A stretch of DNA of 64,000 nucleotides from Lysobacter gummosus (GTDB taxonomy: Bacteria > Pseudomonadota > Gammaproteobacteria > Xanthomonadales > Xanthomonadaceae). The notes below the pieces were generated by a model. The model did not search any database. It was not told the origin of the DNA and saw nothing but the letters and a program-made list of their open reading frames with translations. Below, piece by piece: positions 1 to 64,000 of the stretch; the first letter of the stretch is position 1, and every line of letters starts with the position of its first letter. The position numbers and the translations under genes are program-made. The DNA lies in contig NZ_CP011131.1 in the NCBI RefSeq assembly GCF_001442805.1, forward strand, positions 4,154,001-4,218,000. Reading direction: 5' to 3'.

Positions 1-3000
1 TGGGATCGGTGCTGACGGTGATCACGACCAGGTTCGGATCGATCGGCGCGCCGTTGAGCGTGTCGTTGGCGATCACGTTGGTCGTCACCGGCGTGTTCTG
101 CGGAGTCGTGCCCGTGCCGCCGGCGGGATCGTCGGTGGCGGTGATCGCGGGCGCGGTCACGGTGATGGTCACCGTGGCGGTATCGCAGTTGCTCGGGTTC
201 AGCACTTCGCACAGCTGGTAGGTCACGGTGTAGTTGCCGGCCGGCGTACCGGGCGCGACATCCACGCCGCCATCGGCCTTGACCGTCAGCGGGCCGTTGG
301 TGTTCGGGGTTACGGTGACGTCGGCGGGGTTGACGGTGCTGCCGCCGAGCGTGTCGTTGCCGAGCACGTTGACCACGTTGGTGCCGCCGGTGCCGCCGTT
401 GACCGGCGTGGCGACGATGTCATCGACCGCGTCGATGACCGCGGCGCTCACCGTCACGGTCACATCGGCCTGGGTGCAATTGGTCGGATCGGCGATTTCG
501 CAGATCTCGTAGCGCACCACGTAACTGCCCTGCGGCGTGCCCGGCGCGACGTTCACCGCGCCGGTGGCCGGATCGATGGTCACGTTCGGGCTGGTGGTCG
601 AGATTTGGCGAATGGTGACATTCGAAGTCGTCGCCGGCTGGCCGTTTAGCGTGTCGTTGACCAGCACGTTCGGCACGGCTACACCACCGGTTGCGCCGTT
701 GGCGACCGTACCCGAATCAGGGGCGGCCACGATCGGGCGCCGGGCAACCGGCGTGGTCACCTGCGAAGTGGACGGCGTCGGCGTTTCGGCCGAGGTCGCG
801 CTGGCGTCGTTGACGATGTTGCCGGCGGTGGCGTCGCCGGCCGTCACCGTGTACGTACCGGTGACCACGCAGGTCGCGCTGCCGCCGGTCGGCGCCATCG
901 CCGGGCAATTCCAGCTCGAAGGCGTGGTCTTGCTGTCGGTGATGACGACGTTGTTCAACGTCACGTTGCCGGTGTTGGTGGCGGTGATGGTGTAGGTCAG
1001 CACGTCGCCGATCGTCACCGTGCCGCTGCCGTCGTTGTCGGCGTTGGTGGGCTGGGACTTGAGCAGGGTCATCGCGGGGTTGCGCGTCGCGGTGATCGTG
1101 ACCGTATCGGTCGGCGAGGTCGTGGTGCCGTCGGTCGCGCTGGCGATGTTGGTAAGGCTGCCGGCATCCAGATCGGCCTGGGTCACGCTGTAGTTCGCCG
1201 TGCAGGTCAGGGTCTGGCTCGGGTTCAGGCCACCGGCCGGCAGCGCCGGACAGGTCACCGTGGTCTTGTCGTCGGTCACGCTGATCGGCGCGGTGATCGT
1301 AACGTTGCCGGTGTTGGTGACGATGTAGGTATACGGAATCACCTGGCCGACCGTCGCGTAGGTCGTCGCGGTCGAAGCCTTGTCGATCGTCATCGCACGC
1401 GTCTGCGTCGCGGTGATCGTGACCGTATCCGTCGGCGAGGTCGTGGTGCCGTCGGTCGCGCTGGCGATGTTGGTCAACGTGCCGGCGTTCAGATCGGCCT
1501 GGGTCACGCTGTAGTTCGCCGTGCAGGTCAGCGTCTGGGTCGGCGCCAGGCCGCCGGCCGGCAGCGCCGGACAGGTCACCGTGGTCTTGTCGTCGGTCAC
1601 GCTGATCGCGGCGGTGATCGTGACATTGCCGGTGTTGGTGACGATGTAGGTGTACGGGATCACCTGGCCGACCGTTGCGTAGGTCGTCGCGGTCGAAGCC
1701 TTGTCGATCGTCATCGCACGCGTCTGCGTCGCGGTGATCGTGACCGTATCCGTCGGCGAGGTCGTGGTGCCGTCGGTCGCGCTGGCGATGTTGGTCAACG
1801 TGCCGGCGTTCAGATCGGCCTGGGTCACGCTGTAGTTCGCCGTGCAGGTCAGCGTCTGGGTCGGCGCCAGGCCGCCGGCCGGCAGCGCCGGACAGGTCAC
1901 CGTGGTCTTGTCGTCGGTCACGCTGATCGCGGCGGTGATCGTGACATTGCCGGTGTTGGTGACGATGTAGGTGTACGGGATCACCTGGCCGACCGTTGCG
2001 TACGTCGTCGCGGTCGAAGCCTTGTCGATCGTCATCGCACGCGTCTGCGTCGCGGTGATCGTGACCGTATCCGTCGGCGAGGTCGTGGTGCCGTCGGTCG
2101 CGCTGGCGATGTTGGTCAACGTGCCGGCGTTCAGATCGGCCTGGGTCACGGTGTAGTTCGCCGTGCAGGTCAGCGTCTGGGTCGGCGCCAGGCCGCCGGC
2201 CGGCAGCGCCGGACAGGTCACGGTGGTCTTGTCGTCGGTCACGCTGATCGCGGCGGTGATCGTGACATTGCCGGTGTTGGTGACGATGTAGGTATACGGA
2301 ATCACCTGGCCGACCGTCGCGTACGTCGTCGCGGTCGAAGCCTTGTCGATCGTCATCGCACGCGTCTGCGTCGCGGTGATCGTGACCGTGTCCGTCGGCG
2401 AGGTCGTAGTGCCGTCGGTCGCGCTGGCGATGTTGGTCAACGTGCCGGCGTTCAGATCGGCCTGGGTCACGCTGTAGTTCGCCGTGCAGGTCAGCGTCTG
2501 GGTCGGCGCCAGGCCACCGGCCGGTAGCGCCGGACAGGTCACCGTGGTCTTGTCGTCGGTCACGCTGATCGCGGCGGTGATCGTGACATTGCCGGTGTTG
2601 GTGACGATGTAGGTGTACGGCAGGACATCGCCCACCGCGGCGTAGGTCGTCGCGGTCGAGGCCTTGTCGATCGTCATCGCACGCGTCTGCGTCGCGGTGA
2701 TCGTGACCGTATCCGTCGGCGAGGTCGTGGTGCCGTCGGTCGCGCTGGCGATGTTGGTCAACGTGCCGGCGTTCAGATCGGCCTGGGTCACGCTGTAGTT
2801 CGCCGTGCAGGTCAGCGTCTGGGTCGGCGCCAGGCCGCCGGCCGGCAGCGCCGGACAGGTCACGGTGGTCTTGTCGTCGGTCACGCTGATCGGCGCGGTG
2901 ATCGTAACGTTGCCGGTGTTGGTGACGATGTAGGTATACGGAATCACCTGGCCGACCGTCGCGTAGGTCGTCGCGGTCGAAGCCTTGTCGATCGTCATCG

Positions 3001-6000
3001 CACGCGTCTGCGTCGCGGTGATCGTGACCGTATCCGTCGGCGAGGTCGTGGTGCCGTCGGTCGCGCTGGCGATGTTGGTCAACGTGCCGGCGTTCAGATC
3101 GGCCTGGGTCACGCTGTAGTTCGCCGTGCAGGTCAGCGTCTGGGTCGGCGCCAGGCCACCGGCCGGCAGCGCCGGACAGGTCACGGTGGTCTTGTCGTCG
3201 GTCACGCTGATCGGCGCGGTGATCGTAACGTTGCCGGTGTTGGTGACGATGTAGGTATACGGAATCACCTGGCCGACCGTCGCGTAGGTCGTCGCGGTCG
3301 AAGCCTTGTCGATCGTCATCGCACGCGTCTGCGTCGCGGTGATCGTGACCGTATCCGTCGGCGAAGTCGTAGTGCCGTCGGTCGCGCTGGCGATGTTGGT
3401 CAACGTGCCGGCGTTCAGATCGGCCTGGGTCACGGTGTAGTTCGCCGTGCAGGTCAACGTCTGGGTCGGCGCCAGACCACCGGCCGGCAGCGCCGGGCAG
3501 GTCACCGTGGTCTTGTCGTCGGTCACGCTGATCGCGGCGGTGATCGTGACATTGCCGGTGTTGGTGACGATGTAGGTGTACGGCAGGACATCGCCCACCG
3601 CGGCGTAGGTCGTCGCGGTCGAGGCCTTGTCGATCGTCATCGCACGCGTCTGCGTGGCATTGAGTGTGACGCTGTCGGTAAGGGACTGCACCGCGCCCGA
3701 GCTCGCGCTGGCGATATTGATCAACGTGCCGGCGTTCAGATCCGCCTGGGTGACGGTATAGGTGGAGTTACACGTCAGGCTTTGAGTCGGCGGCAAACCG
3801 CCGGGCGGCAGCGCCGGACAGGTCACCGTGGTCTTATCGTCGGCGACTGTGATCGCCGTCGTGAGGGTCACGTTGCCGGTATTGGTGACGATGTAGGTGT
3901 ACGGGATCACCTGACCGACCGTGGCGTACGTCGTTGCGGTCGAGGCCTTGTCGATCGCCAGGCCCGGATTCTGCGTCGCGTTCACCGTGACGGTGTCGGT
4001 CGGCGAAGTCGTAGTGCCATCAGTCGCACTGGCGATATTGACGACGCTACCGGCATCCAGATCGGCCTGAGTCACGGTGTAACTGGCCGTGCAGGTCAGC
4101 GTCTGAGTCGGCGCCAAGCCCCCGGCCGGCAGCGCCGGACAGGTCACCGTGGTCTTGTCGTCGGTCACGTTGATCGCTGCGGTGATCGTGACATTACCGG
4201 TGTTGGTGACCAAGTAGGTGTAATTCAGCGAGTCGCCTACCGCGGCGTAGCCGGTCGACGTCGTGTTCTTGTCGATCGTCATCGCACGCGTCTGCGTCGC
4301 GGTGATCGTGACCGTATCCGTCGGCGAGGTCGTAGTGCCGTCGGTCGCGCTGGCGATGTTGGTCAACGTGCCGGCGTTCAGATCGGCCTGGGTCACGGTG
4401 TAATTCGCCGTGCAGGTCAGCGTCTGGGTCGGCGCCAGGCCGCCGGCCGGCAGCGCCGGACAGGTCACGGTGGTCTTGTCGTCGGTCACGCTGATCGCGG
4501 CGGTGATCGTGACATTGCCGGTGTTGGTGACGATGTAGGTATACGGAATCACCTGGCCGACCGTCGCGTACGTCGTCGCGGTCGAAGCCTTGTCGATCGT
4601 CATCGCACGCGTCTGCGTCGCGGTGATCGTGACCGTGTCCGTCGGCGAGGTCGTAGTGCCGTCGGTCGCGCTGGCGATGTTGGTCAACGTGCCGGCGTTC
4701 AGATCGGCCTGGGTCACGGTGTAATTCGCCGTGCAGGTCAGCGTCTGGGTCGGCGCCAGGCCGCCGGCCGGCAGCGCCGGACAGGTCACGGTGGTCTTGT
4801 CGTCGGTCACGCTGATCGGCGCGGTGATCGTAACGTTGCCGGTGTTGGTGACGATGTAGGTATACGGAATCACCTGGCCGACCGTCGCGTAGGTCGTCGC
4901 GGTCGAAGCCTTGTCGATCGTCATCGCACGCGTCTGCGTCGCGGTGATCGTGACCGTGTCCGTCGGCGAGGTCGTAGTGCCGTCGGTCGCGCTGGCGATG
5001 TTGGTCAACGTGCCGGCGTTCAGATCGGCCTGGGTCACGGTGTAGTTCGCCGTGCAGGTCAACGTCTGAGTCGGCGCCAGACCACCGGCCGGCAGCGCCG
5101 GACAGGTCACCGTGGTCTTGTCGTCGGTCACGCTGATCGCGGCGGTGATCGTGACATTGCCGGTGTTGGTGACGATGTAGGTGTACGGGATCACCTGGCC
5201 GACCGTTGCGTACGTCGTCGCGGTCGAAGCCTTGTCGATCGTCATCGCACGCGTCTGCGTCGCGGTGATCGTGACCGTATCCGTCGGCGAGGTCGTGGTG
5301 CCGTCGGTCGCGCTGGCGATGTTGGTCAACGTGCCGGCGTTCAGATCGGCCTGGGTCACGGTGTAGTTCGCCGTGCAGGTCAGCGTCTGGGTCGGCGCCA
5401 GGCCGCCGGCCGGCAGCGCCGGACAGGTCACGGTGGTCTTGTCGTCGGTCACGCTGATCGCGGCGGTGATCGTGACATTGCCGGTGTTGGTGACGATGTA
5501 GGTATACGGAATCACCTGGCCGACCGTCGCGTACGTCGTCGCGGTCGAAGCCTTGTCGATCGTCATCGCACGCGTCTGCGTCGCGGTGATCGTGACCGTG
5601 TCCGTCGGCGAGGTCGTAGTGCCGTCGGTCGCGCTGGCGATGTTGGTCAACGTGCCGGCGTTCAGATCGGCCTGGGTCACGCTGTAGTTCGCCGTGCAGG
5701 TCAGCGTCTGGGTCGGCGCTAGGCCACCGGCCGGTAGCGCCGGACAGGTCACCGTGGTCTTGTCGTCGGTCACGCTGATCGGCGCGGTGATCGTAACGTT
5801 GCCGGTGTTGGTAACGATGTAGGTATACGGAATCACCTGGCCGACCGTCGCGTACGTGGTCGCGGTCGAAGCCTTGTCGATCGTCATCGCACGCGTCTGC
5901 GTCGCGGTGATCGTGACCGTGTCCGTCGGCGAGGTCGTAGTGCCGTCGGTCGCGCTGGCGATGTTGGTCAACGTGCCGGCGTTCAGATCGGCCTGGGTCA

Positions 6001-7912
6001 CGGTGTAGTTCGCCGTGCAGGTCAGCGTCTGGGTCGGCGCCAGACCACCGGCCGGCAGCGCCGGACAGGTCACCGTGGTCTTGTCGTCGGTCACGCTGAT
6101 CGCGGCGGTGATCGTGACATTGCCGGTGTTGGTGACGATGTAGGTGTACGGCAGGACATCGCCCACCGCGGCGTAGGTCGTCGCGGTCGAGGCCTTGTCG
6201 ATCGTCATCGCACGCGTCTGCGTCGCGGTGATCGTGACCGTATCCGTCGGCGAGGTCGTGGTGCCGTCGGTCGCGCTGGCGATGTTGGTCAACGTGCCGG
6301 CGTTCAGATCGGCCTGGGTCACGCTGTAGTTCGCCGTGCAGGTCAGCGTCTGGGTCGGCGCCAGGCCGCCGGCCGGCAGCGCCGGACAGGTCACCGTGGT
6401 CTTGTCGTCGGTCACGCTGATCGGCGCGGTGATCGTGACATTGCCGGTGTTGGTGACGATGTAGGTGTACGGGATCACCTGACCAACCGTCGCGTACGTC
6501 GTCGCGGTTGAGGCCTTGTCGATCGTCATCGCAGGCGCAGCCGCGATCGTTACCGTATTGGTATCGGTCGCATTCGGCAATGTGCCGCTCGTCGGCGTGC
6601 CGCTCGCGGTCGCGGTATTGACGACCGAACCAGCATTCACCTCAGCCTGCGTGACCGTATAGACGTTTCCGGTCGCGGTGCAGCTGGCGGTCGCGGACGG
6701 CGCCAACGTGGCGATAGTGCACGTCAGCGAAGGCAGCTTCGGATCGGTCACGGTGATGCTGTTGATCGTGACGTTACCGGTGTTGGTGACGCTGAAGGTG
6801 TAGGTCACCGTGTCGCCGGCGCGAGTCGGCGTGGAAGTGGTGGCCTTGTCCAGAGTCCAGCTCGGGTTAGACACCGGCGTCGGCGTCGCCGTCGCGGTGT
6901 TGTTGCCGGCGACCGGATCGTTGGTGGTCGCGCTCACCGTGGCGCTGTTGAGATAAGGCCCGGTTTCCAGAACACGGGCGACCAACGTCAGGGTCGCGCT
7001 GGCGTTATGCGCAAGCGCGCCAATCGTCCAAACGCCGCTGCCGTTGTTATAGGTGCCCACGCTTGGAGTGGCGGAAACGAAGGTATAGCCGGCCGGCAAC
7101 ACATCGTTGACGACCACGCCGGCCGCATCGGACGGGCCGATGTTGTTGTTGACGGTCACCGTGAAGGTGACGTTGGTTCCAATCGCGGGGTTGGTCGGCA
7201 ACACCGTCTTGGTGATGGCCAGATCCGCGACCGGTGTAACCGTATCGACATCGGTAACCGTGCCGGTCGGCGTCGGATCGGTGGTGTTGGCCGGCAAGGT
7301 CGCGGTGACCGCGTTGGTCACGCTGCCGCTGGTCGCGGTGACATTGGCGTTGACGGTGAACGTCAGCTCGCCGCCCGAGGGCAGATTCGCGATAGTCAAA
7401 CCGCTCTCGAAGTTGGCCACGGTCACGACCGGGCAAACCGCAGTGCCCGCACTGACCAGGCAGCTCACAGCGGTCTTGGTCAGGCCCACAGCAACCGGAT
7501 CGGTGATGATCGTGCCGTTGGCCGCGCTCGGGCCGTTGTTGCGCAACACGATCGTATATATGGTCGAACCGCCGGCGGTGACGCTGGTCACGCCGTCGGT
7601 CTTGGTCAGTACCAGATCGGCCACCGCCGCCAACGTATTCGAATCGGTAGCCGAACAAGCCCCGGTCCCCGCATTGAACGTACCGCCGTTGGCCGTACAC
7701 GCCGTATCGACGTTGGTCACGTTGGCCGGCGGCGTGATGGTCGCGGTGTTGTTCAGCGGGTTGGCGAACTGCGCCATCGCCGGCAGGCCGGCCAGGGTCA
7801 GCACGGCTGCAAGCAGCACACGCACTCCGGTTCGAGCAATGCGCGATCCAGCACGGACGTCGCGGTGGACGGACGATTGGCTGGCCGGAGTACGAGTAGT
7901 GGCGATTTTCAT
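1..7912 (-). CDS. Giant secreted repeat protein (DUF11/DUF7507-type), C-terminus beyond window
   Basis: An uninterrupted minus-strand frame starts at ATG 7912 and is still open at base 2, giving 2637 visible residues. A stop codon sits two codons upstream, so this is the first start; no clear Shine-Dalgarno is seen. Residues 1-47 form a long signal peptide with a hydrophobic core (RVLLAAVLTLAGLP) ending in AMA. Residues about 95-345 hold two DUF11-like domains. Residues about 350-461 are a diverged repeat. Residues 462-2280 are 17 tandem 107-residue repeats beginning MTIDKAS, with ATVGQVIPYTYIVTNTGN near the start and a cysteine pair (TVTCPAL / TLTCTANY) that could form one disulfide per repeat. 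Residue 2281 begins another DUF11-like unit, followed by Ig/cadherin-like modules with NVLVNDTLNG motifs. A surface or secreted stalk or adhesin is likely (inference). No secretion signal or anchor is visible because the C-terminus is missing. Confidence 0.85.
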   Translation of the reverse strand, partial: MKIATTRTPASQSSVHRDVRAGSRIARTGVRVLLAAVLTLAGLPAMAQFANPLNNTATITPPANVTNVDTACTANGGTFNAGTGACSATDSNTLAAVADLVLTKTDGVTSVTAGGSTIYTIVLRNNGPSAANGTIITDPVAVGLTKTAVSCLVSAGTAVCPVVTVANFESGLTIANLPSGGELTFTVNANVTATSGSVTNAVTATLPANTTDPTPTGTVTDVDTVTPVADLAITKTVLPTNPAIGTNVTFTVTVNNNIGPSDAAGVVVNDVLPAGYTFVSATPSVGTYNNGSGVWTIGALAHNASATLTLVARVLETGPYLNSATVSATTNDPVAGNNTATATPTPVSNPSWTLDKATTSTPTRAGDTVTYTFSVTNTGNVTINSITVTDPKLPSLTCTIATLAPSATASCTATGNVYTVTQAEVNAGSVVNTATASGTPTSGTLPNATDTNTVTIAAAPAMTIDKASTATTYATVGQVIPYTYIVTNTGNVTITAPISVTDDKTTVTCPALPAGGLAPTQTLTCTANYSVTQADLNAGTLTNIASATDGTTTSPTDTVTITATQTRAMTIDKASTATTYAAVGDVLPYTYIVTNTGNVTITAAISVTDDKTTVTCPALPAGGLAPTQTLTCTANYTVTQADLNAGTLTNIASATDGTTTSPTDTVTITATQTRAMTIDKASTATTYATVGQVIPYTYIVTNTGNVTITAPISVTDDKTTVTCPALPAGGLAPTQTLTCTANYSVTQADLNAGTLTNIASATDGTTTSPTDTVTITATQTRAMTIDKASTATTYATVGQVIPYTYIVTNTGNVTITAAISVTDDKTTVTCPALPAGGLAPTQTLTCTANYTVTQADLNAGTLTNIASATDGTTTSPTDTVTITATQTRAMTIDKASTATTYATVGQVIPYTYIVTNTGNVTITAAISVTDDKTTVTCPALPAGGLAPTQTLTCTANYTVTQADLNAGTLTNIASATDGTTTSPTDTVTITATQTRAMTIDKASTATTYATVGQVIPYTYIVTNTGNVTITAPISVTDDKTTVTCPALPAGGLAPTQTLTCTANYTVTQADLNAGTLTNIASATDGTTTSPTDTVTITATQTRAMTIDKASTATTYATVGQVIPYTYIVTNTGNVTITAAISVTDDKTTVTCPALPAGGLAPTQTLTCTANYTVTQADLNAGTLTNIASATDGTTTSPTDTVTITATQTRAMTIDKNTTSTGYAAVGDSLNYTYLVTNTGNVTITAAINVTDDKTTVTCPALPAGGLAPTQTLTCTASYTVTQADLDAGSVVNIASATDGTTTSPTDTVTVNATQNPGLAIDKASTATTYATVGQVIPYTYIVTNTGNVTLTTAITVADDKTTVTCPALPPGGLPPTQSLTCNSTYTVTQADLNAGTLINIASASSGAVQSLTDSVTLNATQTRAMTIDKASTATTYAAVGDVLPYTYIVTNTGNVTITAAISVTDDKTTVTCPALPAGGLAPTQTLTCTANYTVTQADLNAGTLTNIASATDGTTTSPTDTVTITATQTRAMTIDKASTATTYATVGQVIPYTYIVTNTGNVTITAPISVTDDKTTVTCPALPAGGLAPTQTLTCTANYSVTQADLNAGTLTNIASATDGTTTSPTDTVTITATQTRAMTIDKASTATTYATVGQVIPYTYIVTNTGNVTITAPISVTDDKTTVTCPALPAGGLAPTQTLTCTANYSVTQADLNAGTLTNIASATDGTTTSPTDTVTITATQTRAMTIDKASTATTYAAVGDVLPYTYIVTNTGNVTITAAISVTDDKTTVTCPALPAGGLAPTQTLTCTANYSVTQADLNAGTLTNIASATDGTTTSPTDTVTITATQTRAMTIDKASTATTYATVGQVIPYTYIVTNTGNVTITAAISVTDDKTTVTCPALPAGGLAPTQTLTCTANYTVTQADLNAGTLTNIASATDGTTTSPTDTVTITATQTRAMTIDKASTATTYATVGQVIPYTYIVTNTGNVTITAAISVTDDKTTVTCPALPAGGLAPTQTLTCTANYSVTQADLNAGTLTNIASATDGTTTSPTDTVTITATQTRAMTIDKASTATTYATVGQVIPYTYIVTNTGNVTITAAISVTDDKTTVTCPALPAGGLAPTQTLTCTANYSVTQADLNAGTLTNIASATDGTTTSPTDTVTITATQTRAMTIDKASTATTYATVGQVIPYTYIVTNTGNVTITAPISVTDDKTTVTCPALPAGGLNPSQTLTCTANYSVTQADLDAGSLTNIASATDGTTTSPTDTVTITATRNPAMTLLKSQPTNADNDGSGTVTIGDVLTYTITATNTGNVTLNNVVITDSKTTPSSWNCPAMAPTGGSATCVVTGTYTVTAGDATAGNIVNDASATSAETPTPSTSQVTTPVARRPIVAAPDSGTVANGATGGVAVPNVLVNDTLNGQPATTSNVTIRQISTTSPNVTIDPATGAVNVAPGTPQGSYVVRYEICEIADPTNCTQADVTVTVSAAVIDAVDDIVATPVNGGTGGTNVVNVLGNDTLGGSTVNPADVTVTPNTNGPLTVKADGGVDVAPGTPAGNYTVTYQLCEVLNPSNCDTATVTITVTAPAITATDDPAGGTGTTPQNTPVTTNVIANDTLNGAPIDPNLVVITVSTDP
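1070..6529 (-). repeat. 17 x 321-bp in-frame tandem repeat array
   Basis: The codon for the first Met of each unit recurs exactly every 321 bp: 6527, 6206, 5885, 5564, 5243, 4922, 4601, 4280, 3959 (Met replaced), 3638, 3317, 2996, 2675, 2354, 2033, 1712, 1391 and 1070. Most units differ at only a few bases. Variation is mosaic: ATVGQVIPYT versus AAVGDVLPYT, and ITAAISV versus ITAPISV, are shuffled between units. Units 3638-4280 are clearly more diverged. The array lies inside the giant gene and never breaks the frame. It is coding repeat, not CRISPR. Confidence 0.95.
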
Positions 7913-8507
7913 GCGTTAGCCCAAACAGGAGTTCGGTAAGCGCCGGGACGACATCGTCCATCGCCTTGCGGCGATGTCCGGACGCCGTCGACCGGCTGGT
8001 CGACGTGCTTACTGCGGGTTTGTTCGTATTGCTGGTCGTGCGGTACGACGAATGCCTGATGCATTGGGCGAACGCTGAGCGCTCAAGCCCGGGACGGCTC
8101 TACATCCACATAAAACGCGTTGTTGATACAGCGCACGCTTGCGTTTGAACTACCGCTAGGTCATGCGCGTGGAGTTCGCTCGGCACATTCGCCGCGCCAA
8201 CCCAAGCACCAAGGCCTGGCTGTTCAATTCGCTTTGGATAGGAGCCGCCCGACGCCGGCCGCACTTGCGCGGCCGTTCGACAAACAGCAGGAAGCCGCCA
8301 CATGGCGGCCGGACCAGCGACATCCCCTTGGATACCGATACTCAGCCCCTGACACGTCATAACGTGCCTCCCCCTTATTTCCACTCCGCCTACACCTTCC
8401 CTACGAGGGAAAGTGCCGGTAGATGCACCAGAAGTACTGTGGAACCCCTAACTCCAATACGTGTCGAGCACTGCTACACAGGACAGGATGGCAAATAGTG
8501 TGCCATT

Positions 8508-8537
8508 CATCACATTACCATTTCAATGGTCATCACA
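8508..8537. promoter_or_regulatory. Candidate operator upstream of giant gene or ispB
   Basis: A perfect inverted repeat CCATT-tc-AATGG (8518-8529) is flanked by two direct copies of CATCACA (8508-8514 and 8531-8537), 23 bp apart. This is a compact protein-binding layout in an AT-richer patch. The bound protein is unknown; the CATCACA halves only loosely recall half of a Crp/Clp site (TGTGA). Function is inference. Confidence 0.3.
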
Positions 8538-8917
8538 ATAAAAGTGAGCTAGCTATCGCACTAAGGTGCCCTTCCAGGTCAGACGGGTGACCTCCTCCGG
8601 CAGCTTTGGACGTCGCCGGCGGGCGAATTACGAAGTGCCTGGGCTACGTCTCAAAACCCCAATCCCGGCAAACTGAATGTGCCCTTTCAGACAGAAATTA
8701 ACGTTATGCATGCAGAAGCCGCGTGAAATATCAGCGCGAAGTGCATCGCAAATAGCCTTAAAAAGAGCGCAAATTGTCTGCTAAATCGCAGATTCTGGAA
8801 TTCAGCTGCTTCAGCCCGAACGCGCGAATCAGTCACGCTTGCCATGCGCGGGCTGTGCCGTGATTGACGGGGAGTGGCGTGCTCGCGGCGGGCTGAGATG
8901 GAAAGCGACACAGGCCC

Positions 8918-8923
8918 TATAAT
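8918..8923 (+). promoter_or_regulatory. Candidate -10 box for ispB
   Basis: A perfect TATAAT ends three bases before an ATG at 8926. If it is the -10 element, transcription starts near 8930, so the ATG at 8926 would lie upstream of the transcript and the ATG at 8950 would be the true start. No good -35 is seen 16-18 bp upstream. Confidence 0.4.
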
Positions 8924-8949
8924 TCATGTCCCAACGATTCGGCCGTCCC

Positions 8950-9948
8950 ATGCCTTCCAGCGCTACGACCCTGTCAGTCCTCGACCTGGCGAACATCCAG
9001 TCCCTGGCCCGCGACGACATGGCCGCCGTAGACGCCCTGATCCGGCGCCGGCTGGCGTCGGATGTGGTGCTGATCAATCAGGTCGCCGAATACATCGTCG
9101 GCGCCGGCGGCAAGCGCCTGCGGCCGATGCTGTTGCTGCTGGCGGCCGGGGCTCTGAGCCATCGCGGCCCGGACGCCCACCAGCTCGCGGCCGTGGTCGA
9201 GTTCATCCACACCGCGACCTTGCTGCACGACGATGTGGTCGACGAATCCGACCTGCGCCGCGGCCGCCGCACCGCCAACGCGGTGTGGGGCAACGCCGCC
9301 AGCGTGCTGGTCGGCGACTTCCTGTACTCGCGCAGCTTCCAGCTGATGGTCGAACTCGACCGGCTGGAGGTGATGAAGATCCTCGCCGACACCACCAACC
9401 AGATCGCCGAGGGCGAAGTGCTGCAGCTGCTGCACGTGCGCAACCCGGACACGGACGAAGCGGCCTATCTGCGGGTAATCGAGCGCAAGACCGCGGTGCT
9501 GTTCGCCGCCGCCACGCGCCTGGGCGCGGTCCTGGCCGGCGCCGACGCGCAGGTCCAGCAGCGCCTGCACGATTACGGGCTGGCCTTGGGCTACGCCTTC
9601 CAGATCGCCGACGACGTACTCGATTACGCCTCCGACGCGCAGACCCTGGGCAAGAACCTCGGCGACGATCTGGCCGAGGGCAAGGCCACGCTGCCGCTGA
9701 TCCACGCTATCGCCCACAGCGACGACGCGGTGCGCGCGCGCCTGCGCGCGGCGGTCGAGCACGGCGATACCGAAGCCATGCCCGAGGTGCTGGCGGCGAT
9801 CCACGCCACCGGCGGGCTGGACTACAGCCGTCGGCGCGCCGAGGACTATGCGCAGGCCGCCGAAGCGGCGCTGGAAGGGCTGGACGACAACGACTACACG
9901 GCGGCGCTGCGCGGGTTGGCGCGGTATGCGGTGAGTCGGGATCACTGA
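8950..9948 (+). CDS. ispB: Polyprenyl diphosphate synthase (octaprenyl type)
   Basis: Trans-prenyltransferase that would make the long isoprenoid tail of ubiquinone from isopentenyl diphosphate in the cytosol. The product has 332 residues, the usual size. It carries the GGGKRLRP substrate motif, the first Asp-rich motif (HDDVVDESD followed by RRG) and the second (QIADDVLDY). An in-frame ATG at 8926 would add eight residues, but it sits directly against a TATAAT, so 8950 was preferred. The gene is convergent with the dienelactone hydrolase gene, with a strong hairpin between them. The family is certain; chain length cannot be read reliably from sequence. Confidence 0.88.
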   Translation: MPSSATTLSVLDLANIQSLARDDMAAVDALIRRRLASDVVLINQVAEYIVGAGGKRLRPMLLLLAAGALSHRGPDAHQLAAVVEFIHTATLLHDDVVDESDLRRGRRTANAVWGNAASVLVGDFLYSRSFQLMVELDRLEVMKILADTTNQIAEGEVLQLLHVRNPDTDEAAYLRVIERKTAVLFAAATRLGAVLAGADAQVQQRLHDYGLALGYAFQIADDVLDYASDAQTLGKNLGDDLAEGKATLPLIHAIAHSDDAVRARLRAAVEHGDTEAMPEVLAAIHATGGLDYSRRRAEDYAQAAEAALEGLDDNDYTAALRGLARYAVSRDH

Positions 9949-10011
9949 TCGTTGGGGTTGCGGGCGCGTCCGGTTGGGGGGCGTTGTTCCGGGTGCATCG
10001 ATCGGTAGATG

Positions 10012-10039
10012 AATAACGGCAGCCTTGGCTGCCGTTATT
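10012..10039. terminator. Bidirectional terminator-like hairpin
   Basis: A perfect 12-bp stem (AATAACGGCAGC and its complement) closes on a CTTG tetraloop between convergent ispB and the dienelactone hydrolase gene. There is no long T-run, so it may rely on stem strength or act in both directions. Confidence 0.5.
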
Positions 10040-10121
10040 CGTTGGGGGACCGTAGGCGTTGGGACCGGCGAGGTGGTTAAGTTCGGCTGCGTTCAACGAA
10101 GCAGCGTGTCGCGACAGCCCC

Positions 10122-10213
10122 CCAGCCGTCATTCCCGCGAACGCGGGAATGACGACCTGGAGAGATGCGACTGAAGTCTCCGGATTCCCGCGTTCGCGGG
10201 AATGACGGGCTGG
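10122..10213. repeat. Pair of REP-like palindromes
   Basis: Two copies of an ATTCCCGCG...CGCGGGAAT palindrome (10128-10153 and 10182-10207) lie in opposite orientation, flanked by CCAGCCGTCAT and its near-complement GACGGGCTGG. A decayed copy occurs near 21008-21036. The form is that of a dispersed intergenic repeat. Confidence 0.7.
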
Positions 10214-10266
10214 AAGGGGCGCGTTGATCTGCAGTCTCTCCGGCACTAAGCCTCGCAAGTCCCGCC

Positions 10267-11064
10267 TCAGCGCGCGCCAAACCGCTCCGCAAAGAACGCC
10301 CGCATCGCCGCGAACGAGCGCTTGGACGCGCGTTCGTCGTAGCGGCAGTTGTCTTCCGGCGCGTTGTTGGCGTTCTCGATCTCGGCGAAGCAATGACGCG
10401 CGCCGCTGTAGTTCACCAGTTGCCAATCGGCGCCGGCTTCGTCCATTTCTTTTTCGAAGGCGACGATGTCTTCCTGCGGCACCGATTTGTCGGCCGCGCC
10501 GTTGAGCACCAGCACCGGCGCGTTGACCTTGACGCCGTTGCCCGGCAGGTGCGCCTTGAGGCCGCCGTGGAAGCTCACGATACCGGCCAGGTTCGCGCCG
10601 GTGCGCGCCAGTTCCAGCACGGTCGAGCCGCCGAAGCAAAAGCCCAGCGCGCCGATCCGGCCCGCGTCCAGCGGCGCGGTCTTGTCCTGCGCCTTCAATA
10701 CCGTCACCGCTTCGCTCACGCGCTTGCGCAGCGTAGCGCCGCCGTCGCTGTAGGCCTTGCCGACCGCGGCCTTGGCTTCGTCCTTGTTCTTCGGCCGCAC
10801 GTTCTTGCCGTAGACATCGGCGACCAGCACAACGTAATCGTCGCCGGCGATGTTCTTCGCGTGCTGGATCGCGTTGTCGGTGATGCCCATCCAGTTGGGC
10901 ACCATCACCAGACCGGGGCGCTTGATCGCGTTGACGTTGTCGTAGACCAGCACGCCGCTGAAGCTGTCGTCGCCGATCTTCCATTCCACCGGTTTGGTCT
11001 GCATCGCCGCGAACGACGGCGAGGCGCACAGCACTAGCGACAAGGCAGCGGCAAGACGGTGCAT
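10267..11064 (-). CDS. Dienelactone hydrolase family protein, exported
   Basis: An alpha/beta hydrolase of the dienelactone hydrolase family, 265 residues. The start ATG at 11064 has GGAG six bases upstream and opens a signal peptide (MHRLAAALSLVLCASPSFAA), so a periplasmic location is likely. The nucleophile is the Cys of GFCFGG; a late ARHCF motif supplies the probable catalytic His, and VLNGAADKSVP precedes the acid position. The natural ester or lactone substrate is not evident from context. Longer upstream starts exist but would hide the signal peptide. Confidence 0.85.
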   Translation of the reverse strand: MHRLAAALSLVLCASPSFAAMQTKPVEWKIGDDSFSGVLVYDNVNAIKRPGLVMVPNWMGITDNAIQHAKNIAGDDYVVLVADVYGKNVRPKNKDEAKAAVGKAYSDGGATLRKRVSEAVTVLKAQDKTAPLDAGRIGALGFCFGGSTVLELARTGANLAGIVSFHGGLKAHLPGNGVKVNAPVLVLNGAADKSVPQEDIVAFEKEMDEAGADWQLVNYSGARHCFAEIENANNAPEDNCRYDERASKRSFAAMRAFFAERFGAR

Positions 11065-11186
11065 GGCGGGCTCCGGATTGGGGTAAAGCCCAAGCCTAGC
11101 GCGTCTGTGTGGCGCTCGCATGTGAAGGCGCGGCTCGGGCAGCGAAGCCGCAAGCCCTGGATACGAATTCATCCGGGGCAAGAAGT

Positions 11187-11273
11187 GAGTTCAGAGGAGT
11201 GAGGAGTGAGTAGAGGCAAAAAAACGGAGCCGAGAAGCCGTTCCTTTACTCACGCCTCACTCCTCTAAACTCG
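11187..11273. repeat. Long inverted repeat around the murD2 terminator
   Basis: AGAGGAGTGAGG-rich arms at about 11187-11210 and 11250-11273 are complementary apart from two mismatches and enclose the smaller terminator stem. It looks like a dispersed inverted-repeat element placed between genes. Confidence 0.5.
11214..11251 (-). terminator. Intrinsic terminator of murL-murD2
   Basis: On the minus strand, AACGG and CCGTT form a stem separated by about 10 bases and followed at once by a run of seven to eight T, about 40 bases past the murD2 stop. Confidence 0.6.
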
Positions 11274-11288
11274 TTCCTCGCCTGTTCC

Positions 11289-12689
11289 TCAGCTAATCCC
11301 CAAACCGGCGATCGCACTGATCGAGTCCGGATCGAACCCGGCCAGTTCGGCGAAATGCCGGCCGCGCGCGACGTAGTCGCGATACGGACCGAAGCTCGGC
11401 GCGCCCGGCGACATCAACACCACGCCGCCCTCGCCGCCCTCGCCGCCCAGCGCCTCGCGCGCCTGCGTCATCGCGTCGGCGAGATCTTTCGCCGCGCCCA
11501 GATGGAATCCGGCCTGCGCCGCGACCGGCGCCAGCAGTTCGTGGATGCGCGGGCCGTTCTCGCCCATCGTCACGATCGCCAGCGGCGCCTGCTGCCGCAT
11601 CGCCTCGGCAAAGCCGCGCCATTCCACGCCGCGGTCGTGGCCGCCGACCAGCAGCGCGATGCGCCGGCCGGCGTAGCATTCCAGCGCCGCCAAGGTCGCA
11701 TGCGGCGTGGTGCTGATCGAATCGTTGACGTAGGCGATGCCGTCGCGCGCGCCGATCGGCTGCAGGCGGTTGGGCAAGGGCTTGAAGCTGGCCGCATGCG
11801 GCGCCAGCGGCGCGGCGTCGATACCGAGCGCTTCGATCGCGGTCAGCACCGCGCACAGATTGCCGCGGTTGTGGCGCCCCGGCAGCGGCAGCGAAGCGGT
11901 GTCCATGATCTCGCGATCGCCGCGCCACAGCACATCGCCGCGCAGATGCCAGCCGGCCTCATCGCCGAACCAATGGATCCGGCTGTCGGGCAATTGCAGC
12001 GCGGACAGCACCGGATCGTTCGCGTTCAACACCGCGATGCGCGGCTTGCCCTGGGTCAGCAGGCGCAGCTTGTCTTCGACGTAGCGCGCTTGCGAGCCGT
12101 GCCAGTCCAGGTGTTCGGGATAGATGTTCAGCGCGATCGCGACGTCCGGCCGCGCGCCGCCCATGCCGACATCGCCGGTCTGGTAGCTCGACAGCTCGAT
12201 CGCCCAGAATTCCGGCGGCGGCGACGGCTCCAGCACTTCCAGCAAGGGCACGCCGATATTGCCGACCAGCGCGGTGCGATGGCCGCCTGCGCGCAGCAGA
12301 TGCGCCAGCAGCGAGGTCGTGGTGCTCTTGCCCTTGGTGCCGGTCACGCAGATCGTGCGGCCGCCGATGTCCTCGCCGAACCACAACGCGGTGCCGCCGA
12401 TGAAACGCGTGCCCTGCTCGGCCGCGGCCAGGGCCTCGGCGCGATACGGGCTGATGCCGGGCGATTTGATCACCCAGTCGAACGCGCTCAGGCGTTCGGC
12501 GCTGGCCGCGGTTTCGATCGCCAGGCGCGGGTCGTGCAGGCCGCGGCCTTCAACGGCTTCTTCCGGCGAACAGAACAGGGTCAGCGCGAGTTCGGGCAGG
12601 CGCGAGCGGATCGCTTGATAGGCCGCGCGTCCCTCGCGGCCCCAGCCCCACAGCGCGACGCGCCGGCCTTCAAGCTGCGAAATACGCAC
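11289..12689 (-). CDS. murD2: UDP-MurNAc-L-Ala--L-Glu ligase (MurD2)
   Basis: A Mur ligase of 466 residues. It has an N-terminal Rossmann-like domain (ALWGWGREG), the ATP-binding GTKGKST loop at residues 117-123, the central [12 protein letters not shown] motif and a C-terminal [15 protein letters not shown] region. It overlaps the preceding murL by 20 bp. In Xanthomonas the MurD2/MurL pair adds L-glutamate to UDP-MurNAc-L-Ala and then epimerises it, in place of MurI plus MurD (established knowledge). The identity as MurD2 rather than ordinary MurD rests on the neighbour. Confidence 0.85.
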
Positions 12690-14031
12690 GCAAGCGTTCC
12701 CACAACGGCGGCGGCAGGCGCTGTTCTTCGTCCAGCGTCAGCAGCGGTTCGATGCGCAGATCGTCGTCGCCGAGTTGCGGACGGATCTCGCGCGCGAAGC
12801 GTTCGACCAGCGCGTCCTCGCGCCACTCCGGACGCTCGGCGAGCGCCGCCAGCGCGGCGCGCGATTCGCGGCCCTCGCCGACGCATTCGAACGGCTTGTG
12901 GTTGCGGTATTCCAGCAGCGCGTCGAAGCCGTCGGTCTGGGCCGGATCGTCGAGCAGATTGCGGCCGAAGATGCCGACCAGGCGCGGCTTGGTCATGAAC
13001 GGCGCCAGCGCCAGGAACACGAAGTGGCATTTGGGACACACCCCGCACCAGCGACTCACCGGCCGCTCGCCGAGAATATGAAAATTGCGATTGCAGCTGC
13101 TGAAATGCGCGTCGTAGCGATCGGTGCGGGCGAACTGCCGCGCCACCGCCAGCTCGCTGAGCGGACGCAGCAGCGAGTAGTAATGCAGATCGGCGGCGAC
13201 ATGGCGCTGGACGTAATCGCCGAACGCCTGTTCGCAGGCCCAGCCCTTGGACCATTGGTGGTTCACTTCGCCCGTGCCCTCGATCAGGCTGCCGTAGCTG
13301 GCCGAGCGCTCGTTGGAAAACACCACCTGATCCACGCCGTGCAGCAGCGCGGCCAGAACCATGATCGCCGAGTTCACCACCGTGACCGGGATGTGGCCGT
13401 TGTAGGCGCCCTGGCGATTGAGTTCGAACAACTGCGGCGCCAGCGCGCGGCCGAGATTGAGCGTGGGCAGGCCGGTGCGCTGGGCGCAGGCGGCGATGAG
13501 TTGCGAGCCGCCGACCCAGGTGACGGTCTGCTCGATCTCCATCGCGCGCAAGGCTTCGATGCTGACCAGCGAGTCCTTGCCGCCGCCGATGGCGACCAGC
13601 GCGTGTTGGCGCAGGCCCAACGTGGGCGCGCGGTCCTCGCCCCGGCCCTCTCCCACGGGAAAACGAATCTTCCCGTGCAGATTCAGGCCATTGCGATAAG
13701 CGAATTCGCCCAGCCCGTTGACGTAGATCAGCTCCAGCAGCGCCGCGGTATCGGCATCGATCGCATACGAATCGATGCGGATCTGTTCCGGCACCGCCGC
13801 CTTGTAATAGCTCACGCCGGCGATCAGGTGCAGCACGCGCAGCGCCTGCTCGACCGCATGCGCGCGCGCGCCGGCCAGCGCGAACGGCGCGCCGGGGATG
13901 GTGATGGTCTCGGTCAGCTCCGGGCCGTCGTCGAAGGCATAGACCAGTTCGGCGACGCCGGTCGCGGCGTCGAGGCCGCAGCGGACGAAACGGAAGGCGC
14001 GCACTGCGTCGCGCTGGAATTGAGCACTCAC
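12670..14031 (-). CDS. murL: UDP-MurNAc-L-Ala-L-Glu epimerase (MurL)
   Basis: A cytosolic enzyme of 453 residues that inverts the terminal L-Glu of UDP-MurNAc-L-Ala-L-Glu to D-Glu during peptidoglycan precursor synthesis. A nucleotide-binding PP-loop-like IGGGKDS lies at residues 148-154, consistent with an ATP-dependent reaction. A CGVCPKC cysteine cluster lies near residue 335. The start is GTG at 14031. It runs straight into murD2 with a 20-bp overlap, so translation is probably coupled. A standalone read would be a domain of unknown function; the pairing with a MurD-like ligase makes MurL likely. Confidence 0.82.
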
Positions 14032-14080
14032 AAGCGTTTTCCCGAAATCGAAGCGATGCGCGCGCGGGACGGAATCGGTT

Positions 14081-16690
14081 TCATTCGATCACCTCCTCCA
14101 CCGGCAGCGCGCGCAGGTTGTAGGTATTGGCCATCGCCATGCCGTAGGCGCCGGCGTCGGCGACCAGGATGACGTCGCCTTCCTCGGTGGCCACCGGCAT
14201 CGGACGCGCGCGGCCGAGCACGTCGCTGCTCTCGCACACCGGGCCGACCACGTCGAACGCGGCGAGTTGAGTGTCGTCGAGACGGCTGAGGTTGTGGATG
14301 CCGTGATAGGCCTCGTACATGGCCGGACGCATCAGCGCGTTCATGCCGGCGTCGCAGCCGATCCGGCGCACGCCGTCCTTCTCGATCACCTGGGTCACGC
14401 TGATCAGCAGCACGCCGCTTTCGGCGGCCAGATAGCGGCCCGGCTCGATGATCAGGCCGTAGCGCGGATACGCGGCCTTGATCTCTTCCAGCCCGGCGCG
14501 CCATTGCGCCAGGTCGAAGCTCGGCGCTTCGGGCGTGTACGCCACCGGCAAGCCGCCGCCGATGTCGATGGTCTCGACCGTGCCGACGCTGTCGGCCAGG
14601 CCGGCGAGGCTGGCGTAGACGCCGCGCCAATGCTGCGGATCGTCGATGCCGCTGCCCAGATGCGCGTGCAGGCCGCTGATGCGGATGTTGAGCTTGCGCG
14701 CTTCTTCGATGAAGGCATCGAAACGCGCCAGCGGCAGGCCGAACTTGGCCGCGACGCCGCCGGTGCGGACTTTCTCGTGATGGCCTTCGCCGTGGCCCAG
14801 GTCCAGGCGCAGCCACAAGGTGCGGCCGCGGAACACTTCCGGCCAGCGCTTGAGCGCTTCGACGTTGTCGAGCGTGACGATCACGCCACGCTTGAGCGCG
14901 GCTTCGTACTCGTGACGCGGCGCGAAGCTCGGCGTGAACAGCACGCGCTCGGGCGCCATGTGCGGGATCGCGGAGAACACCCGCTCGATTTCCGCCAGCG
15001 ACACGCATTCCAGGCCGAAGCCTTCGCCGACGATGGTCTTGAGCACGGCCGGATGCGAGTTGGCCTTCATCGCGTAGAAACAGCGATCCACCGCCTGGGT
15101 GCCGATCAGCGAGCGCGCGCGTTCGCGCACGGTGGCCAGATCGTAGACATAACGCGGCGTGCCGGCCGCGGCCATCGCCAGCAGGCGCGCGCGCTTGCCG
15201 CGCCACCACGGCGCCGGGCGCGGCGGCTTGCCGTTGCCTTCGTCCTGGATGCTGCGCCAGCTGGGGCCGAACACGCTCTCGTCGCGCACCGGCATGGCGC
15301 CGCCGCGGATCAGTTCGTGATGCAGATGCGGCAGCAGGCCGTCGGCGTCGGCTTCATCGATGACGAAGGTGAGGTTGAGGTCGTTGGACGACTGCGAGAT
15401 CAGATGCACGCGCTCGCGGCCGAACGCGGCCCAGATGTCGGACAGCCGGTGCAGCAGCGAACGCATGCCGCGGCCGACCAGGGTGATCGCCGCGCACGGC
15501 GCGATCACCTTGACCCGGCACACTTCGGCCAGATCCGCCGACAGCGCTTCGAGCACGTTGCTGTTGACCAGGTTCTCGCTCGGGTCCAGCGACACGGTGA
15601 CGTTGGTTTCCGACGAACCGATCAAGTCGATCGACAGCCCGTGGCGCTTGAAGCGTTCGAACACGTCGGCGAGGAAGCCGACCTGCTGCCACATGCCGAT
15701 GCTTTCCATCGCCACCAGCACGATGCCGTTGCGGCGGCTGATCGCCTTGACGCCGGGCACGGTGACCGCGCTGGCGTCGATGCGCGTGCCGGGCAGCTCC
15801 GGGCGCTCGGTGTCGAGGATCGCCATCGGCACGCCGGCGTCGCGGCACGGCGCGATCGAGCGCGGATGCAGCACCTTGGCGCCGGTGGTGGCGATTTCCT
15901 GCGCTTCGGCGTAATCCAGCCGGGCCAGCAGGCGCGCGTCGGGCACTTCGCGCGGATTGGCGCTGAACATGCCCGGCACGTCGGTCCAGATTTCCACGCG
16001 CTGCGCCTTCAGCAGCGCGCCGAAGTACGCCGCCGAGGTATCGGAACCGCCGCGGCCGAGAATCGCCGTGCCGCCGTCGCCGTGGCGGGCGATGAAGCCC
16101 TGGGTGATCAGCATCGCGGTCGGCTGCGCGTCGAAGCGCTCGGCGAAGCCGGGCTCGGCCTGATGGCGACAGTTCACCGACAGGCGCTGGGCCCAGTCGC
16201 TGGCGTTGGGCAACGAGACCGCGTCGAGCCAGTCGCGCGCGTCGCACCAGCCGAAGTCGTGGCCCTGCGAGCGCAGGTAGGCCGCGCCCAGGGTGGAGGA
16301 CAGCAATTCGCCCTGGCCCAATACGTCGGCCTGCCAATCCAGCGCGCGCGTCGCCGCGCGCGGATCGGTTTCCAACGCAACCAGTTTCGCCAGGCGCTCG
16401 CCGAGCACCGTGTCCGGGTCCAGGCTCAGTTCGGCGCAGAACGAGCGATGGCGCTCGACCAGACCGGCAAAGCGCGCGGCGATGCCGTCATCGACCCCGG
16501 CCGGGGCGTTGGCGATCGCCTGCAATTCATTGGTGACGCCCGACAACGCGGAGACCACGACCAGCACGCGCCGGCCGTCTTGTTTCAGACGTTTCCCAGC
16601 CAGGCGTCCGATCGTGTCCCAACGATTGCGGCGAGATACCGAAGTACCACCGAACTTGAGCACCACCCAGCCAGTCTGTTGCGTCTCCAC
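14081..16690 (-). CDS. lysAC: Bifunctional aspartate kinase / diaminopimelate decarboxylase
   Basis: One polypeptide of 869 residues catalyses the first and last steps of lysine synthesis. The N-terminal half is aspartokinase: KFGGTSVS near residue 12, LGRGGSDTSA, EIWTDVPG, then ACT-type regulatory segments. The C-terminal half is a fold-III PLP decarboxylase: the PLP lysine in FYAMKANSHP, HLGSGID, EPGRYLAAESG and the CESSD motif. GTG at 16690 is preceded by GAGGAAG and gives the usual length for the xanthomonad fusion; a longer ATG frame to 16903 has no family support. It lies just upstream of murL-murD2, which links DAP/lysine and peptidoglycan supply. Confidence 0.9.
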   Translation of the reverse strand: METQQTGWVVLKFGGTSVSRRNRWDTIGRLAGKRLKQDGRRVLVVVSALSGVTNELQAIANAPAGVDDGIAARFAGLVERHRSFCAELSLDPDTVLGERLAKLVALETDPRAATRALDWQADVLGQGELLSSTLGAAYLRSQGHDFGWCDARDWLDAVSLPNASDWAQRLSVNCRHQAEPGFAERFDAQPTAMLITQGFIARHGDGGTAILGRGGSDTSAAYFGALLKAQRVEIWTDVPGMFSANPREVPDARLLARLDYAEAQEIATTGAKVLHPRSIAPCRDAGVPMAILDTERPELPGTRIDASAVTVPGVKAISRRNGIVLVAMESIGMWQQVGFLADVFERFKRHGLSIDLIGSSETNVTVSLDPSENLVNSNVLEALSADLAEVCRVKVIAPCAAITLVGRGMRSLLHRLSDIWAAFGRERVHLISQSSNDLNLTFVIDEADADGLLPHLHHELIRGGAMPVRDESVFGPSWRSIQDEGNGKPPRPAPWWRGKRARLLAMAAAGTPRYVYDLATVRERARSLIGTQAVDRCFYAMKANSHPAVLKTIVGEGFGLECVSLAEIERVFSAIPHMAPERVLFTPSFAPRHEYEAALKRGVIVTLDNVEALKRWPEVFRGRTLWLRLDLGHGEGHHEKVRTGGVAAKFGLPLARFDAFIEEARKLNIRISGLHAHLGSGIDDPQHWRGVYASLAGLADSVGTVETIDIGGGLPVAYTPEAPSFDLAQWRAGLEEIKAAYPRYGLIIEPGRYLAAESGVLLISVTQVIEKDGVRRIGCDAGMNALMRPAMYEAYHGIHNLSRLDDTQLAAFDVVGPVCESSDVLGRARPMPVATEEGDVILVADAGAYGMAMANTYNLRALPVEEVIE

Positions 16691-17040
16691 GTCTTCCTCG
16701 GTTGTCGTTTCACTTCGATTAGGGCCCGGCACGCGGCCGGGGCAGGTCGATCCGCCCGCGGCGGCGTCGATACGCACGTCGCGGGATTCCACACTTGCGG
16801 GTCGTGCGCGCCTAGAATCGCGGCCTTGTGAGCAGCGCCCGGCGGAACTTCGCTCGGACGCCGCACCTTCGACAGCCGCGCGCTCATCCGGGAGCCGGGG
16901 CACGAAGCGACGATTCTAGTCGAACTGGCCGGCTCCCGAACGTACCCTGGCTGTAGCTTCCGAGGCTTTCTTTTCTATCGTTATTCCCTGGCACCGCCCT
17001 TGTGCCGCCACCGCATGGGCCCATCGGATCCCTTCCCGAA
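16691..17040. other. Divergent intergenic region lysAC / PhzF-like gene
   Basis: About 350 bp between divergent genes. A TAGAAT on the minus strand (16913-16918) could be the -10 of lysAC, leaving a leader of about 215 nt. The -35 is poor. No riboswitch consensus could be recognised with confidence. Confidence 0.35.
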
Positions 17041-17922
17041 ATGACGCAACGCCGCTATCTGCAACTGGATGTCTTCGCCGACCGCCCCGGCGCCGGCAAT
17101 CCGCTCGCCGTGGTCCTGGATGCGCAAGGCCTCGACGACAACGCCATGCAGGCCATCGCCCGCTGGACCCGACTGCCGGAAACCACCTTCGTGTTCCCGC
17201 CGTCCCAGCCCGGCGCCAGCTACCGCATCCGCATGTTCAGCCCGCGCCGCGAAGTCCCCTTCGCCGGCCATCCCAGCGTCGGCACCGCCTGCGTGGTGCT
17301 GGAAGCCGGCCTGGCCGCGCCGGTGGACGGCCGCCTGGTTCAGGAAGGCGTGGCCGGTCTGTTGCCGCTGGCGGTCGATGGCGAGGGCGAGGCGCGCACG
17401 ATCGCCGTGCGCACGCCGCGCGCGCGCGTGGTCGAGACCGCCAGCGCGGGCGACCCGCGCCTGGCCGCAACTCTGCGCGGCCTGCCCTTGGGCGCGCTGC
17501 CGCCGGCGCTGATGGACGGCGGCCGCCGATGGTGGCTGGCCGAACTGCGCGATGAGGCCGCCCTGCGCGCGGCGAGCCCGGACTGGGCCGCGATCGGCGC
17601 CCTGGCCGAAAGCACCGAGAGCATGGGCCTGTGCGCGTTCGCGCGCGCCGACGCCGGCCGCGACTACGACCTGGTCGTGCGCGCCTTCGTCGGGGCGCCG
17701 GCGCAGTTCGAGGACGCCGCCTCCGGCGCGGCCAACGCCACCTTGGCGGCGTGGCTCAACCACAACGGCGCCCTGCCCGGCCGCGACGGCCATTACACGG
17801 TCAGCCAGGGCCGCGAAGTCGGTTTCGACGCGCGCCTGGAACTGCGCGTGGACGCCGACGGCGAGGTCTGGTCGGGCGGACGGGTGAGCAACGTGGTGCG
17901 CGGGACGATCGACTGGCGTTGA
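17041..17922 (+). CDS. PhzF family isomerase-like protein
   Basis: A protein of 293 residues with the PhzF fold signatures: an N-terminal QLDVFADRPGAGNPLAVV, then ETTFVFPP, and the FSPRREVPFAGHPSVGTA segment around residues 60-80 that contains the conserved PFAGHP. Family members act as isomerases or epimerases on small aromatic or amino-acid-like substrates; the substrate here is unknown. The ATG at 17041 fits the family N-terminus; an in-frame ATG 39 bp upstream would add an atypical extension. It diverges from lysAC and is followed by repeat hairpins. Confidence 0.85.
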   Translation: MTQRRYLQLDVFADRPGAGNPLAVVLDAQGLDDNAMQAIARWTRLPETTFVFPPSQPGASYRIRMFSPRREVPFAGHPSVGTACVVLEAGLAAPVDGRLVQEGVAGLLPLAVDGEGEARTIAVRTPRARVVETASAGDPRLAATLRGLPLGALPPALMDGGRRWWLAELRDEAALRAASPDWAAIGALAESTESMGLCAFARADAGRDYDLVVRAFVGAPAQFEDAASGAANATLAAWLNHNGALPGRDGHYTVSQGREVGFDARLELRVDADGEVWSGGRVSNVVRGTIDWR

Positions 17923-17925
17923 GTT

Positions 17926-18195
17926 TCTCCCTTCTCCCGCTGGCGGGAGAAGGTGGTCCGAAGGACCGGATGAGGGCGCGCGCAATTGCGCTTGCGATGC
18001 GGGCCGCTACTTCGCGCGCCCTCACCCCAACCCCTCTCCCGTCAACGGGAGAGGGGCTCAAGCGACTGAGGCTTTCCCTTCTCCCGCTTGCGGGAGAAGG
18101 TGGTCCGAAGGACCGGATGAGGGCGCGCGCAATTACGCTTGCGAAGTAAGCCGCTACTTCGCGCGCCCCCCCGTCAACGCGAGAGGGGCTCAGGC
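17926..18195. repeat. Tandem pair of a dispersed intergenic repeat
   Basis: A unit containing a CTTCTCCCGC...GCGGGAGAAG hairpin, TGGTCCGAAGGACCGGATGA and GGGCGCGCGCAATT occurs at about 17926 and again at about 18075. Each copy is followed by CGCGCGCCC and GAGAGGGGCTCA; the second copy lacks a short internal stretch. A related copy in the other orientation lies at 32356-32394. The hairpins may stop phzF-like transcription. Confidence 0.7.
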
Positions 18196-19065
18196 GACGG
18201 CGCCGCGCGCCACCGCGCGCCGCCCCAGCACCACCACCGCGAACGCCGGCAGATACATCATCAGCCCGTACATCGCCGCCGGCACCGCGATCTGCGGCGA
18301 CTGCAGCAAGGTCAGCGCGATCACGATCGCCAGCGTGCTGTTCTGCACGCCCACCTCCATGCCGACGGTGATCGCATCGCGCAGCGCCAGGCCGCTGATC
18401 CGCGCCAGCAAAAAGCCGCCGCCGATCGCCGCCGCGCACATGCCCAGCGCCGCCGGACCCAACTCGGGAAAACTGCGCCACAGCAGATCGCGCTGGGTCA
18501 CGATGATCGCCACGATCAGCAACAGCAGCAGCCCCAACGCGAACCGGCTCACCCACGGTTCGACCCGCAGCGCGAAGCCCGACGCGACCCGGCGCACGCC
18601 CATGCCGAGCAACACCGGCACCAGCACCAGCGCGGCCAGATGCATCACCGTCTGCGCGACCGGCAAGCGGATCTGGCGGGCCTCGCCGCCGAACCACTGC
18701 AGCGCCAGATTGACCAGCAAGGGCACGCTGACGAACGTCACCAGCGCGCTGATCACGGTCAAGGTCACCGCCAGGGCGACGTTGCCGCGGGCCAGATAGG
18801 TCAGCGCGTTCGAGCTGCTGCCGCTGGGACAGGCCGCGACCAGCACGAAGCCGACCGCGAATTCGAGCGAATCGGGAAACATCCAGGCCACCGCGAAGCC
18901 CAGCGCCGGCAGCAGCAGATAGTGGCCGATCAGGCCGACCACGACCGGCTTGGGATGGCGGCCGACGCGGCGGAAGTCTTCGCCGCTGAGCGTCAGGCCG
19001 ATGCCGCACATGATGATGGCGATCGCGATCGGCAGACCGATCTTGAGCAACAGGCTGTCCTGCAC
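18190..19065 (-). CDS. Bile acid:sodium symporter (BASS) family transporter
   Basis: An integral inner-membrane protein of 291 residues with about nine to ten hydrophobic segments. Family markers include the ACPSGSSSNALTYLARGN stretch near residue 80 and EVGVQNSTLAIVIAL near residue 225, which form the sodium and substrate crossover region. GTG at 19065 has an excellent AGGAG six to seven bases upstream and was preferred to an upstream ATG. The transported anion is not predictable from sequence or neighbours. Confidence 0.82.
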   Translation of the reverse strand: MQDSLLLKIGLPIAIAIIMCGIGLTLSGEDFRRVGRHPKPVVVGLIGHYLLLPALGFAVAWMFPDSLEFAVGFVLVAACPSGSSSNALTYLARGNVALAVTLTVISALVTFVSVPLLVNLALQWFGGEARQIRLPVAQTVMHLAALVLVPVLLGMGVRRVASGFALRVEPWVSRFALGLLLLLIVAIIVTQRDLLWRSFPELGPAALGMCAAAIGGGFLLARISGLALRDAITVGMEVGVQNSTLAIVIALTLLQSPQIAVPAAMYGLMMYLPAFAVVVLGRRAVARGAVA

Positions 19066-19199
19066 GGCGTTTCTCCTGGATGGCGCGCGCGGCCCGGATC
19101 GACGCGGCGACACAGCGATGATGAGCTGCGTGCACGCGCCGCCGTCAAGTCGAACACATCTCGAAACGCAACATCGAAACGTCTGCGCCGATCGCTGCT

Positions 19200-19239
19200 G
19201 CTGAAGCCCCGGTAGAGGGCTTTCAGGAGGGGCTTCAGC
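19200..19239. repeat. Short GGGGCTTCAGC inverted repeat
   Basis: Perfect 11-bp arms (19200-19210 and 19229-19239) flank an 18-base loop between the aldolase and transporter genes. It shares its core with the larger paired repeats near 20.9, 35.4 and 39.2 kb. Confidence 0.65.
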
Positions 19240-19272
19240 CCCGATGCACTTCGCTCGGCCCGCAGCGCCGCC

Positions 19273-20034
19273 TCATTGCTCGTACCCCGGGCTCTCCCGC
19301 GCCAGACGCCGCAATAGCGACGGCCACGCCAACGCCCCGCCCAGTCCGCGCGTCACCTGCGCCGCCTGCGCCTGGATGCCGGCGAGGATCGGCGCCGGAA
19401 TCGGCAGCAGCTCGCGCGCGCCGGCCAGCGCACGCACCTGGATCGCGCACGCGGCCTCGAAGATGTACATCGCCAGGAACGCATCGGCCACGCTCGCGCC
19501 CACGGTCAGCAAGCCGTGATTGCGCAGCATCAGGAAGGTGTTGCGGCCCAGGTCGGCGACCAGCCGCGGCTTTTCCGCGTCGTTGAGGGCCACGCCCTCG
19601 TAGTCGTGATAGCCCAGCGCCGCCAGCACGAACAGGGACTGCTGCGAAATCGCCAGCACGCCGTCCTTCTGCGCCGACACCGCCACGCCGTTGAGCGAAT
19701 GGGTGTGCATCACGCACAAAGCGTCTTCGCGCGCGGCGTGCACCGCGCTGTGGATCACGAACCCGGCCGGATTGACCGGATACTCCGAGGCGCCGACCGG
19801 CTGCCCGTCCAGGCCGACCTTGACCAGCGAGGACGCGGTGATCTCCGCGAATCCCATGCCGTAGGGGTTGATCAGGAAATGGTGCTCCGGGCCGAGGACG
19901 CGGGCGGTGAGATGGGTGAAGATCAGATCGTCCCAGCCGTGCAGGGCGATCAGCCGGTAGGCGGCGGCCAGATCGACCCGCAGCGCCCATTCCTCGGCGG
20001 AGCAGTCGGGGCCGGACATCGGGCGTGCGCTCAT
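19273..20034 (-). CDS. Class II aldolase/adducin family protein
   Basis: A protein of 253 residues with the zinc-binding class II aldolase fold: FTHLTARV, INPYGMGFAEITASSLVKV, the metal-ligand pair in MHTHSLNG, and a third ligand His in LMLRNHGLLTVG. The family includes fuculose-phosphate-type aldolases and decarboxylating relatives; longer members without a kinase partner often have unassigned substrates, so none is claimed. It is transcribed away from the Crp/Fnr-type gene, about 100 bp apart, so the two may share a control region. Confidence 0.85.
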   Translation of the reverse strand: MSARPMSGPDCSAEEWALRVDLAAAYRLIALHGWDDLIFTHLTARVLGPEHHFLINPYGMGFAEITASSLVKVGLDGQPVGASEYPVNPAGFVIHSAVHAAREDALCVMHTHSLNGVAVSAQKDGVLAISQQSLFVLAALGYHDYEGVALNDAEKPRLVADLGRNTFLMLRNHGLLTVGASVADAFLAMYIFEAACAIQVRALAGARELLPIPAPILAGIQAQAAQVTRGLGGALAWPSLLRRLARESPGYEQ

Positions 20035-20137
20035 CGTGGCTTACCTTCGGGTGGGCTGAGCGCAAAATACCCCGGAGCCAGCGGCGGCGACCGTCGCCTG
20101 GCCGACACTTGCCGCACCCGCAGCCACCGGAGCCCGC

Positions 20138-20845
20138 ATGCACGATCGCTCGCCGCTCACCGCCGATCCCTGGCTGCGCGATCTGTCGCCGGCCGTGGTC
20201 GCGCATCTGCAGGCGATGTCGGTGCATCGGCGCCTGCGCGACGGCGAGCTTCTGTACGCGCGCGGCGACGCCGCCGACGGCCTGTACGGCGTGGTCCGCG
20301 GCCGCATCCGCATGAGTGTGCCGACGCCGAACGGGCGCGAGATGTTGTTCGTGCTGTTCGAGCCCGGCAGTTGGTTTGGCGAGGTGTCGATGTTCGACGG
20401 CGAGCCGCGTCCGCAGGATGCGCGCGCGGTCGGCGACACCGAAATCCTGTTGCTGCCGCGCACGCGGTTCCTCGCCCTGCTGGACGACCACCCGGAGTTG
20501 TATCGCGGCTTCACCCGCCTGCTGTGCCGCAAGCTGCGCACGGTGCTGGAGTTCGTCGAAGACGCCCTGACCCTGCCGCTGGCCGCGCGCCTGGGCAAGC
20601 GCGTGCTGGAGCTGGCGCGTGTGTACGGCGTGGACGAAGCCGAAGGCCGGCTGATCGATCTGGCGCTGCCGCAGGACGATCTGGCCAGCATGCTCGGCGC
20701 GACTCGCCAGAGCGTGAGCAAGGAACTGCGCTCGTGGGAACAGCAGGGCTGGATCGCGCTGCGCTACCGGCATGTAGTGTTGCGCGATGCGGCTGCGCTG
20801 GAGCGGATGGTGGCGCGGTTGTCGGGGTTGCCGGAGGGGCGCTAG
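20138..20845 (+). CDS. Crp/Fnr-family transcription regulator
   Basis: A DNA-binding regulator of 235 residues. The cyclic-nucleotide-binding beta-roll spans about residues 15-125 (ELLYARGDAADGLYGVVRGRIR, then FEPGSWFGEVSMFDGEPR). A long helix follows, then a winged HTH with PQDDLASMLGATRQSVSKELRSWEQQGWI near residues 180-205. The beta-roll does not show the usual cAMP-contact RTA motif, so its ligand is uncertain. There are no clustered cysteines for an Fnr-type iron-sulfur centre. It is divergent from the class II aldolase gene. Confidence 0.87.
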   Translation: MHDRSPLTADPWLRDLSPAVVAHLQAMSVHRRLRDGELLYARGDAADGLYGVVRGRIRMSVPTPNGREMLFVLFEPGSWFGEVSMFDGEPRPQDARAVGDTEILLLPRTRFLALLDDHPELYRGFTRLLCRKLRTVLEFVEDALTLPLAARLGKRVLELARVYGVDEAEGRLIDLALPQDDLASMLGATRQSVSKELRSWEQQGWIALRYRHVVLRDAAALERMVARLSGLPEGR

Positions 20846-20898
20846 ATCGCGCTGCGGGTTCTTGGACAGGTAGACCGACCAGCGCTGGGACAAAAGCG

Positions 20899-20973
20899 TC
20901 GGGGCTGAAGCCCCTCCCACAAAAGACCTCGGCGCATCATCGAAGTCTGTTGTGGGAGGGGCTTCAGCCCCGA
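20899..20973. repeat. 24-bp paired inverted repeat (GGGGCTTCAGCCCC family)
   Basis: Arms at 20899-20922 and 20950-20973 are perfectly complementary over 24 bp, each containing the GGGGCTGAAGCCCC palindrome and CTCCCACAA. It lies between the Crp/Fnr-type gene and the convergent TonB receptor and may stop transcription from both sides. Confidence 0.75.
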
Positions 20974-21043
20974 TGCTCTTCGATCAGGTTGCAGCGAAAA
21001 CCACCACCGTCATTCCCGAGAACGCGGAAATGACGAGCCAAGA

Positions 21044-21085
21044 TGCAAAATCGCGCGCGCGGCGGCCCGCCTCGAGCCGCCGCGC
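21044..21085 (-). terminator. Terminator of the TonB receptor gene
   Basis: A perfect 10-bp GC stem (GCGCGGCGGC at 21057-21066, complement at 21076-21085) with a 9-base loop lies just past the stop codon. On the minus strand it is followed within about 8 bases by TTTT. Confidence 0.5.
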
Positions 21086-21099
21086 CTCTCCATTACCCA

Positions 21100-23463
21100 T
21101 CAGAACCGGGCGTCGAAGGTCAAGAACACCTGCCGCGGCGCATTGGCATGGAAAGCATAGGTCTTGCCCTGCGGGTCCGAAGCGCTGAACGCGGTCAGGT
21201 TGCTCGCCGTGCGCTTGTCGCCCAGGTTAGTGCCGTTGAGCGCGATCGACCACTGCCGGAACGGCCCCATCGCATCGAAGGTGTAGCGCACCGCCGCATC
21301 GAAGGTGGTCGAACCGCCGAAGCCGTTGTCGTTGGTGTAGGTGTAGTAACGCTTGCCGGTGTATTTGCCGCTAAGCGTCGCCAGCCACGGGCCGTTGCGA
21401 TAGGTGATCTCGCTGGACAGCATCTTGTCCGGCACATCGACCACGCGCTTGTCGCGGGTCTGCACGACCTTGCCGCTGTCGATGTAGTTGTCCTGATAGG
21501 TGGACTTGTTCCACGACAGCGCGTTGTACCACTCGAAGTGTTCGCTCGGCTTCCAGATGAAGACCAGCTCGCTGCCGTAGCTGTCCACGGAACCGACGTT
21601 GAAGAACTTCGTGATGCACTCCGGACGGGTGCCGGCTTCGATGCTGGAACACGGGTTCAACGACAACAGGCGGTTGTCGAACTTGACCTTGTACACGCTC
21701 AACGAGGCCTGATAGGTCTCGCCGACGCGGCGGTAGCCGGCTTCCAGGGTCTGCGATTCTTCCGGCTTGAGGTCGGCCTTCTGCGCATCGAACGCAGCCT
21801 GACCGATCGCCAGCGGGCCGCCGGCGCCGCCGCCGACGAAGGCGGCGACGTTTTCCGTGTAGGCCGCGAACAATTCCTGGCCTTCGCCGAGCTTGTAGCC
21901 CACGCCGATCTGCGGCAGGAAGCTGTCCTTGGTTTCCAGGCGCCCGGTCGCGTTGGGCACTTCCATCGCGCGCGGATCGACCTGGCGCGCACGCATGTCC
22001 ACCTGGGTGCTCTTGGCGCCCACGTCCACGGTCATGCGGCCGTCGAGCAGGCTGATGGTGTCCTGCAGATAGGCCTGGCGGGTGTTGATGCGGTACTTCT
22101 GGAAGAACAGGCGGCGGTCGGGATCGTTGAGGAAGCGGTCGTCGTTGACCGGGCCTTCGATGAAATAGAAATTGCGCTGCACGTCGTGATGGTTGCTCTC
22201 GTACCAGAAGCCGCCTTCGATGCGGTGGTTGCCGATTTCCCAGGCCAGCGAGCTCATCACGCCGTAACGGTTGATGCCGTAGTTGGTGCTGCGGATCGAG
22301 ATCGGGATGGCCTTGGCCGTGTTCGGATACGAGTAATTGCCCGGCGACCACCAATGGCCCTGGCCGCGGTCGTCGTGGTAGTAGGCCTGCGACTTCAACA
22401 GCAGGCCTTCGCCGAGATTGAACTCGCCGGCCAGCGCGGCCAGATGGTCGGTGCGGATGGCGCGGCTGGCGTAGTAGGCGTCGTCGATGGTCGCCGCCGG
22501 GCTGGTGAACGAACAACGCGGATCGCCGGCGCGATGCTGGTTGGCCGGCCATGGCTTGGGCGCGCAGTACGCCGCGGCGATGGCGCGCTGCCAGTCGGGC
22601 TTGTACAGATTCCAGTCCCAATCCGCGCCGCGCGCGAGCAGCGCTTTCGACAGATAGGCGTAGTTGGCCTGGCTGGTCTCGGCGCTGGCGACATAGGCGC
22701 TGATGCGGTTGCCGTCGCCGAAGTTATAGACCGCCTTCAGGTTGACCTGATTCTGGTCCTGGTTGTCGCCGGGACGCGACCACATGTCGGCGCTGAGCAG
22801 CGAGCCGGACAGATACATCGAGAAGCCGCCGTGGTCGCCGGTGTCCAGGCGCGCATAGGTGCGGCGCGTGTTGTCGCTGCCGAAGGTCTGCGCCACGCGC
22901 AGGCCGAACTCGGCCTGCGGATCGGAGGAGTAGTACTGCAAGGTGCCGCCGAGGTTGCTGGTCGAGGCGGTGCCGAGCGAGCCGATGCCGGCGGCGAGTT
23001 CGGCGCTGGCCAGGTTTTCGCCGATCAGCGCTCGGCTGATGCCCAGGCCGTTGTAGTTGCCGTAGCTGTTGTCGCCCAGCGGGATGCCGTCGAGGGTGTA
23101 GCCGAGCAGGCGCTGGTTGAAGCCGCGCAAGCTGATGGTCTGCGATTCCTCGTTGGCGCCGTAGGCGTCGTTGGACTGCACCGAGATGCCGGGCAGCTTG
23201 TTGAGGATCTTCTGCGCGCTGGTGCCGGGCGTGGTCTTCTCGATGTCGGCGAGCTTGACGCGCTGCACCTGGCGGGTTTCGCCCATGCCGATCACCGAGA
23301 CCGCATCGAGCGTGGTGGTTTCGCCGCTCATGCCGGCGTCGGCGTCGGCGGTGGCATCGGCCGCGGCGCTGGCGGGCGCAGCGGCGGCGGCATACACCGG
23401 CACGGTCGCCAGCGCGGTCGAAATCGCCAGCGCGAGCGCGGCCGTGGTGTGGGGGTACTTCAT
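21100..23463 (-). CDS. TonB-dependent outer-membrane receptor
   Basis: A protein of 787 residues that imports a scarce ligand across the outer membrane using TonB energy. ATG at 23463 has GGAGAG just upstream and starts a signal peptide (MKYPHTTAALALAISTALA) ending near VYA. The plug domain follows (VKLADIEKTTPGTSAQ, ISLRGFNQRLLGYTLDG), then a beta-barrel ending in the typical aromatic Phe (TFDARF). The plug has the pattern of transporters whose ligand is not a known siderophore; ligand unknown. It diverges from the KgtP-like gene, so a role in carboxylate or metal-carboxylate uptake is possible (inference from context). Confidence 0.88.
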   Translation of the reverse strand: MKYPHTTAALALAISTALATVPVYAAAAAPASAAADATADADAGMSGETTTLDAVSVIGMGETRQVQRVKLADIEKTTPGTSAQKILNKLPGISVQSNDAYGANEESQTISLRGFNQRLLGYTLDGIPLGDNSYGNYNGLGISRALIGENLASAELAAGIGSLGTASTSNLGGTLQYYSSDPQAEFGLRVAQTFGSDNTRRTYARLDTGDHGGFSMYLSGSLLSADMWSRPGDNQDQNQVNLKAVYNFGDGNRISAYVASAETSQANYAYLSKALLARGADWDWNLYKPDWQRAIAAAYCAPKPWPANQHRAGDPRCSFTSPAATIDDAYYASRAIRTDHLAALAGEFNLGEGLLLKSQAYYHDDRGQGHWWSPGNYSYPNTAKAIPISIRSTNYGINRYGVMSSLAWEIGNHRIEGGFWYESNHHDVQRNFYFIEGPVNDDRFLNDPDRRLFFQKYRINTRQAYLQDTISLLDGRMTVDVGAKSTQVDMRARQVDPRAMEVPNATGRLETKDSFLPQIGVGYKLGEGQELFAAYTENVAAFVGGGAGGPLAIGQAAFDAQKADLKPEESQTLEAGYRRVGETYQASLSVYKVKFDNRLLSLNPCSSIEAGTRPECITKFFNVGSVDSYGSELVFIWKPSEHFEWYNALSWNKSTYQDNYIDSGKVVQTRDKRVVDVPDKMLSSEITYRNGPWLATLSGKYTGKRYYTYTNDNGFGGSTTFDAAVRYTFDAMGPFRQWSIALNGTNLGDKRTASNLTAFSASDPQGKTYAFHANAPRQVFLTFDARF

Positions 23464-23875
23464 GACTCTCTCCGGGGGCAGGACGGACACATCCGGACAA
23501 GCATGAATGGCGCAGATGACGTGCAGATGGCGGCACGGCGCGCACCGGCGCGGTGATTTACCGGACGATGACGCGACGAATCGCCGGCCTGGAGCGGCAT
23601 CGTTCGCGCCGCGCCCGGCGTTCTTCGACTAAAGCACTACCCCGCCCGTAGCGCGCGAAATACGCCGCTGAACAGCGCTCGGCGGCGTATTTCCAACCCT
23701 GCGCACACTGCGTTCCAGAGTTCTAACCCTAAGGTGCTATTGGCCCACCCCGCCCCCCAGCCCACCATCGGCGCCGGGTGCAGGGACGTGCCGCGCCCGC
23801 CGTTGCCGCGCCGCGAACGATCGCACCGCGACGACAACGCATCACCCCGCCATACCCGCCGTTGCAGGAGCCGCC
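23464..23875. other. Divergent control region with 12-bp dyad
   Basis: About 410 bp between the TonB receptor and the KgtP-like gene. It contains a perfect 12-bp inverted repeat (GAAATACGCCGC at 23657-23668, GCGGCGTATTTC at 23682-23693) with a 13-base centre, a candidate operator or RNA hairpin. No gene was recognised. Confidence 0.5.
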
Positions 23876-25204
23876 GTGAGCGCGATCACCACCGCCGACA
23901 TCCCCTCCATCGCTCCGGCCATGAGCCCGGGACAACGGCTCAAGTCGATCTTCTCCGGATCGATCGGCAATCTGGTCGAGTACTACGACTGGTACGTCTA
24001 CAGCGCATTCTCGCTGTACTTCGCCCACGTGTTCTTCCCCAAGGGCGACAAGATTTCGCAGGCGCTCAACGCCGCGGCGATCTTCGCAGTCGGCTTCCTG
24101 ATGCGCCCGCTCGGCGGCTGGGTGTTCGGCCGCTACGCCGACCGCCACGGCCGCAAGGCCGCGCTGATGCTGTCGGTGCTGATGATGTGCGCCGGCTCGC
24201 TCATCATCACCTTCACCCCCGGCTACGAAACCATCGGCGTGTTCGCGCCGGTACTGCTGGTGGCGGCGCGGTTGATGCAGGGCCTGAGCGTCGGCGGCGA
24301 ATACGGCAGCTCGGCGACCTACCTGAGCGAGATGGCCTCGCGCGAGAACCGCGGTTTCTGGTCCAGCTTCCTCTACGTCACCCTGATCATGGGCCAGCTG
24401 CTCGCGCTGATGGTGCTGATCGTGCTGCAGCAGTTCGTGTTGAACGAAGAACAGCTGCGCGACTGGGGCTGGCGGATTCCGTTCGCGATCGGCGCGATGG
24501 CCGCGATCATCGCCCTGTACCTGCGCCGCAACATGCAGGAAACCGAATCGTTCACCAAGCTGCAGGCCAGCGACACGCCCAAGCGCAAGGAAGGCTCGCT
24601 GCGCACGCTGGCGCAGCACCCGCGCGCGGTGCTGACCGTGGTCGGCCTGACCATGGGCGGCACGCTGGCGTTCTACACCTACACCAACTACATGCTGAAG
24701 TTCCTCACCATCAGCACCGGCTTCGACAAGGAAACCGCGTCGCTGATCAACGCCGCCAGCCTGTTCGTGTACATGCTGATGCAACCGCTGGTCGGCGCGC
24801 TGTCGGACCGGATCGGCCGGCGCCCGCTGCTGATCGCCTTCGGCGTGCTCGGCACCGTGCTGACCGTGCCGGTGATGCACTGGATCCGCGACGCGCAATC
24901 GCCGATGCAGGCGTTCTGGCTGATCATGATCCTGCTCAGCGCGGTCAGCGGCTACACCGCCATCAACGCGGTGGTGAAGGCCGAATTGTTCCCGGTCGAG
25001 GTCCGCGCGCTCGGCGTCGGCCTGCCCTACGCGCTCACCGTCGCCCTGTTCGGCGGCACCGCCGAGCCGATCGCGCTGTGGTTCAAGCAGATCGGCATGG
25101 AAACCGGCTTCTTCTGGTACGTCAGCGCCTGCATCGCCTGCTCGCTGCTGGTCTACGCGTTCATGCCCGACACCCGCAAGCATTCGCAGATCGATCACGA
25201 CTGA
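23876..25204 (+). CDS. kgtP: MFS metabolite:H+ symporter, KgtP-like
   Basis: An inner-membrane transporter of 442 residues with about 12 membrane segments. It closely follows the E. coli alpha-ketoglutarate permease pattern as I remember it: [69 protein letters not shown], and [12 protein letters not shown] in the second half. The start is GTG with GGAG upstream. It is followed 43 bp later by dctA on the same strand, so a carboxylate-uptake operon is likely. 2-Oxoglutarate is the best-guess substrate. Confidence 0.78.
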
Positions 25205-25247
25205 TCGTCCTTCCCTCTTCACGTCTTCGCGCTACAGGAACGAAACC

Positions 25248-26579
25248 ATGAAATCGCCAGCCTCGCGTTTCTATCTATGGGTGGTGGCCGCCATCATCCT
25301 CGGCGGTGTGGTCGGGCATTTCTTCCCCGATTTCGGCGTCAAGCTAAAGCCGCTGGGCGACGGTTTCATCTCGCTGATCAAGATGCTGATCGGCCCGATC
25401 ATTTTCCTGACCGTGGTGCTGGGCATCGCCGGCGTCGCCGACGTCAAGAAGGTCGGGCGCGTCGGCGCCAAGGCGATCTTGTACTTCGAAGTGGTTTCGA
25501 CCTTCGCCCTGGTGATCGGCCTGATGGTCGTCAACACGCTGAAGCCTGGCGCGGGCTTCAACGCCAACGTGGCCGACCTGGACCCGAAGAAGGTCGCCGA
25601 GGCCATCGGCTACGCGCACAAGGCCGAAGAGCAGAGCACGGTCGATTTCCTGCTGCACATCATCCCCAAGACCTTCACCGACGCCTTCACCGGCGAAGGC
25701 AGCCTGTTGCAGGTGCTGCTGCTGGCGGTGCTGTTCGGCTTCGCCCTGCTGCACATGGGCAAGGCCGGCGAAAAGGTCATGGATCTGTTCGAGACGCTGT
25801 CGAAAGCGTTCTTCGGCATCATGAGCATGGTCATGAAGCTGGCCCCGATCGGCGCCGGCGCGGCGATGGCCTTCACCATCGGCAAGTTCGGCATCGAATC
25901 GCTCGGCCCGCTGCTCAAGCTGATGGGCAGCTTCTATCTCACCTGCGCCCTGTTCGTGCTGATCGTGCTCGGCGCCATCGCCCGTCTCACCGGCTTCAGC
26001 ATCCTGCGCTTCATCCGCTATATCCGCGACGAACTCCTGCTGGTGCTGGGCACTTCGTCGTCGGAATCGGCGCTGGTGCCGCTGATGCGCAAGCTCGAAC
26101 GCCTGGGCTGCTCCAAGCCGGTGGTCGGCCTGGTGGTTCCCAGCGGTTATTCGTTCAACCTCGACGGCACCAACATCTATCTGACGATGGCGGCGATCTT
26201 CGTCGCGCAGGCGCTCAACGTCGAACTCACCCTGACGCAGGAAATCACCCTGCTGGCGGTAGCGATGCTGACCTCCAAGGGCGCTTCCGGCGTGACCGGC
26301 GCGGGCTTCATCACCCTGGCCGCGACCCTGACCGTGGTGCCGGCGGTGCCGGTCGCGGGCCTGGCGCTGATCCTGGGCATCGACCGCTTCATGAGCGAAG
26401 CGCGCGCGCTGACCAACCTGATCGGCAACGGCGTGGCCACGGTGGTGGTGGCGCGCTGGGAGAACGAGCTCGACCGCGACAAGCTCAATCATGAGCTGAT
26501 CAATCCGCCGAGCGCGCTCGACCTCGACGCCGAGCTGCCGAGCGACCACCACGGCCCGCTGAGCGACAAGGCCGCCTGA
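25248..26579 (+). CDS. dctA: C4-dicarboxylate transporter DctA
   Basis: An inner-membrane cation-coupled symporter of 443 residues for succinate, fumarate and malate (DAACS family). Markers: [21 protein letters not shown] near residue 40, the re-entrant serine-rich [11 protein letters not shown] near residue 270, [14 protein letters not shown] near residue 300, and [13 protein letters not shown] with [19 protein letters not shown] toward the end. ATG 25248 is preceded by an AGGA-type site. It sits directly after the KgtP-like gene and before an outer-membrane porin. Confidence 0.93.
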
Positions 26580-26586
26580 GTTCCAC

Positions 26587-26611
26587 CGGCCCGCGCCGGG
26601 CGCGCGGGCCG
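26587..26611 (+). terminator. Hairpin after dctA
   Basis: A 9-bp stem (CGGCCCGCG and complement) with a 7-base loop lies 8 bases past the dctA stop. There is no T-run, so it may be a 3'-end stabiliser rather than a terminator. Confidence 0.3.
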
Positions 26612-26708
26612 TACAACCCCAACCCTTCCCAGCCGGACGCACAGCGCGCCCGGCGCGGTTTCCTGCTGCCAGGACGGCGGTAATAACGACCTTGGAGCAC
26701 GACCGACC

Positions 26709-27896
26709 ATGCGCATCGATCGCCTCGCCCTCGTCCTGTCCCTGACCGCGTTGCCCTGTGCCGCGCAGGCCGGCAACTTCGACGACTGGCCGACCAAGTA
26801 CACCTTCGGCGACGGCACGGAGATTTCCGCGACCGGCAACTTCGCCTACGACGTGGTGGATTTTTCCGGCGACGGCTACGGCACCGCCGCGACCGACCTG
26901 TCCGACGACGGCCACTACCGTCGCCGCGAGTTCGGCATGAATCTGAAAAAGAAAGACGTCTACGATTTCACCGCGGTGTTCGATTTCGAATCCAAGCTCT
27001 GGCTCGACGTCGCCCTGCGCCTGGACACCAAGGCCTGGTTCGGCGCCGACTACGGCAAGCTGCGCGTGGGTTACTTCAAGACGCCGGTGAGCATGGAGAG
27101 CGTCGCCGCCTCGCGCTCCGCCAGCATGCTGGAGCAGTCGGCCGCCTCGCAGGCGGTCTACGAAGGCCGCCGCACCGGCGTGGAGTGGTCGATGGAACGC
27201 CCGCGCTACGCGGTCAGCGCGGCGTACTTCTTCGGTCACGATCTGCAGGGCGACAACCCGGGCACCACCGCCGCCGGGCGCGCGGTGTGGACGCCGGTCA
27301 AGGACAAGGATCACGTCGTGCACCTGGGCCTGACCGGCTCGGTCGAGAACCCGCACGGCTTCACCGATGGACGCGGCGCCTATTTCGGCCCCGCCGCGCG
27401 TTTCCGCGCGCGGCCGATGAACGGCCTCACGCCGGTGCGCCTGGTCGATTCGGGCAGCCTGCGCAATACCGACAAGATCGTGCGCAACGGCTTGGAAGCG
27501 TTGTGGATCGACGGCCCGTGGTCGGTGCAGGCCGAGTATCTGCGCGCGACCGCCGAACGCGACAACGGCGCACGCGATTTCACCGCCAACGGTTACTACG
27601 TCACCGGCAGCTGGGTGCTGACCGGCGAAACCCGCCCCTACACCGGCAACAACGTCGGCAACATCAAGCCCGCGCACGGCTATGGCGCGGTGGAGTTGCT
27701 GGCGCGCTTGGGCGAACTGGATCTGGACGACGGCGGCATCGCCGGTGGCAAGCAGCGCGACTGGACCTTGGGCGTGAACTGGTACCTGACCACACACTTC
27801 AAGTTCCAGGCCAACTACGTGCGGGTGAAGGCCGACAAGGGCCTGCTGTCGGCCGATCCGGACGTGATGGAGGTTCGGGCTCAGGTGCAGTTCTGA
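26709..27896 (+). CDS. Outer-membrane porin, OprO/OprP type
   Basis: A protein of 395 residues with signal peptide MRIDRLALVLSLTALPCAAQA and a beta-barrel rich in alternating hydrophobic and aromatic residues, ending in the outer-membrane Phe (VRAQVQF). The GYFKTPVSMESVAAS stretch and the TGVEWSMERPRY region match the phosphate-selective porin O/P family. Family members carry anions. Here, downstream of dctA and before the sensor kinase, it may carry carboxylates; phosphate or polyphosphate remains possible. Confidence 0.82.
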   Translation: MRIDRLALVLSLTALPCAAQAGNFDDWPTKYTFGDGTEISATGNFAYDVVDFSGDGYGTAATDLSDDGHYRRREFGMNLKKKDVYDFTAVFDFESKLWLDVALRLDTKAWFGADYGKLRVGYFKTPVSMESVAASRSASMLEQSAASQAVYEGRRTGVEWSMERPRYAVSAAYFFGHDLQGDNPGTTAAGRAVWTPVKDKDHVVHLGLTGSVENPHGFTDGRGAYFGPAARFRARPMNGLTPVRLVDSGSLRNTDKIVRNGLEALWIDGPWSVQAEYLRATAERDNGARDFTANGYYVTGSWVLTGETRPYTGNNVGNIKPAHGYGAVELLARLGELDLDDGGIAGGKQRDWTLGVNWYLTTHFKFQANYVRVKADKGLLSADPDVMEVRAQVQF

Positions 27897-27900
27897 GCAG

Positions 27901-28103
27901 CCGGGATTCGGAATTCGGGATTCGGGATTGGTAAAAGCGCGGCGGGAGGTTGCGCGCTTTTGACTTTGCCGCGGCACGTGAGGACGATGAAGGCGTAGCC
28001 CGCCACAGCGGGCGTCCGCGGCAGACCCGACGCTCAGCCCGTGCGCATCCAGGTTCACGGCGCCCCGCTGTTACGAATCCCAAATTCCGAATCCCGAATC
28101 CCG
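27901..28103. repeat. Inverted GGGATTCGGGATTC repeat element
   Basis: Arms at 27901-27929 and about 28076-28103 are complementary apart from a few mismatches. They frame about 145 bp between the porin and the kinase. The right arm is translated if an upstream kinase start is used, giving a spurious NPKFRIPNPG, so it argues for the GTG start at 28112. Confidence 0.6.
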
Positions 28104-28111
28104 GCCCCAAC

Positions 28112-30775
28112 GTGATCCCCCGCCGCCGCCAGCTCCAGACCGCCTTATGGATCGTGCTGCCGCTGGCCGGCGCGCTGCTGACGATGCTGATCGTCGGTCG
28201 CATCGCCTATTCGCAGGCCTTGCAGCGCCAGGCCGGCGAAGCCAGCGTGCTGCTGGCGCAGCGCGCGCAGGTGATCGAGCAGCACATCGATCGTTACCGG
28301 ATCATGCCGGCGGTGCTGTCGCTGGACCCGCAGTTGCGCGCGACCCTGGCCAATCCCGCCGACCGCGTCCAGCGCCAGCGCGCCAACGAGCGCCTGGTCC
28401 AGCTTAATTTCGCCAACCGCACCAGCACGTTGACCCTGATCGACGGCAACGGCATCGGTCTGGCCGCCAGCAACTGGGACCTGCCCAACAGCAACGTCGG
28501 CCACTCCTACGCATTCCGCCCGTATTTCCAGAAAGCCATGGCCGAAGGCTCGGGCGAGTTCTACGCCATCGGCGTGACCACCCACGTGCCAGGCCACTTC
28601 ATCGCCCGCGCCATCCACGACGAACGCGGCGGCGCGGTCGGCGCGGTCGCGGTCAAGGTCGAGCTGGAAGACATCCGCTCGGACTGGAGCGAACGCGGCG
28701 ATCTGGTCCTGCTCAGCGACGCCAACGGCGTGGTGTTCCTGACCGCGCAGCCGCAATGGCGCTACCGCATGCTGCGCACACCGACACCGGCGCAAAGCAG
28801 CGAGCTACAGCGCACCCGCCAGTATCAAGGGCAGAAACTGCGGCCGGCCTCGTTCCGGCTCGAACGCGAAGTCGGCGACGGCGCGCGCGTGGTGCGCCTG
28901 CGCGAGCCGGGCATGCGCGAGCCGATGCTGTGGCAATCGCTGCATCTGCAACGCGAAGACTGGACCCTGCACCTGCTGCGCGACACCACGCCGAGCATCC
29001 GCATCGCCTGGATCGCGCGCGCGGTGGCGGCCGGCGCGTGGCTGCTGCTGGTCTCGGTCGCGCTGCTGCTGATGCAGCGCAACCGCATCGCCAGCCTGCG
29101 CCTGCGCAGCCGGCAGGAACTGGAGCGAATGGTCGAGCACCACGCCGAAGCGCTGCGCAACGCCCAGGACGGCGTGGTTCACGCGGCGCGGCAGGCGAGC
29201 CTGGGCAAAGGCCAGAGCCTGGAACATTTGCCGCAGGGCGTCAGCGTGGTCGATGCGCAACTGCGGCTGGTGGCGTGGAATCAGCGCTACGCCGAGCTGT
29301 TCCGCTATCCGCCGGAGCTGTTGCAGGTGGGCCGGCCGATCGAAGACCTGATCCGCTACAACGCCCGCCGCGGTCTGCTCGGCGCCGATCCGGAAGACGC
29401 GATCCGGCGCCGCCTGGATCATCTGCAACGCGGCCAGCCTTACCTGCACGAACGCGAACGCCCGGACGGCACGGTGATCGAGATCCGCGGCAATCCGATG
29501 CCCGACGGCGGCTTCGTCACCAGTTACGCCGACATCACCGCCTACAAGCAGGCCGCGCGCGATCTGCGCACGCTGGCCGACAGCCTGGAACGCGGCATCG
29601 AGCAGCGCACCCGCGATCTGCAAAGCGCCATGGGCGAAGCCGAGCGCGCCAACCGCTCCAAGACCCGCTTCGTCGCCGCCGCCGTGCACGATCTGCTGCA
29701 GCCCTTGAACGCTGCGCGCATGTACCTGTCGTCGCTGCGGCGGCGCGTGAGCGATGGCGAAGGCCGTGAGCTCAGCGACCACATCGAGGCCGCGCTGGCC
29801 GCGCAGGACGACATTCTGTCCAGCCTGCTGGACATTTCGCGCCTGGAATCCGGAGCGCTGGAAGTGCGCCGCGCCGCGCTGCCGTTGTCGCGGCTGTTCG
29901 CCAGCATCGACAGCCAGTTCCGCATTCTGGCCGAGTCGCGCGGCCTGCGCCTGCACTGCATCGCCTCCAGCGCGGTGATCGACAGCGACGAAGTGTTGCT
30001 GCGCCGGATCGTGCAGAACTTCGTCTCCAACGCGATGCAGTTCACCCCGCGCGACGGCCGCATCGTGATCGGCGCGCGGCGCCTGCACGACAGCATGCGC
30101 GTCGAGGTGTGGGACACCGGCCCGGGCATCGCGGCGAACAAACGCGAACTGATTTTCGAGGAATTCCAGCGCCTGGACACCGGCGTCGAAGCGCCGCAGC
30201 GCGGCGCCGGGCTCGGCCTGGCGATCGTGCGCCGGGTGGCGCTGCTGCTCGGCCATCGCGTGCACGTGCGCTCCTGGCCCGGGCACGGCAGCGTGTTTTC
30301 GGTAGAAGTGCCGTACGCGCAGGCCGCCTCGTACGCGCCGGAAACCGCGGCGCCGCTTGTCGCGGCCGACGGCCATGCCGCGCAGGGCCAGGATTCGCCG
30401 CTGCACGGCCGCCGGGTGTGGGTGATCGACGACGATCTGCATTCGCGCCAGGCCGCGCAACGCCTGCTCGGCGATTGGGGCTGCGCGGTCGAAACCGCCG
30501 GCACCGCGGCCGAGGCGCTGACCAAGGCTTCGGCGGCGACGATGCCGGACCTGCTGCTGCTGGACTACCGGCTCGGCGAAAGCACCGGTTTCGAACTGGG
30601 CACGCAGTTGGAAGCCAAGTGGAAACGCATGCCGCAGGTGGTGCTGATGTCGGCCGATGCCGACCCGTCGCTGCGCACGCGCGCGGCCGAACGCGACTGG
30701 AGCTTCCTGCCCAAGCCGCTGCGGCCGGCGGCGCTGCGCGCGCTGGCGACACGACTGCTCGGCATGGGCCTGTAA
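28112..30775 (+). CDS. Hybrid sensor histidine kinase with DctB-like sensor
   Basis: A membrane kinase of 887 residues. TM1 is at about 10-32 and TM2 at about 305-327, bounding a periplasmic sensor with DctB/dCache-like motifs (GLAASNWDLPNSNVG, YAFRPYFQKAM, then YAIGVTTHVPGHF). After TM2 come a coiled segment, a PAS_7-like domain at about 375-490 (LEHLPQGVSVVDAQLRLVAW), a dimerisation helix with His526 in VHDLLQPLNAARMY, an ATPase domain (NFVSNAMQFT, DTGPGIA, GLGLAIV), and a receiver with Asp818 (LLLLDYRLGE). The transmitter half resembles CrbS/NahK/ErcS-type kinases. C4-dicarboxylate sensing is inferred from the sensor and from the nearby dctA. GTG 28112 was chosen because the longer frame runs through repeat DNA. 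Confidence 0.85.
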   Translation: MIPRRRQLQTALWIVLPLAGALLTMLIVGRIAYSQALQRQAGEASVLLAQRAQVIEQHIDRYRIMPAVLSLDPQLRATLANPADRVQRQRANERLVQLNFANRTSTLTLIDGNGIGLAASNWDLPNSNVGHSYAFRPYFQKAMAEGSGEFYAIGVTTHVPGHFIARAIHDERGGAVGAVAVKVELEDIRSDWSERGDLVLLSDANGVVFLTAQPQWRYRMLRTPTPAQSSELQRTRQYQGQKLRPASFRLEREVGDGARVVRLREPGMREPMLWQSLHLQREDWTLHLLRDTTPSIRIAWIARAVAAGAWLLLVSVALLLMQRNRIASLRLRSRQELERMVEHHAEALRNAQDGVVHAARQASLGKGQSLEHLPQGVSVVDAQLRLVAWNQRYAELFRYPPELLQVGRPIEDLIRYNARRGLLGADPEDAIRRRLDHLQRGQPYLHERERPDGTVIEIRGNPMPDGGFVTSYADITAYKQAARDLRTLADSLERGIEQRTRDLQSAMGEAERANRSKTRFVAAAVHDLLQPLNAARMYLSSLRRRVSDGEGRELSDHIEAALAAQDDILSSLLDISRLESGALEVRRAALPLSRLFASIDSQFRILAESRGLRLHCIASSAVIDSDEVLLRRIVQNFVSNAMQFTPRDGRIVIGARRLHDSMRVEVWDTGPGIAANKRELIFEEFQRLDTGVEAPQRGAGLGLAIVRRVALLLGHRVHVRSWPGHGSVFSVEVPYAQAASYAPETAAPLVAADGHAAQGQDSPLHGRRVWVIDDDLHSRQAAQRLLGDWGCAVETAGTAAEALTKASAATMPDLLLLDYRLGESTGFELGTQLEAKWKRMPQVVLMSADADPSLRTRAAERDWSFLPKPLRPAALRALATRLLGMGL

Positions 30776-30897
30776 GCGCGCCGTCTGCAGGCCCGCGGTT
30801 TGCCGGGTCGGTCGGCATCGACACCCCGCGCCGAAGGCCGCCGCGCCGGGCCCGGTTCGGTAGCACACTGGGCTTCGCCCTCCCCTGCGCACGCGCC

Positions 30898-31302
30898 ATG
30901 CCCGACTTGCCCTTGCTCGACCTCGCCGCCTTGCGCGCGCTGGCGCGCGACTCGGCCGCGATCGCCGGCGCCTGCGCGTGCGTCGCGCCGGCGCCGATCG
31001 CCTGGACCAGCATGCCGATGGAGCTGCCGCAGTCGCGGCTGGAACGGATCGCCACCTTGATCGCGGCGGCGGACTACGAGCTCAGCGTCGAGGAATACCA
31101 TCCGCGCGGCACTCACTACTGGTCGCCCGACGCGCCGATCGCGATCGACCGCTATCCGGGTAATCACTGCGATGTCTGGCGATGCCGCCAGTGCGGCCGC
31201 TGCTTTCTGCACTACACCGAGGGCGGCGGTTATTTCGTCGACCGGCGCATTCGCCTGCTCGATCCGGCACTGATCGTGGATACCTCGATCGCGCAGGACT
31301 GA
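30898..31302 (+). CDS. Conserved small Cys-rich protein of unknown function
   Basis: A protein of 134 residues with no signal peptide. The C-terminal half holds a tight cysteine cluster, CDVWRCRQCGRCFLHY (residues about 98-113), that could bind zinc, followed by TEGGGYFVDRRIRLLDP. The N-terminal half is Ala/Leu rich and helical, with PMELPQSRLERIATL and a VEEYHPRGTHYWSPDAP stretch. It lies between the hybrid kinase and the convergent response regulator. I do not recognise a named family. Confidence 0.7.
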   Translation: MPDLPLLDLAALRALARDSAAIAGACACVAPAPIAWTSMPMELPQSRLERIATLIAAADYELSVEEYHPRGTHYWSPDAPIAIDRYPGNHCDVWRCRQCGRCFLHYTEGGGYFVDRRIRLLDPALIVDTSIAQD

Positions 31303-31320
31303 GCGCGCGGCCTCTGCGGC

Positions 31321-31995
31321 TCAGGACAGGCGCAGCGCGTCGTCGTGCAGGCCGGCGCCGTCTTCGTCCAGCGCCAGCCCCTTCACCAGCACCGCCGCCT
31401 GGGTGCGCGAATGGCAGCCGAGCTTGCGCAGGATCGCGGTGACGTGGATCTTCACCGTGTTCTCGGCCAGCGACAGCTCGTAGGCGATCTGCTTGTTGAG
31501 CAGGCCGTCGGCCAGGCGCAGCAGCACGCGCATCTGTTGCGGCGTCAGCTGGGCCAGGCGATCGGCGAGTTGCGCGTCGCCCTCATCGCGATCGGCCTTT
31601 TGCGAGGGAAACCAGACTTCGCCCGCGAGCACGGCGTTGACCGCTTCGCCCAGCACCGAGGAAGGCGCCGACTTGGGCACGAAACCGGAGGCGCCGAACT
31701 GCTGCGCGCGGCGGATGGTGCGCGGGTGTTCGTTGGAGGAAATGATCACCACCGGCAGCTCGGGGCGTTCGCCGCGCGCGTAGACCAGCGAAGAGAACCC
31801 CATCGCCCCGGGCATCATCAGGTCGAGCATGGCCAGATCGAATTCGCCGCCGCTGGCGATGGCCGCTTCCAATGCGCTCTGGCTGGCGACCTCGACGATC
31901 TGCGCGCCGGGCGCGATCTCGCCCAGCGCATAGCGCAGCGCCGCGCGGAACATCGGATGGTCGTCGGCGATCAACAGGCGCAGGGTTGCGCTCAT
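31321..31995 (-). CDS. LuxR/NarL-type response regulator
   Basis: A regulator of 224 residues. The N-terminal receiver has the acidic pair DD at 11-12, phosphoacceptor Asp58 in MLDLMMPG and a conserved Lys in GFVPKSAP. The C-terminal LuxR HTH is at about residues 150-210 (LTPQQMRVLLRLADGLLNKQIAYELSLAENTVKIHVTAI, shown here as consecutive family motifs LTPQQ, NKQIA, ENTVKIH). The layout and VVIISSNE segment recall CrbR/ErdR-type regulators. It is convergent with, and about 550 bp from, the hybrid kinase gene, its likely partner (inference). Confidence 0.86.
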   Translation of the reverse strand: MSATLRLLIADDHPMFRAALRYALGEIAPGAQIVEVASQSALEAAIASGGEFDLAMLDLMMPGAMGFSSLVYARGERPELPVVIISSNEHPRTIRRAQQFGASGFVPKSAPSSVLGEAVNAVLAGEVWFPSQKADRDEGDAQLADRLAQLTPQQMRVLLRLADGLLNKQIAYELSLAENTVKIHVTAILRKLGCHSRTQAAVLVKGLALDEDGAGLHDDALRLS

Positions 31996-32396
31996 CGGAC
32001 TGGATACCCCTCGGGCTGAGAGCGGGACCGATCCTACACGGTCGGGGCGCGCGCGGGACTTTGGCGCGGCTGTCCGGGCTCACACTCCGCCATTTAGTTC
32101 CCTGCCCCGCTTGCGGGGTGGGGGCTGGGGTGAGGGCACGCAGCACGGTCCGTTGCGTCGAAGGACCTCGCCTCCCTCTCCCGCTTGCGGGGTGAGGGGC
32201 CGCGCTTGCGAGCCATTGGCTCGCGCGGCACCGAACGCCCGAACGCCGTGCGTTCGGGCCGGGGTGGGCTGGGGTGAGGGCGCGCGAGGTAGCAGATGGC
32301 GCCGCAGGCCTAAGTTCGCGCACCCTCACACCCCAAGGGTGCTTCCTTCGGGCGTCCGGTCCTTCGGACCACCTTCTCCCGCCAGCGGGAGAAGGG
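31996..32396. repeat. Mosaic of degraded dispersed repeats, no gene
   Basis: The roughly 400 bp upstream of the response regulator hold several GGGCTGGGGTGAGGGC-type motifs (near 32118, 32178 and 32262) and, at 32356-32394, an inverted copy of the 17.9-18.1 kb element (GGTCCTTCGGACCA plus the CTTCTCCCGC hairpin). No coding gene was recognised. Confidence 0.55.
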
Positions 32397-32430
32397 AAAA
32401 AAGAACGGGGCAGCCGAAGCCGCCCCGTTC
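32397..32430 (-). terminator. Strong intrinsic terminator of mdh
   Basis: On the minus strand, GAACGGGGC pairs with GCCCCGTTC, extended by three pairs around a TTCG tetraloop, followed directly by six T. It lies about 40 bp past the mdh stop. Confidence 0.85.
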
Positions 32431-32468
32431 ATGCATCCATCCGGGCCGAACCGCGCCCGGCGGTTCGA

Positions 32469-33455
32469 TCAACCCAGCAGATGGGCGACGCCGGCGCGCT
32501 CTTCTTCCAGCTCGGCCAGGGTCTTGTCCATGCGCTCGCGGCTGAAGGCGTCGATTTCGAGGCCTTCCACGCGGGTGTACTCGCCATTGGCGGTGATCAC
32601 CGGCACGCCGTACATCACCGTCTCCGGGATGCCGTAGCTGCCGTCGGACGGCACGCCCATGGTCACCCACTTGCCGTTGCTGCCCAGGACCCAGTCGCGG
32701 ACGTGGTCGATGGCGGCGTTGGCGGCCGAGGCGGCCGAGGACAGGCCACGCGCTTCGATGATCGCCGCGCCGCGCTTGCCCACGACCGGAATGAAGGTGT
32801 CGGCGTTCCAGGCGGCGTCGTTGATCTTGTCCTTCAGCGACACGCCGCCGGCCTTGGCGAAGCGGTAGTCCGGATACATGGTCGGGCTGTGGTTGCCCCA
32901 CACGATCAGGTTCTCGATGTCGCCCACGGCGACGCCGGCCTTGGCGGCGAGCTGGCTCAGCGCGCGGTTGTGGTCCAGGCGCAGCATGGCGGTGAAGTTC
33001 TTCGCCGGCAGGTCCGGCGCCGACTTCATCGCGATGTAGGCGTTGGTGTTGGCCGGGTTGCCGACCACCAGCACCTTGACGTTGCGCGAGGCGACCTTGT
33101 TCAACGCCGCGCCCTGGGCGGTGAAGATCTTCGCGTTTTCCAGCAGCAGGTCCTTGCGCTCCATGCCCGGGCCGCGCGGACGCGCGCCGACCAGCAGGGC
33201 GATGTCGGCGTCCTTGAACGCGACTTCGGCGTCGTCGGTGCCGACGATGCCGGCCAGCAGCGGGAACGCGCAGTCTTCCAGCTCCATGATCACGCCCTTG
33301 AGCGCGGCCTGGGCCTTCTCCAGCGGCAGTTCCAGCAGCTGCAGGATGACGGGCTGATCCTTGCCGAGCATTTCGCCGGAAGCGATGCGGAACAGCAGCG
33401 AGTAGCCGATCTGGCCGGCAGCACCGGTGACGGCAACGCGGACGGGGGTCTTCAT
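32469..33455 (-). CDS. mdh: Malate dehydrogenase
   Basis: A cytosolic NAD-dependent enzyme of 328 residues that interconverts malate and oxaloacetate in the TCA cycle. It has the [19 protein letters not shown] dinucleotide-binding start, [26 protein letters not shown], and the catalytic His in [14 protein letters not shown] 33455 follows AAGGAAA at good spacing and gives the standard family length; a 13-residue upstream extension was rejected. It lies close to the dicarboxylate uptake block. Confidence 0.95.
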
Positions 33456-33542
33456 CGGGGTGTTTCCTTCGCTAGTGAACAAGGTGGCGGGCACGCGGCC
33501 CGCGTTATGGATGGAGTCGAGCGCGCGGCGGCCGCCGCGCGC

Positions 33543-33932
33543 TCACAGGCGATAGCCCAACGGTTCGAGATGGCCTTTGATCTCGTCCATGTTGTAGCCG
33601 TAAACGATGTCCTGGCCGACGATGGTGACCGGCACGCCGCGCGCGCCGACCGCGTCCATCGCCTTCTGGCCCGCGGCGGTATCGACGTCGATGAGGGTGT
33701 AGCGCACGTCGGCCAGTTCGAAATCCTTGCGCAGCTTTTCGCAGTAGCCGCACCACTCCGCCGCAAGCATGACGATGCGCTTGTCGCCGGTGGTGTGGCG
33801 CGGATCGTCGGGCTTGAGCTCGGCCGGACGCGAGGCGAACAGGCCGCCCGCGCCGTTGGCCTTGAGCAACTTGACGCCGCCGACGCCGACAGCCGCGGCG
33901 ATGGCGATCCAGAGCACGGTGGTCACGCGCAT
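33543..33932 (-). CDS. Membrane-anchored glutaredoxin-like protein
   Basis: A protein of 129 residues. An N-terminal hydrophobic segment (TTVLWIAIAAAVGVGGV) could anchor or export it. The rest is a glutaredoxin/thioredoxin-like fold with redox motif CGYC (AAEWCGYCEKLRKDF, near residue 62), the cis-Pro segment GVPVTIV and VYGYNMDEIKGHL near the end. It is probably a periplasmic-facing thiol-disulfide protein. It follows the aminotransferase gene on the same strand by about 60 bp. Confidence 0.8.
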   Translation of the reverse strand: MRVTTVLWIAIAAAVGVGGVKLLKANGAGGLFASRPAELKPDDPRHTTGDKRIVMLAAEWCGYCEKLRKDFELADVRYTLIDVDTAAGQKAMDAVGARGVPVTIVGQDIVYGYNMDEIKGHLEPLGYRL

Positions 33933-33992
33933 ATCGAAGTCCTTGGTCTGGATCGTAGCCGAGGGCGAACGCTGGTCGAATCGACGCCGGGC

Positions 33993-35198
33993 TCAGGCGA
34001 GCTCGGCGAAGAATTCCTGGAAGCGCTGCAGACCCGGCGCAAGCTGCGGCGTCGGACAGGTGTAGCTGATGCGCAGCGCGCGCGGCTCGCCGAACGCCGA
34101 ACCCGGCACGCAGGCCACGCCCTTGGTTTCCAGCAGAGCGTTGCAGAAATCCATGTCGTTGCCGATCTTCAAACCGCTGGGGCCATGCGTTTTGCCGAAG
34201 GCGACGCTGATGTCCGGGAACACGTAGAACGCGCCCTGCGGACGCGGGCAGACCACGCCCGGGATCGAATTCATCACGTCCATGACCTGGTCGCGCTTGA
34301 CCTGGAATTCGGCGCAGCGCGCGGTCGGCACGTCCTGCGGACCCGACAGCGCGGCCACGGCGGCGGCGGTGACGATTTCCGGGACGTTGGTGATGTGGTT
34401 GGAGTTCATCGTGGTCACGGCCTGCGCGATCACTTCCGGACCGGCCATGAAACCCACGCGCCAACCCGGCATGCCGTAGGTCTTGGACAGCGAGTCGATG
34501 AAGATCACGCGGTCGCGCAACTCGGGATGCGAGTGCACGAAGTTGTGATAGCCCAGGCCGTCGAACACCATGCGGTTGTAGATGTCGTCGGTGATGACCC
34601 AGGTGTCCGGGTACTTGGCGATGACCGCGGCCAATGCATCGATTTCGTCCTTGCCGTAGACCATGCCGGTCGGGTTGGACGGGTTGTTGAACAAGAACAC
34701 CTTCGGCTTCTTCGCCAGCGCGACTTCCAGCTGGGCCGGGGTGAGCTTGTAGTCCTGCGAGGCCGGGCACGGCAGCAGGTCGATCTTGGCGTTGACGATC
34801 TCGGCGATGTCGAGATAGCTGGTCCAGTACGGGGTCGGGAAGACGATCGTGTCGCCTTCGTCCAACAGCGCCTCGGCGATGTTGTAGATCACGTGTTTGG
34901 CGCCGATGCCGGTGGCGCAATTGACGCGGCCGTAGCCGGTCAGGCCGATTTTGCTCATGTGCTCGATGAACGCGTCCAGCAGCGCGTCGGCGCCGCGGTT
35001 GCTGCCGTACTGGCCGCTGTCCTTGGCCAGCGCTTCGCGCACGGCGGCATAGACATGATCGCCGGGCAGGAAGTTGGGAACGCCGATCGAGAAGCTGATG
35101 ATGTCGCGACCTTCGGCCTTGAGCCGCTTGGCCTTTTCGGCAACCTGCATGATCGCGCTGGGCTTGGCGCGACCGATGCGCCGGGCGAGCTGGGGCAT
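33993..35198 (-). CDS. Class I PLP-dependent aminotransferase (aspartate type)
   Basis: A cytosolic transaminase of 401 residues. It has FSIGVPNFLPGDHV, YGSNRGADALLDA, FNNPSNPTGMVY, DDIYNRMVFDG, the PLP lysine in IDSLSKTYGMPGWRVGF, and the substrate-carboxylate Arg in ALRISYTCPTP. ATG 35198 (MPQLARRIGRAKPSA) is the family-typical start; a longer frame continues through repeat DNA and is not credible. Aspartate or a related amino acid is the likely substrate, but specificity within class I cannot be fixed by eye. Confidence 0.9.
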   Translation of the reverse strand: MPQLARRIGRAKPSAIMQVAEKAKRLKAEGRDIISFSIGVPNFLPGDHVYAAVREALAKDSGQYGSNRGADALLDAFIEHMSKIGLTGYGRVNCATGIGAKHVIYNIAEALLDEGDTIVFPTPYWTSYLDIAEIVNAKIDLLPCPASQDYKLTPAQLEVALAKKPKVFLFNNPSNPTGMVYGKDEIDALAAVIAKYPDTWVITDDIYNRMVFDGLGYHNFVHSHPELRDRVIFIDSLSKTYGMPGWRVGFMAGPEVIAQAVTTMNSNHITNVPEIVTAAAVAALSGPQDVPTARCAEFQVKRDQVMDVMNSIPGVVCPRPQGAFYVFPDISVAFGKTHGPSGLKIGNDMDFCNALLETKGVACVPGSAFGEPRALRISYTCPTPQLAPGLQRFQEFFAELA

Positions 35199-35395
35199 CG
35201 TGTAAACCTCGTGGGGTGGTGTACGACGGAGCGTGCGGAGATGAGTAGCGAGGACGCTGGACGCAGCGGCGGTTGCGACGGCGGCGCTCGTTACGGGCGC
35301 TGTCGCCGGACGCACTGGAACCGCTGGTTCTAGCCGCAAAATGGTAGCACAGCGATGGCCGGGCCCTGGTTTGCAATATGTTGTGGGAGGTAATG

Positions 35396-35502
35396 CTTTT
35401 GTGGGAGGGAGCTTCAGCCCCGACGCTTTTCGATCAGCCCCGGTGAGAGCCCGGCGCGATCGGGCCGAAAAGCATCGGGGCTGAAGCTCCCTCCCACAAA
35501 AG
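35396..35502. repeat. 37-bp paired inverted repeat (GGGGCTTCAGCCCC family)
   Basis: Arms at 35396-35432 and 35466-35502 are complementary over 37 bp with one mismatch. They contain GGGAGGGAGCTTCAGCCCC and GCTTTTCG. A partial third TTGTGGGAGG lies just left of the first arm. It is intergenic between the aminotransferase and ppiB and would form a large stem-loop in RNA. Confidence 0.8.
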
Positions 35503-35557
35503 CCCCTTTTACGGCAGCGCCCTGCCATGCCGGCTATGGCGAAATTCCAGGGCGCAA

Positions 35558-35590
35558 ACGAAAAAGACGGCCTTTCGGCCGTCTTTTCGC
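35558..35590 (-). terminator. Intrinsic terminator of the cyclophilin gene
   Basis: GACGGCC and GGCCGTC form a stem with a GAAA loop on the minus strand, extended by A-T pairs and ending in TTTTTC. The near-symmetric A and T tracts could allow action in both directions. Confidence 0.8.
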
Positions 35591-35633
35591 ATCGCACAGC
35601 CCTGCGGCCGCGCGAGATGGCCCGAATCCGGAC

Positions 35634-36140
<507 letters not shown>

Positions 36141-36609
36141 GCAGCGCACTCCAGGTGTAGCGATGGGGATGGGAAAACGGTTCGCCGGCCGAGATGGCGG
36201 CGGCCAGGGCAATCCTCAATGGTACCGAAGCGAAAAAAACCTCGTCGGGCCGCAACCCTTGCCGGAACGGCGCGAGCCGCGGCGGCGCGGGCACGGCCTT
36301 GATCGCGTCGCGGGAGGCCCCGTCCTCGAACCGCGGTCCAAAGCTGAATGCGGTGGCGCAAGGCCGGGCACGGCCGCCAGGCGGCAGGCGTACGTCCCAG
36401 CCGGCGGAGGCCGGACGGCGGGTTGGCCGGGCTTCCGGGACGCGGCTCGCGCCGCTTCTGCAGGGCCTTTCCCGCCTTTTATCGGCCCTGCCCGTTCATA
36501 AAACCGCCCCGACATGAATAAAGCCCGCCCCGGCAGGCACTTGCCACCTTTGACCGGTATAATGGCCGGCTATCTTCCTCAGCTATAGCGCCTTCCGGCG
36601 TCCAATCGC
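36141..36609. other. Intergenic region ppiB / typA
   Basis: About 470 bp between divergent genes. A TATAAT at 36558-36563 is a plausible -10 for typA, giving a leader of about 40 nt; no good -35 is at proper distance. Short frames in the rest are GC-driven shadows. Confidence 0.4.
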
Positions 36610-38439
<1,830 letters not shown>

Positions 38440-38480
38440 TCGCAGCAGGGGCGCCGTCGGCTTGAACCGCGGCGCCCTCG

Positions 38481-38530
38481 CCCCAAGTCAGTACGCTTCG
38501 CTGCAACGAAGCGTCACGCGGGACTTGGGG
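38481..38530. repeat. Nested dyads downstream of typA
   Basis: CCCCAAGT/ACTTGGGG (38481-38488 and 38523-38530) enclose a second perfect pair ACGCTTCG/CGAAGCGT (38493-38500 and 38507-38514). It could be a terminator or an extruded cruciform; there is no T-run. Confidence 0.5.
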
Positions 38531-38707
38531 CACGGCGGCATCGCGCATCGGCGCGTGCCGCGTCCGCCGGGCCGCCCGCCTCGCCGCGTTGCGAACCTTG
38601 GCGCGTCATGAGGATCGAAGCGGCATGCATGTGCACGGTCTGATCGCAATCCCCGGCTCCCGCGCTGCCCTGCCGGGCACGGCCCGACACTGGCCGGCGC
38701 ACGCGCG

Positions 38708-39181
38708 ATGACCGCACCCGAACACCACTACGACGCCAACCCCAAGGCCCATCCGGGCCTGCACGTGATCGCCGCGGTCGAAGCGGCCAAGGGCGCGCTC
38801 GCGCTGTCGGCCGCCAGCGGCCTGGAACTGCTCGGGCCGGCGCCGCTGCAGCGCTGGATCGAAGAACTCATCAAGCGCTTCCACCTGGACCCCGAGCACG
38901 GCTCGCTGGCCTGGCTGGCGCACAGCATCAGCCCGAATTCGGTGCACCTGGCCGCGGCCATCGTGCTCGCCTACGGCGTGCTGCACCTGATCGAAGCCTG
39001 GGGCCTGTGGAAGGCCAAGGCCTGGGCCTCGTGGCTGGGCTGCCTGGGTGCGGCGCTGTACCTGCCGTTCGACATCTACGCGCTGACCCGCCACCCCGGC
39101 TGGCTCGCCACGGCGGTTCTCATAATCAACGTGATCGTGGTTTGGGTTCTCGCGCGCGACATTCTCAAGCGGCGCCGCTGA
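38708..39181 (+). CDS. DUF2127-type membrane protein
   Basis: A protein of 157 residues with about four hydrophobic segments: HVIAAVEAAKGALALSAASG near residue 20, VHLAAAIVLAYGVLHLIEAWGL near residue 80, ASWLGCLGAALYLPFDIYAL and ATAVLIINVIVVWVLARDIL. The HLIEAWGLWKAKAWA and LPFDIYALTRHPGW segments match DUF2127 as I know it. Function unknown. It ends in an Arg/Lys tail and is followed by a large repeat hairpin. Confidence 0.75.
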   Translation: MTAPEHHYDANPKAHPGLHVIAAVEAAKGALALSAASGLELLGPAPLQRWIEELIKRFHLDPEHGSLAWLAHSISPNSVHLAAAIVLAYGVLHLIEAWGLWKAKAWASWLGCLGAALYLPFDIYALTRHPGWLATAVLIINVIVVWVLARDILKRRR

Positions 39182-39204
39182 GGCCCGCCGACGCGGCACG
39201 TCTT

Positions 39205-39303
39205 TGTGGGAGGGAGCTTCAGCCCCGATGCTTTTCGATCAAGTCGCCGCGGGCTTACCAGCGATCTGACCGAAAAGCATCGGGGCTGAAGCTCCCTCCC
39301 ACA
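39205..39303. repeat. 33-bp perfect paired inverted repeat (GGGGCTTCAGCCCC family)
   Basis: Arms at 39205-39237 and 39271-39303 are perfectly complementary over 33 bp and carry the same core as the 35.4-kb element. It sits 23 bp after the DUF2127 gene and upstream of the pqq leader, so it may insulate the pqq operon. Confidence 0.8.
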
Positions 39304-39598
39304 GCAAAAGCCCTCCTCCCCCAACACACCTCCAAGCCTCGCTGCCGCGCCAGCGCGCGCGCCCGAATGTTAGCTGCGGATTAATTTTCACCGTGCCTGC
39401 ATTCCAACCCGTTCGGGCTGAAGTCACAGGCATCGCGCACCGCTCCGGTGTATGGTTTCGGCATCGCAACGCGAGTTGCGAGGCATGCCGCCGCAGCGCA
39501 TCCAGCGGCATGCTCAATACCTCACCGATGCGCACGCGCGCCCTCCCAAGCACGCGGTTTCCACGCTCACAGCCCACTGTCCAACATGAGGAACGCTT
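39304..39598 (+). promoter_or_regulatory. pqqA leader region with two hairpins
   Basis: Two perfect hairpins lie upstream of pqqA: CGCAAC-gcga-GTTGCG (39465-39480) and GCATGCCGC/GCGGCATGC (39483-39513, 13-base loop). TATGGT at 39451-39456 is a weak possible -10, which would put both hairpins early in a leader of about 135 nt. The promoter assignment is tentative. Confidence 0.35.
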
Positions 39599-39682
39599 AT
39601 GAAGACTTGGTCCAAGCCTCAGATCCGCGAAATCTCGGTCGGTTGCGAAATCAACTCGTACTCCTCCGGCGATCTGTTCTGA
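39599..39682 (+). CDS. pqqA: PQQ precursor peptide PqqA
   Basis: A ribosomal peptide of 27 residues (ATG 39599, TGA 39680-39682), the substrate whose Glu and Tyr are joined to build pyrroloquinoline quinone. The hallmark Glu-x3-Tyr is present: Glu17 and Tyr21 in GCEINSYSSG. The N-terminal MKTWSKPQIREI is typical of the family. A strong GAGG lies seven bases upstream of the start. It is followed after 61 bp by pqqB. Its identity is well supported by motif and context. Confidence 0.93.
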   Translation: MKTWSKPQIREISVGCEINSYSSGDLF

Positions 39683-39728
39683 GCATGTCCGCTTCCGCCG
39701 TCGCAACGCACATGCGGCAGCGCATCGC

Positions 39729-39745
39729 ATCGATGGTTCATCGAT
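39729..39745 (+). promoter_or_regulatory. Hairpin covering the pqqB start codon
   Basis: A perfect 7-bp stem ATCGATG-gtt-CATCGAT ends inside the first ATG of pqqB (39744-39746). No Shine-Dalgarno is evident nearby. Such a structure could limit pqqB translation relative to pqqA. Confidence 0.4.
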
Positions 39746-40679
39746 GATGCGCATCCTCGTGCTCGGTGCGGCGGCCGGGGGCGGCTATCCGCAGTGGAAC
39801 TGCAATACCCCCGGCAGCCGGCGCGCCTGGCGCCAGGAGCCCGGCCATCAACGCCGCAGCCAGGCCAGCATCGCGGTCAGCGCCGATGGCGAACGCTGGC
39901 TGCTGATCAACGCCTCGCCCGACTTCCGCCAGCAGATTCTCGCCGCGCCCGCGCTATGGCCGCAGCGCGATCTGCGCCATTCGCCGATCGAAGCGGTACT
40001 GCTGACCAGCGGCGAAATCGATCACATCGCCGGGCTCCTGTCGATGCGCGAACGCCAGCGCTTCGATCTGTGGGCCAGCGCGCGCGTGCTCGACGTGCTC
40101 AGCCAGAATCCGATCTTCGACTCGCTCCATCCCGACTACGTCACCCGCCGCGCGCTGACCCTGGAGGCGCCGCTGGACATCGCCGGCCTCCACGCGCCGC
40201 TGGGCCTGCGCGTCACCGCTTTCAGCGTCCCCGGCAAAGTGCCCTTGTTCATGGAGTCGCGCGCCAACGGCGACCTGCAGGGCGGCGAGGAAGAGACGGT
40301 CGGCCTGGAAATTTCCGACGGCCGCGAACGCTTCTACTACATACCCGGCTGCGCCGAACTGACCCCGGCCTTGCGCCAGCGCCTGCACGGCGCGGCGCTG
40401 CTGTTCTTCGACGGCACCTTGTGGCGCGACGATGAAATGCAGCGCGCCGGCGTCGGCAGCAAGACCGGCGCGCGCATGGGCCACATGAGCATCGCCGGCG
40501 GCAACGGCGACGACGACGCCGGCACTCTCGCCGCGTTCGCCGGGCTGGACGTGCGGCGCAAGATCTTCATCCATCTCAACACCACCAACCCGGTCCTGGA
40601 CGAATCCTCGCCCGAGCGCGCGCAAGCCCGCGCGCACGGCTGGGACATCGCCGAGGACGGCATGGAAGTGAGCCTATGA
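39744..40679 (+). CDS. pqqB: PQQ biosynthesis protein PqqB
   Basis: A metallo-beta-lactamase-fold protein of 311 residues needed for PQQ formation, reported in the literature as an iron hydroxylase of the tyrosine ring. It opens with the near-invariant LGAAAGGGYPQWNCNTP and has NASPDFRQQI, LTSGEIDHIAGLLSMRE, YYIPGCAELTP, FFDGTLWRDDEM and the late HLNTTNPVLDE. Two adjacent ATGs exist (39744 and 39747); homologues usually start with one Met before Arg, so 39747 is equally possible. It overlaps pqqC by 4 bp. Confidence 0.94.
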   Translation: MMRILVLGAAAGGGYPQWNCNTPGSRRAWRQEPGHQRRSQASIAVSADGERWLLINASPDFRQQILAAPALWPQRDLRHSPIEAVLLTSGEIDHIAGLLSMRERQRFDLWASARVLDVLSQNPIFDSLHPDYVTRRALTLEAPLDIAGLHAPLGLRVTAFSVPGKVPLFMESRANGDLQGGEEETVGLEISDGRERFYYIPGCAELTPALRQRLHGAALLFFDGTLWRDDEMQRAGVGSKTGARMGHMSIAGGNGDDDAGTLAAFAGLDVRRKIFIHLNTTNPVLDESSPERAQARAHGWDIAEDGMEVSL

Positions 40680-41461
40680 ACGCCAGCGCCGCCGACCTGC
40701 CGCGCGCCCTCGCGCCGCACGATCGTGAACTGCTGTCGCCTGAGCAACTGGAAGCGCGCCTGCGCGCGATCGGCGCCGAACGCTATCACGACAAGCATCC
40801 CTTCCACGGTCTGCTGCACGGTGGGCAGTTGGATCGCGGCCAGGTCCAGGCCTGGGCACTGAACCGCTTCGAATACCAGCGCTGCATCCCGCTCAAGGAC
40901 GCCGCCCTGCTCGCCCGCATCGAAGATCCGCAACTGCGCCGCGTGTGGCGCCAGCGCATCGTCGATCACGACGGCGAACGCGAAGGCGACGGCGGCATCG
41001 CGCGCTGGCTGCATCTGACCGATGCGCTGGGGCTGGATCGCGAACTGGTCGAATCCGGCCGCGCCCTGCTGCCGGCGACGCGGTTCGCGGTGCAGGCCTA
41101 TATCCACTTCGTGCGCGAACGCAGTCTGCTGGAAGCCATCGCCTCCTCGCTCACGGAATTGTTCGCGCCGACCATCATCGGCCAGCGCGTCGCCGGCATG
41201 CTGGCCAATTACGATTTCGTCTCGCCCAAGGCGCTGGCCTATTTCGACTCGCGCCTGCATCAGGCGCCGCAGGACGCGAACTTCGCCCTGGACTACGTCA
41301 AGCGCCATGCGCGCACGCGCGAGCAGCAGGACGCGGTCTGCGACGCGCTGCGTTTCAAGTGCGAGGTGCTGTGGTCGATGCTCGACGCGCTGCACCTGGC
41401 CTACGTCGAGCCGCGGCTGATTCCGCCGGGCGCGTTCGATCCGCGGCGGATGCCGTCATGA
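40676..41461 (+). CDS. pqqC: Pyrroloquinoline-quinone synthase PqqC
   Basis: A cofactor-free oxidase of 261 residues that performs ring closure and the eight-electron oxidation in the last step of PQQ synthesis. It is all-helical with family motifs YHDKHPFHGLLHGG, NRFEYQRCIPLKDAA, ATRFAVQAYIHFVRERSLLE, SLTELFAPTIIGQR and FALDYVKRHARTREQQ. Its start overlaps pqqB and its stop overlaps pqqD by ATGA, indicating tight translational coupling. Confidence 0.96.
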   Translation: MNASAADLPRALAPHDRELLSPEQLEARLRAIGAERYHDKHPFHGLLHGGQLDRGQVQAWALNRFEYQRCIPLKDAALLARIEDPQLRRVWRQRIVDHDGEREGDGGIARWLHLTDALGLDRELVESGRALLPATRFAVQAYIHFVRERSLLEAIASSLTELFAPTIIGQRVAGMLANYDFVSPKALAYFDSRLHQAPQDANFALDYVKRHARTREQQDAVCDALRFKCEVLWSMLDALHLAYVEPRLIPPGAFDPRRMPS

Positions 41462-41754
41462 CCGCGACCATCGACGCCGGCAGCGTGCTGCGCTTCCCGG
41501 TCGGCGTGCGCCTGCAGCACGACCGCGCGCGCGATCAGTGGGTGCTGCTGGCGCCCGAGCGCGTGGTCGAGCTCGACGACATCGCCCACGCCGTGCTCAC
41601 TCACATCGACGGGCGTTCCGACGTCGAAGCCATCGTCGCCGCGCTGGCGACCGAGTACGGCGCCGATGCGGGGGAGATCTACAGCGACGTGCTCGAACTG
41701 TTCGCCGGCCTGCTCGAAAAACGCATGCTGGCGTTCGCGCCGCAGATGTCGTGA
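41458..41754 (+). CDS. pqqD: PqqA-binding chaperone PqqD
   Basis: A small protein of 98 residues that binds PqqA and presents it to PqqE (RiPP recognition fold). The [25 protein letters not shown] region is the PqqD signature, here split as [19 protein letters not shown] and [12 protein letters not shown], followed by [14 protein letters not shown]. It starts in the ATGA overlap with pqqC and is followed by pqqE after 34 bp. It is a stand-alone protein, not fused to pqqC or pqqE as in some species. Confidence 0.94.
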
Positions 41755-41788
41755 GGGCGGAGCCGATGCGCGCCCGGTATCGCCCGTC

Positions 41789-42961
41789 ATGAGCACCGAC
41801 GCCGCCACGGTCGCCACCGCCGCATCGTTGCGGCCGTTGCGCGCAGATCCCGAGCCGGCGCCGCCGCTGGCGGTGTTGCTGGAACTCACCCATCGTTGCC
41901 CGTTGTCGTGCCCGTATTGCTCCAACCCGCTGCAATTGGTCGGCGTACGCGAGGAGCTGAGCACCGAACAATGGCTGCGCGTGCTCGAACAAGCGGCCGA
42001 ACTCGGCATCCTGCAGGCGCATTTCTCCGGCGGCGAGCCGACCTTGCGCAAGGATCTGCCCGAGCTGCTGCGACATGCGCGCGCGCACGGCCTGTACTGC
42101 AACCTCATCACCTCCGGCGTCGGCGTCAGCCGCGAGCGCTTGCAGGAACTGCAGCATGCCGGCCTGGATCACCTGCAACTGAGCATCCAGGACAGCCATA
42201 GCGAAGGCGCCGACCGCATCGCCGGTTACGCCGGCAGCCACCAGCGCAAACTCGCCCTGGCGCGCTGGTGCGGCGAACTGGAATTGCCGCTCACGCTCAA
42301 TGCCGTGGTCCATCGGCATAACGCCGAACGCGTCGCGGACATGATCGAACTCGCGCTCGAACTGGGCGCCGGGCGGTTGGAAGTCGCGCACACGCAGTAC
42401 TACGGCTGGGGTTTGAAGAATCGCGCCGCATTGATGCCCACGCGCGCGCAGCTCGACGCGGTCACCGCCGTGGTCGAAGACGCGCGCCTGCGGCTGCGCG
42501 GCCGGCTCACCATCGACTACGTCACGCCCGACTACTATGCGCGCCGGCCCAAGGCCTGCATGGGCGGCTGGGCGCAGCGTTTCGTCAACATCACCCCCGA
42601 AGGCAAGGTGCTGCCCTGCCACGCCGCCGAGACCATCGCCGACCTGCATTTCGAATCGGTGCGCGAACGCAGCCTGGGCGAGATCTGGCGCGACTCGGAA
42701 GCCTTCCGCCGTTATCGCGGCACCGGCTGGATGCCCGAGCCCTGCCGCGGCTGCGAACATCGCGAACGCGACTGGGGCGGCTGCCGCTGCCAGGCGCTGG
42801 CGTTGAGCGGCCGCGCCGACACGCTCGATCCGGTCTGCGAAAAGTCGCCCGACCACGAGCGGGTGCTCGCGCTGGCGATCGCCGAAGCCTCGGCGCCCGC
42901 GCCGCAGTTCGTGTATCGCCGCATGCGCGCGACGACGGCGAACCTCGCCGCCGAGGACTGA
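41789..42961 (+). CDS. pqqE: PqqA peptide cyclase PqqE (radical SAM)
   Basis: A radical SAM enzyme of 390 residues that forms the Glu-Tyr carbon bond in PqqA. The radical SAM cluster is CPLSCPYC at about residues 36-43, followed by [15 protein letters not shown]. The C-terminal SPASM region has CMGGW, PCHAAE, and a dense [18 protein letters not shown] cluster for auxiliary iron-sulfur centres. It is the last gene of the operon. No pqqF protease gene is present here, so PqqA trimming must be encoded elsewhere. Confidence 0.95.
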
Positions 42962-42970
42962 TCGCCCCGA

Positions 42971-43003
42971 CGCGCCGCGAACTGCGCTCGCAGTCGCGGC
43001 GCG
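42971..43003 (+). terminator. Long GC hairpin after pqqE
   Basis: CGCGCCGCGA pairs with TCGCGGCGCG and continues inward as CTGCG/CGCAG with one bulged base. It starts 10 bp after the pqqE stop. There is no T-run, so termination strength is uncertain. The rest of the gap to 43281 shows no gene. Confidence 0.5.
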
Positions 43004-43281
43004 AGAGCGATCGGCGTCGCGCATTGTTTCCGCGCCGATGCCGCATTCGCCTGCGCTTGAGTCCCCGCGATCCCGCGACGGCCCCGGGCGCCGCGCGGAC
43101 CCGAAAAAACGCCGCTGTGCCGTATCTGCAGGTCCCAGGCACGCCGCCGACTCACGTCTTCCACCGCCGACGCGCCGCGATACGCCGCGGCCCGCCTTGC
43201 CCGATCGCATCCGGCTTCCACTGCGCCGAACCGCGTGCATACTCGCGCGAATTCCTTGCGCGTCCCGATCCGGAACCGGCC

Positions 43282-44922
43282 ATGCCCATCCCCCATTTCA
43301 CCGCTCGTCTCAGCCTGCTTGCGCTCGCCCTGGCCCTGGCCGGTTGCGCCGGCGACGGCGCATCGCGAAGCTCGCGCCCGGCGGCGGCGAACGGCGCGGC
43401 GCCGAGGGGATTCGCGCCGGGCGATCCGCTGCGCATCGTCGAGGCCGACACCGCCACGCTCGCCGCGCGCATGGCCGACGGCAATCTGAGCAGCGTGCGC
43501 CTGACCCAGGCTTACCTGGACCGCATCGCCGCGCTCGACGACAACGGCCCGCGGCTCAACGCGGTGATCGAAATCAATCCGAACGCGATCGCCGAAGCGC
43601 GCGCGCTCGACGAGGAGCGCAAGGCCGGCAAACTGCGCGGCCGGCTGCACGGCATTCCGGTGCTGGTGAAGGACAACATCGACGCCACGCCGATGGTCAA
43701 CTCGGCCGGCTCGCTGGCCCTGGCCGGGCACCGGCCCAAGCGCGACGCGCCGCTGGTCGCGGCGCTGCGCGCGGCCGGCGCGGTGATCCTGGGCAAGACC
43801 AACCTCAGTGAATGGGCCAACTTCCGCTCCGATCGCTCGATCTCCGGCTGGAGCGCGCGCGGCGGGCTGACCCGCAATCCCTACGTGCTCGACCGCAGCG
43901 CCTGCGGCTCCAGCAGCGGCACCGGCACCGCGATCGCGGCGAACCTGGCTGCGGTCGGGGTCGGCACCGAAACCGACGGCAGCGTGCTGTGCCCGTCGGC
44001 GATGAACGGCCTGGTCGGCTTCAAGCCCACGGTCGGGCTGGTCAGCCGCGCCGGCATCATTCCGATCTCAAGCAGCCAGGACACCGCCGGGCCGATGGCG
44101 CGCAGCGTCGCCGACGCGGCGCAGTTGCTCAGCGTGCTCGCCGCGGCCGAGGCCGGCGACGACAGCGCGGCGCGGGCCGCGGCCGGCAAGCGCGTGGCCG
44201 ATTACGTCGCCGCGCTCGACGCCGACTCGCTCAACGGCGCGCGCCTGGGCCTGCTGCGCGACAGCGCGGTCAAGCTGCCGCCCGAGGGCAATGCGGCGCT
44301 GCAGCGCGCGCTCAAGCTCATGCGCGACGCCGGCGCGACCATCGTCGAGGTGCGCATGCCCAACGACGGCAAATGGCGCGAAGCCGAATTCCAGGTGCTG
44401 CTGTACGAGTTCAAGGACGGCCTGGAACGCTATCTGCGCGACAGCGGCGCGCCGATCAAGACCATGGACGAGCTGATCGCCTTCAACCGCGCCAACGCCG
44501 CGCACGAAATGCCGTATTTCGGCCAAGAGCTGCTGGAACAAGCGGCGCGGAAGAACAGCCTCAAGGACCCGGCCTATCGCAAGGCCGCGGCGCAGGCGCG
44601 CCAGCTCGCCGGCGCGCAAGGCATCGATGCCGCGCTCAAGCAGCACAAGCTCGACGCCCTGATCGCCCCGACCACCTCGCCTGCGTTCATGGTCGACCCG
44701 GTCAACGGCGACGTCTTGAGCGGCGAGAACTGGGGCGCGGCCGCGGTTGCCGGCTACCCCAGCCTGACGGTGCCGATGGGCGAGGCCTCGGGCCTGCCGG
44801 TCGGTCTGGCGTTCATCGGCAAACGCTGGAACGACGCCCAGCTGCTCTCGCTGGGCTACGCCTTCGAGCAGGCCGCCCAGGCGCGCACGCCGCCGCGCTA
44901 TCGGCAGACGCTGAGTCCGTAA
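43282..44922 (+). CDS. Lipoprotein amidase (amidase signature family)
   Basis: A hydrolase of 546 residues. The signal peptide ends in lipobox LAGC (Cys about residue 20), so it is probably lipid-anchored in the periplasm or outer membrane. Amidase-signature core: catalytic Lys in GIPVLVKDNIDA, then the Ser-rich DRSACGSSSGTGTAIAAN and GTETDGSVLCPSAMNGLVG, and FKPTVGLVSR. The late DALIAPTTSPAF is also typical. ATG 43282 was chosen over an upstream frame start because it begins the lipoprotein signal. Substrate unknown. Confidence 0.9.
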   Translation: MPIPHFTARLSLLALALALAGCAGDGASRSSRPAAANGAAPRGFAPGDPLRIVEADTATLAARMADGNLSSVRLTQAYLDRIAALDDNGPRLNAVIEINPNAIAEARALDEERKAGKLRGRLHGIPVLVKDNIDATPMVNSAGSLALAGHRPKRDAPLVAALRAAGAVILGKTNLSEWANFRSDRSISGWSARGGLTRNPYVLDRSACGSSSGTGTAIAANLAAVGVGTETDGSVLCPSAMNGLVGFKPTVGLVSRAGIIPISSSQDTAGPMARSVADAAQLLSVLAAAEAGDDSAARAAAGKRVADYVAALDADSLNGARLGLLRDSAVKLPPEGNAALQRALKLMRDAGATIVEVRMPNDGKWREAEFQVLLYEFKDGLERYLRDSGAPIKTMDELIAFNRANAAHEMPYFGQELLEQAARKNSLKDPAYRKAAAQARQLAGAQGIDAALKQHKLDALIAPTTSPAFMVDPVNGDVLSGENWGAAAVAGYPSLTVPMGEASGLPVGLAFIGKRWNDAQLLSLGYAFEQAAQARTPPRYRQTLSP

Positions 44923-44954
44923 GCGCGCCCGCGCACGCTCGCGCGCGGCGCCGC

Positions 44955-45971
44955 TCAATCGCTTAGAAACGCGCTCACCGTGGACCACAATGCGGTCCGC
45001 CGCGGCTGCAGATGCAGCCAGTGATTGCCGCCGGAAATCTTGACGTCGCGACGCTCGGCGGCGGCGCTGAGCTCGGCGTACACACGCGCGGCGTCGGCAT
45101 CGGTGGTGACGTGGTCCCACTCGCCGCGCACGATCAAGGTCGGTTGCCGCACCCGGGCGTGGTCGACCAGCGATTCGCCGGCCCACAGCCGGTCGATGTC
45201 GGCGATCGGCGCGTTCGGAATCCGCACCGCCGGCGGGCTGCGCGCGGCCGAGTCGGGGTCGGTGGCCAGATACGCCGCGCACCATCGTTCGATCTCTTCC
45301 GCGCTCACCGGCGTGGGCGCATCCGCCGGCAACCCGGAGCGTTGCCGCGGCCGTTGTTCGGCCGCGCCGATCAGCGCCCAGGCCGGCGCGGGCGCGTTCT
45401 CGCGCGGCCCTTCGCGGGTCGCCACCGGGCCGAACAAGACCAGTTTGCTCACCGCGTCGGGGTGCTCGATCGCCGCCTGCCTTGCCGGTAGCGTGCCCCA
45501 GGAATGGGCGAGCAGATGGATCGGCGCGCGCGGACGTTCGCGCCGTATCGCCGCGATCGCGGCCGCGATCTGCGCCGCGCCCATGCGGTAGTCGCCCCAC
45601 GGCGGCGCCGAATGCGGATCGGCGGCGAACACCGCCGGCCGCTCGGATCGCCCGTAACCGGCGAAATCCAAGCCCCAGGCGTCGAAACCCCGGGATTGCA
45701 GATGATCCAGCCACGACACGCCCTGCATCCGCCAGCCGACCGACAAGTCGCAGGGAAACGTCGCGCCATGCACATACAGCACCACCGGGCCGATGCCCGC
45801 CCGACGCACCAGCGACAGACGCAAGCTCTGCCCGTCCAGTACGCAGTCCGCCGCATATCGTTGGCTGGGCGCGCTCGCGGCGGCGCTCGCCGCCATCGCC
45901 CCGGCCGGGCTGGGCAGCGCCGACATCGCCATCGCGTACATCGGCAAGCGCATCAAGTCGCGTCGTTTCAT
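44955..45971 (-). CDS. Alpha/beta hydrolase with Tat-type signal
   Basis: A protein of 338 residues. The N-terminus MKRRDLMRLPMYAMAMSAL followed by small residues (SPAGAMAASA) looks like a twin-arginine signal, so folded export to the periplasm is likely. The core has VVLYVHGATFPCDLS, WGLDFAGYGRSE, the nucleophile elbow AHSWGT, LIVRGEWDHVTT (acid) and GGNHWLHLQ (His). Substrate unknown. It diverges from an ArsR-type regulator gene 74 bp away, its likely controller (inference). Confidence 0.82.
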   Translation of the reverse strand: MKRRDLMRLPMYAMAMSALPSPAGAMAASAAASAPSQRYAADCVLDGQSLRLSLVRRAGIGPVVLYVHGATFPCDLSVGWRMQGVSWLDHLQSRGFDAWGLDFAGYGRSERPAVFAADPHSAPPWGDYRMGAAQIAAAIAAIRRERPRAPIHLLAHSWGTLPARQAAIEHPDAVSKLVLFGPVATREGPRENAPAPAWALIGAAEQRPRQRSGLPADAPTPVSAEEIERWCAAYLATDPDSAARSPPAVRIPNAPIADIDRLWAGESLVDHARVRQPTLIVRGEWDHVTTDADAARVYAELSAAAERRDVKISGGNHWLHLQPRRTALWSTVSAFLSD

Positions 45972-46045
45972 CGTGGTCGCCGCCTGGGAAAGTGCCGCGA
46001 TTGTGCGCACTTGCGCTGCCACAACGCTTCGACCAACATCGAATC

Positions 46046-46735
46046 GTGCGAACCGAACACGCCCTGGCCGACATCGCCGCCGCGATCGGCGACCCCGCGC
46101 GCGCGCTGATGCTGGTCGCCTTGCTCGACGGCCGCAGCCGCAGCGCGGGCGAGCTGGCGGCCGCCGCCGGCGTCGCTCCGCAGACCGCCAGCACCCATCT
46201 CGCCCGGCTCGGCGCGGCGGCGCTGATCGCCACGGAAAAACAGGGGCGGCACCGCTATCACCGGCTCGCCTCCGGCGAAGTCGCCGAGGCAGTCGAAGCC
46301 TTGCTCGGCCTCACCGACGGTCTGGCTTCGCGGCCGCGGCCGCGATCCTTGCTCGGCCCCAGGGACGCGGCGCTGCGCCACGCGCGCACCTGCTACGACC
46401 ATCTTGCCGGCGAACTCGCCGTCGCCCTGGCCGATGCGTGGCAACGCAACGGCTGGATCGCGGCACAGCCGCAAGGCTGGACGCTGACGGCGGACGGCGG
46501 CGAACGCATCGTGCGCCTGGGCGTGGCGCTGCCGGATCCAACCCGGCGCCGACCGGCCCTGCGCCCGTGCCTGGACTGGAGCGAGCGTCGCCCGCACATC
46601 GGCGGACAGCTCGGCGCCAACCTGCTCGCCGCCTGCCTCGCCCAGGGCCTGCTGCGCCGGCGGCGCAACTCGCGCAGTCTGGATGTCACCGACGCCGGCG
46701 CGCGCAAATTGCGCGAATGGTCGCGCTCGGACTGA
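46046..46735 (+). CDS. ArsR-family winged-helix regulator
   Basis: A regulator of 229 residues. The N-terminal winged HTH has IAAAIGDPARALMLVALLDG, then the recognition region AAGVAPQTASTHLARLGAAALI and the wing EKQGRHRYHRLA, as in ArsR/SmtB proteins. A longer C-terminal part has CYDHLAGELAVALADAW, but no clustered Cys/His metal site, so the signal is probably not a metal. The start is taken as GTG 46046; no ATG precedes it in a credible frame. It is divergent from the Tat-exported hydrolase. Confidence 0.82.
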   Translation: MRTEHALADIAAAIGDPARALMLVALLDGRSRSAGELAAAAGVAPQTASTHLARLGAAALIATEKQGRHRYHRLASGEVAEAVEALLGLTDGLASRPRPRSLLGPRDAALRHARTCYDHLAGELAVALADAWQRNGWIAAQPQGWTLTADGGERIVRLGVALPDPTRRRPALRPCLDWSERRPHIGGQLGANLLAACLAQGLLRRRRNSRSLDVTDAGARKLREWSRSD

Positions 46736-46792
46736 GCGCGGCGAATCTACGGCGCGTGGAAGCGACCGCCCGTTCGGATCGTTCCACAAACA

Positions 46793-46818
46793 CGAAGCCC
46801 GCCGATCGGCGGGCTTCG
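46793..46818. terminator. Bidirectional terminator-like hairpin
   Basis: GAAGCCCGCC-GATC-GGCGGGCTTC is a perfect palindrome between convergent ArsR-type and DAHP synthase genes. On the minus strand GTGTTTGTGG follows, a weak T-rich tail. Confidence 0.55.
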
Positions 46819-46843
46819 CAGCGCAACGGGTCGAACCGGCCGA

Positions 46844-48238
46844 TCAGGCCGGCGCGGCGATCTGCACCTGCTTGCGCACGATCAGCATCGCCACTTCCAA
46901 CGCCTGCTCGTAGTTCAGGCGCGGATCGACGGTGGACTGGTAGGCGCGTTCCAGATCGCTCTCGGTGAGCTCGCGCGCGCCGCCCAGGCACTCGGTCACG
47001 TCTTCGCCGGTCAGCTCCAGGTGCACGCCGCCCAGGCGCGTGCCCGCCGCCGCATGCAGTTCGAAGGAGTCTTCGATCTCCGAGCGGATATTGCGGAAAC
47101 GACGGGTCTTGTAACCGTTGCTGGTGCTTTCGGTATTGCCGTGCATCGGATCGCACACCCACAGCACGCGGCGGCCGTCGCGGCGCATCGCATCGAGCAG
47201 CGGCGGCAGCTTTTCGGCGATCGCGGTCGCGCCCATGCGGTGGATGAAGGTCAGACGGCCCGGCTCATCCTCGGGGTTCAGCAGATCGATCGTGCGCAGC
47301 AGCTGATCCGGCGTCACCGACGGGCCGACCTTGAGCGCGATCGGATTGCGGATGCCGCGGAAGTACTCCGCGTGCGCACCCTCGACCGCGGCGGTACGCA
47401 TGCCGATCCACGGGTAGTGAGTGCTGAGGTTGAAGAAGCCCCAATGACGCGGCACCTGCCGGGTCAGCGATTCTTCGTACGGCAGCAGCAAGGCCTCGTG
47501 CGAGGTGTAGAAATCCACCCGGTTGAGGTTGTGCACTTCCGAACCCGACAGCGTCTCCATGAAACGCACCGCGTCGCCGATCGCATTGACCATGCGCCGG
47601 TATTCGTCGGCCAGCGGCGAGTGGCCGACCCAGCTCAGGTTCCAGTACTCGGGATGGTGCAAGTCGGCGAAACCGCCGTCGATCAGGGCGCGGACGAAAT
47701 TCATCGTCATCGCCGAACGGGCGTGACCCTTGATCATGCGACGCGGATCGGGCTTGCGCGCGGCCTCGTTGAAGGCCGGCGCGTTGACCATGTCGCCGCG
47801 GTAGCTCGGCAGAGTCACCCCGTCGATGGTCTCGCTGTCGGCCGAACGGGGCTTGGCGTACTGGCCGGCGAAGCGGCCCACGCGCACCACCGGCTTGCGC
47901 ATGCCGTGGACCAGCACCAGGCTCATCTGCAATAACACCTTCAGGCGGTTGGAGATGACGTCGGAGGAACACTGGTCGAAGCTCTCGGCGCAGTCGCCGC
48001 CCTGCAGCAAAAATCGCTTGCCCTCCTGAGCCTCGGCCAGCTGCTGCTTGAGCGAGAGGATCTCCCACGACGTCACCAGCGGCGGCAACTGACGCAGCTC
48101 CTGCAACGCCGATTCCAACTCGGTCGCGTCCGGATAGCTGGGCAACTGCAGTGCGGTGCGCTCACGCCAGGAGGTCGGGCTCCAGTCGGCGGGCAGATTG
48201 ACGGCACGAAGGTTGCTGTTGCGATCGGAAGCGCTCAT
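46844..48238 (-). CDS. Class II DAHP synthase (3-deoxy-7-phosphoheptulonate synthase)
   Basis: A cytosolic enzyme of 464 residues that condenses phosphoenolpyruvate and erythrose 4-phosphate, the entry step to aromatic amino acids. It has class II (plant/actinobacterial-like) motifs: LLQGGDCAESFDQCSSD, VRVGRFAGQYAKPRS, SYRGDMVNAPAFN, TSHEALLLPYEE, WIGMRTAAVEGAHAEY, and VCDPMHGNTESTSNGYKTR near residue 365. It is not the short class I AroF/G/H type. It is transcribed alone toward the shared hairpin. Confidence 0.93.
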   Translation of the reverse strand: MSASDRNSNLRAVNLPADWSPTSWRERTALQLPSYPDATELESALQELRQLPPLVTSWEILSLKQQLAEAQEGKRFLLQGGDCAESFDQCSSDVISNRLKVLLQMSLVLVHGMRKPVVRVGRFAGQYAKPRSADSETIDGVTLPSYRGDMVNAPAFNEAARKPDPRRMIKGHARSAMTMNFVRALIDGGFADLHHPEYWNLSWVGHSPLADEYRRMVNAIGDAVRFMETLSGSEVHNLNRVDFYTSHEALLLPYEESLTRQVPRHWGFFNLSTHYPWIGMRTAAVEGAHAEYFRGIRNPIALKVGPSVTPDQLLRTIDLLNPEDEPGRLTFIHRMGATAIAEKLPPLLDAMRRDGRRVLWVCDPMHGNTESTSNGYKTRRFRNIRSEIEDSFELHAAAGTRLGGVHLELTGEDVTECLGGARELTESDLERAYQSTVDPRLNYEQALEVAMLIVRKQVQIAAPA

Positions 48239-48325
48239 TTCCTTGATTCCAGTTGGTGTCGCGGTGTGTGGATGGTTGGGGTGGATGGGAGGGTTGGGAC
48301 GGCTGCAATTAAAGGCTTACTCGGT

Positions 48326-48826
48326 TCAACGTGCGCGGAACGCGGCATAGGCCGCCCACAGCGCCAGCACGATGAAACAGATCAGGCTCCAGGCCGGCAT
48401 GGCCAGGCCCAGGAAGGTCCAATCGACCGCGGCGCATTCGCCCGAGCCGGTCATGACCTTGCGGATCACGCTGGCCAGCGGCATGGCCTCGACCATGTAG
48501 TTCAGTCCCGGGCCGCAGGCCGGGACCTGATCCGGCGGCAAGTGCTGCAGGCGCACGTGATTGCCGGCCACCGCGATGCCCGCCAACGACGCTAACAGCG
48601 CCAGGACGCCGTAGCTGCGACGGCCGCCGGGCTTCTTCGGCCCATGCAGACCGCCGATCAGAAACACCACGCCCAGGGCGGCGAACGCCACGCGCTGGAA
48701 GATGCACAGCGGGCACGGCTCGAGGTGCTGGTAAAGCTGCAGGTAGAACGCATATGCCAGCAGCGCCGCGCAGGCCAGGAAGCCGAGCAGGTACTGGATA
48801 CGGAAGGAGGCTTTGAAGGGGCTCAT
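48326..48826 (-). CDS. dsbB: Disulfide bond formation protein B
   Basis: An inner-membrane oxidase of 166 residues that re-oxidises DsbA and passes electrons to quinone. It has four membrane segments, the first periplasmic redox pair CPLC (LEPCPLCIFQRV near residue 38) and a second loop with the partner cysteines (VPACGPGLNYMVEAM and GSGECAAVDW). ATG 48826 (MSPFKASFRIQYLLGF) gives the family length; a 42-residue upstream extension is not supported. Confidence 0.93.
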   Translation of the reverse strand: MSPFKASFRIQYLLGFLACAALLAYAFYLQLYQHLEPCPLCIFQRVAFAALGVVFLIGGLHGPKKPGGRRSYGVLALLASLAGIAVAGNHVRLQHLPPDQVPACGPGLNYMVEAMPLASVIRKVMTGSGECAAVDWTFLGLAMPAWSLICFIVLALWAAYAAFRAR

Positions 48827-49020
48827 ATTCACACCATACGGGTCTGGGTCGGGTCGTGCCAATGTCGGATAGGCATGTCGTGGCGCAACGTGGCGTTTCG
48901 TCGCAGTCAACATCGACTGCGCCCGGCGGCGAAAGTTGCGCGCGCAAACCAACCGTTACCTGGACCTGCCTCCCATGATCATTTTCCGCTGCAACCGTTG
49001 CCGGCGTAACCGTCGCCTAA

Positions 49021-49050
49021 AAGCAAAAACCCCGGCCGGGGCCGGGGTTT
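49021..49050 (-). terminator. Terminator of the alpha ribosomal operon
   Basis: On the minus strand an 11-bp perfect stem AAACCCCGGCC/GGCCGGGGTTT with a 2-base centre is followed by TTGC and TTTT. It lies about 90 bp past rplQ, and nothing on this strand continues the cluster. Confidence 0.85.
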
Positions 49051-49141
49051 CGCTGACGGGTCCCTGGCCGGATGAGCGGCCGCGGACCTTGTCGTTTATG
49101 GATCTTGTACATCGCAGCGCCGGTCGCCCGGCGCGGCTTGA

Positions 49142-49516
49142 TTACTCGGCCGCGGCTTGCGGACGATCGACCAGCTCGACATAGGCCATCGGCGCATTGT
49201 CGCCAGCGCGGAAACCGCACTTGAGGATGCGCAGGTAGCCGCCCGGACGCGAGGCGTAACGCGGGCCGAGTTCGACGAACAAGGTGCCGACGGCTTCCTT
49301 GTCGCGCAGGCGCGAGAAGGCCAGGCGGCGATTGGCGACGCCGTCCTTCTTCGCCAGCGTGATGAGCGGCTCGGCGACGCGGCGCAGCTCCTTGGCCTTC
49401 GGCAGGGTGGTGCGAATGAGACCGTGCTTGATCAGCGAAGCGGCCATGTTGGTGAACATGGCGTCGCGGTGAGCACTGGTGCGGCTGAACTTACGGCCGG
49501 CTTTCTGATGGCGCAT
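49142..49516 (-). CDS. rplQ: 50S ribosomal protein L17
   Basis: Large-subunit protein of 124 residues, last gene of the alpha operon. [20 protein letters not shown] is the family start, and the [20 protein letters not shown] and [21 protein letters not shown] segments are typical. ATG 49516 was chosen over an upstream frame start. An unusual 238-bp spacer separates it from rpoA. Confidence 0.96.
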
Positions 49517-49710
49517 GACTGTGATTCCTGATGAATGTTGAAACGATTGGACTTCGCTGTCGCCATCCAGGCGTTGGTGCATTGGACTGCGGGTGGTCCG
49601 AACCGATCGTTCCTTGATCGGCGTACCGCGGACTTGAATGTCCGTCGGGATAGGTGTTGCGTGAAGCGTTCTTGCTTGAAGCGGTGTTGCTTACGAATCG
49701 TCTAGACGCA

Positions 49711-49732
49711 GACCGCGCCCGAAGGCGCGGTC
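49711..49732 (-). promoter_or_regulatory. Hairpin in rpoA-rplQ spacer
   Basis: GACCGCGCC pairs perfectly with GGCGCGGTC; the loop is TTCG on the transcript strand. It begins 22 bp past the rpoA stop. There is no T-run, so processing or partial attenuation is more likely than termination. Confidence 0.5.
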
Positions 49733-49754
49733 GCGTATGAACCGAGCGCTAGGC

Positions 49755-50753
49755 TCAGCCCATCATCCCATGCGAAGCGATACCCGCCGGCGGCCAGTTT
49801 TCCAGCTTCATGCCGAGGGACAGGCCGCGCTGAGCCAGCACTTCCTTGATCTCGGTGAGCGACTTCTTGCCGAGGTTCGGGGTCTTGAGCAGCTCGACTT
49901 CGGTCTTCTGGATCAGATCGCCGACGTAGTAGATGCTCTCGGCCTTGAGGCAGTTGGCCGAACGAACGGTGAGTTCGAGGTCGTCGATCGGACGCAGCAG
50001 GATCGGATCGATACCGCTGGTCGCCGGCTTGGCCGCACCGCGGTCGCGGTGGGTGAAGTCGCCGAACACCGACAGCTGATCGGTGAGGATGTCGGCGGCG
50101 GTGCGCACGGCTTCCTCGGCGTCGATCGTGCCGTTGGTTTCGATATCCAGAACCAGCTTGTCCAGGTCGGTACGCTGCTCGACGCGCGCGGCTTCCACGG
50201 CGTAAGCGACGCGACGGACCGGCGAGAAGCTGGCATCCAGCATCAGGCGGCCGATCGCGCGGGTTTCTTCGTCCGGACGACGGCGCGAAGCCGCCGGCTG
50301 GTAGCCGAAACCGCGTTCGATCTTCAGACGCATGTTGATCGCCGTATCCTTGGTCAGGTGGCAGATCACGTGGTCGTTGTTGAGGATTTCAACGTTGTGG
50401 TCGGTCTTGATGTCGCCGGCGGTGACGATGCCGGGACCCTGCTTGGCCAGCGACAGCGTCGAAGCGTCGCCGGTGTGCATGCGGATGGCGACGTCCTTGA
50501 GGTTCAACAGAACTTCCAGCACGTCTTCTTCCAGACCTTCGACCGTGGTGTACTCATGCAGTACGCCGTCGATTTCGACCTCGGTGATGGCGAAACCCGG
50601 GATCGACGACAGCAGCACGCGACGCAGCGCGTTGCCCAGCGTGTGGCCGTAACCGCGCTCCAACGGTTCAATCACGACTTTCGCGCGATTGCCGGCGAGG
50701 CGTTCGATCTGCGGACCGCGCGGGCGCAGTACCTGGTTGGCGGTAACCGTCAT
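49755..50753 (-). CDS. rpoA: RNA polymerase alpha subunit
   Basis: Alpha subunit of RNA polymerase, 332 residues. The N-terminal assembly domain has [20 protein letters not shown] near residue 35, and the C-terminal DNA- and activator-binding domain has [18 protein letters not shown] and [20 protein letters not shown]. It lies between rpsD and rplQ as in the standard alpha operon, with a 159-bp hairpin-containing spacer upstream. Confidence 0.97.
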
Positions 50754-50912
50754 GTTTCGGTGTCTCCAATGACCTCGGCCGGGGGGCGGCGAGAGGCTTT
50801 AGCTCTTGGAGCCCCCTCGGATCGAGGGAGCGGCCGATGCGACTGGCGCACCGACCTGGGTTGCGGGTTCTCCGCCGGAATCCCGAGGGACGCCGGCGGA
50901 TGCCCTGCACTA
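50754..50912 (-). promoter_or_regulatory. Structured spacer rpsD-rpoA
   Basis: 159 bp hold two perfect dyads: CCCTCG-gat-CGAGGG (50814-50828) and TCCGCCGG/CCGGCGGA (50871-50900). In most enterics this junction is short. It may host processing or an internal control site. Confidence 0.4.
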
Positions 50913-51542
50913 TTACTTGCTGTACAACTCGACGATCAGCGCTTCGTTGATGTCGGCCGGCAGGTCCGCACGATCCGGAACCGCCTTGAACACGCCGCTG
51001 AACTTCTTGCTGTCCACTTCGACCCACGACGGCGACAGGTCCATCTGCGACGACACGGTCAGGGATTCCTGCACGCGAAGCTGCTTCTGGGCGCGCTCGG
51101 ACAGAGCGATCGCATCACCGGCCTTGACCTGGTAGGAAGGCAGGTTGACCGACTTGCCGTTGACCGTGACGCCGCGGTGCGAGACCAGCTGACGGGCAGC
51201 CGGACGAGTCACGGCGAAGCCCATGCGGTAGACGACGTTGTCCAGACGGGTTTCCAGCAACTGCAGCAGGTTCTCGCCGGTGTTGCCCTTCTTGGTCGAG
51301 GCTTTCTTGTAGTAGTTGCGGAACTGACGTTCCAGCAGACCGTAGATACGCTTGACCTTCTGCTTCTCGCGAAGCTGGGTGGCGTAGTCGGACAGCTTGC
51401 CCTTGCGGGCGGTGGGGCCATGCTGGCCGGGCTTTTGCTCGAGCTTGCACTTCGAGTCGAGCGCACGCGCGGAAGACTTCAGACCGAGGTCAGCGCCTTC
51501 GCGACGAGCGAGCTTACAGGTGGGGCCAATATAACGAGCCAT
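50913..51542 (-). CDS. rpsD: 30S ribosomal protein S4
   Basis: Small-subunit assembly protein of 209 residues, and in enterics the translational repressor of the alpha operon. It has [30 protein letters not shown], the [19 protein letters not shown] helix and the S4 RNA-binding domain [15 protein letters not shown] with [12 protein letters not shown]. It follows rpsK by 14 bp. Confidence 0.97.
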
Positions 51543-51556
51543 TTTTCTTCAGCTCC

Positions 51557-51949
51557 TCAGACGCGACGCTTTTTCGGCGGACGGCACCCGTTGTGCGGGA
51601 TGGGCGTCACGTCGATGATGTTGATGATCTTGTACCCGACGTTGTTCAAGGAACGAACGGCGGACTCGCGACCCGGACCCGGGCCCTTGATGCGCACTTC
51701 CAACGACTTGACGCCGTAGTCGAGCGCAGCACGGCCAGCCTTTTCGGCTGCCACCTGGGCGGCGAACGGGGTCGACTTACGCGAGCCGCGGAAACCCGCG
51801 CCGCCCGAAGTCGCCCACGAGAGCGCGTTGCCCTGGCGGTCGGTGATCGTGATGATGGTGTTGTTGAAAGAAGCGTGGACGTGGGCGATACCGTCGGTGA
51901 CGATGCGCTTGATCTTCTTCTTGGTCTTGACTGCTGCCGGCTTGGCCAT
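51557..51949 (-). CDS. rpsK: 30S ribosomal protein S11
   Basis: Small-subunit platform protein of 130 residues. [49 protein letters not shown] and the C-terminal [18 protein letters not shown] are diagnostic. Gaps of 13-14 bp to rpsM and rpsD place it inside the alpha operon. Confidence 0.97.
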
Positions 51950-51962
51950 GGTCTAGGTCCCC

Positions 51963-52319
51963 TTACTTCTTGATGGCCTTGCGCGGACCCTTACGGGTAC
52001 GTGCATTGGTCCGGGTACGCTGACCACGCAGCGGCAGGCCGCGGCGGTGACGCAGGCCGCGGTAGCAGCCCAGGTCCATCAGACGCTTGATGGCGATGCC
52101 GACCTCACGACGCAGATCGCCCTCGACCACGAACTTGCCGACTTCGGCGCGCAGGCGCTCGACTTCGGGCTCGGACAGGTCACGGATCTTCGTCGTCGAA
52201 GTCACGCCTGCCGTCTGGCAGATTTGCTTCGAACGGGTACGGCCGATGCCGAAAATGCTTTGCAGGCCAACCCAGACATGCTTCTGGGCAGGCAAATTAA
52301 CGCCCGCAATACGCGCCAT
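51963..52319 (-). CDS. rpsM: 30S ribosomal protein S13
   Basis: Small-subunit head protein of 118 residues, first gene of the alpha operon. [53 protein letters not shown] and [15 protein letters not shown] match the family. It lies 233 bp downstream of secY, with a candidate promoter in the gap. No rpmJ gene is seen between secY and rpsM. Confidence 0.97.
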
Positions 52320-52552
52320 AAGGCGATCTCCAACTGATTTGGCGGCCGAGACGGATTAATCCCGGCGGAGTGAACTGGAAATTATATCTAGGTCTCGGGT
52401 TAATAGGAAGCCCCGCGGCACCAGAGGTGCCACGGAACCACGGCATGGGGAGTGTGCCCATGCTCCGGCGACGAGTCTGAACTGGCTGAACAATGCGATG
52501 ACCTGCCCTGCTCAGCCCCGCGCGCTACTCTTGCGCGCGAACCGGTCCTGAC
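52320..52552 (-). promoter_or_regulatory. secY-rpsM spacer: three hairpins and alpha-operon promoter
   Basis: In transcription order from secY: hairpin CGCGCGC/GCGCGCG (52519-52539), hairpin GCATGGG/CCCATGC (52443-52463), a 10-bp stem CCGTGGCACC/GGTGCCGCGG with one G-U pair (52413-52435), then minus-strand TATAAT (52381-52386) with a weak TTCCTA about 17 bp upstream. The layout fits spc-operon 3' structure followed by an alpha-operon promoter and a leader of about 55 nt before rpsM. S4 autoregulation may act there (inference). Confidence 0.5.
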
Positions 52553-53926
52553 TCACCCGCGCGCGAGACCGCCGCGCGAGCCGCCCTTCAAATTCGCTTT
52601 CTTCAACAGGCTCTCGTACTGATGCGACATCAGATGAGCCTGGATTTGAGCGATGAAATCCATAATCACGACCACCACGATCAGCAGCGAGGTGCCACCG
52701 AAGTAGAACGAGGTGCCGAGCTGGGTACGCATGATCTCCGGGAGGAGACAGACGATCACCAGGTAAATCGCGCCGGCCGCGGTAAGCCGCGTCAGCACGC
52801 CATCAACGTAGTCCGCGGTGGCCTTGCCGGGACGGATGCCCGGGATCAGCGCGCCCGACTTCTTGAGGTTGTCGGCGGTTTCCTGCGAATTGAACACCAG
52901 CGCCGTGTAGAAGAACGCGAAGCCGATGATCAGACCAGCATACAGGATCATGTGCACCGGTTCACCCGGGCTGAGCCACTGGCTCATGCGCTGGAGGAAG
53001 CCGGACACGCCGCTGCCGCTGTTGCTCTGGGCGAACCAGGTCGCCGCGGTGGCGGGGAACATCACGATGCTCGAAGCGAAGATCGCCGGGATAACGCCCG
53101 ACATATTGAGCTTCAGGGGCAGGAACGACGCCTGATTCATGTAGGCGTTGCGACCGCCCTGACGACGGGCGTAGTTGACCGTGATCCGGCGCTGGCCGCG
53201 TTCGACGAAGACCACCAGGTAGGTGAAGCCGAACACCAGGGCGATGACGGCGATGGCCGCGATCGCGCTCATGTCGCCGTTGCGGATCTGCTCGAACATC
53301 TGCAGCACCGCGGCCGGCAGGCCCGCCACGATACCGGCGAAGATGATCAGCGACACGCCGTTGCCGATACCGCGCTCGGTGATCTGCTCGCCCAGCCACA
53401 TCAGGAACATGGTGCCGGCGGTCAGCGAGATCACGGCGGTCAGGATGAAGCCCATGCCCGGTGCGTACACCACCGGCAGACCGTCAGGCGCCACGCTCGA
53501 CTGCAGACCCGCCGCGATGCCCCATGCCTGGAACACCGCGAGCGGAATCGCACCCATGCGCGACCACTGGTTGATCTTGCGACGGCCCGACTCGCCTTCC
53601 TTCTGGATGGCCTTCAGGCTCGGCACGATCTGCACCAGCAACTGCACGATGATGGACGCCGAGATGTACGGCATCACATTCAACGCGAACAGGCTGAAAC
53701 GGTGCAGAGCGCCACCGGAGAACATGTTGAACATGTCCACGATGGTGCCCTGCTTGGTCTCCATGAACTTGACCATCGCCTCCGGGTTGATACCCGGCAC
53801 CGGGATGTAGCTGCCGATGCGATAGACGATCAACGCGCCGATGACGAACAGCAAACGCTGACGCAACTCGGTGAACTTGCCGAGTCCGCCGCCGATTCCA
53901 GCCATTGCGTTGCCGCTGCGCGCCAT
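52553..53926 (-). CDS. secY: Protein translocase subunit SecY
   Basis: Channel subunit of the Sec translocon, 457 residues, ten membrane segments. It has [21 protein letters not shown] at the start, [23 protein letters not shown] near the first pore region, [29 protein letters not shown] and the C-terminal [17 protein letters not shown] 53926 lies 7 bp after rplO; an 18-residue upstream extension was rejected because it would overlap rplO. Confidence 0.96.
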
Positions 53927-53933
53927 TGAGCCC

Positions 53934-54371
53934 TTACTCCTCGACCTTGCCGCCGGCCGCTTCGACCGCGGCCTTCGCACCGGCCGTGGCCAGCACGCCC
54001 TTGAGCACGAACTTCTTGGTCAGCTCGCCCTTCTTCACGATCTTGGCCTGCTTGGCGTTGCTCGGAACGAGCTTCGCGGCCTTGAGCGCGGCGAAATCGA
54101 TCTCGCCGGCTTCCAGCTTGTCCAGCTGATACAGCAGGACTTCGGCCGTATCGTTCTTCAGCTTGGAGCGGAAGCCGATCTTCGGCAGACGACGCTGCAT
54201 GGGCATCTGACCGCCTTCGAAGCCGGCCTTGATCTTGCCCTTGCCCGAACGGGCGAAAGAACCCTTGTGGCCGCGGCCGGCGGTCTTGCCGAGGCCGGAA
54301 CCGATACCGCGACCGACGCGCTTGCGGTCTTCGCGGGCGCCGTCAGCCGGCTTGAGTGTATTGAGACGCAT
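53934..54371 (-). CDS. rplO: 50S ribosomal protein L15
   Basis: Large-subunit assembly protein of 145 residues. [20 protein letters not shown], the Gly-rich [35 protein letters not shown] and a C-terminal Lys/Ala-rich helix match the family. It lies 10 bp after rpmD and 7 bp before secY. Confidence 0.97.
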
Positions 54372-54381
54372 GATGTTCTCC

Positions 54382-54588
54382 TTAGCCCTCGACCTGAACC
54401 AGGTAGTGGACCGTATTGATCAGGCCACGAACCTGCGGGCTGTCTTTCAGCGTCCGCACGTCGTTGAGCTTGTTCAGGCCGAGCGCCTTCACCGACAGAC
54501 GGTGACGCGACTGACAGCCACGCAGACCCTTGACCAGGCGCACCGTGACGGTGCCGCCTTCGACGGGCTTGTTAGCAGCCTTAGCCAT
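54382..54588 (-). CDS. rpmD: 50S ribosomal protein L30
   Basis: Small large-subunit protein of 68 residues: [32 protein letters not shown] and a C-terminal VHYLVQV. Its start overlaps the end of rpsE by 8 bp, suggesting translational coupling. Confidence 0.96.
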
Positions 54589-55120
54589 GGTTGAGATCCT
54601 CCACCTTCTTGCCGCGCTTGGCCGCGATCTTGGCCGGCGAATGCATGCCGGTCAGACCCTTCAGCGTGGCGCGAACCAGGTTGATCGGGTTGCGCGAACC
54701 GGTGGCCTTGGCCAACACGTTCTTGACGCCGACCGCTTCGAGCACGGCGCGCATCGCGCCGCCGGCGATCACGCCGGTACCTTCCGAGGCAGGCTGCATG
54801 TACACATGCGCCGCGCCATGGCCGGACTTCACGGCATGCCACAAGGTGCCGCCGTTGAGGTCCACGTTGTTCATCGCCTTGCGGGCGTATTCCATCGACT
54901 TCTGGATCGCGACCGGCACTTCGCGCGCCTTGCCGTAACCGAAGCCGACCTTGCCGTTGCCGTCACCGACCACCGTCAACGCGGTGAAGGTGAACTGGCG
55001 ACCGCCCTTGACGGTCTTGCTGACGCGGTTGACCGCGATCAGCTTTTCGATCATGCCGTCGTCGATCTCTTCGCGGTTGCGATCACGGTCGCGGCCCCGC
55101 GGGGCTCTATCGTCTGCCAT
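54581..55120 (-). CDS. rpsE: 30S ribosomal protein S5
   Basis: Small-subunit protein of 179 residues that influences decoding accuracy. A charged N-terminal tail ([15 protein letters not shown]) precedes the core: [52 protein letters not shown] and [18 protein letters not shown] 55120 (MADDRAPRG) has AGAGACA-type purines upstream and matches family length. A 201-bp spacer with hairpins separates it from rplR. Confidence 0.96.
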
Positions 55121-55321
55121 TTCGATGTCTCTTTGATTAAAGGGATTTGCGGCGTGGCCGCTTATGATTGTGAAGTGGTTCGGGTGCCGCGCAGTGGCAG
55201 GAATCCGCCAAAGCGCCCGACACAAGCCCGTGTCGGCAGGTGAAGCTGTTCGGTGCGAAAGGCGTGGAGACGAATCTCCACGCTTTCAAGCCTGCTGTCA
55301 GTCTGAATACGGCTAGCCGTA
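55121..55321 (-). promoter_or_regulatory. Structured spacer rplR-rpsE
   Basis: 201 bp hold three perfect dyads: palindrome AATACGGCTAGCCGTATT (55306-55323, covering the rplR stop), GCGTGGAGA-cgaa-TCTCCACGC (55262-55283) and CCGACAC/GTGTCGG (55217-55236). No start codon with a credible ORF is present. Confidence 0.5.
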
Positions 55322-55675
55322 TTAGAACTGCAGACCGCCTTCACGCGCGGCATCGGCCAGCGCCTTGATGCGGCCGTGGTAGCGGTAGCCCGAGCGGTCG
55401 AAAGCGACCTTCTCGATGCCCGCAGCCTTGGCGCGCTCGGCGATCAGCTTGCCGACCTTGACGGCGGCTTCGGCGTTCTTGCCGTTCTTCAGGCCTTCCT
55501 TGACGTCGGCCTGCACGGTCGAAGCCGTGGCCAGGACCTTGGAACCGTCGGCGGTGAAGACCTGGGCGTACAGGTGCTGACCGGTGCGAAGCACGGTCAG
55601 ACGGGCGACGCCGAGATTGCGGATGTGCGAGCGGGTCGACTTGGCGCGACGCAGACGAGCGATGTTCTTGTTCAT
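55322..55675 (-). CDS. rplR: 50S ribosomal protein L18
   Basis: 5S rRNA-binding protein of 117 residues. It has [60 protein letters not shown] and [20 protein letters not shown]. It follows rplF by 66 bp. Confidence 0.97.
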
Positions 55676-55741
55676 GTTCTGATCTCCGAAAGCTGAAAGC
55701 TTGGTGTTTTGACGCCGGCACCAGGGCCGGCGCCCTACCCG

Positions 55742-56269
55742 TTAGGCCTTCTTGGCTTCCTTACGGATGATGACTTCGCCGGCGTACTTCACGCCCTTGC
55801 CCTTGTAGGGCTCCGGCGGACGGAAACCGCGAATCTTGGCGGCGACTTCACCGACGCGCTGCTTGTCCGCGCCCTGGACCAGGATTTCGGTCTGGGTGGG
55901 GGTCGCGATGGTGATGCCTTCCGGGGCCTTGAACAGAACCGGATGGGAGAAACCCAGGGCCAGGTTCAGATCGGCGCCCTGCATCGAGGCGCGGTAACCG
56001 ACGCCGACCAGCTCGAGCTTGCGCTCGAAGCCTTCCGACACGCCCTTCACCATGTTGGCGAGGATGGCGCGCAGGGTACCGGTCAGCGGGATCAGCGCCG
56101 CGTCTTCGGTCGTGAACAGGGCTTCGCCGTTCTCGACCTTCAGATTGATGGCGGCCGGCTTACCGATCGACAACGAGCCCTTCGGGCCCTTGGCGACGAT
56201 CGTTTCGGCCTGGATGTTGATTTCGACGCCCTTCGGGAGAGCGATCGGCTTCTTGGCAACTCGGGACAT
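55742..56269 (-). CDS. rplF: 50S ribosomal protein L6
   Basis: Large-subunit protein of 175 residues near the sarcin-ricin loop. [48 protein letters not shown] and the C-terminal [19 protein letters not shown] are diagnostic. It follows rpsH by 14 bp. Confidence 0.97.
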
Positions 56270-56283
56270 GTCTGATTACTCCC

Positions 56284-56682
56284 TTAGGCCACGAAGCACA
56301 GGACTTCACCACCGACGCCCTGCTGGCGCGCCTGCGCGTCAGTCATGATGCCCTTGGAGGTGGAGATGATGGCGATACCCAGGCCGCCGAGGACCTTGGG
56401 CAACCCGTCTTTGCCGCGGTACTGGCGCAGGCCCGAACGGGAGTAGCGCTGGAGGCGCTCGATCACCGGCTTGCCTTCGTAGTACTTCAGCGAGATTTCG
56501 AGTTCGGATTTGCCCGGACCGACTTCGGTCACGCGCGAATCCAGGATGTAACCCTCGTCCTTCAGCACGGCGGCGATAGCCACCTTGACCTTGGACGACG
56601 GCATTTTCACCGTCTGCTTGCGCACAGCGGCCGCATTCTTGATGCGGACCAGCATGTCGGCGATGGGATCAGTCATGCTCAT
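56284..56682 (-). CDS. rpsH: 30S ribosomal protein S8
   Basis: 16S rRNA-binding protein of 132 residues and, in E. coli, the spc-operon translational repressor. It has [53 protein letters not shown] and [16 protein letters not shown]. The 145-bp gap upstream to rpsN is unusually long and contains a hairpin. The first codons hold two Met (positions 1 and 3). Confidence 0.96.
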
Positions 56683-56827
56683 TGAATATCACCTATGAGT
56701 AGCACCGATATCCGCGGGATTGCGAATTTCAGTAATAGATACAGCTAGTTACGTTGCTTCAACAACGCCGCCGCGACCCGAGGGCCGCGGCGGTGGAACC
56801 GGGAAAGCCGGTAATAGTACCAGAGAT
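56683..56827 (-). promoter_or_regulatory. Structured spacer rpsN-rpsH
   Basis: 145 bp with a perfect 8-bp stem CCGCCGCG/CGCGGCGG (56768-56793, 10-base loop) near the rpsN side, followed toward rpsH by an AT-richer tract. No gene was seen. Confidence 0.4.
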
Positions 56828-57133
56828 TTACCAGCTTGCCTTGCGCAGGCCCGGCACGTCGCCACGCATGGTGGCTTCGCGCAGCTTGTTGCGGCCCAGG
56901 CCGAACTTCTTGTAGACGCCGCGCGAACGACCGGTCAGGGCGCAACGGTTGCGCTGGCGGCTCGGCGAGGAATCGCGCGGCAGCTTCTGCAACTTGATGA
57001 CCGCCTCGGCCTTGTCTTCGTACGAAGCGCTGTCGCTGGAGATGATCTTCTTCAACGCATCGCGCTTGCCGGCATACTTCTTCACCAGCTTGGTCCGCTT
57101 GATGTCGCGGTTGATCATGGAAGTCTTAGCCAT
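56828..57133 (-). CDS. rpsN: 30S ribosomal protein S14
   Basis: Small-subunit protein of 101 residues, the long zinc-free type (no CxxC pairs). It has [60 protein letters not shown] and the terminal [11 protein letters not shown]. It follows rplE by 15 bp. Confidence 0.97.
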
Positions 57134-57148
57134 AGTTCAATCCTAGAC

Positions 57149-57691
57149 TCAGTTGCGGAACGGGAAGCGGAAGGCTTCGAGCAGGGCTTTCGCCTCGGCG
57201 TCGGTCTTCGCGGTCGTGGTGATCGCGATGTCCATGCCGCGCAGGGCGTCGACCTGGTCGAAATCGATTTCCGGGAAGATGATCTGCTCCTTGACGCCCA
57301 TGTTGTAGTTGCCACGGCCGTCGAACGAACGGCCGGAAACACCACGGAAGTCGCGCACGCGCGGCAACGAGATGTTGACCAGGCGGTCCAGGAACTCGTA
57401 CATCTTGGCGCGGCGCAGGGTGACCTTGGCGCCGATCGGCCAGCCGTCGCGGATCTTGAACGAAGCCACCGACACGCGGGACTTGGTCACGATCGGCTTC
57501 TGGCCGGCGATCTTGGTCATGTCGGCGACGGCATTTTCCAGGATCTTCTTGTTGGTGGCCGCTTCGCCCACGCCCATGTTCAGCGTGATCTTGACGAGGC
57601 GCGGCACTTCCATCGGGTTCTTGTAGCCGAACTTTTCGGTCAGCGACGGAACCACTTCTTTCTTGTAAAACTCTTCGAGCCGGGTGGTCAT
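57149..57691 (-). CDS. rplE: 50S ribosomal protein L5
   Basis: 5S rRNA-binding protein of 180 residues. It has [74 protein letters not shown] and [19 protein letters not shown]. It follows rplX by 11 bp. Confidence 0.97.
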
Positions 57692-57702
57692 TTCAGCATT
57701 CC

Positions 57703-58017
57703 TCAGGCGTCAACCGCCTCACCACTGGAGCGGAACACACGCAGTTTGCGTCCATTCTCCAGCACCTTGAAACCGATGCGTTCGCCCTTGCCGGTGGCAG
57801 GGTTGAACAGCATGACGTTGGAAATGTGAATCGGCGCTTCGCGCTCGATCACGCCGCCCGGCTGGTTGGCCTGCGGATTCGGCTTGGTGTGGCGCTTGAT
57901 GATGTTGATGTTCGACACGACGACCTTGTCGCCGAGCACGCGCACCACATCGCCCTTCTTGCCCTTGTCCTTGCCGGCGGTGACGATCACTTGATCGCCC
58001 TTCTTGATACGGTTCAT
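57703..58017 (-). CDS. rplX: 50S ribosomal protein L24
   Basis: Assembly-initiator protein of 104 residues with a KOW motif at the N-terminus ([20 protein letters not shown]), then [20 protein letters not shown] and [20 protein letters not shown]. It follows rplN by 16 bp. Confidence 0.97.
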
Positions 58018-58033
58018 GGTCTAGTTCCTCTGC

Positions 58034-58402
58034 TCAGAGCACTTCAGGCGCGAGCGAGACGATCTTCATGAACTTCTCCGAGCGAAGCTCGCGAGTCACG
58101 GGTCCGAAGATACGGGTGCCGATCGGCTCATGCTTATTGTTGAGCAACACCGCAGCGTTGCCATCGAAGCGGATCAGCGAGCCGTCCGGACGGCGCACAC
58201 CCTTGCGGGTGCGGACCACGACGGCGTCGTAGACGTCGCCCTTCTTGACCTTGCCGCGCGGGATCGCGTCTTTCACGGTGACCTTGATGATGTCGCCAAT
58301 GTGCGCGTAACGGCGCTTGGAGCCGCCGAGCACCTTGATGCACATCACTTCCTTAGCACCGGAGTTGTCGGCAACGCCGAGGTAGCTTTGCATCTGGATC
58401 AT
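58034..58402 (-). CDS. rplN: 50S ribosomal protein L14
   Basis: Large-subunit interface protein of 122 residues, first gene of the spc part. [58 protein letters not shown] and the C-terminal [12 protein letters not shown] are diagnostic. Only 14 bp separate it from rpsQ, so S10 and spc genes look co-transcribed here. Confidence 0.97.
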
Positions 58403-58416
58403 GGTTCAGCCTCCTC

Positions 58417-58686
58417 TTAGACGGCCGCGCGGCTGACGATTTCAACCACGCTCCAGTTCTTGGTCTTGGACATCGGAGCAATTTCCTTCACCCGCACGAT
58501 GTCGCCTTCTTTGCAGGCGTTATCGGCGTCATGGGCGTGGAGCTTGGTCGAGCGACGGATGTACTTGCCGTACAGCGCGTGCTTGACCTGACGCTCAACC
58601 AGCACGGTGACGGTCTTGTCCATCTTGTTGCTGACGACCCGGCCTTCAACCGTGCGCAGCGCCTTGTCTGTATTGTTGTCGGTCAT
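58417..58686 (-). CDS. rpsQ: 30S ribosomal protein S17
   Basis: Primary 16S rRNA-binding protein of 89 residues with the OB-fold motifs [36 protein letters not shown] and [20 protein letters not shown]. It lies 9 bp after rpmC. Confidence 0.97.
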
Positions 58687-58695
58687 GGCGGGTCC

Positions 58696-58881
58696 TTACT
58701 TCTTCTCGCCCAGCAGCATGTTCACGCGAGCGATCTCGCGCTTCACGCGGCGGGGTTCGTGGGTCTTGGCCAGCTGGCCGGTGGCCTTCTGCATGCGCAG
58801 AGCGAAGCTCTCCTTATGCAGCTCGACCAGATGAGCCTTGAGCTCATCGGCCGACTTCTGACGAAGTTGCTTGAGTTCCAT
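58696..58881 (-). CDS. rpmC: 50S ribosomal protein L29
   Basis: Helical protein of 61 residues at the peptide-exit tunnel: [40 protein letters not shown] and [16 protein letters not shown]. Its start overlaps the rplP stop by one base (TAATG-type junction). Confidence 0.97.
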
Positions 58882-59294
58882 TAGCGCACCGTCCGGGTAA
58901 CGAAAGTGGTGGTCACCGAGAGCTTGGCCGCGGCCAGACGGAACGCTTCGCGCGCCACGTCTTCAGCCACACCTTCGATCTCGTAAATCATGCGACCGGG
59001 CTGGATCTGAGCGACCCAGTACTCGACGTTGCCCTTACCGGAGCCCATTCGGACTTCGATCGGCTTCTTGGTGATCGGCTTATCCGGGAACACGCGGATC
59101 CACATCTTGCCGCCACGCTTGACGTAACGGCTGATCGAACGGCGGGCCGCCTCGATCTGGCGCGCGGTCAGCTGACCGTGCGCGGTTGCCTTGAGGCCGT
59201 ATTCGCCGAAGCTGACGGCGTTGCCGCTCCAGCTCAGGCCATCATTGCGGCCCTTGTGTACCTTGCGGTACTTGGTTCGCTTGGGTTGCAACAT
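58881..59294 (-). CDS. rplP: 50S ribosomal protein L16
   Basis: Large-subunit protein of 137 residues near the A site. [60 protein letters not shown] and [20 protein letters not shown] are diagnostic. It follows rpsC by 6 bp. Confidence 0.97.
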
Positions 59295-59300
59295 GACGGA

Positions 59301-60044
59301 TTACCTCTGTTCGCGGGCAGGACGGCCCGGACGGTCGTTACGATCACCGCGGTCGCCGCGGTCACCACGATCGCTGCGCGGCGAATCGTCCTGCTTCTCC
59401 TGGCCCACTTGGGAGAAGTCGAACACTTCGCCCTTATAGATCCAGGTCTTGATGCCGATGATGCCGTAGGTCGTCTTGGCTTCAGCGAAGCCATAGTCGA
59501 TGTCGGCACGCAGCGTGTGCAGCGGCACGCGACCTTCGCGGTACCACTCCGAACGCGCGATTTCGGCGCCGTTGAGACGGCCGGCGACGTTGACCTTGAT
59601 GCCCAGGGCACCCAGGCGCATCGCGTTGCCGACCGCGCGCTTCATGGCGCGGCGGAACATGATGCGGCGTTCCAGCTGCTGAGCGATCGACTCGGCGACG
59701 AGCTGCGCGTCGAGCTCCGGCTTGCGGACCTCGGTCACGTTGATGTGCGCCGGAACGCCCATCAGCGCGCTGACTTCCTTACGCAGCTTCTCGATGTCCT
59801 CGCCGCGCTTGCCGATCACCACGCCCGGACGGGCGGTGTGGATCGTCACGCGGGCGTTGTTCGCCGGACGTTCGATGAAGATCTTCGAGATGCCGGCCTG
59901 AGCCAGCTTCTTGCGAAGCATTTCGCGAACCTTCAGGTCAGCCGCCAGGTACTCGGCGTACTGCTTCTTGTTGGCGAACCACTTGGAATTCCAGTCCTTG
60001 GCGATGCCCAGGCGGATTCCGGTCGGATGAACTTTATGACCCAT
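59301..60044 (-). CDS. rpsC: 30S ribosomal protein S3
   Basis: Small-subunit protein of 247 residues at the mRNA entry channel. It has [20 protein letters not shown], the KH-type region [40 protein letters not shown] and [20 protein letters not shown]. The last 30 or so residues are a low-complexity Asp/Arg/Gly tail with repeated DRG, making it longer than the E. coli protein (233). It follows rplV by 14 bp. Confidence 0.96.
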
Positions 60045-60058
60045 TGTCTGACTCCGCC

Positions 60059-60394
60059 TTACTTGCCCGCGCCCACAACCACAGTGATGTGGCTGGTGCG
60101 CTTGAGGATGCGGGTGCCGCGGCCTTTCGCACGAGCCATAAAGCGCTTCAGTGCGGGACCCTCGTCCACCATGATGGTCTTGACCTTGAGCTCGTCGATG
60201 TCGGCGCCCTGGTTGTTCTCGGCGTTGGCGATGGCGGACTCCACGACCTTGCGGATCAGTGCAGCTGCCTTCTTGTCCGAGAACTTCAGCAGGTTGACGG
60301 CGCGCTCAGCGGACAGACCGCGCACCTGGTCAGCGACCAGGCGGGCCTTCTGCGGGGAGATGCGCGCGGTGCGCAGGATGGCTTTCGCTTCCAT
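60059..60394 (-). CDS. rplV: 50S ribosomal protein L22
   Basis: Exit-tunnel protein of 111 residues: [60 protein letters not shown] and [12 protein letters not shown]. An ATG two codons upstream (60400) directly abuts the AGGAG; the ATG at 60394 has correct spacing and matches homologues, so it was chosen. Confidence 0.95.
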
Positions 60395-60404
60395 AGTCAT
60401 CTCC

Positions 60405-60674
60405 TTACTTGCCCGACTTCTTGTCGCCGCCGTGACCCTTGAACGTACGGGTCAAAGCGAACTCGCCAAGCTTGTGGCCAACCATGTTTTCGTTGACCAG
60501 CACCGGGATGTGATTCTTGCCGTTATGGACGGCGATCGTGAAGCCAACCATTTCCGGCAGCACCATCGAACGACGCGACCAGGTCTTGATCGGCTTCTTG
60601 TTGTTGCCCGCGGTTTCGACCTTCTTCATCAGATGATGATCGACGAACGGGCCCTTCTTGAGTGAACGTGCCAT
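60405..60674 (-). CDS. rpsS: 30S ribosomal protein S19
   Basis: Small-subunit head protein of 89 residues: [60 protein letters not shown] and [13 protein letters not shown]. It follows rplB by 6 bp. Confidence 0.97.
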
Positions 60675-60680
60675 GTCCGA

Positions 60681-61508
60681 TTAACCCCTGCGATCGCGCA
60701 CGATGAATTGCGTGGTGCGCTTGTTCTTGCGCGTCTTGTAACCCTTGGTCGGAACACCCCACGGGGTGACCGGATGCGGGTTGCCCTGGCCAGCCTTCGC
60801 CTCACCACCACCGTGCGGGTGATCGACGGGGTTCATGGCCGCGCCGCGAACGGTCGGCTTGATACCGCGCCAACGCTTGGCGCCGGCCTTGCCGAGCTTC
60901 TCGAGGCTGTGCTCGTCGTTGCCGACTTCGCCGATGGTGGCGCGGCACTCGACCGGCACCTTGCGCATTTCGCCGGAGCGAAGACGCAGCGTGGCGTAGC
61001 CCTGCTCGCGAGCGACCAGCTGCACGCCGGCGCCGGCGGCGCGGGCGAGCTGAGCACCCTTGCCCGGCTTCATTTCGATGCAATGCACCGTGGAGCCGAC
61101 CGGGATGTTGGTGAGCGGCAGCGTGTTGCCGACGCGGATCGGAGCGTCACGGCCCGCGATCACCTGATCGCCGTCCTTCAGGCCCTTGGGGGCGATGATG
61201 TAACGGCGTTCGCCATCGACGTAGCACAGCAGCGCGATGTGCGCGGTGCGGTTGGGATCGTATTCGATCCGCTCCACGCGCGCCGGAATGCCTTCCTTGT
61301 CGCGCTTGAAGTCGATGATGCGGTAATGCTGCTTGTGACCACCGCCGATGTGACGGGTGGTGATGCGACCGTGGTGGTTACGGCCGCCGCTCTTGCTCTG
61401 CTTTTCGACCAACGCCGCGTGCGGCGCGCCCTTATGCAGGCCCGGCGTCACGACGCGGACCGCATTGCGGCGACCGGCGGAAGTGGGCTTGAAAGTCATC
61501 AATGCCAT
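60681..61508 (-). CDS. rplB: 50S ribosomal protein L2
   Basis: Core large-subunit protein of 275 residues near the peptidyl-transferase centre. It has [60 protein letters not shown] and the conserved His region [20 protein letters not shown]. It follows rplW by 10 bp. Confidence 0.97.
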
Positions 61509-61518
61509 GGATCTTTCC

Positions 61519-61815
61519 TCAGGCCTTGGCCATCACGTCGATCGACTGGCCATCGGCCAGCTTCACGTACGCCTTGCGCCAGTCGGCGCGACGGCCCATG
61601 CGGTTCTTGAAGGCTTTCTGCTTGCCCTTCACGTTGACCACATTGACAGCCTCGACCTTCACGTCGAACAGCTTTTCCACGGCGACTTTGATGTCGGCCT
61701 TGGTAGCGTCCGTCGCCACTTCGAAGACGTATTGGTTGGAGACTTCCTGCAGACGCGCGGTCTTTTCGGACACGCGCGGTGCGCGGATGATGCTGTAGAG
61801 CTTGGCGTCGTTCAT
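61519..61815 (-). CDS. rplW: 50S ribosomal protein L23
   Basis: Exit-site protein of 98 residues that docks signal-recognition particle and trigger factor. It has [60 protein letters not shown] and [21 protein letters not shown] 61815 forms an ATGA overlap with the rplD stop and has GAGGAG at 8 bases; a GTG at 61824 is the longer alternative. Confidence 0.95.
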
Positions 61816-62417
61816 GCCAGCCACTCCTCGATCTTCTTGACCGCATCGGCGGTGAACACGATCGAATCGGCGCCGACGAGGGCCACCGGATCGAGTCCCT
61901 GCACGTCGCGGACTTCCACATAAGGCAGGTTGCGGGCCGAGAGGTACAGATTCTCGGACGCTTCCTCGGTGACGAGCAGCGGACGACGGCCCATTTCGAG
62001 CGACTTGAGCATGGCGATCATGCCCGAGGTCTTCGGCGAGTCGATATCCAGCTTTTCGACGACGGTGATGCGGCCCTGGCGGTTCAATTCCGACAGGATC
62101 GCAGCGATCGCCGCGCGGTACATCTTGCGGTTCACCTTTTGGGCGAAGCTGCGCGGCTTGGCCGCGAAGGTCACGCCGCCGCCGACGAAGATCGGAGCCG
62201 TCAGCGCGCCATGACGCGCACCGCCGCCCTTCTGCTTCTTCGACTTCTTGGTGGTGCCGTTGACTTCCGAACGCGTCTTCTGCGCCTTGGTGCCGGCGCG
62301 GCCCGCGTTGCGGTAGGCCACAACAACCTGGTGAACCAGGTCTTCGCTGAATTCGCGATCGAAGATGGCGTCGGAAACCGACAGCTTCTTGTCGCTACCG
62401 TTGATGGCAAGTTCCAT
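61812..62417 (-). CDS. rplD: 50S ribosomal protein L4
   Basis: Large-subunit protein of 201 residues; in E. coli it also represses the S10 operon by acting on its leader. It has the exit-tunnel loop region [20 protein letters not shown] with [19 protein letters not shown], and [18 protein letters not shown]. It lies 2 bp after rplC. The long leader upstream of rpsJ is a possible target of the same control. Confidence 0.97.
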
Positions 62418-62419
62418 CG

Positions 62420-63076
62420 TTATGCTCCCTTGCTCGACGGGCGGACGATCACGTCACCGCCCGGAGCGCCCGGCACGGCGCCCTTGATCGCGATCAGGCC
62501 GCGCTCAGCGTCGACCTTGACCACTTCCAGGCCCTGCGTGCTCTGCTGGACGGCGCCCATGTGACCGGACATCTTCTTGCCCGGGAAAACGCGACCCGGC
62601 GTCTGGCGCTGGCCGATCGAACCCGGCGAGCGGTGCGACAGCGAGTTACCGTGCGTCGCATCGCCCATGCTGAAGTTCCAGCGCTTGATCGTGCCCTGGA
62701 AGCCCTTGCCCTTGGTGATGCCCTGGACGTCGACGATCTGGCCCACTTCGAAGATGTCGGCCTTGATTTCGCCGCCCACTTCGAAAGCGTTGATCTTGTC
62801 GTCTTCCACGCGCAGCTCCCACAAGCCGCGGCCTGCTTCGACCTTCGCCTTGGCGAGGTGACCGGCTTCGGGCTTGTTGACGAGCGCCGCGCGGCGCACG
62901 CCGACGGTCACCTGCACGGCGCTGTAGCCGTCGGTTTCCGTGGTCTTGATCTGGGTAATGCGGTTCGGGGTCGCCTCGATGAGGGTCACCGGAACCGACT
63001 TGCCGTCTTCAGTGAAGAAGCGGCTCATGCCGGCCTTGCGACCGACGATGCCCAACGAATATTTCTTCGCGGTCAT
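62420..63076 (-). CDS. rplC: 50S ribosomal protein L3
   Basis: Early-assembly large-subunit protein of 218 residues. It has [59 protein letters not shown] and [17 protein letters not shown]. It lies 10 bp after rpsJ. Confidence 0.97.
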
Positions 63077-63086
63077 GGTGGGTGCC

Positions 63087-63398
<312 letters not shown>

Positions 63399-63714
63399 GA
63401 CGGAATTCCTTGGTTAAAAGAGCGACGGGACGGCTTCTGGGTGCGCCGACCCCACGAAAACGCAAACACTCCAGGGCAACACCCTCGCCCCGGAGCTTCC
63501 TTGCCTGGAAAAGCTAAGGCGGCCCGGTCTCCCGGCCCGCCCAGACGGAATAAAACGCACGAATGGCTCCATTTAGCGTTCTTTGGATGCCCTAGGGCCC
63601 AGAACGTATGGAGCGCTGCCGTGCGACATGTCCCTGTCTGGCGAATACGAGGCGCATCCTGCTCCTCATTTCGCTGGTTGCGCCGCCCCGGAATAAACAG
63701 GGGTGGCACGGTGG
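63399..63714 (-). promoter_or_regulatory. Long S10 operon leader
   Basis: About 315 nt between the predicted start (near 63714) and the rpsJ ATG, with no gene. S10 leaders carry L4-responsive structure in some gammaproteobacteria (established); whether this one does cannot be told by eye. Confidence 0.4.
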
Positions 63715-63720
63715 TCGCGC

Positions 63721-63750
63721 ATTCTACATGCATCCGATCGGAGAGTGCAA
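63721..63750 (-). promoter_or_regulatory. S10 operon promoter
   Basis: On the minus strand TTGCAC (63745-63750) and TAGAAT (63721-63726) are separated by 18 bp, a good sigma-70-type promoter facing rpsJ. The predicted transcript start is near 63714. Confidence 0.65.
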
Positions 63751-63809
63751 GCACCCGCCTCCCGGACGATGAATACGGCCCCTGCCCTCTCCGGGCCGGG
63801 CTTGGACTA

Positions 63810-63855
63810 CCGGTTTTCTCAATCGCGGTCGCGGGACTGCGGTTGAGAAAACCGG
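63810..63855. terminator. 13-bp perfect inverted repeat upstream of the S10 promoter
   Basis: CCGGTTTTCTCAA (63810-63822) and its complement (63843-63855) flank 20 bases that form a further imperfect stem. It probably ends the preceding transcription unit beyond the right edge or is a dispersed repeat. Another perfect 10-bp hairpin, GCCATCGCGC-ata-GCGCGATGGC, lies at 63968-63990. Confidence 0.45.
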
Positions 63856-64000
63856 CGACGGGCTGGGCCCGCCGCGGGTTTCTTTGGATCCGGTGGCGAT
63901 CCGGCTGGGCCACCACCTTGACGCATGAAGCTGGAACCGAAGATCTTCGCCACCGACTTTCGACCCGGCCATCGCGCATAGCGCGATGGCGCTCGGCGCC

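Follow-up and report, generated by a model that had tools for sequence, protein, structure and literature searches.

To our knowledge, it remains unclear how the very long, Sec-type fibres of Gram-negative DUF11/CLIPPER adhesins pass the outer membrane and become anchored. In intimin and invasin, which are inverse autotransporters (type Ve) and carry LysM, an Ig-like rod, an outer-membrane barrel and a peptidoglycan-binding domain work together. The ZirTS pathway of Salmonella has barrel and passenger as separate proteins, and the passenger is released, while the TpgA of trimeric autotransporters is a separate, whole OmpA-type protein whose OmpA domain binds peptidoglycan and gives stability to a large surface adhesin. 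A CLIPPER-stalk fibrillar adhesin with an OmpA-like anchor has been published for Acinetobacter silvestris (B9T28_05395), where head (CshA-like), stalk and anchor form one chain of 2,129 aa (PMC12617251). The excerpts of the same paper rename DUF7507 as CLIPPER_2, a seven-stranded relative of the Ig-like DUF11 and a frequent tandem domain of surface polypeptides, and assign to it a Lys-Asp-Asn triad (K72-D112-N152) for an intramolecular isopeptide bond. Because this adhesin is in print, as far as these excerpts describe it, the general plan of a CLIPPER stalk with an OmpA-like anchor is not new.

Here, we describe a locus of the soil bacterium Lysobacter gummosus in which a giant rod protein (gene 1) is encoded directly upstream of a large barrel protein (gene 2). 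Its OmpA anchor is apparently cut in two, one part per protein, which suggests an unusual anchoring of a giant surface fibre. The Acinetobacter adhesin, in the excerpts of its description, has one chain, a CshA-like head and no named partner, whereas in the Lysobacter rod the OmpA domain is incomplete, its remainder lies in the co-encoded barrel protein and no head was found. Compared with intimin and invasin, order and polarity are reversed (rod N-terminal, barrel C-terminal or separate), OmpA takes the place of LysM, two chains are involved and the barrel is likely larger. Unlike the released passenger of ZirTS, which we compare by description only, the Lysobacter rod bears an anchor at its C-terminus. 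The TpgA NCBIfam model appears as a weak match among those listed; in contrast to TpgA, the Lysobacter OmpA domain is itself divided between rod and barrel. Among the literature matches listed, all open-licence papers and thus weak evidence of absence, no description of a barrel partner or of an OmpA domain divided over two chains was found.

The rod protein

The window, i.e. the whole stretch of 64,000 nucleotides that was analysed, covers positions 4,154,001-4,218,000 of a host genome that consists of one contig of 6.06 Mb. Gene 1 is a minus-strand frame that spans window positions 2-7912 (2,637 aa) and is open at the window edge. A preliminary description of this DNA had reported a frame of more than 2600 residues leaving the window, and had named a stop or frameshift just beyond the edge as the finding that would speak against it; the genome sequence has neither there, and the frame runs on to a total of 3,362 aa, ending 2,177 bases left of window position 1 (Table 1). 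The signal peptide noted earlier corresponds to a signal-peptide-like start, judged by eye and by hydropathy, and the DUF11-like domains and Ig-like modules to Pfam DUF11 and Big_9 matches. The order along the protein is DUF11 (three Pfam stretches over the whole protein, the best at residues 230-343), DUF7507, Big_9, a conserved C-terminal region and an OmpA-like domain. The C-terminal anchor that was expected on leftward extension thus exists as an OmpA-like domain, with the reservation that it is incomplete and apparently finished by gene 2. Of the features by which fibrillar adhesins are recognised, stalk repeats and an anchor are present, the latter in two pieces. No adhesive head domain was matched by Pfam or NCBIfam at E <= 0.01, no sigma-70-like promoter was found upstream of the gene, and a DNA pattern search within the window added nothing.

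Table 1. Features of the rod and barrel genes (window positions, or genome positions and protein residues where stated)
Feature	Position	Strand	Description and basis
Gene 1, part in window	1..7912	-	2,637 of 3,362 aa
Signal-peptide-like N-terminus, gene 1 residues 1-47	7772..7912	-	By eye and hydropathy peak; cut likely after AMA
DUF11 (CLIPPER) region, gene 1 residues ~95-343	6884..7630	-	Pfam; left limit by eye
Array of 17 x 107-aa DUF7507 (CLIPPER_2) units, gene 1 residues 461-2279	1076..6532	-	TRF, Pfam, unit alignment
One further DUF7507-like unit and Big_9 Ig-like domains (in-window part)	1..1075	-	Pfam, unit comparison, model
Gene 1, remainder left of window	genome 4151824-4154000	-	Conserved C-terminal region and incomplete OmpA-like domain
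Gene 1 OmpA-like match	residues 3272-3333	-	Pfam OmpA 1-64 of 98
Gene 2	genome 4147986-4151819	-	1,277 aa; starts 4 bases past gene 1 stop
End of OmpA domain in gene 2	about residues 95-128	-	Near N-terminus, after signal peptide

Among relatives, the length of gene 1 ranges from 704 to 4,751 aa in the 35 frames that are closed at their 5′ end, the shortest of which may include broken copies, and is greater in open frames. A structure model covering the C-terminal 1,185 aa of gene 1 from a sister genome is of modest confidence (mean pLDDT 58), with beta-sandwich domains at a pLDDT of about 55-85 over model residues 220-730 and a final helix-strand-helix-strand. Foldseek matches, which here and for gene 2 serve for fold class only, were mostly cadherins among those listed, along with S-layer proteins, Ig-domain proteins and some unrelated proteins of large complexes.

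A homogenised array of CLIPPER_2 units

TRF detects a 321-bp unit in 17.0 copies at positions 1084-6537, with 92% matches and 0% indels, and in the protein register all 17 units measure exactly 107 aa, just as first described. This exact register, and the same count in two other Lysobacter genomes, exclude a chance or artefactual repeat. The earlier characterisation of 17 near-identical units is right in number and for 15 of the 17 (mean pairwise identity 93% in protein and 92% in DNA); units 8 and 9 are divergent, bringing the minimum pairwise amino acid identity down to 65%. Identical pairs are uncommon, with 14 of 136 in protein and a single one (1/136) in DNA.

The PF24346/DUF7507 profile scores 1356.9 bits against a cut-off of 27 and covers 19 stretches of gene 1 (Pfam). 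Each of the 17 units has the single cysteine pair previously noted (positions 49 and 65), and each also carries K6, D42/43 and N83, whose spacing is near that of the published triad, the positions being paired by spacing alone. Since the cysteine pair and the triad counterparts occur in 17/17 units, every unit may hold two covalent locks, a predicted disulfide and a predicted isopeptide bond. Describing the rod as disulfide-pinned is therefore plausible and incomplete at the same time. The long rod of Ig-like units is right by family, while our own model of the last two repeats, taken from the sister genome, is poor (pLDDT mostly <50) and lends no support to the Ig fold, which accordingly rests on family. 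As the DUF7507/CLIPPER_2 family and its triad spacing are in print (in the excerpts of PMC12617251), the repeat itself is an already known kind of domain.

Two other Lysobacter loci (L059 and L061) also have 17 units at a spacing of 107, which led us to reject the idea of an array in rapid flux. Units 8 and 9 are the weakest in L061, as they are in the window's protein; L059 has its weakest unit at 9, closely followed by unit 8. Because units resemble each other more within a genome (0.93, 0.88 and 0.88) than between genomes (0.82 and 0.78) while the count of 17 is kept, the array seems to be homogenised at a fixed unit number. The six others of the eight relatives compared have no unit matching this profile, and in the two of these that were scanned with Pfam (L060 and L055) the rod is mostly DUF11. 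A related gene 1 C-terminus follows the rod in all relatives compared.

A predicted outer-membrane barrel as partner

Gene 2 has a signal-peptide-like start and no Pfam family above cut-off. Its predicted structure is poor (mean pLDDT 44, pTM 0.34), with many strands in residues 621-1193. A Foldseek search of this model against the PDB gave 112 matches at E <= 0.001, and all 50 of those listed are outer-membrane proteins, among them TonB-dependent receptors, LptD, the type 9 translocon and the Mtr complex. Sequence searches in the PDB gave nothing useful. The protein ends in Y or F, a C-terminal barrel signal, in 46 of 49 aligned gene 2 rows, the exceptions being L003 (cut) and L043 and L045 (disrupted end). 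We take gene 2 to encode a large outer-membrane barrel, predicted from a model too poor for topology, strand number or pore.

Neither Pfam nor NCBIfam matches gene 2 to a known exporter family, and no POTRA domain or Omp85 barrel is matched at E <= 0.01. Membership of two-partner secretion (TpsB/Omp85) was rejected for this lack of a family match. Classical and inverse autotransporters were rejected as well, as Lysobacter has two frames and neither gene 1 nor gene 2 contains such a barrel or passenger family.

The closest named relative found is Lysobacter sp. ISL-50, with a gene 2 that is 100% identical after rounding. Matches to gene 2 occur in 27 of 60 genomes near the window's (its own included), in 50 of 369 of the class and in 45 of 299 of the phylum, the class and phylum counts including distant, partial matches. 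In the adjoining stretch on the left (L002, genome 4134001-4154000), a giant RHS-repeat frame with putative Ig (He_PIG) domains, at least 3,856 aa long, was observed about 8.4-20.0 kb left of the window start (L002:3-11573, plus strand), and an integrase/transposase-type frame (L002:12280-13269) lies between it and gene 2.

An OmpA domain divided over two genes

Neither polypeptide of the window's pair contains a complete PF00691 domain. The gene 1 tail alone matches Pfam OmpA over positions 1-65 of 98 (46.5 bits) and the gene 2 head alone has no Pfam OmpA match, yet the tail joined to the head matches over the full 1-98/98 with 52.3 bits; when the tail is joined to a control stretch of gene 2 instead, the match stays at 1-64/98 and 45.6 bits. 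The same picture emerges from a profile-profile comparison with 15 complete OmpA domains taken from relatives. Here, gene 2 residues 80-140 (12 rows) align to columns 90-118 of 121 with a probability of 80 and an E-value of 1.4e-5, where the best of 36 control windows reached 4.0 and the best of 40 column shuffles 2.9, and the gene 1 tail occupies columns 9-82 with a probability of 98.

Among relatives, the last-strand motif of OmpA is present in none of 41 gene 1 tails and in 42 of 49 gene 2 rows, and the Asp and Arg of the peptidoglycan loop, which we take from OmpA structures to act in peptidoglycan binding, are kept in all 41 tails. (The 41 tails exclude L039, which has no OmpA part, the frame-shifted L051, and L002 and L054 as duplicates or near-duplicates; the 49 rows exclude the duplicates L081, L083 and L084 as well as L117-L136, and include L003, part of L002.) Most of the seven rows without the motif are damaged or truncated: L044 and L046 are frame-shifted pieces, L049 and L086 are cut by contig ends, L085 begins at a contig start and has no motif in its remainder, and L087 is frame-shifted, its N-terminus, read separately, having no motif. 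The seventh, L039, is an intact further copy of the pair in another Lysobacter genome (G018). Its gene 1 stops before the OmpA part and its gene 2 leads from the signal peptide straight into the next domain, so that both OmpA parts are gone together in this single case.

The signal is weaker in single sequences, and the two clades of the family differ. An OmpA-tail score above 5 bits is reached by just 18 of 42 gene 2 sequences, and the other 24, mostly of a paralogous clade, score <= 3.3 bits, where shuffled sequences reach 2.3 at most. The OmpA match extends to model position 99-104 of 121 in 10 tails, all from the paralogous clade, out of 43 gene 1 tails (a count that excludes L039 and L051 and includes L002 and L003, which are one gene), and in the gene 1 of L047 Pfam OmpA reaches 79/98. 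Joining tail and head raises the score in 27 of 40 pairs and brings no gain in 13. Judged from these sequence comparisons, the window's own clade offers good support for an OmpA domain that is divided between gene 1 and gene 2. The clean split is limited to this clade, because the parts of the paralogous clade overlap and joining gains nothing in 13 of 40 pairs; there, the split is less clean, and a strand may be duplicated.

Linkage and descent of the pair

Our survey covered 72 loci with gene 2, representing 68 distinct places (four were fetched twice). In 63 of the 68, the C-terminal region of gene 1 either shares a frame with gene 2 or lies no more than 2.6 kb upstream of it on its strand. 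Seven of these share one frame and 56 have it in another frame, which is within 40 bases in 44 cases; the remaining 12 have gaps of 177-2,528 bases, nine with a longer gene 2 N-terminus and three being disturbed or OmpA-less copies. At the five places without an upstream gene 1 region, the locus reaches just 0-1,211 bases upstream of gene 2, and at one, L087 (Hydromonas), gene 1 is found downstream. Seen from gene 1, at least 28 places hold its specific C-terminal region, and among the matches listed 25 adjoin gene 2, contig ends limit the view at two, and the last is a true orphan (G359:C47), a paralogue whose genome carries a complete pair at another site. Both genes diverge in parallel (r = 0.96 over 38 gene pairs).

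Several genomes hold more than one copy. In the window's genome, a second pair was seen at L034:4880-19599 (L034 being genome 5622000-5641999), with a gene 1 of 3,650 aa and a gene 2 of 1,257 aa, and another Lysobacter genome (G005; L043, L044, L045, L046, L052 and L071) has at least six copies, several of them truncated or frame-shifted. In Lysobacter sp. Root690 (L056/L084), gene 2 is intact and gene 1 is spread over several frames, by decay or by assembly errors in the repeats.

The rod, its C-terminal region and the barrel also occur together in single frames (L117, L119, L129-L133 and the distant L135). Long frames in L039 and L040 that seemed to fuse gene 2 to upstream sequence are frame overlaps and were rejected as fusions. 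Six of the single frames (L129-L133 and L135) have a complete OmpA domain between rod and barrel. L117 and L119 have a signal-peptide-like stretch inside the OmpA region; in L117, the segment that follows this stretch aligns to OmpA columns 74-118 (13.8 bits), and the segment that precedes it scores only 0.8 bits. Together with L118 (G170), L117 forms one open frame of 11,777 aa with rod, OmpA region and barrel; at its left end, neither a start nor a signal peptide was recognised. Other arrangements place the whole domain in one gene of a pair: in gene 1 at the Hydromonas locus L087 (Pfam 1-93/98, with none in gene 2), and in gene 2 in eight of nine members of another branch with a separate gene 2 (L122-L128, L134 and L136). 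The ninth, L125, has no OmpA match in either frame, and the fused L119 has none in the frames searched, so the OmpA domain can, by these sequences, be lost.

In a tree of 61 gene 2 sequences, the 40 rows labelled as split fall on one side of a branch with an SH-aLRT of 100, where this label was assigned by default and includes L039 (both parts lost) and L121 (unread), and where L125 wrongly carries the whole-OmpA label. The tree fits one origin of the split form; as its branches are long, the deeper order is unsure. Many of the phylum's small genomes also have distant barrel-like matches (family f210), at model positions of about 290-700 only and within frames of ~760-2,400 aa, and these are possibly a further single-chain branch of the family.

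A model for assembly and its alternatives

We consider it probable that gene 1 and gene 2 together encode a wall- and barrel-anchored, two-piece fibrillar surface rod with an anchor formed from two chains. Both chains would enter the periplasm via Sec, going by their signal-peptide-like starts, and the gene 2 product would form a large beta-barrel in the outer membrane. Most simply by passage through or beside this barrel, the rod would be displayed outside, where it may serve in adhesion or contact, with its C-terminus remaining in the periplasm. There, the N-terminal segment of the barrel protein would complete, in trans, the unfinished OmpA fold in which the rod ends. Rod and barrel would thereby be locked together, and peptidoglycan gripped, solely in the presence of both partners. 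In this model, the 17 CLIPPER_2 units would act as a stiff spacer, locked by disulfides and probably by isopeptide bonds.

Some of the same observations could be explained if the OmpA piece of gene 2 were a functionless vestige of an ancestral fused gene or another arrangement, with the rod anchored by its own partial OmpA domain and the barrel acting as a porin or receptor. The weak scores of single sequences, the overlapping parts in the paralogous clade and the pairs that gain nothing from joining all agree with this, and a fusion or fission did happen, since single-frame relatives exist. We nevertheless hold a vestige to be unlikely: the last-strand motif of gene 2 (42/49 rows) is kept in two paralogous clades and down to about 53% identity, the peptidoglycan-loop residues of gene 1 are invariant (41/41), and L039 lacks both parts, which would be expected of two pieces with a joint function. 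Another system might also release or display the rod, for example type II secretion, by which Lysobacter exports many enzymes, and the barrel, which matches no known exporter family, would then serve another purpose. The tight linkage of the two genes, their parallel divergence and the natural single frames that include the barrel speak against this, and we give it very little credence.

Alternatively, the rod could stay in the periplasm as a long tether or scaffold between the outer membrane and the cell wall, a reading in line with its signal-peptide-like N-terminus and its periplasmic-type OmpA domain at the C-terminus. The lengths found for gene 1, from 704 to 4,751 aa, would far exceed the width of the periplasm if extended, and an outer-membrane barrel is encoded beside the rod in 63 of 68 places. 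Moreover, the excerpts of PMC12617251 describe DUF11 and DUF7507 as domains that build the stalks of surface proteins, and on balance we think a periplasmic rod distinctly improbable.

Implications

The conserved barrel partner, the natural single-frame versions, the anchor that is cut at the boundary of rod and barrel, and the copy that has lost both OmpA parts lead to a specific assembly model for a giant surface fibre. In its fullest form, which we put forward tentatively and with rather less confidence than an even chance would warrant, a peptidoglycan-binding OmpA domain would be built in trans from two secreted chains and would lock a giant rod, stabilised by isopeptide bonds and disulfides, to the large barrel that displays it, as a mirror image of intimin, in a family whose members, across Pseudomonadota, would include single chains as well as split pairs. 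Should the OmpA fold require both chains, the cell envelope would contain a natural split-domain lock, which might also find use as a tool for surface display.
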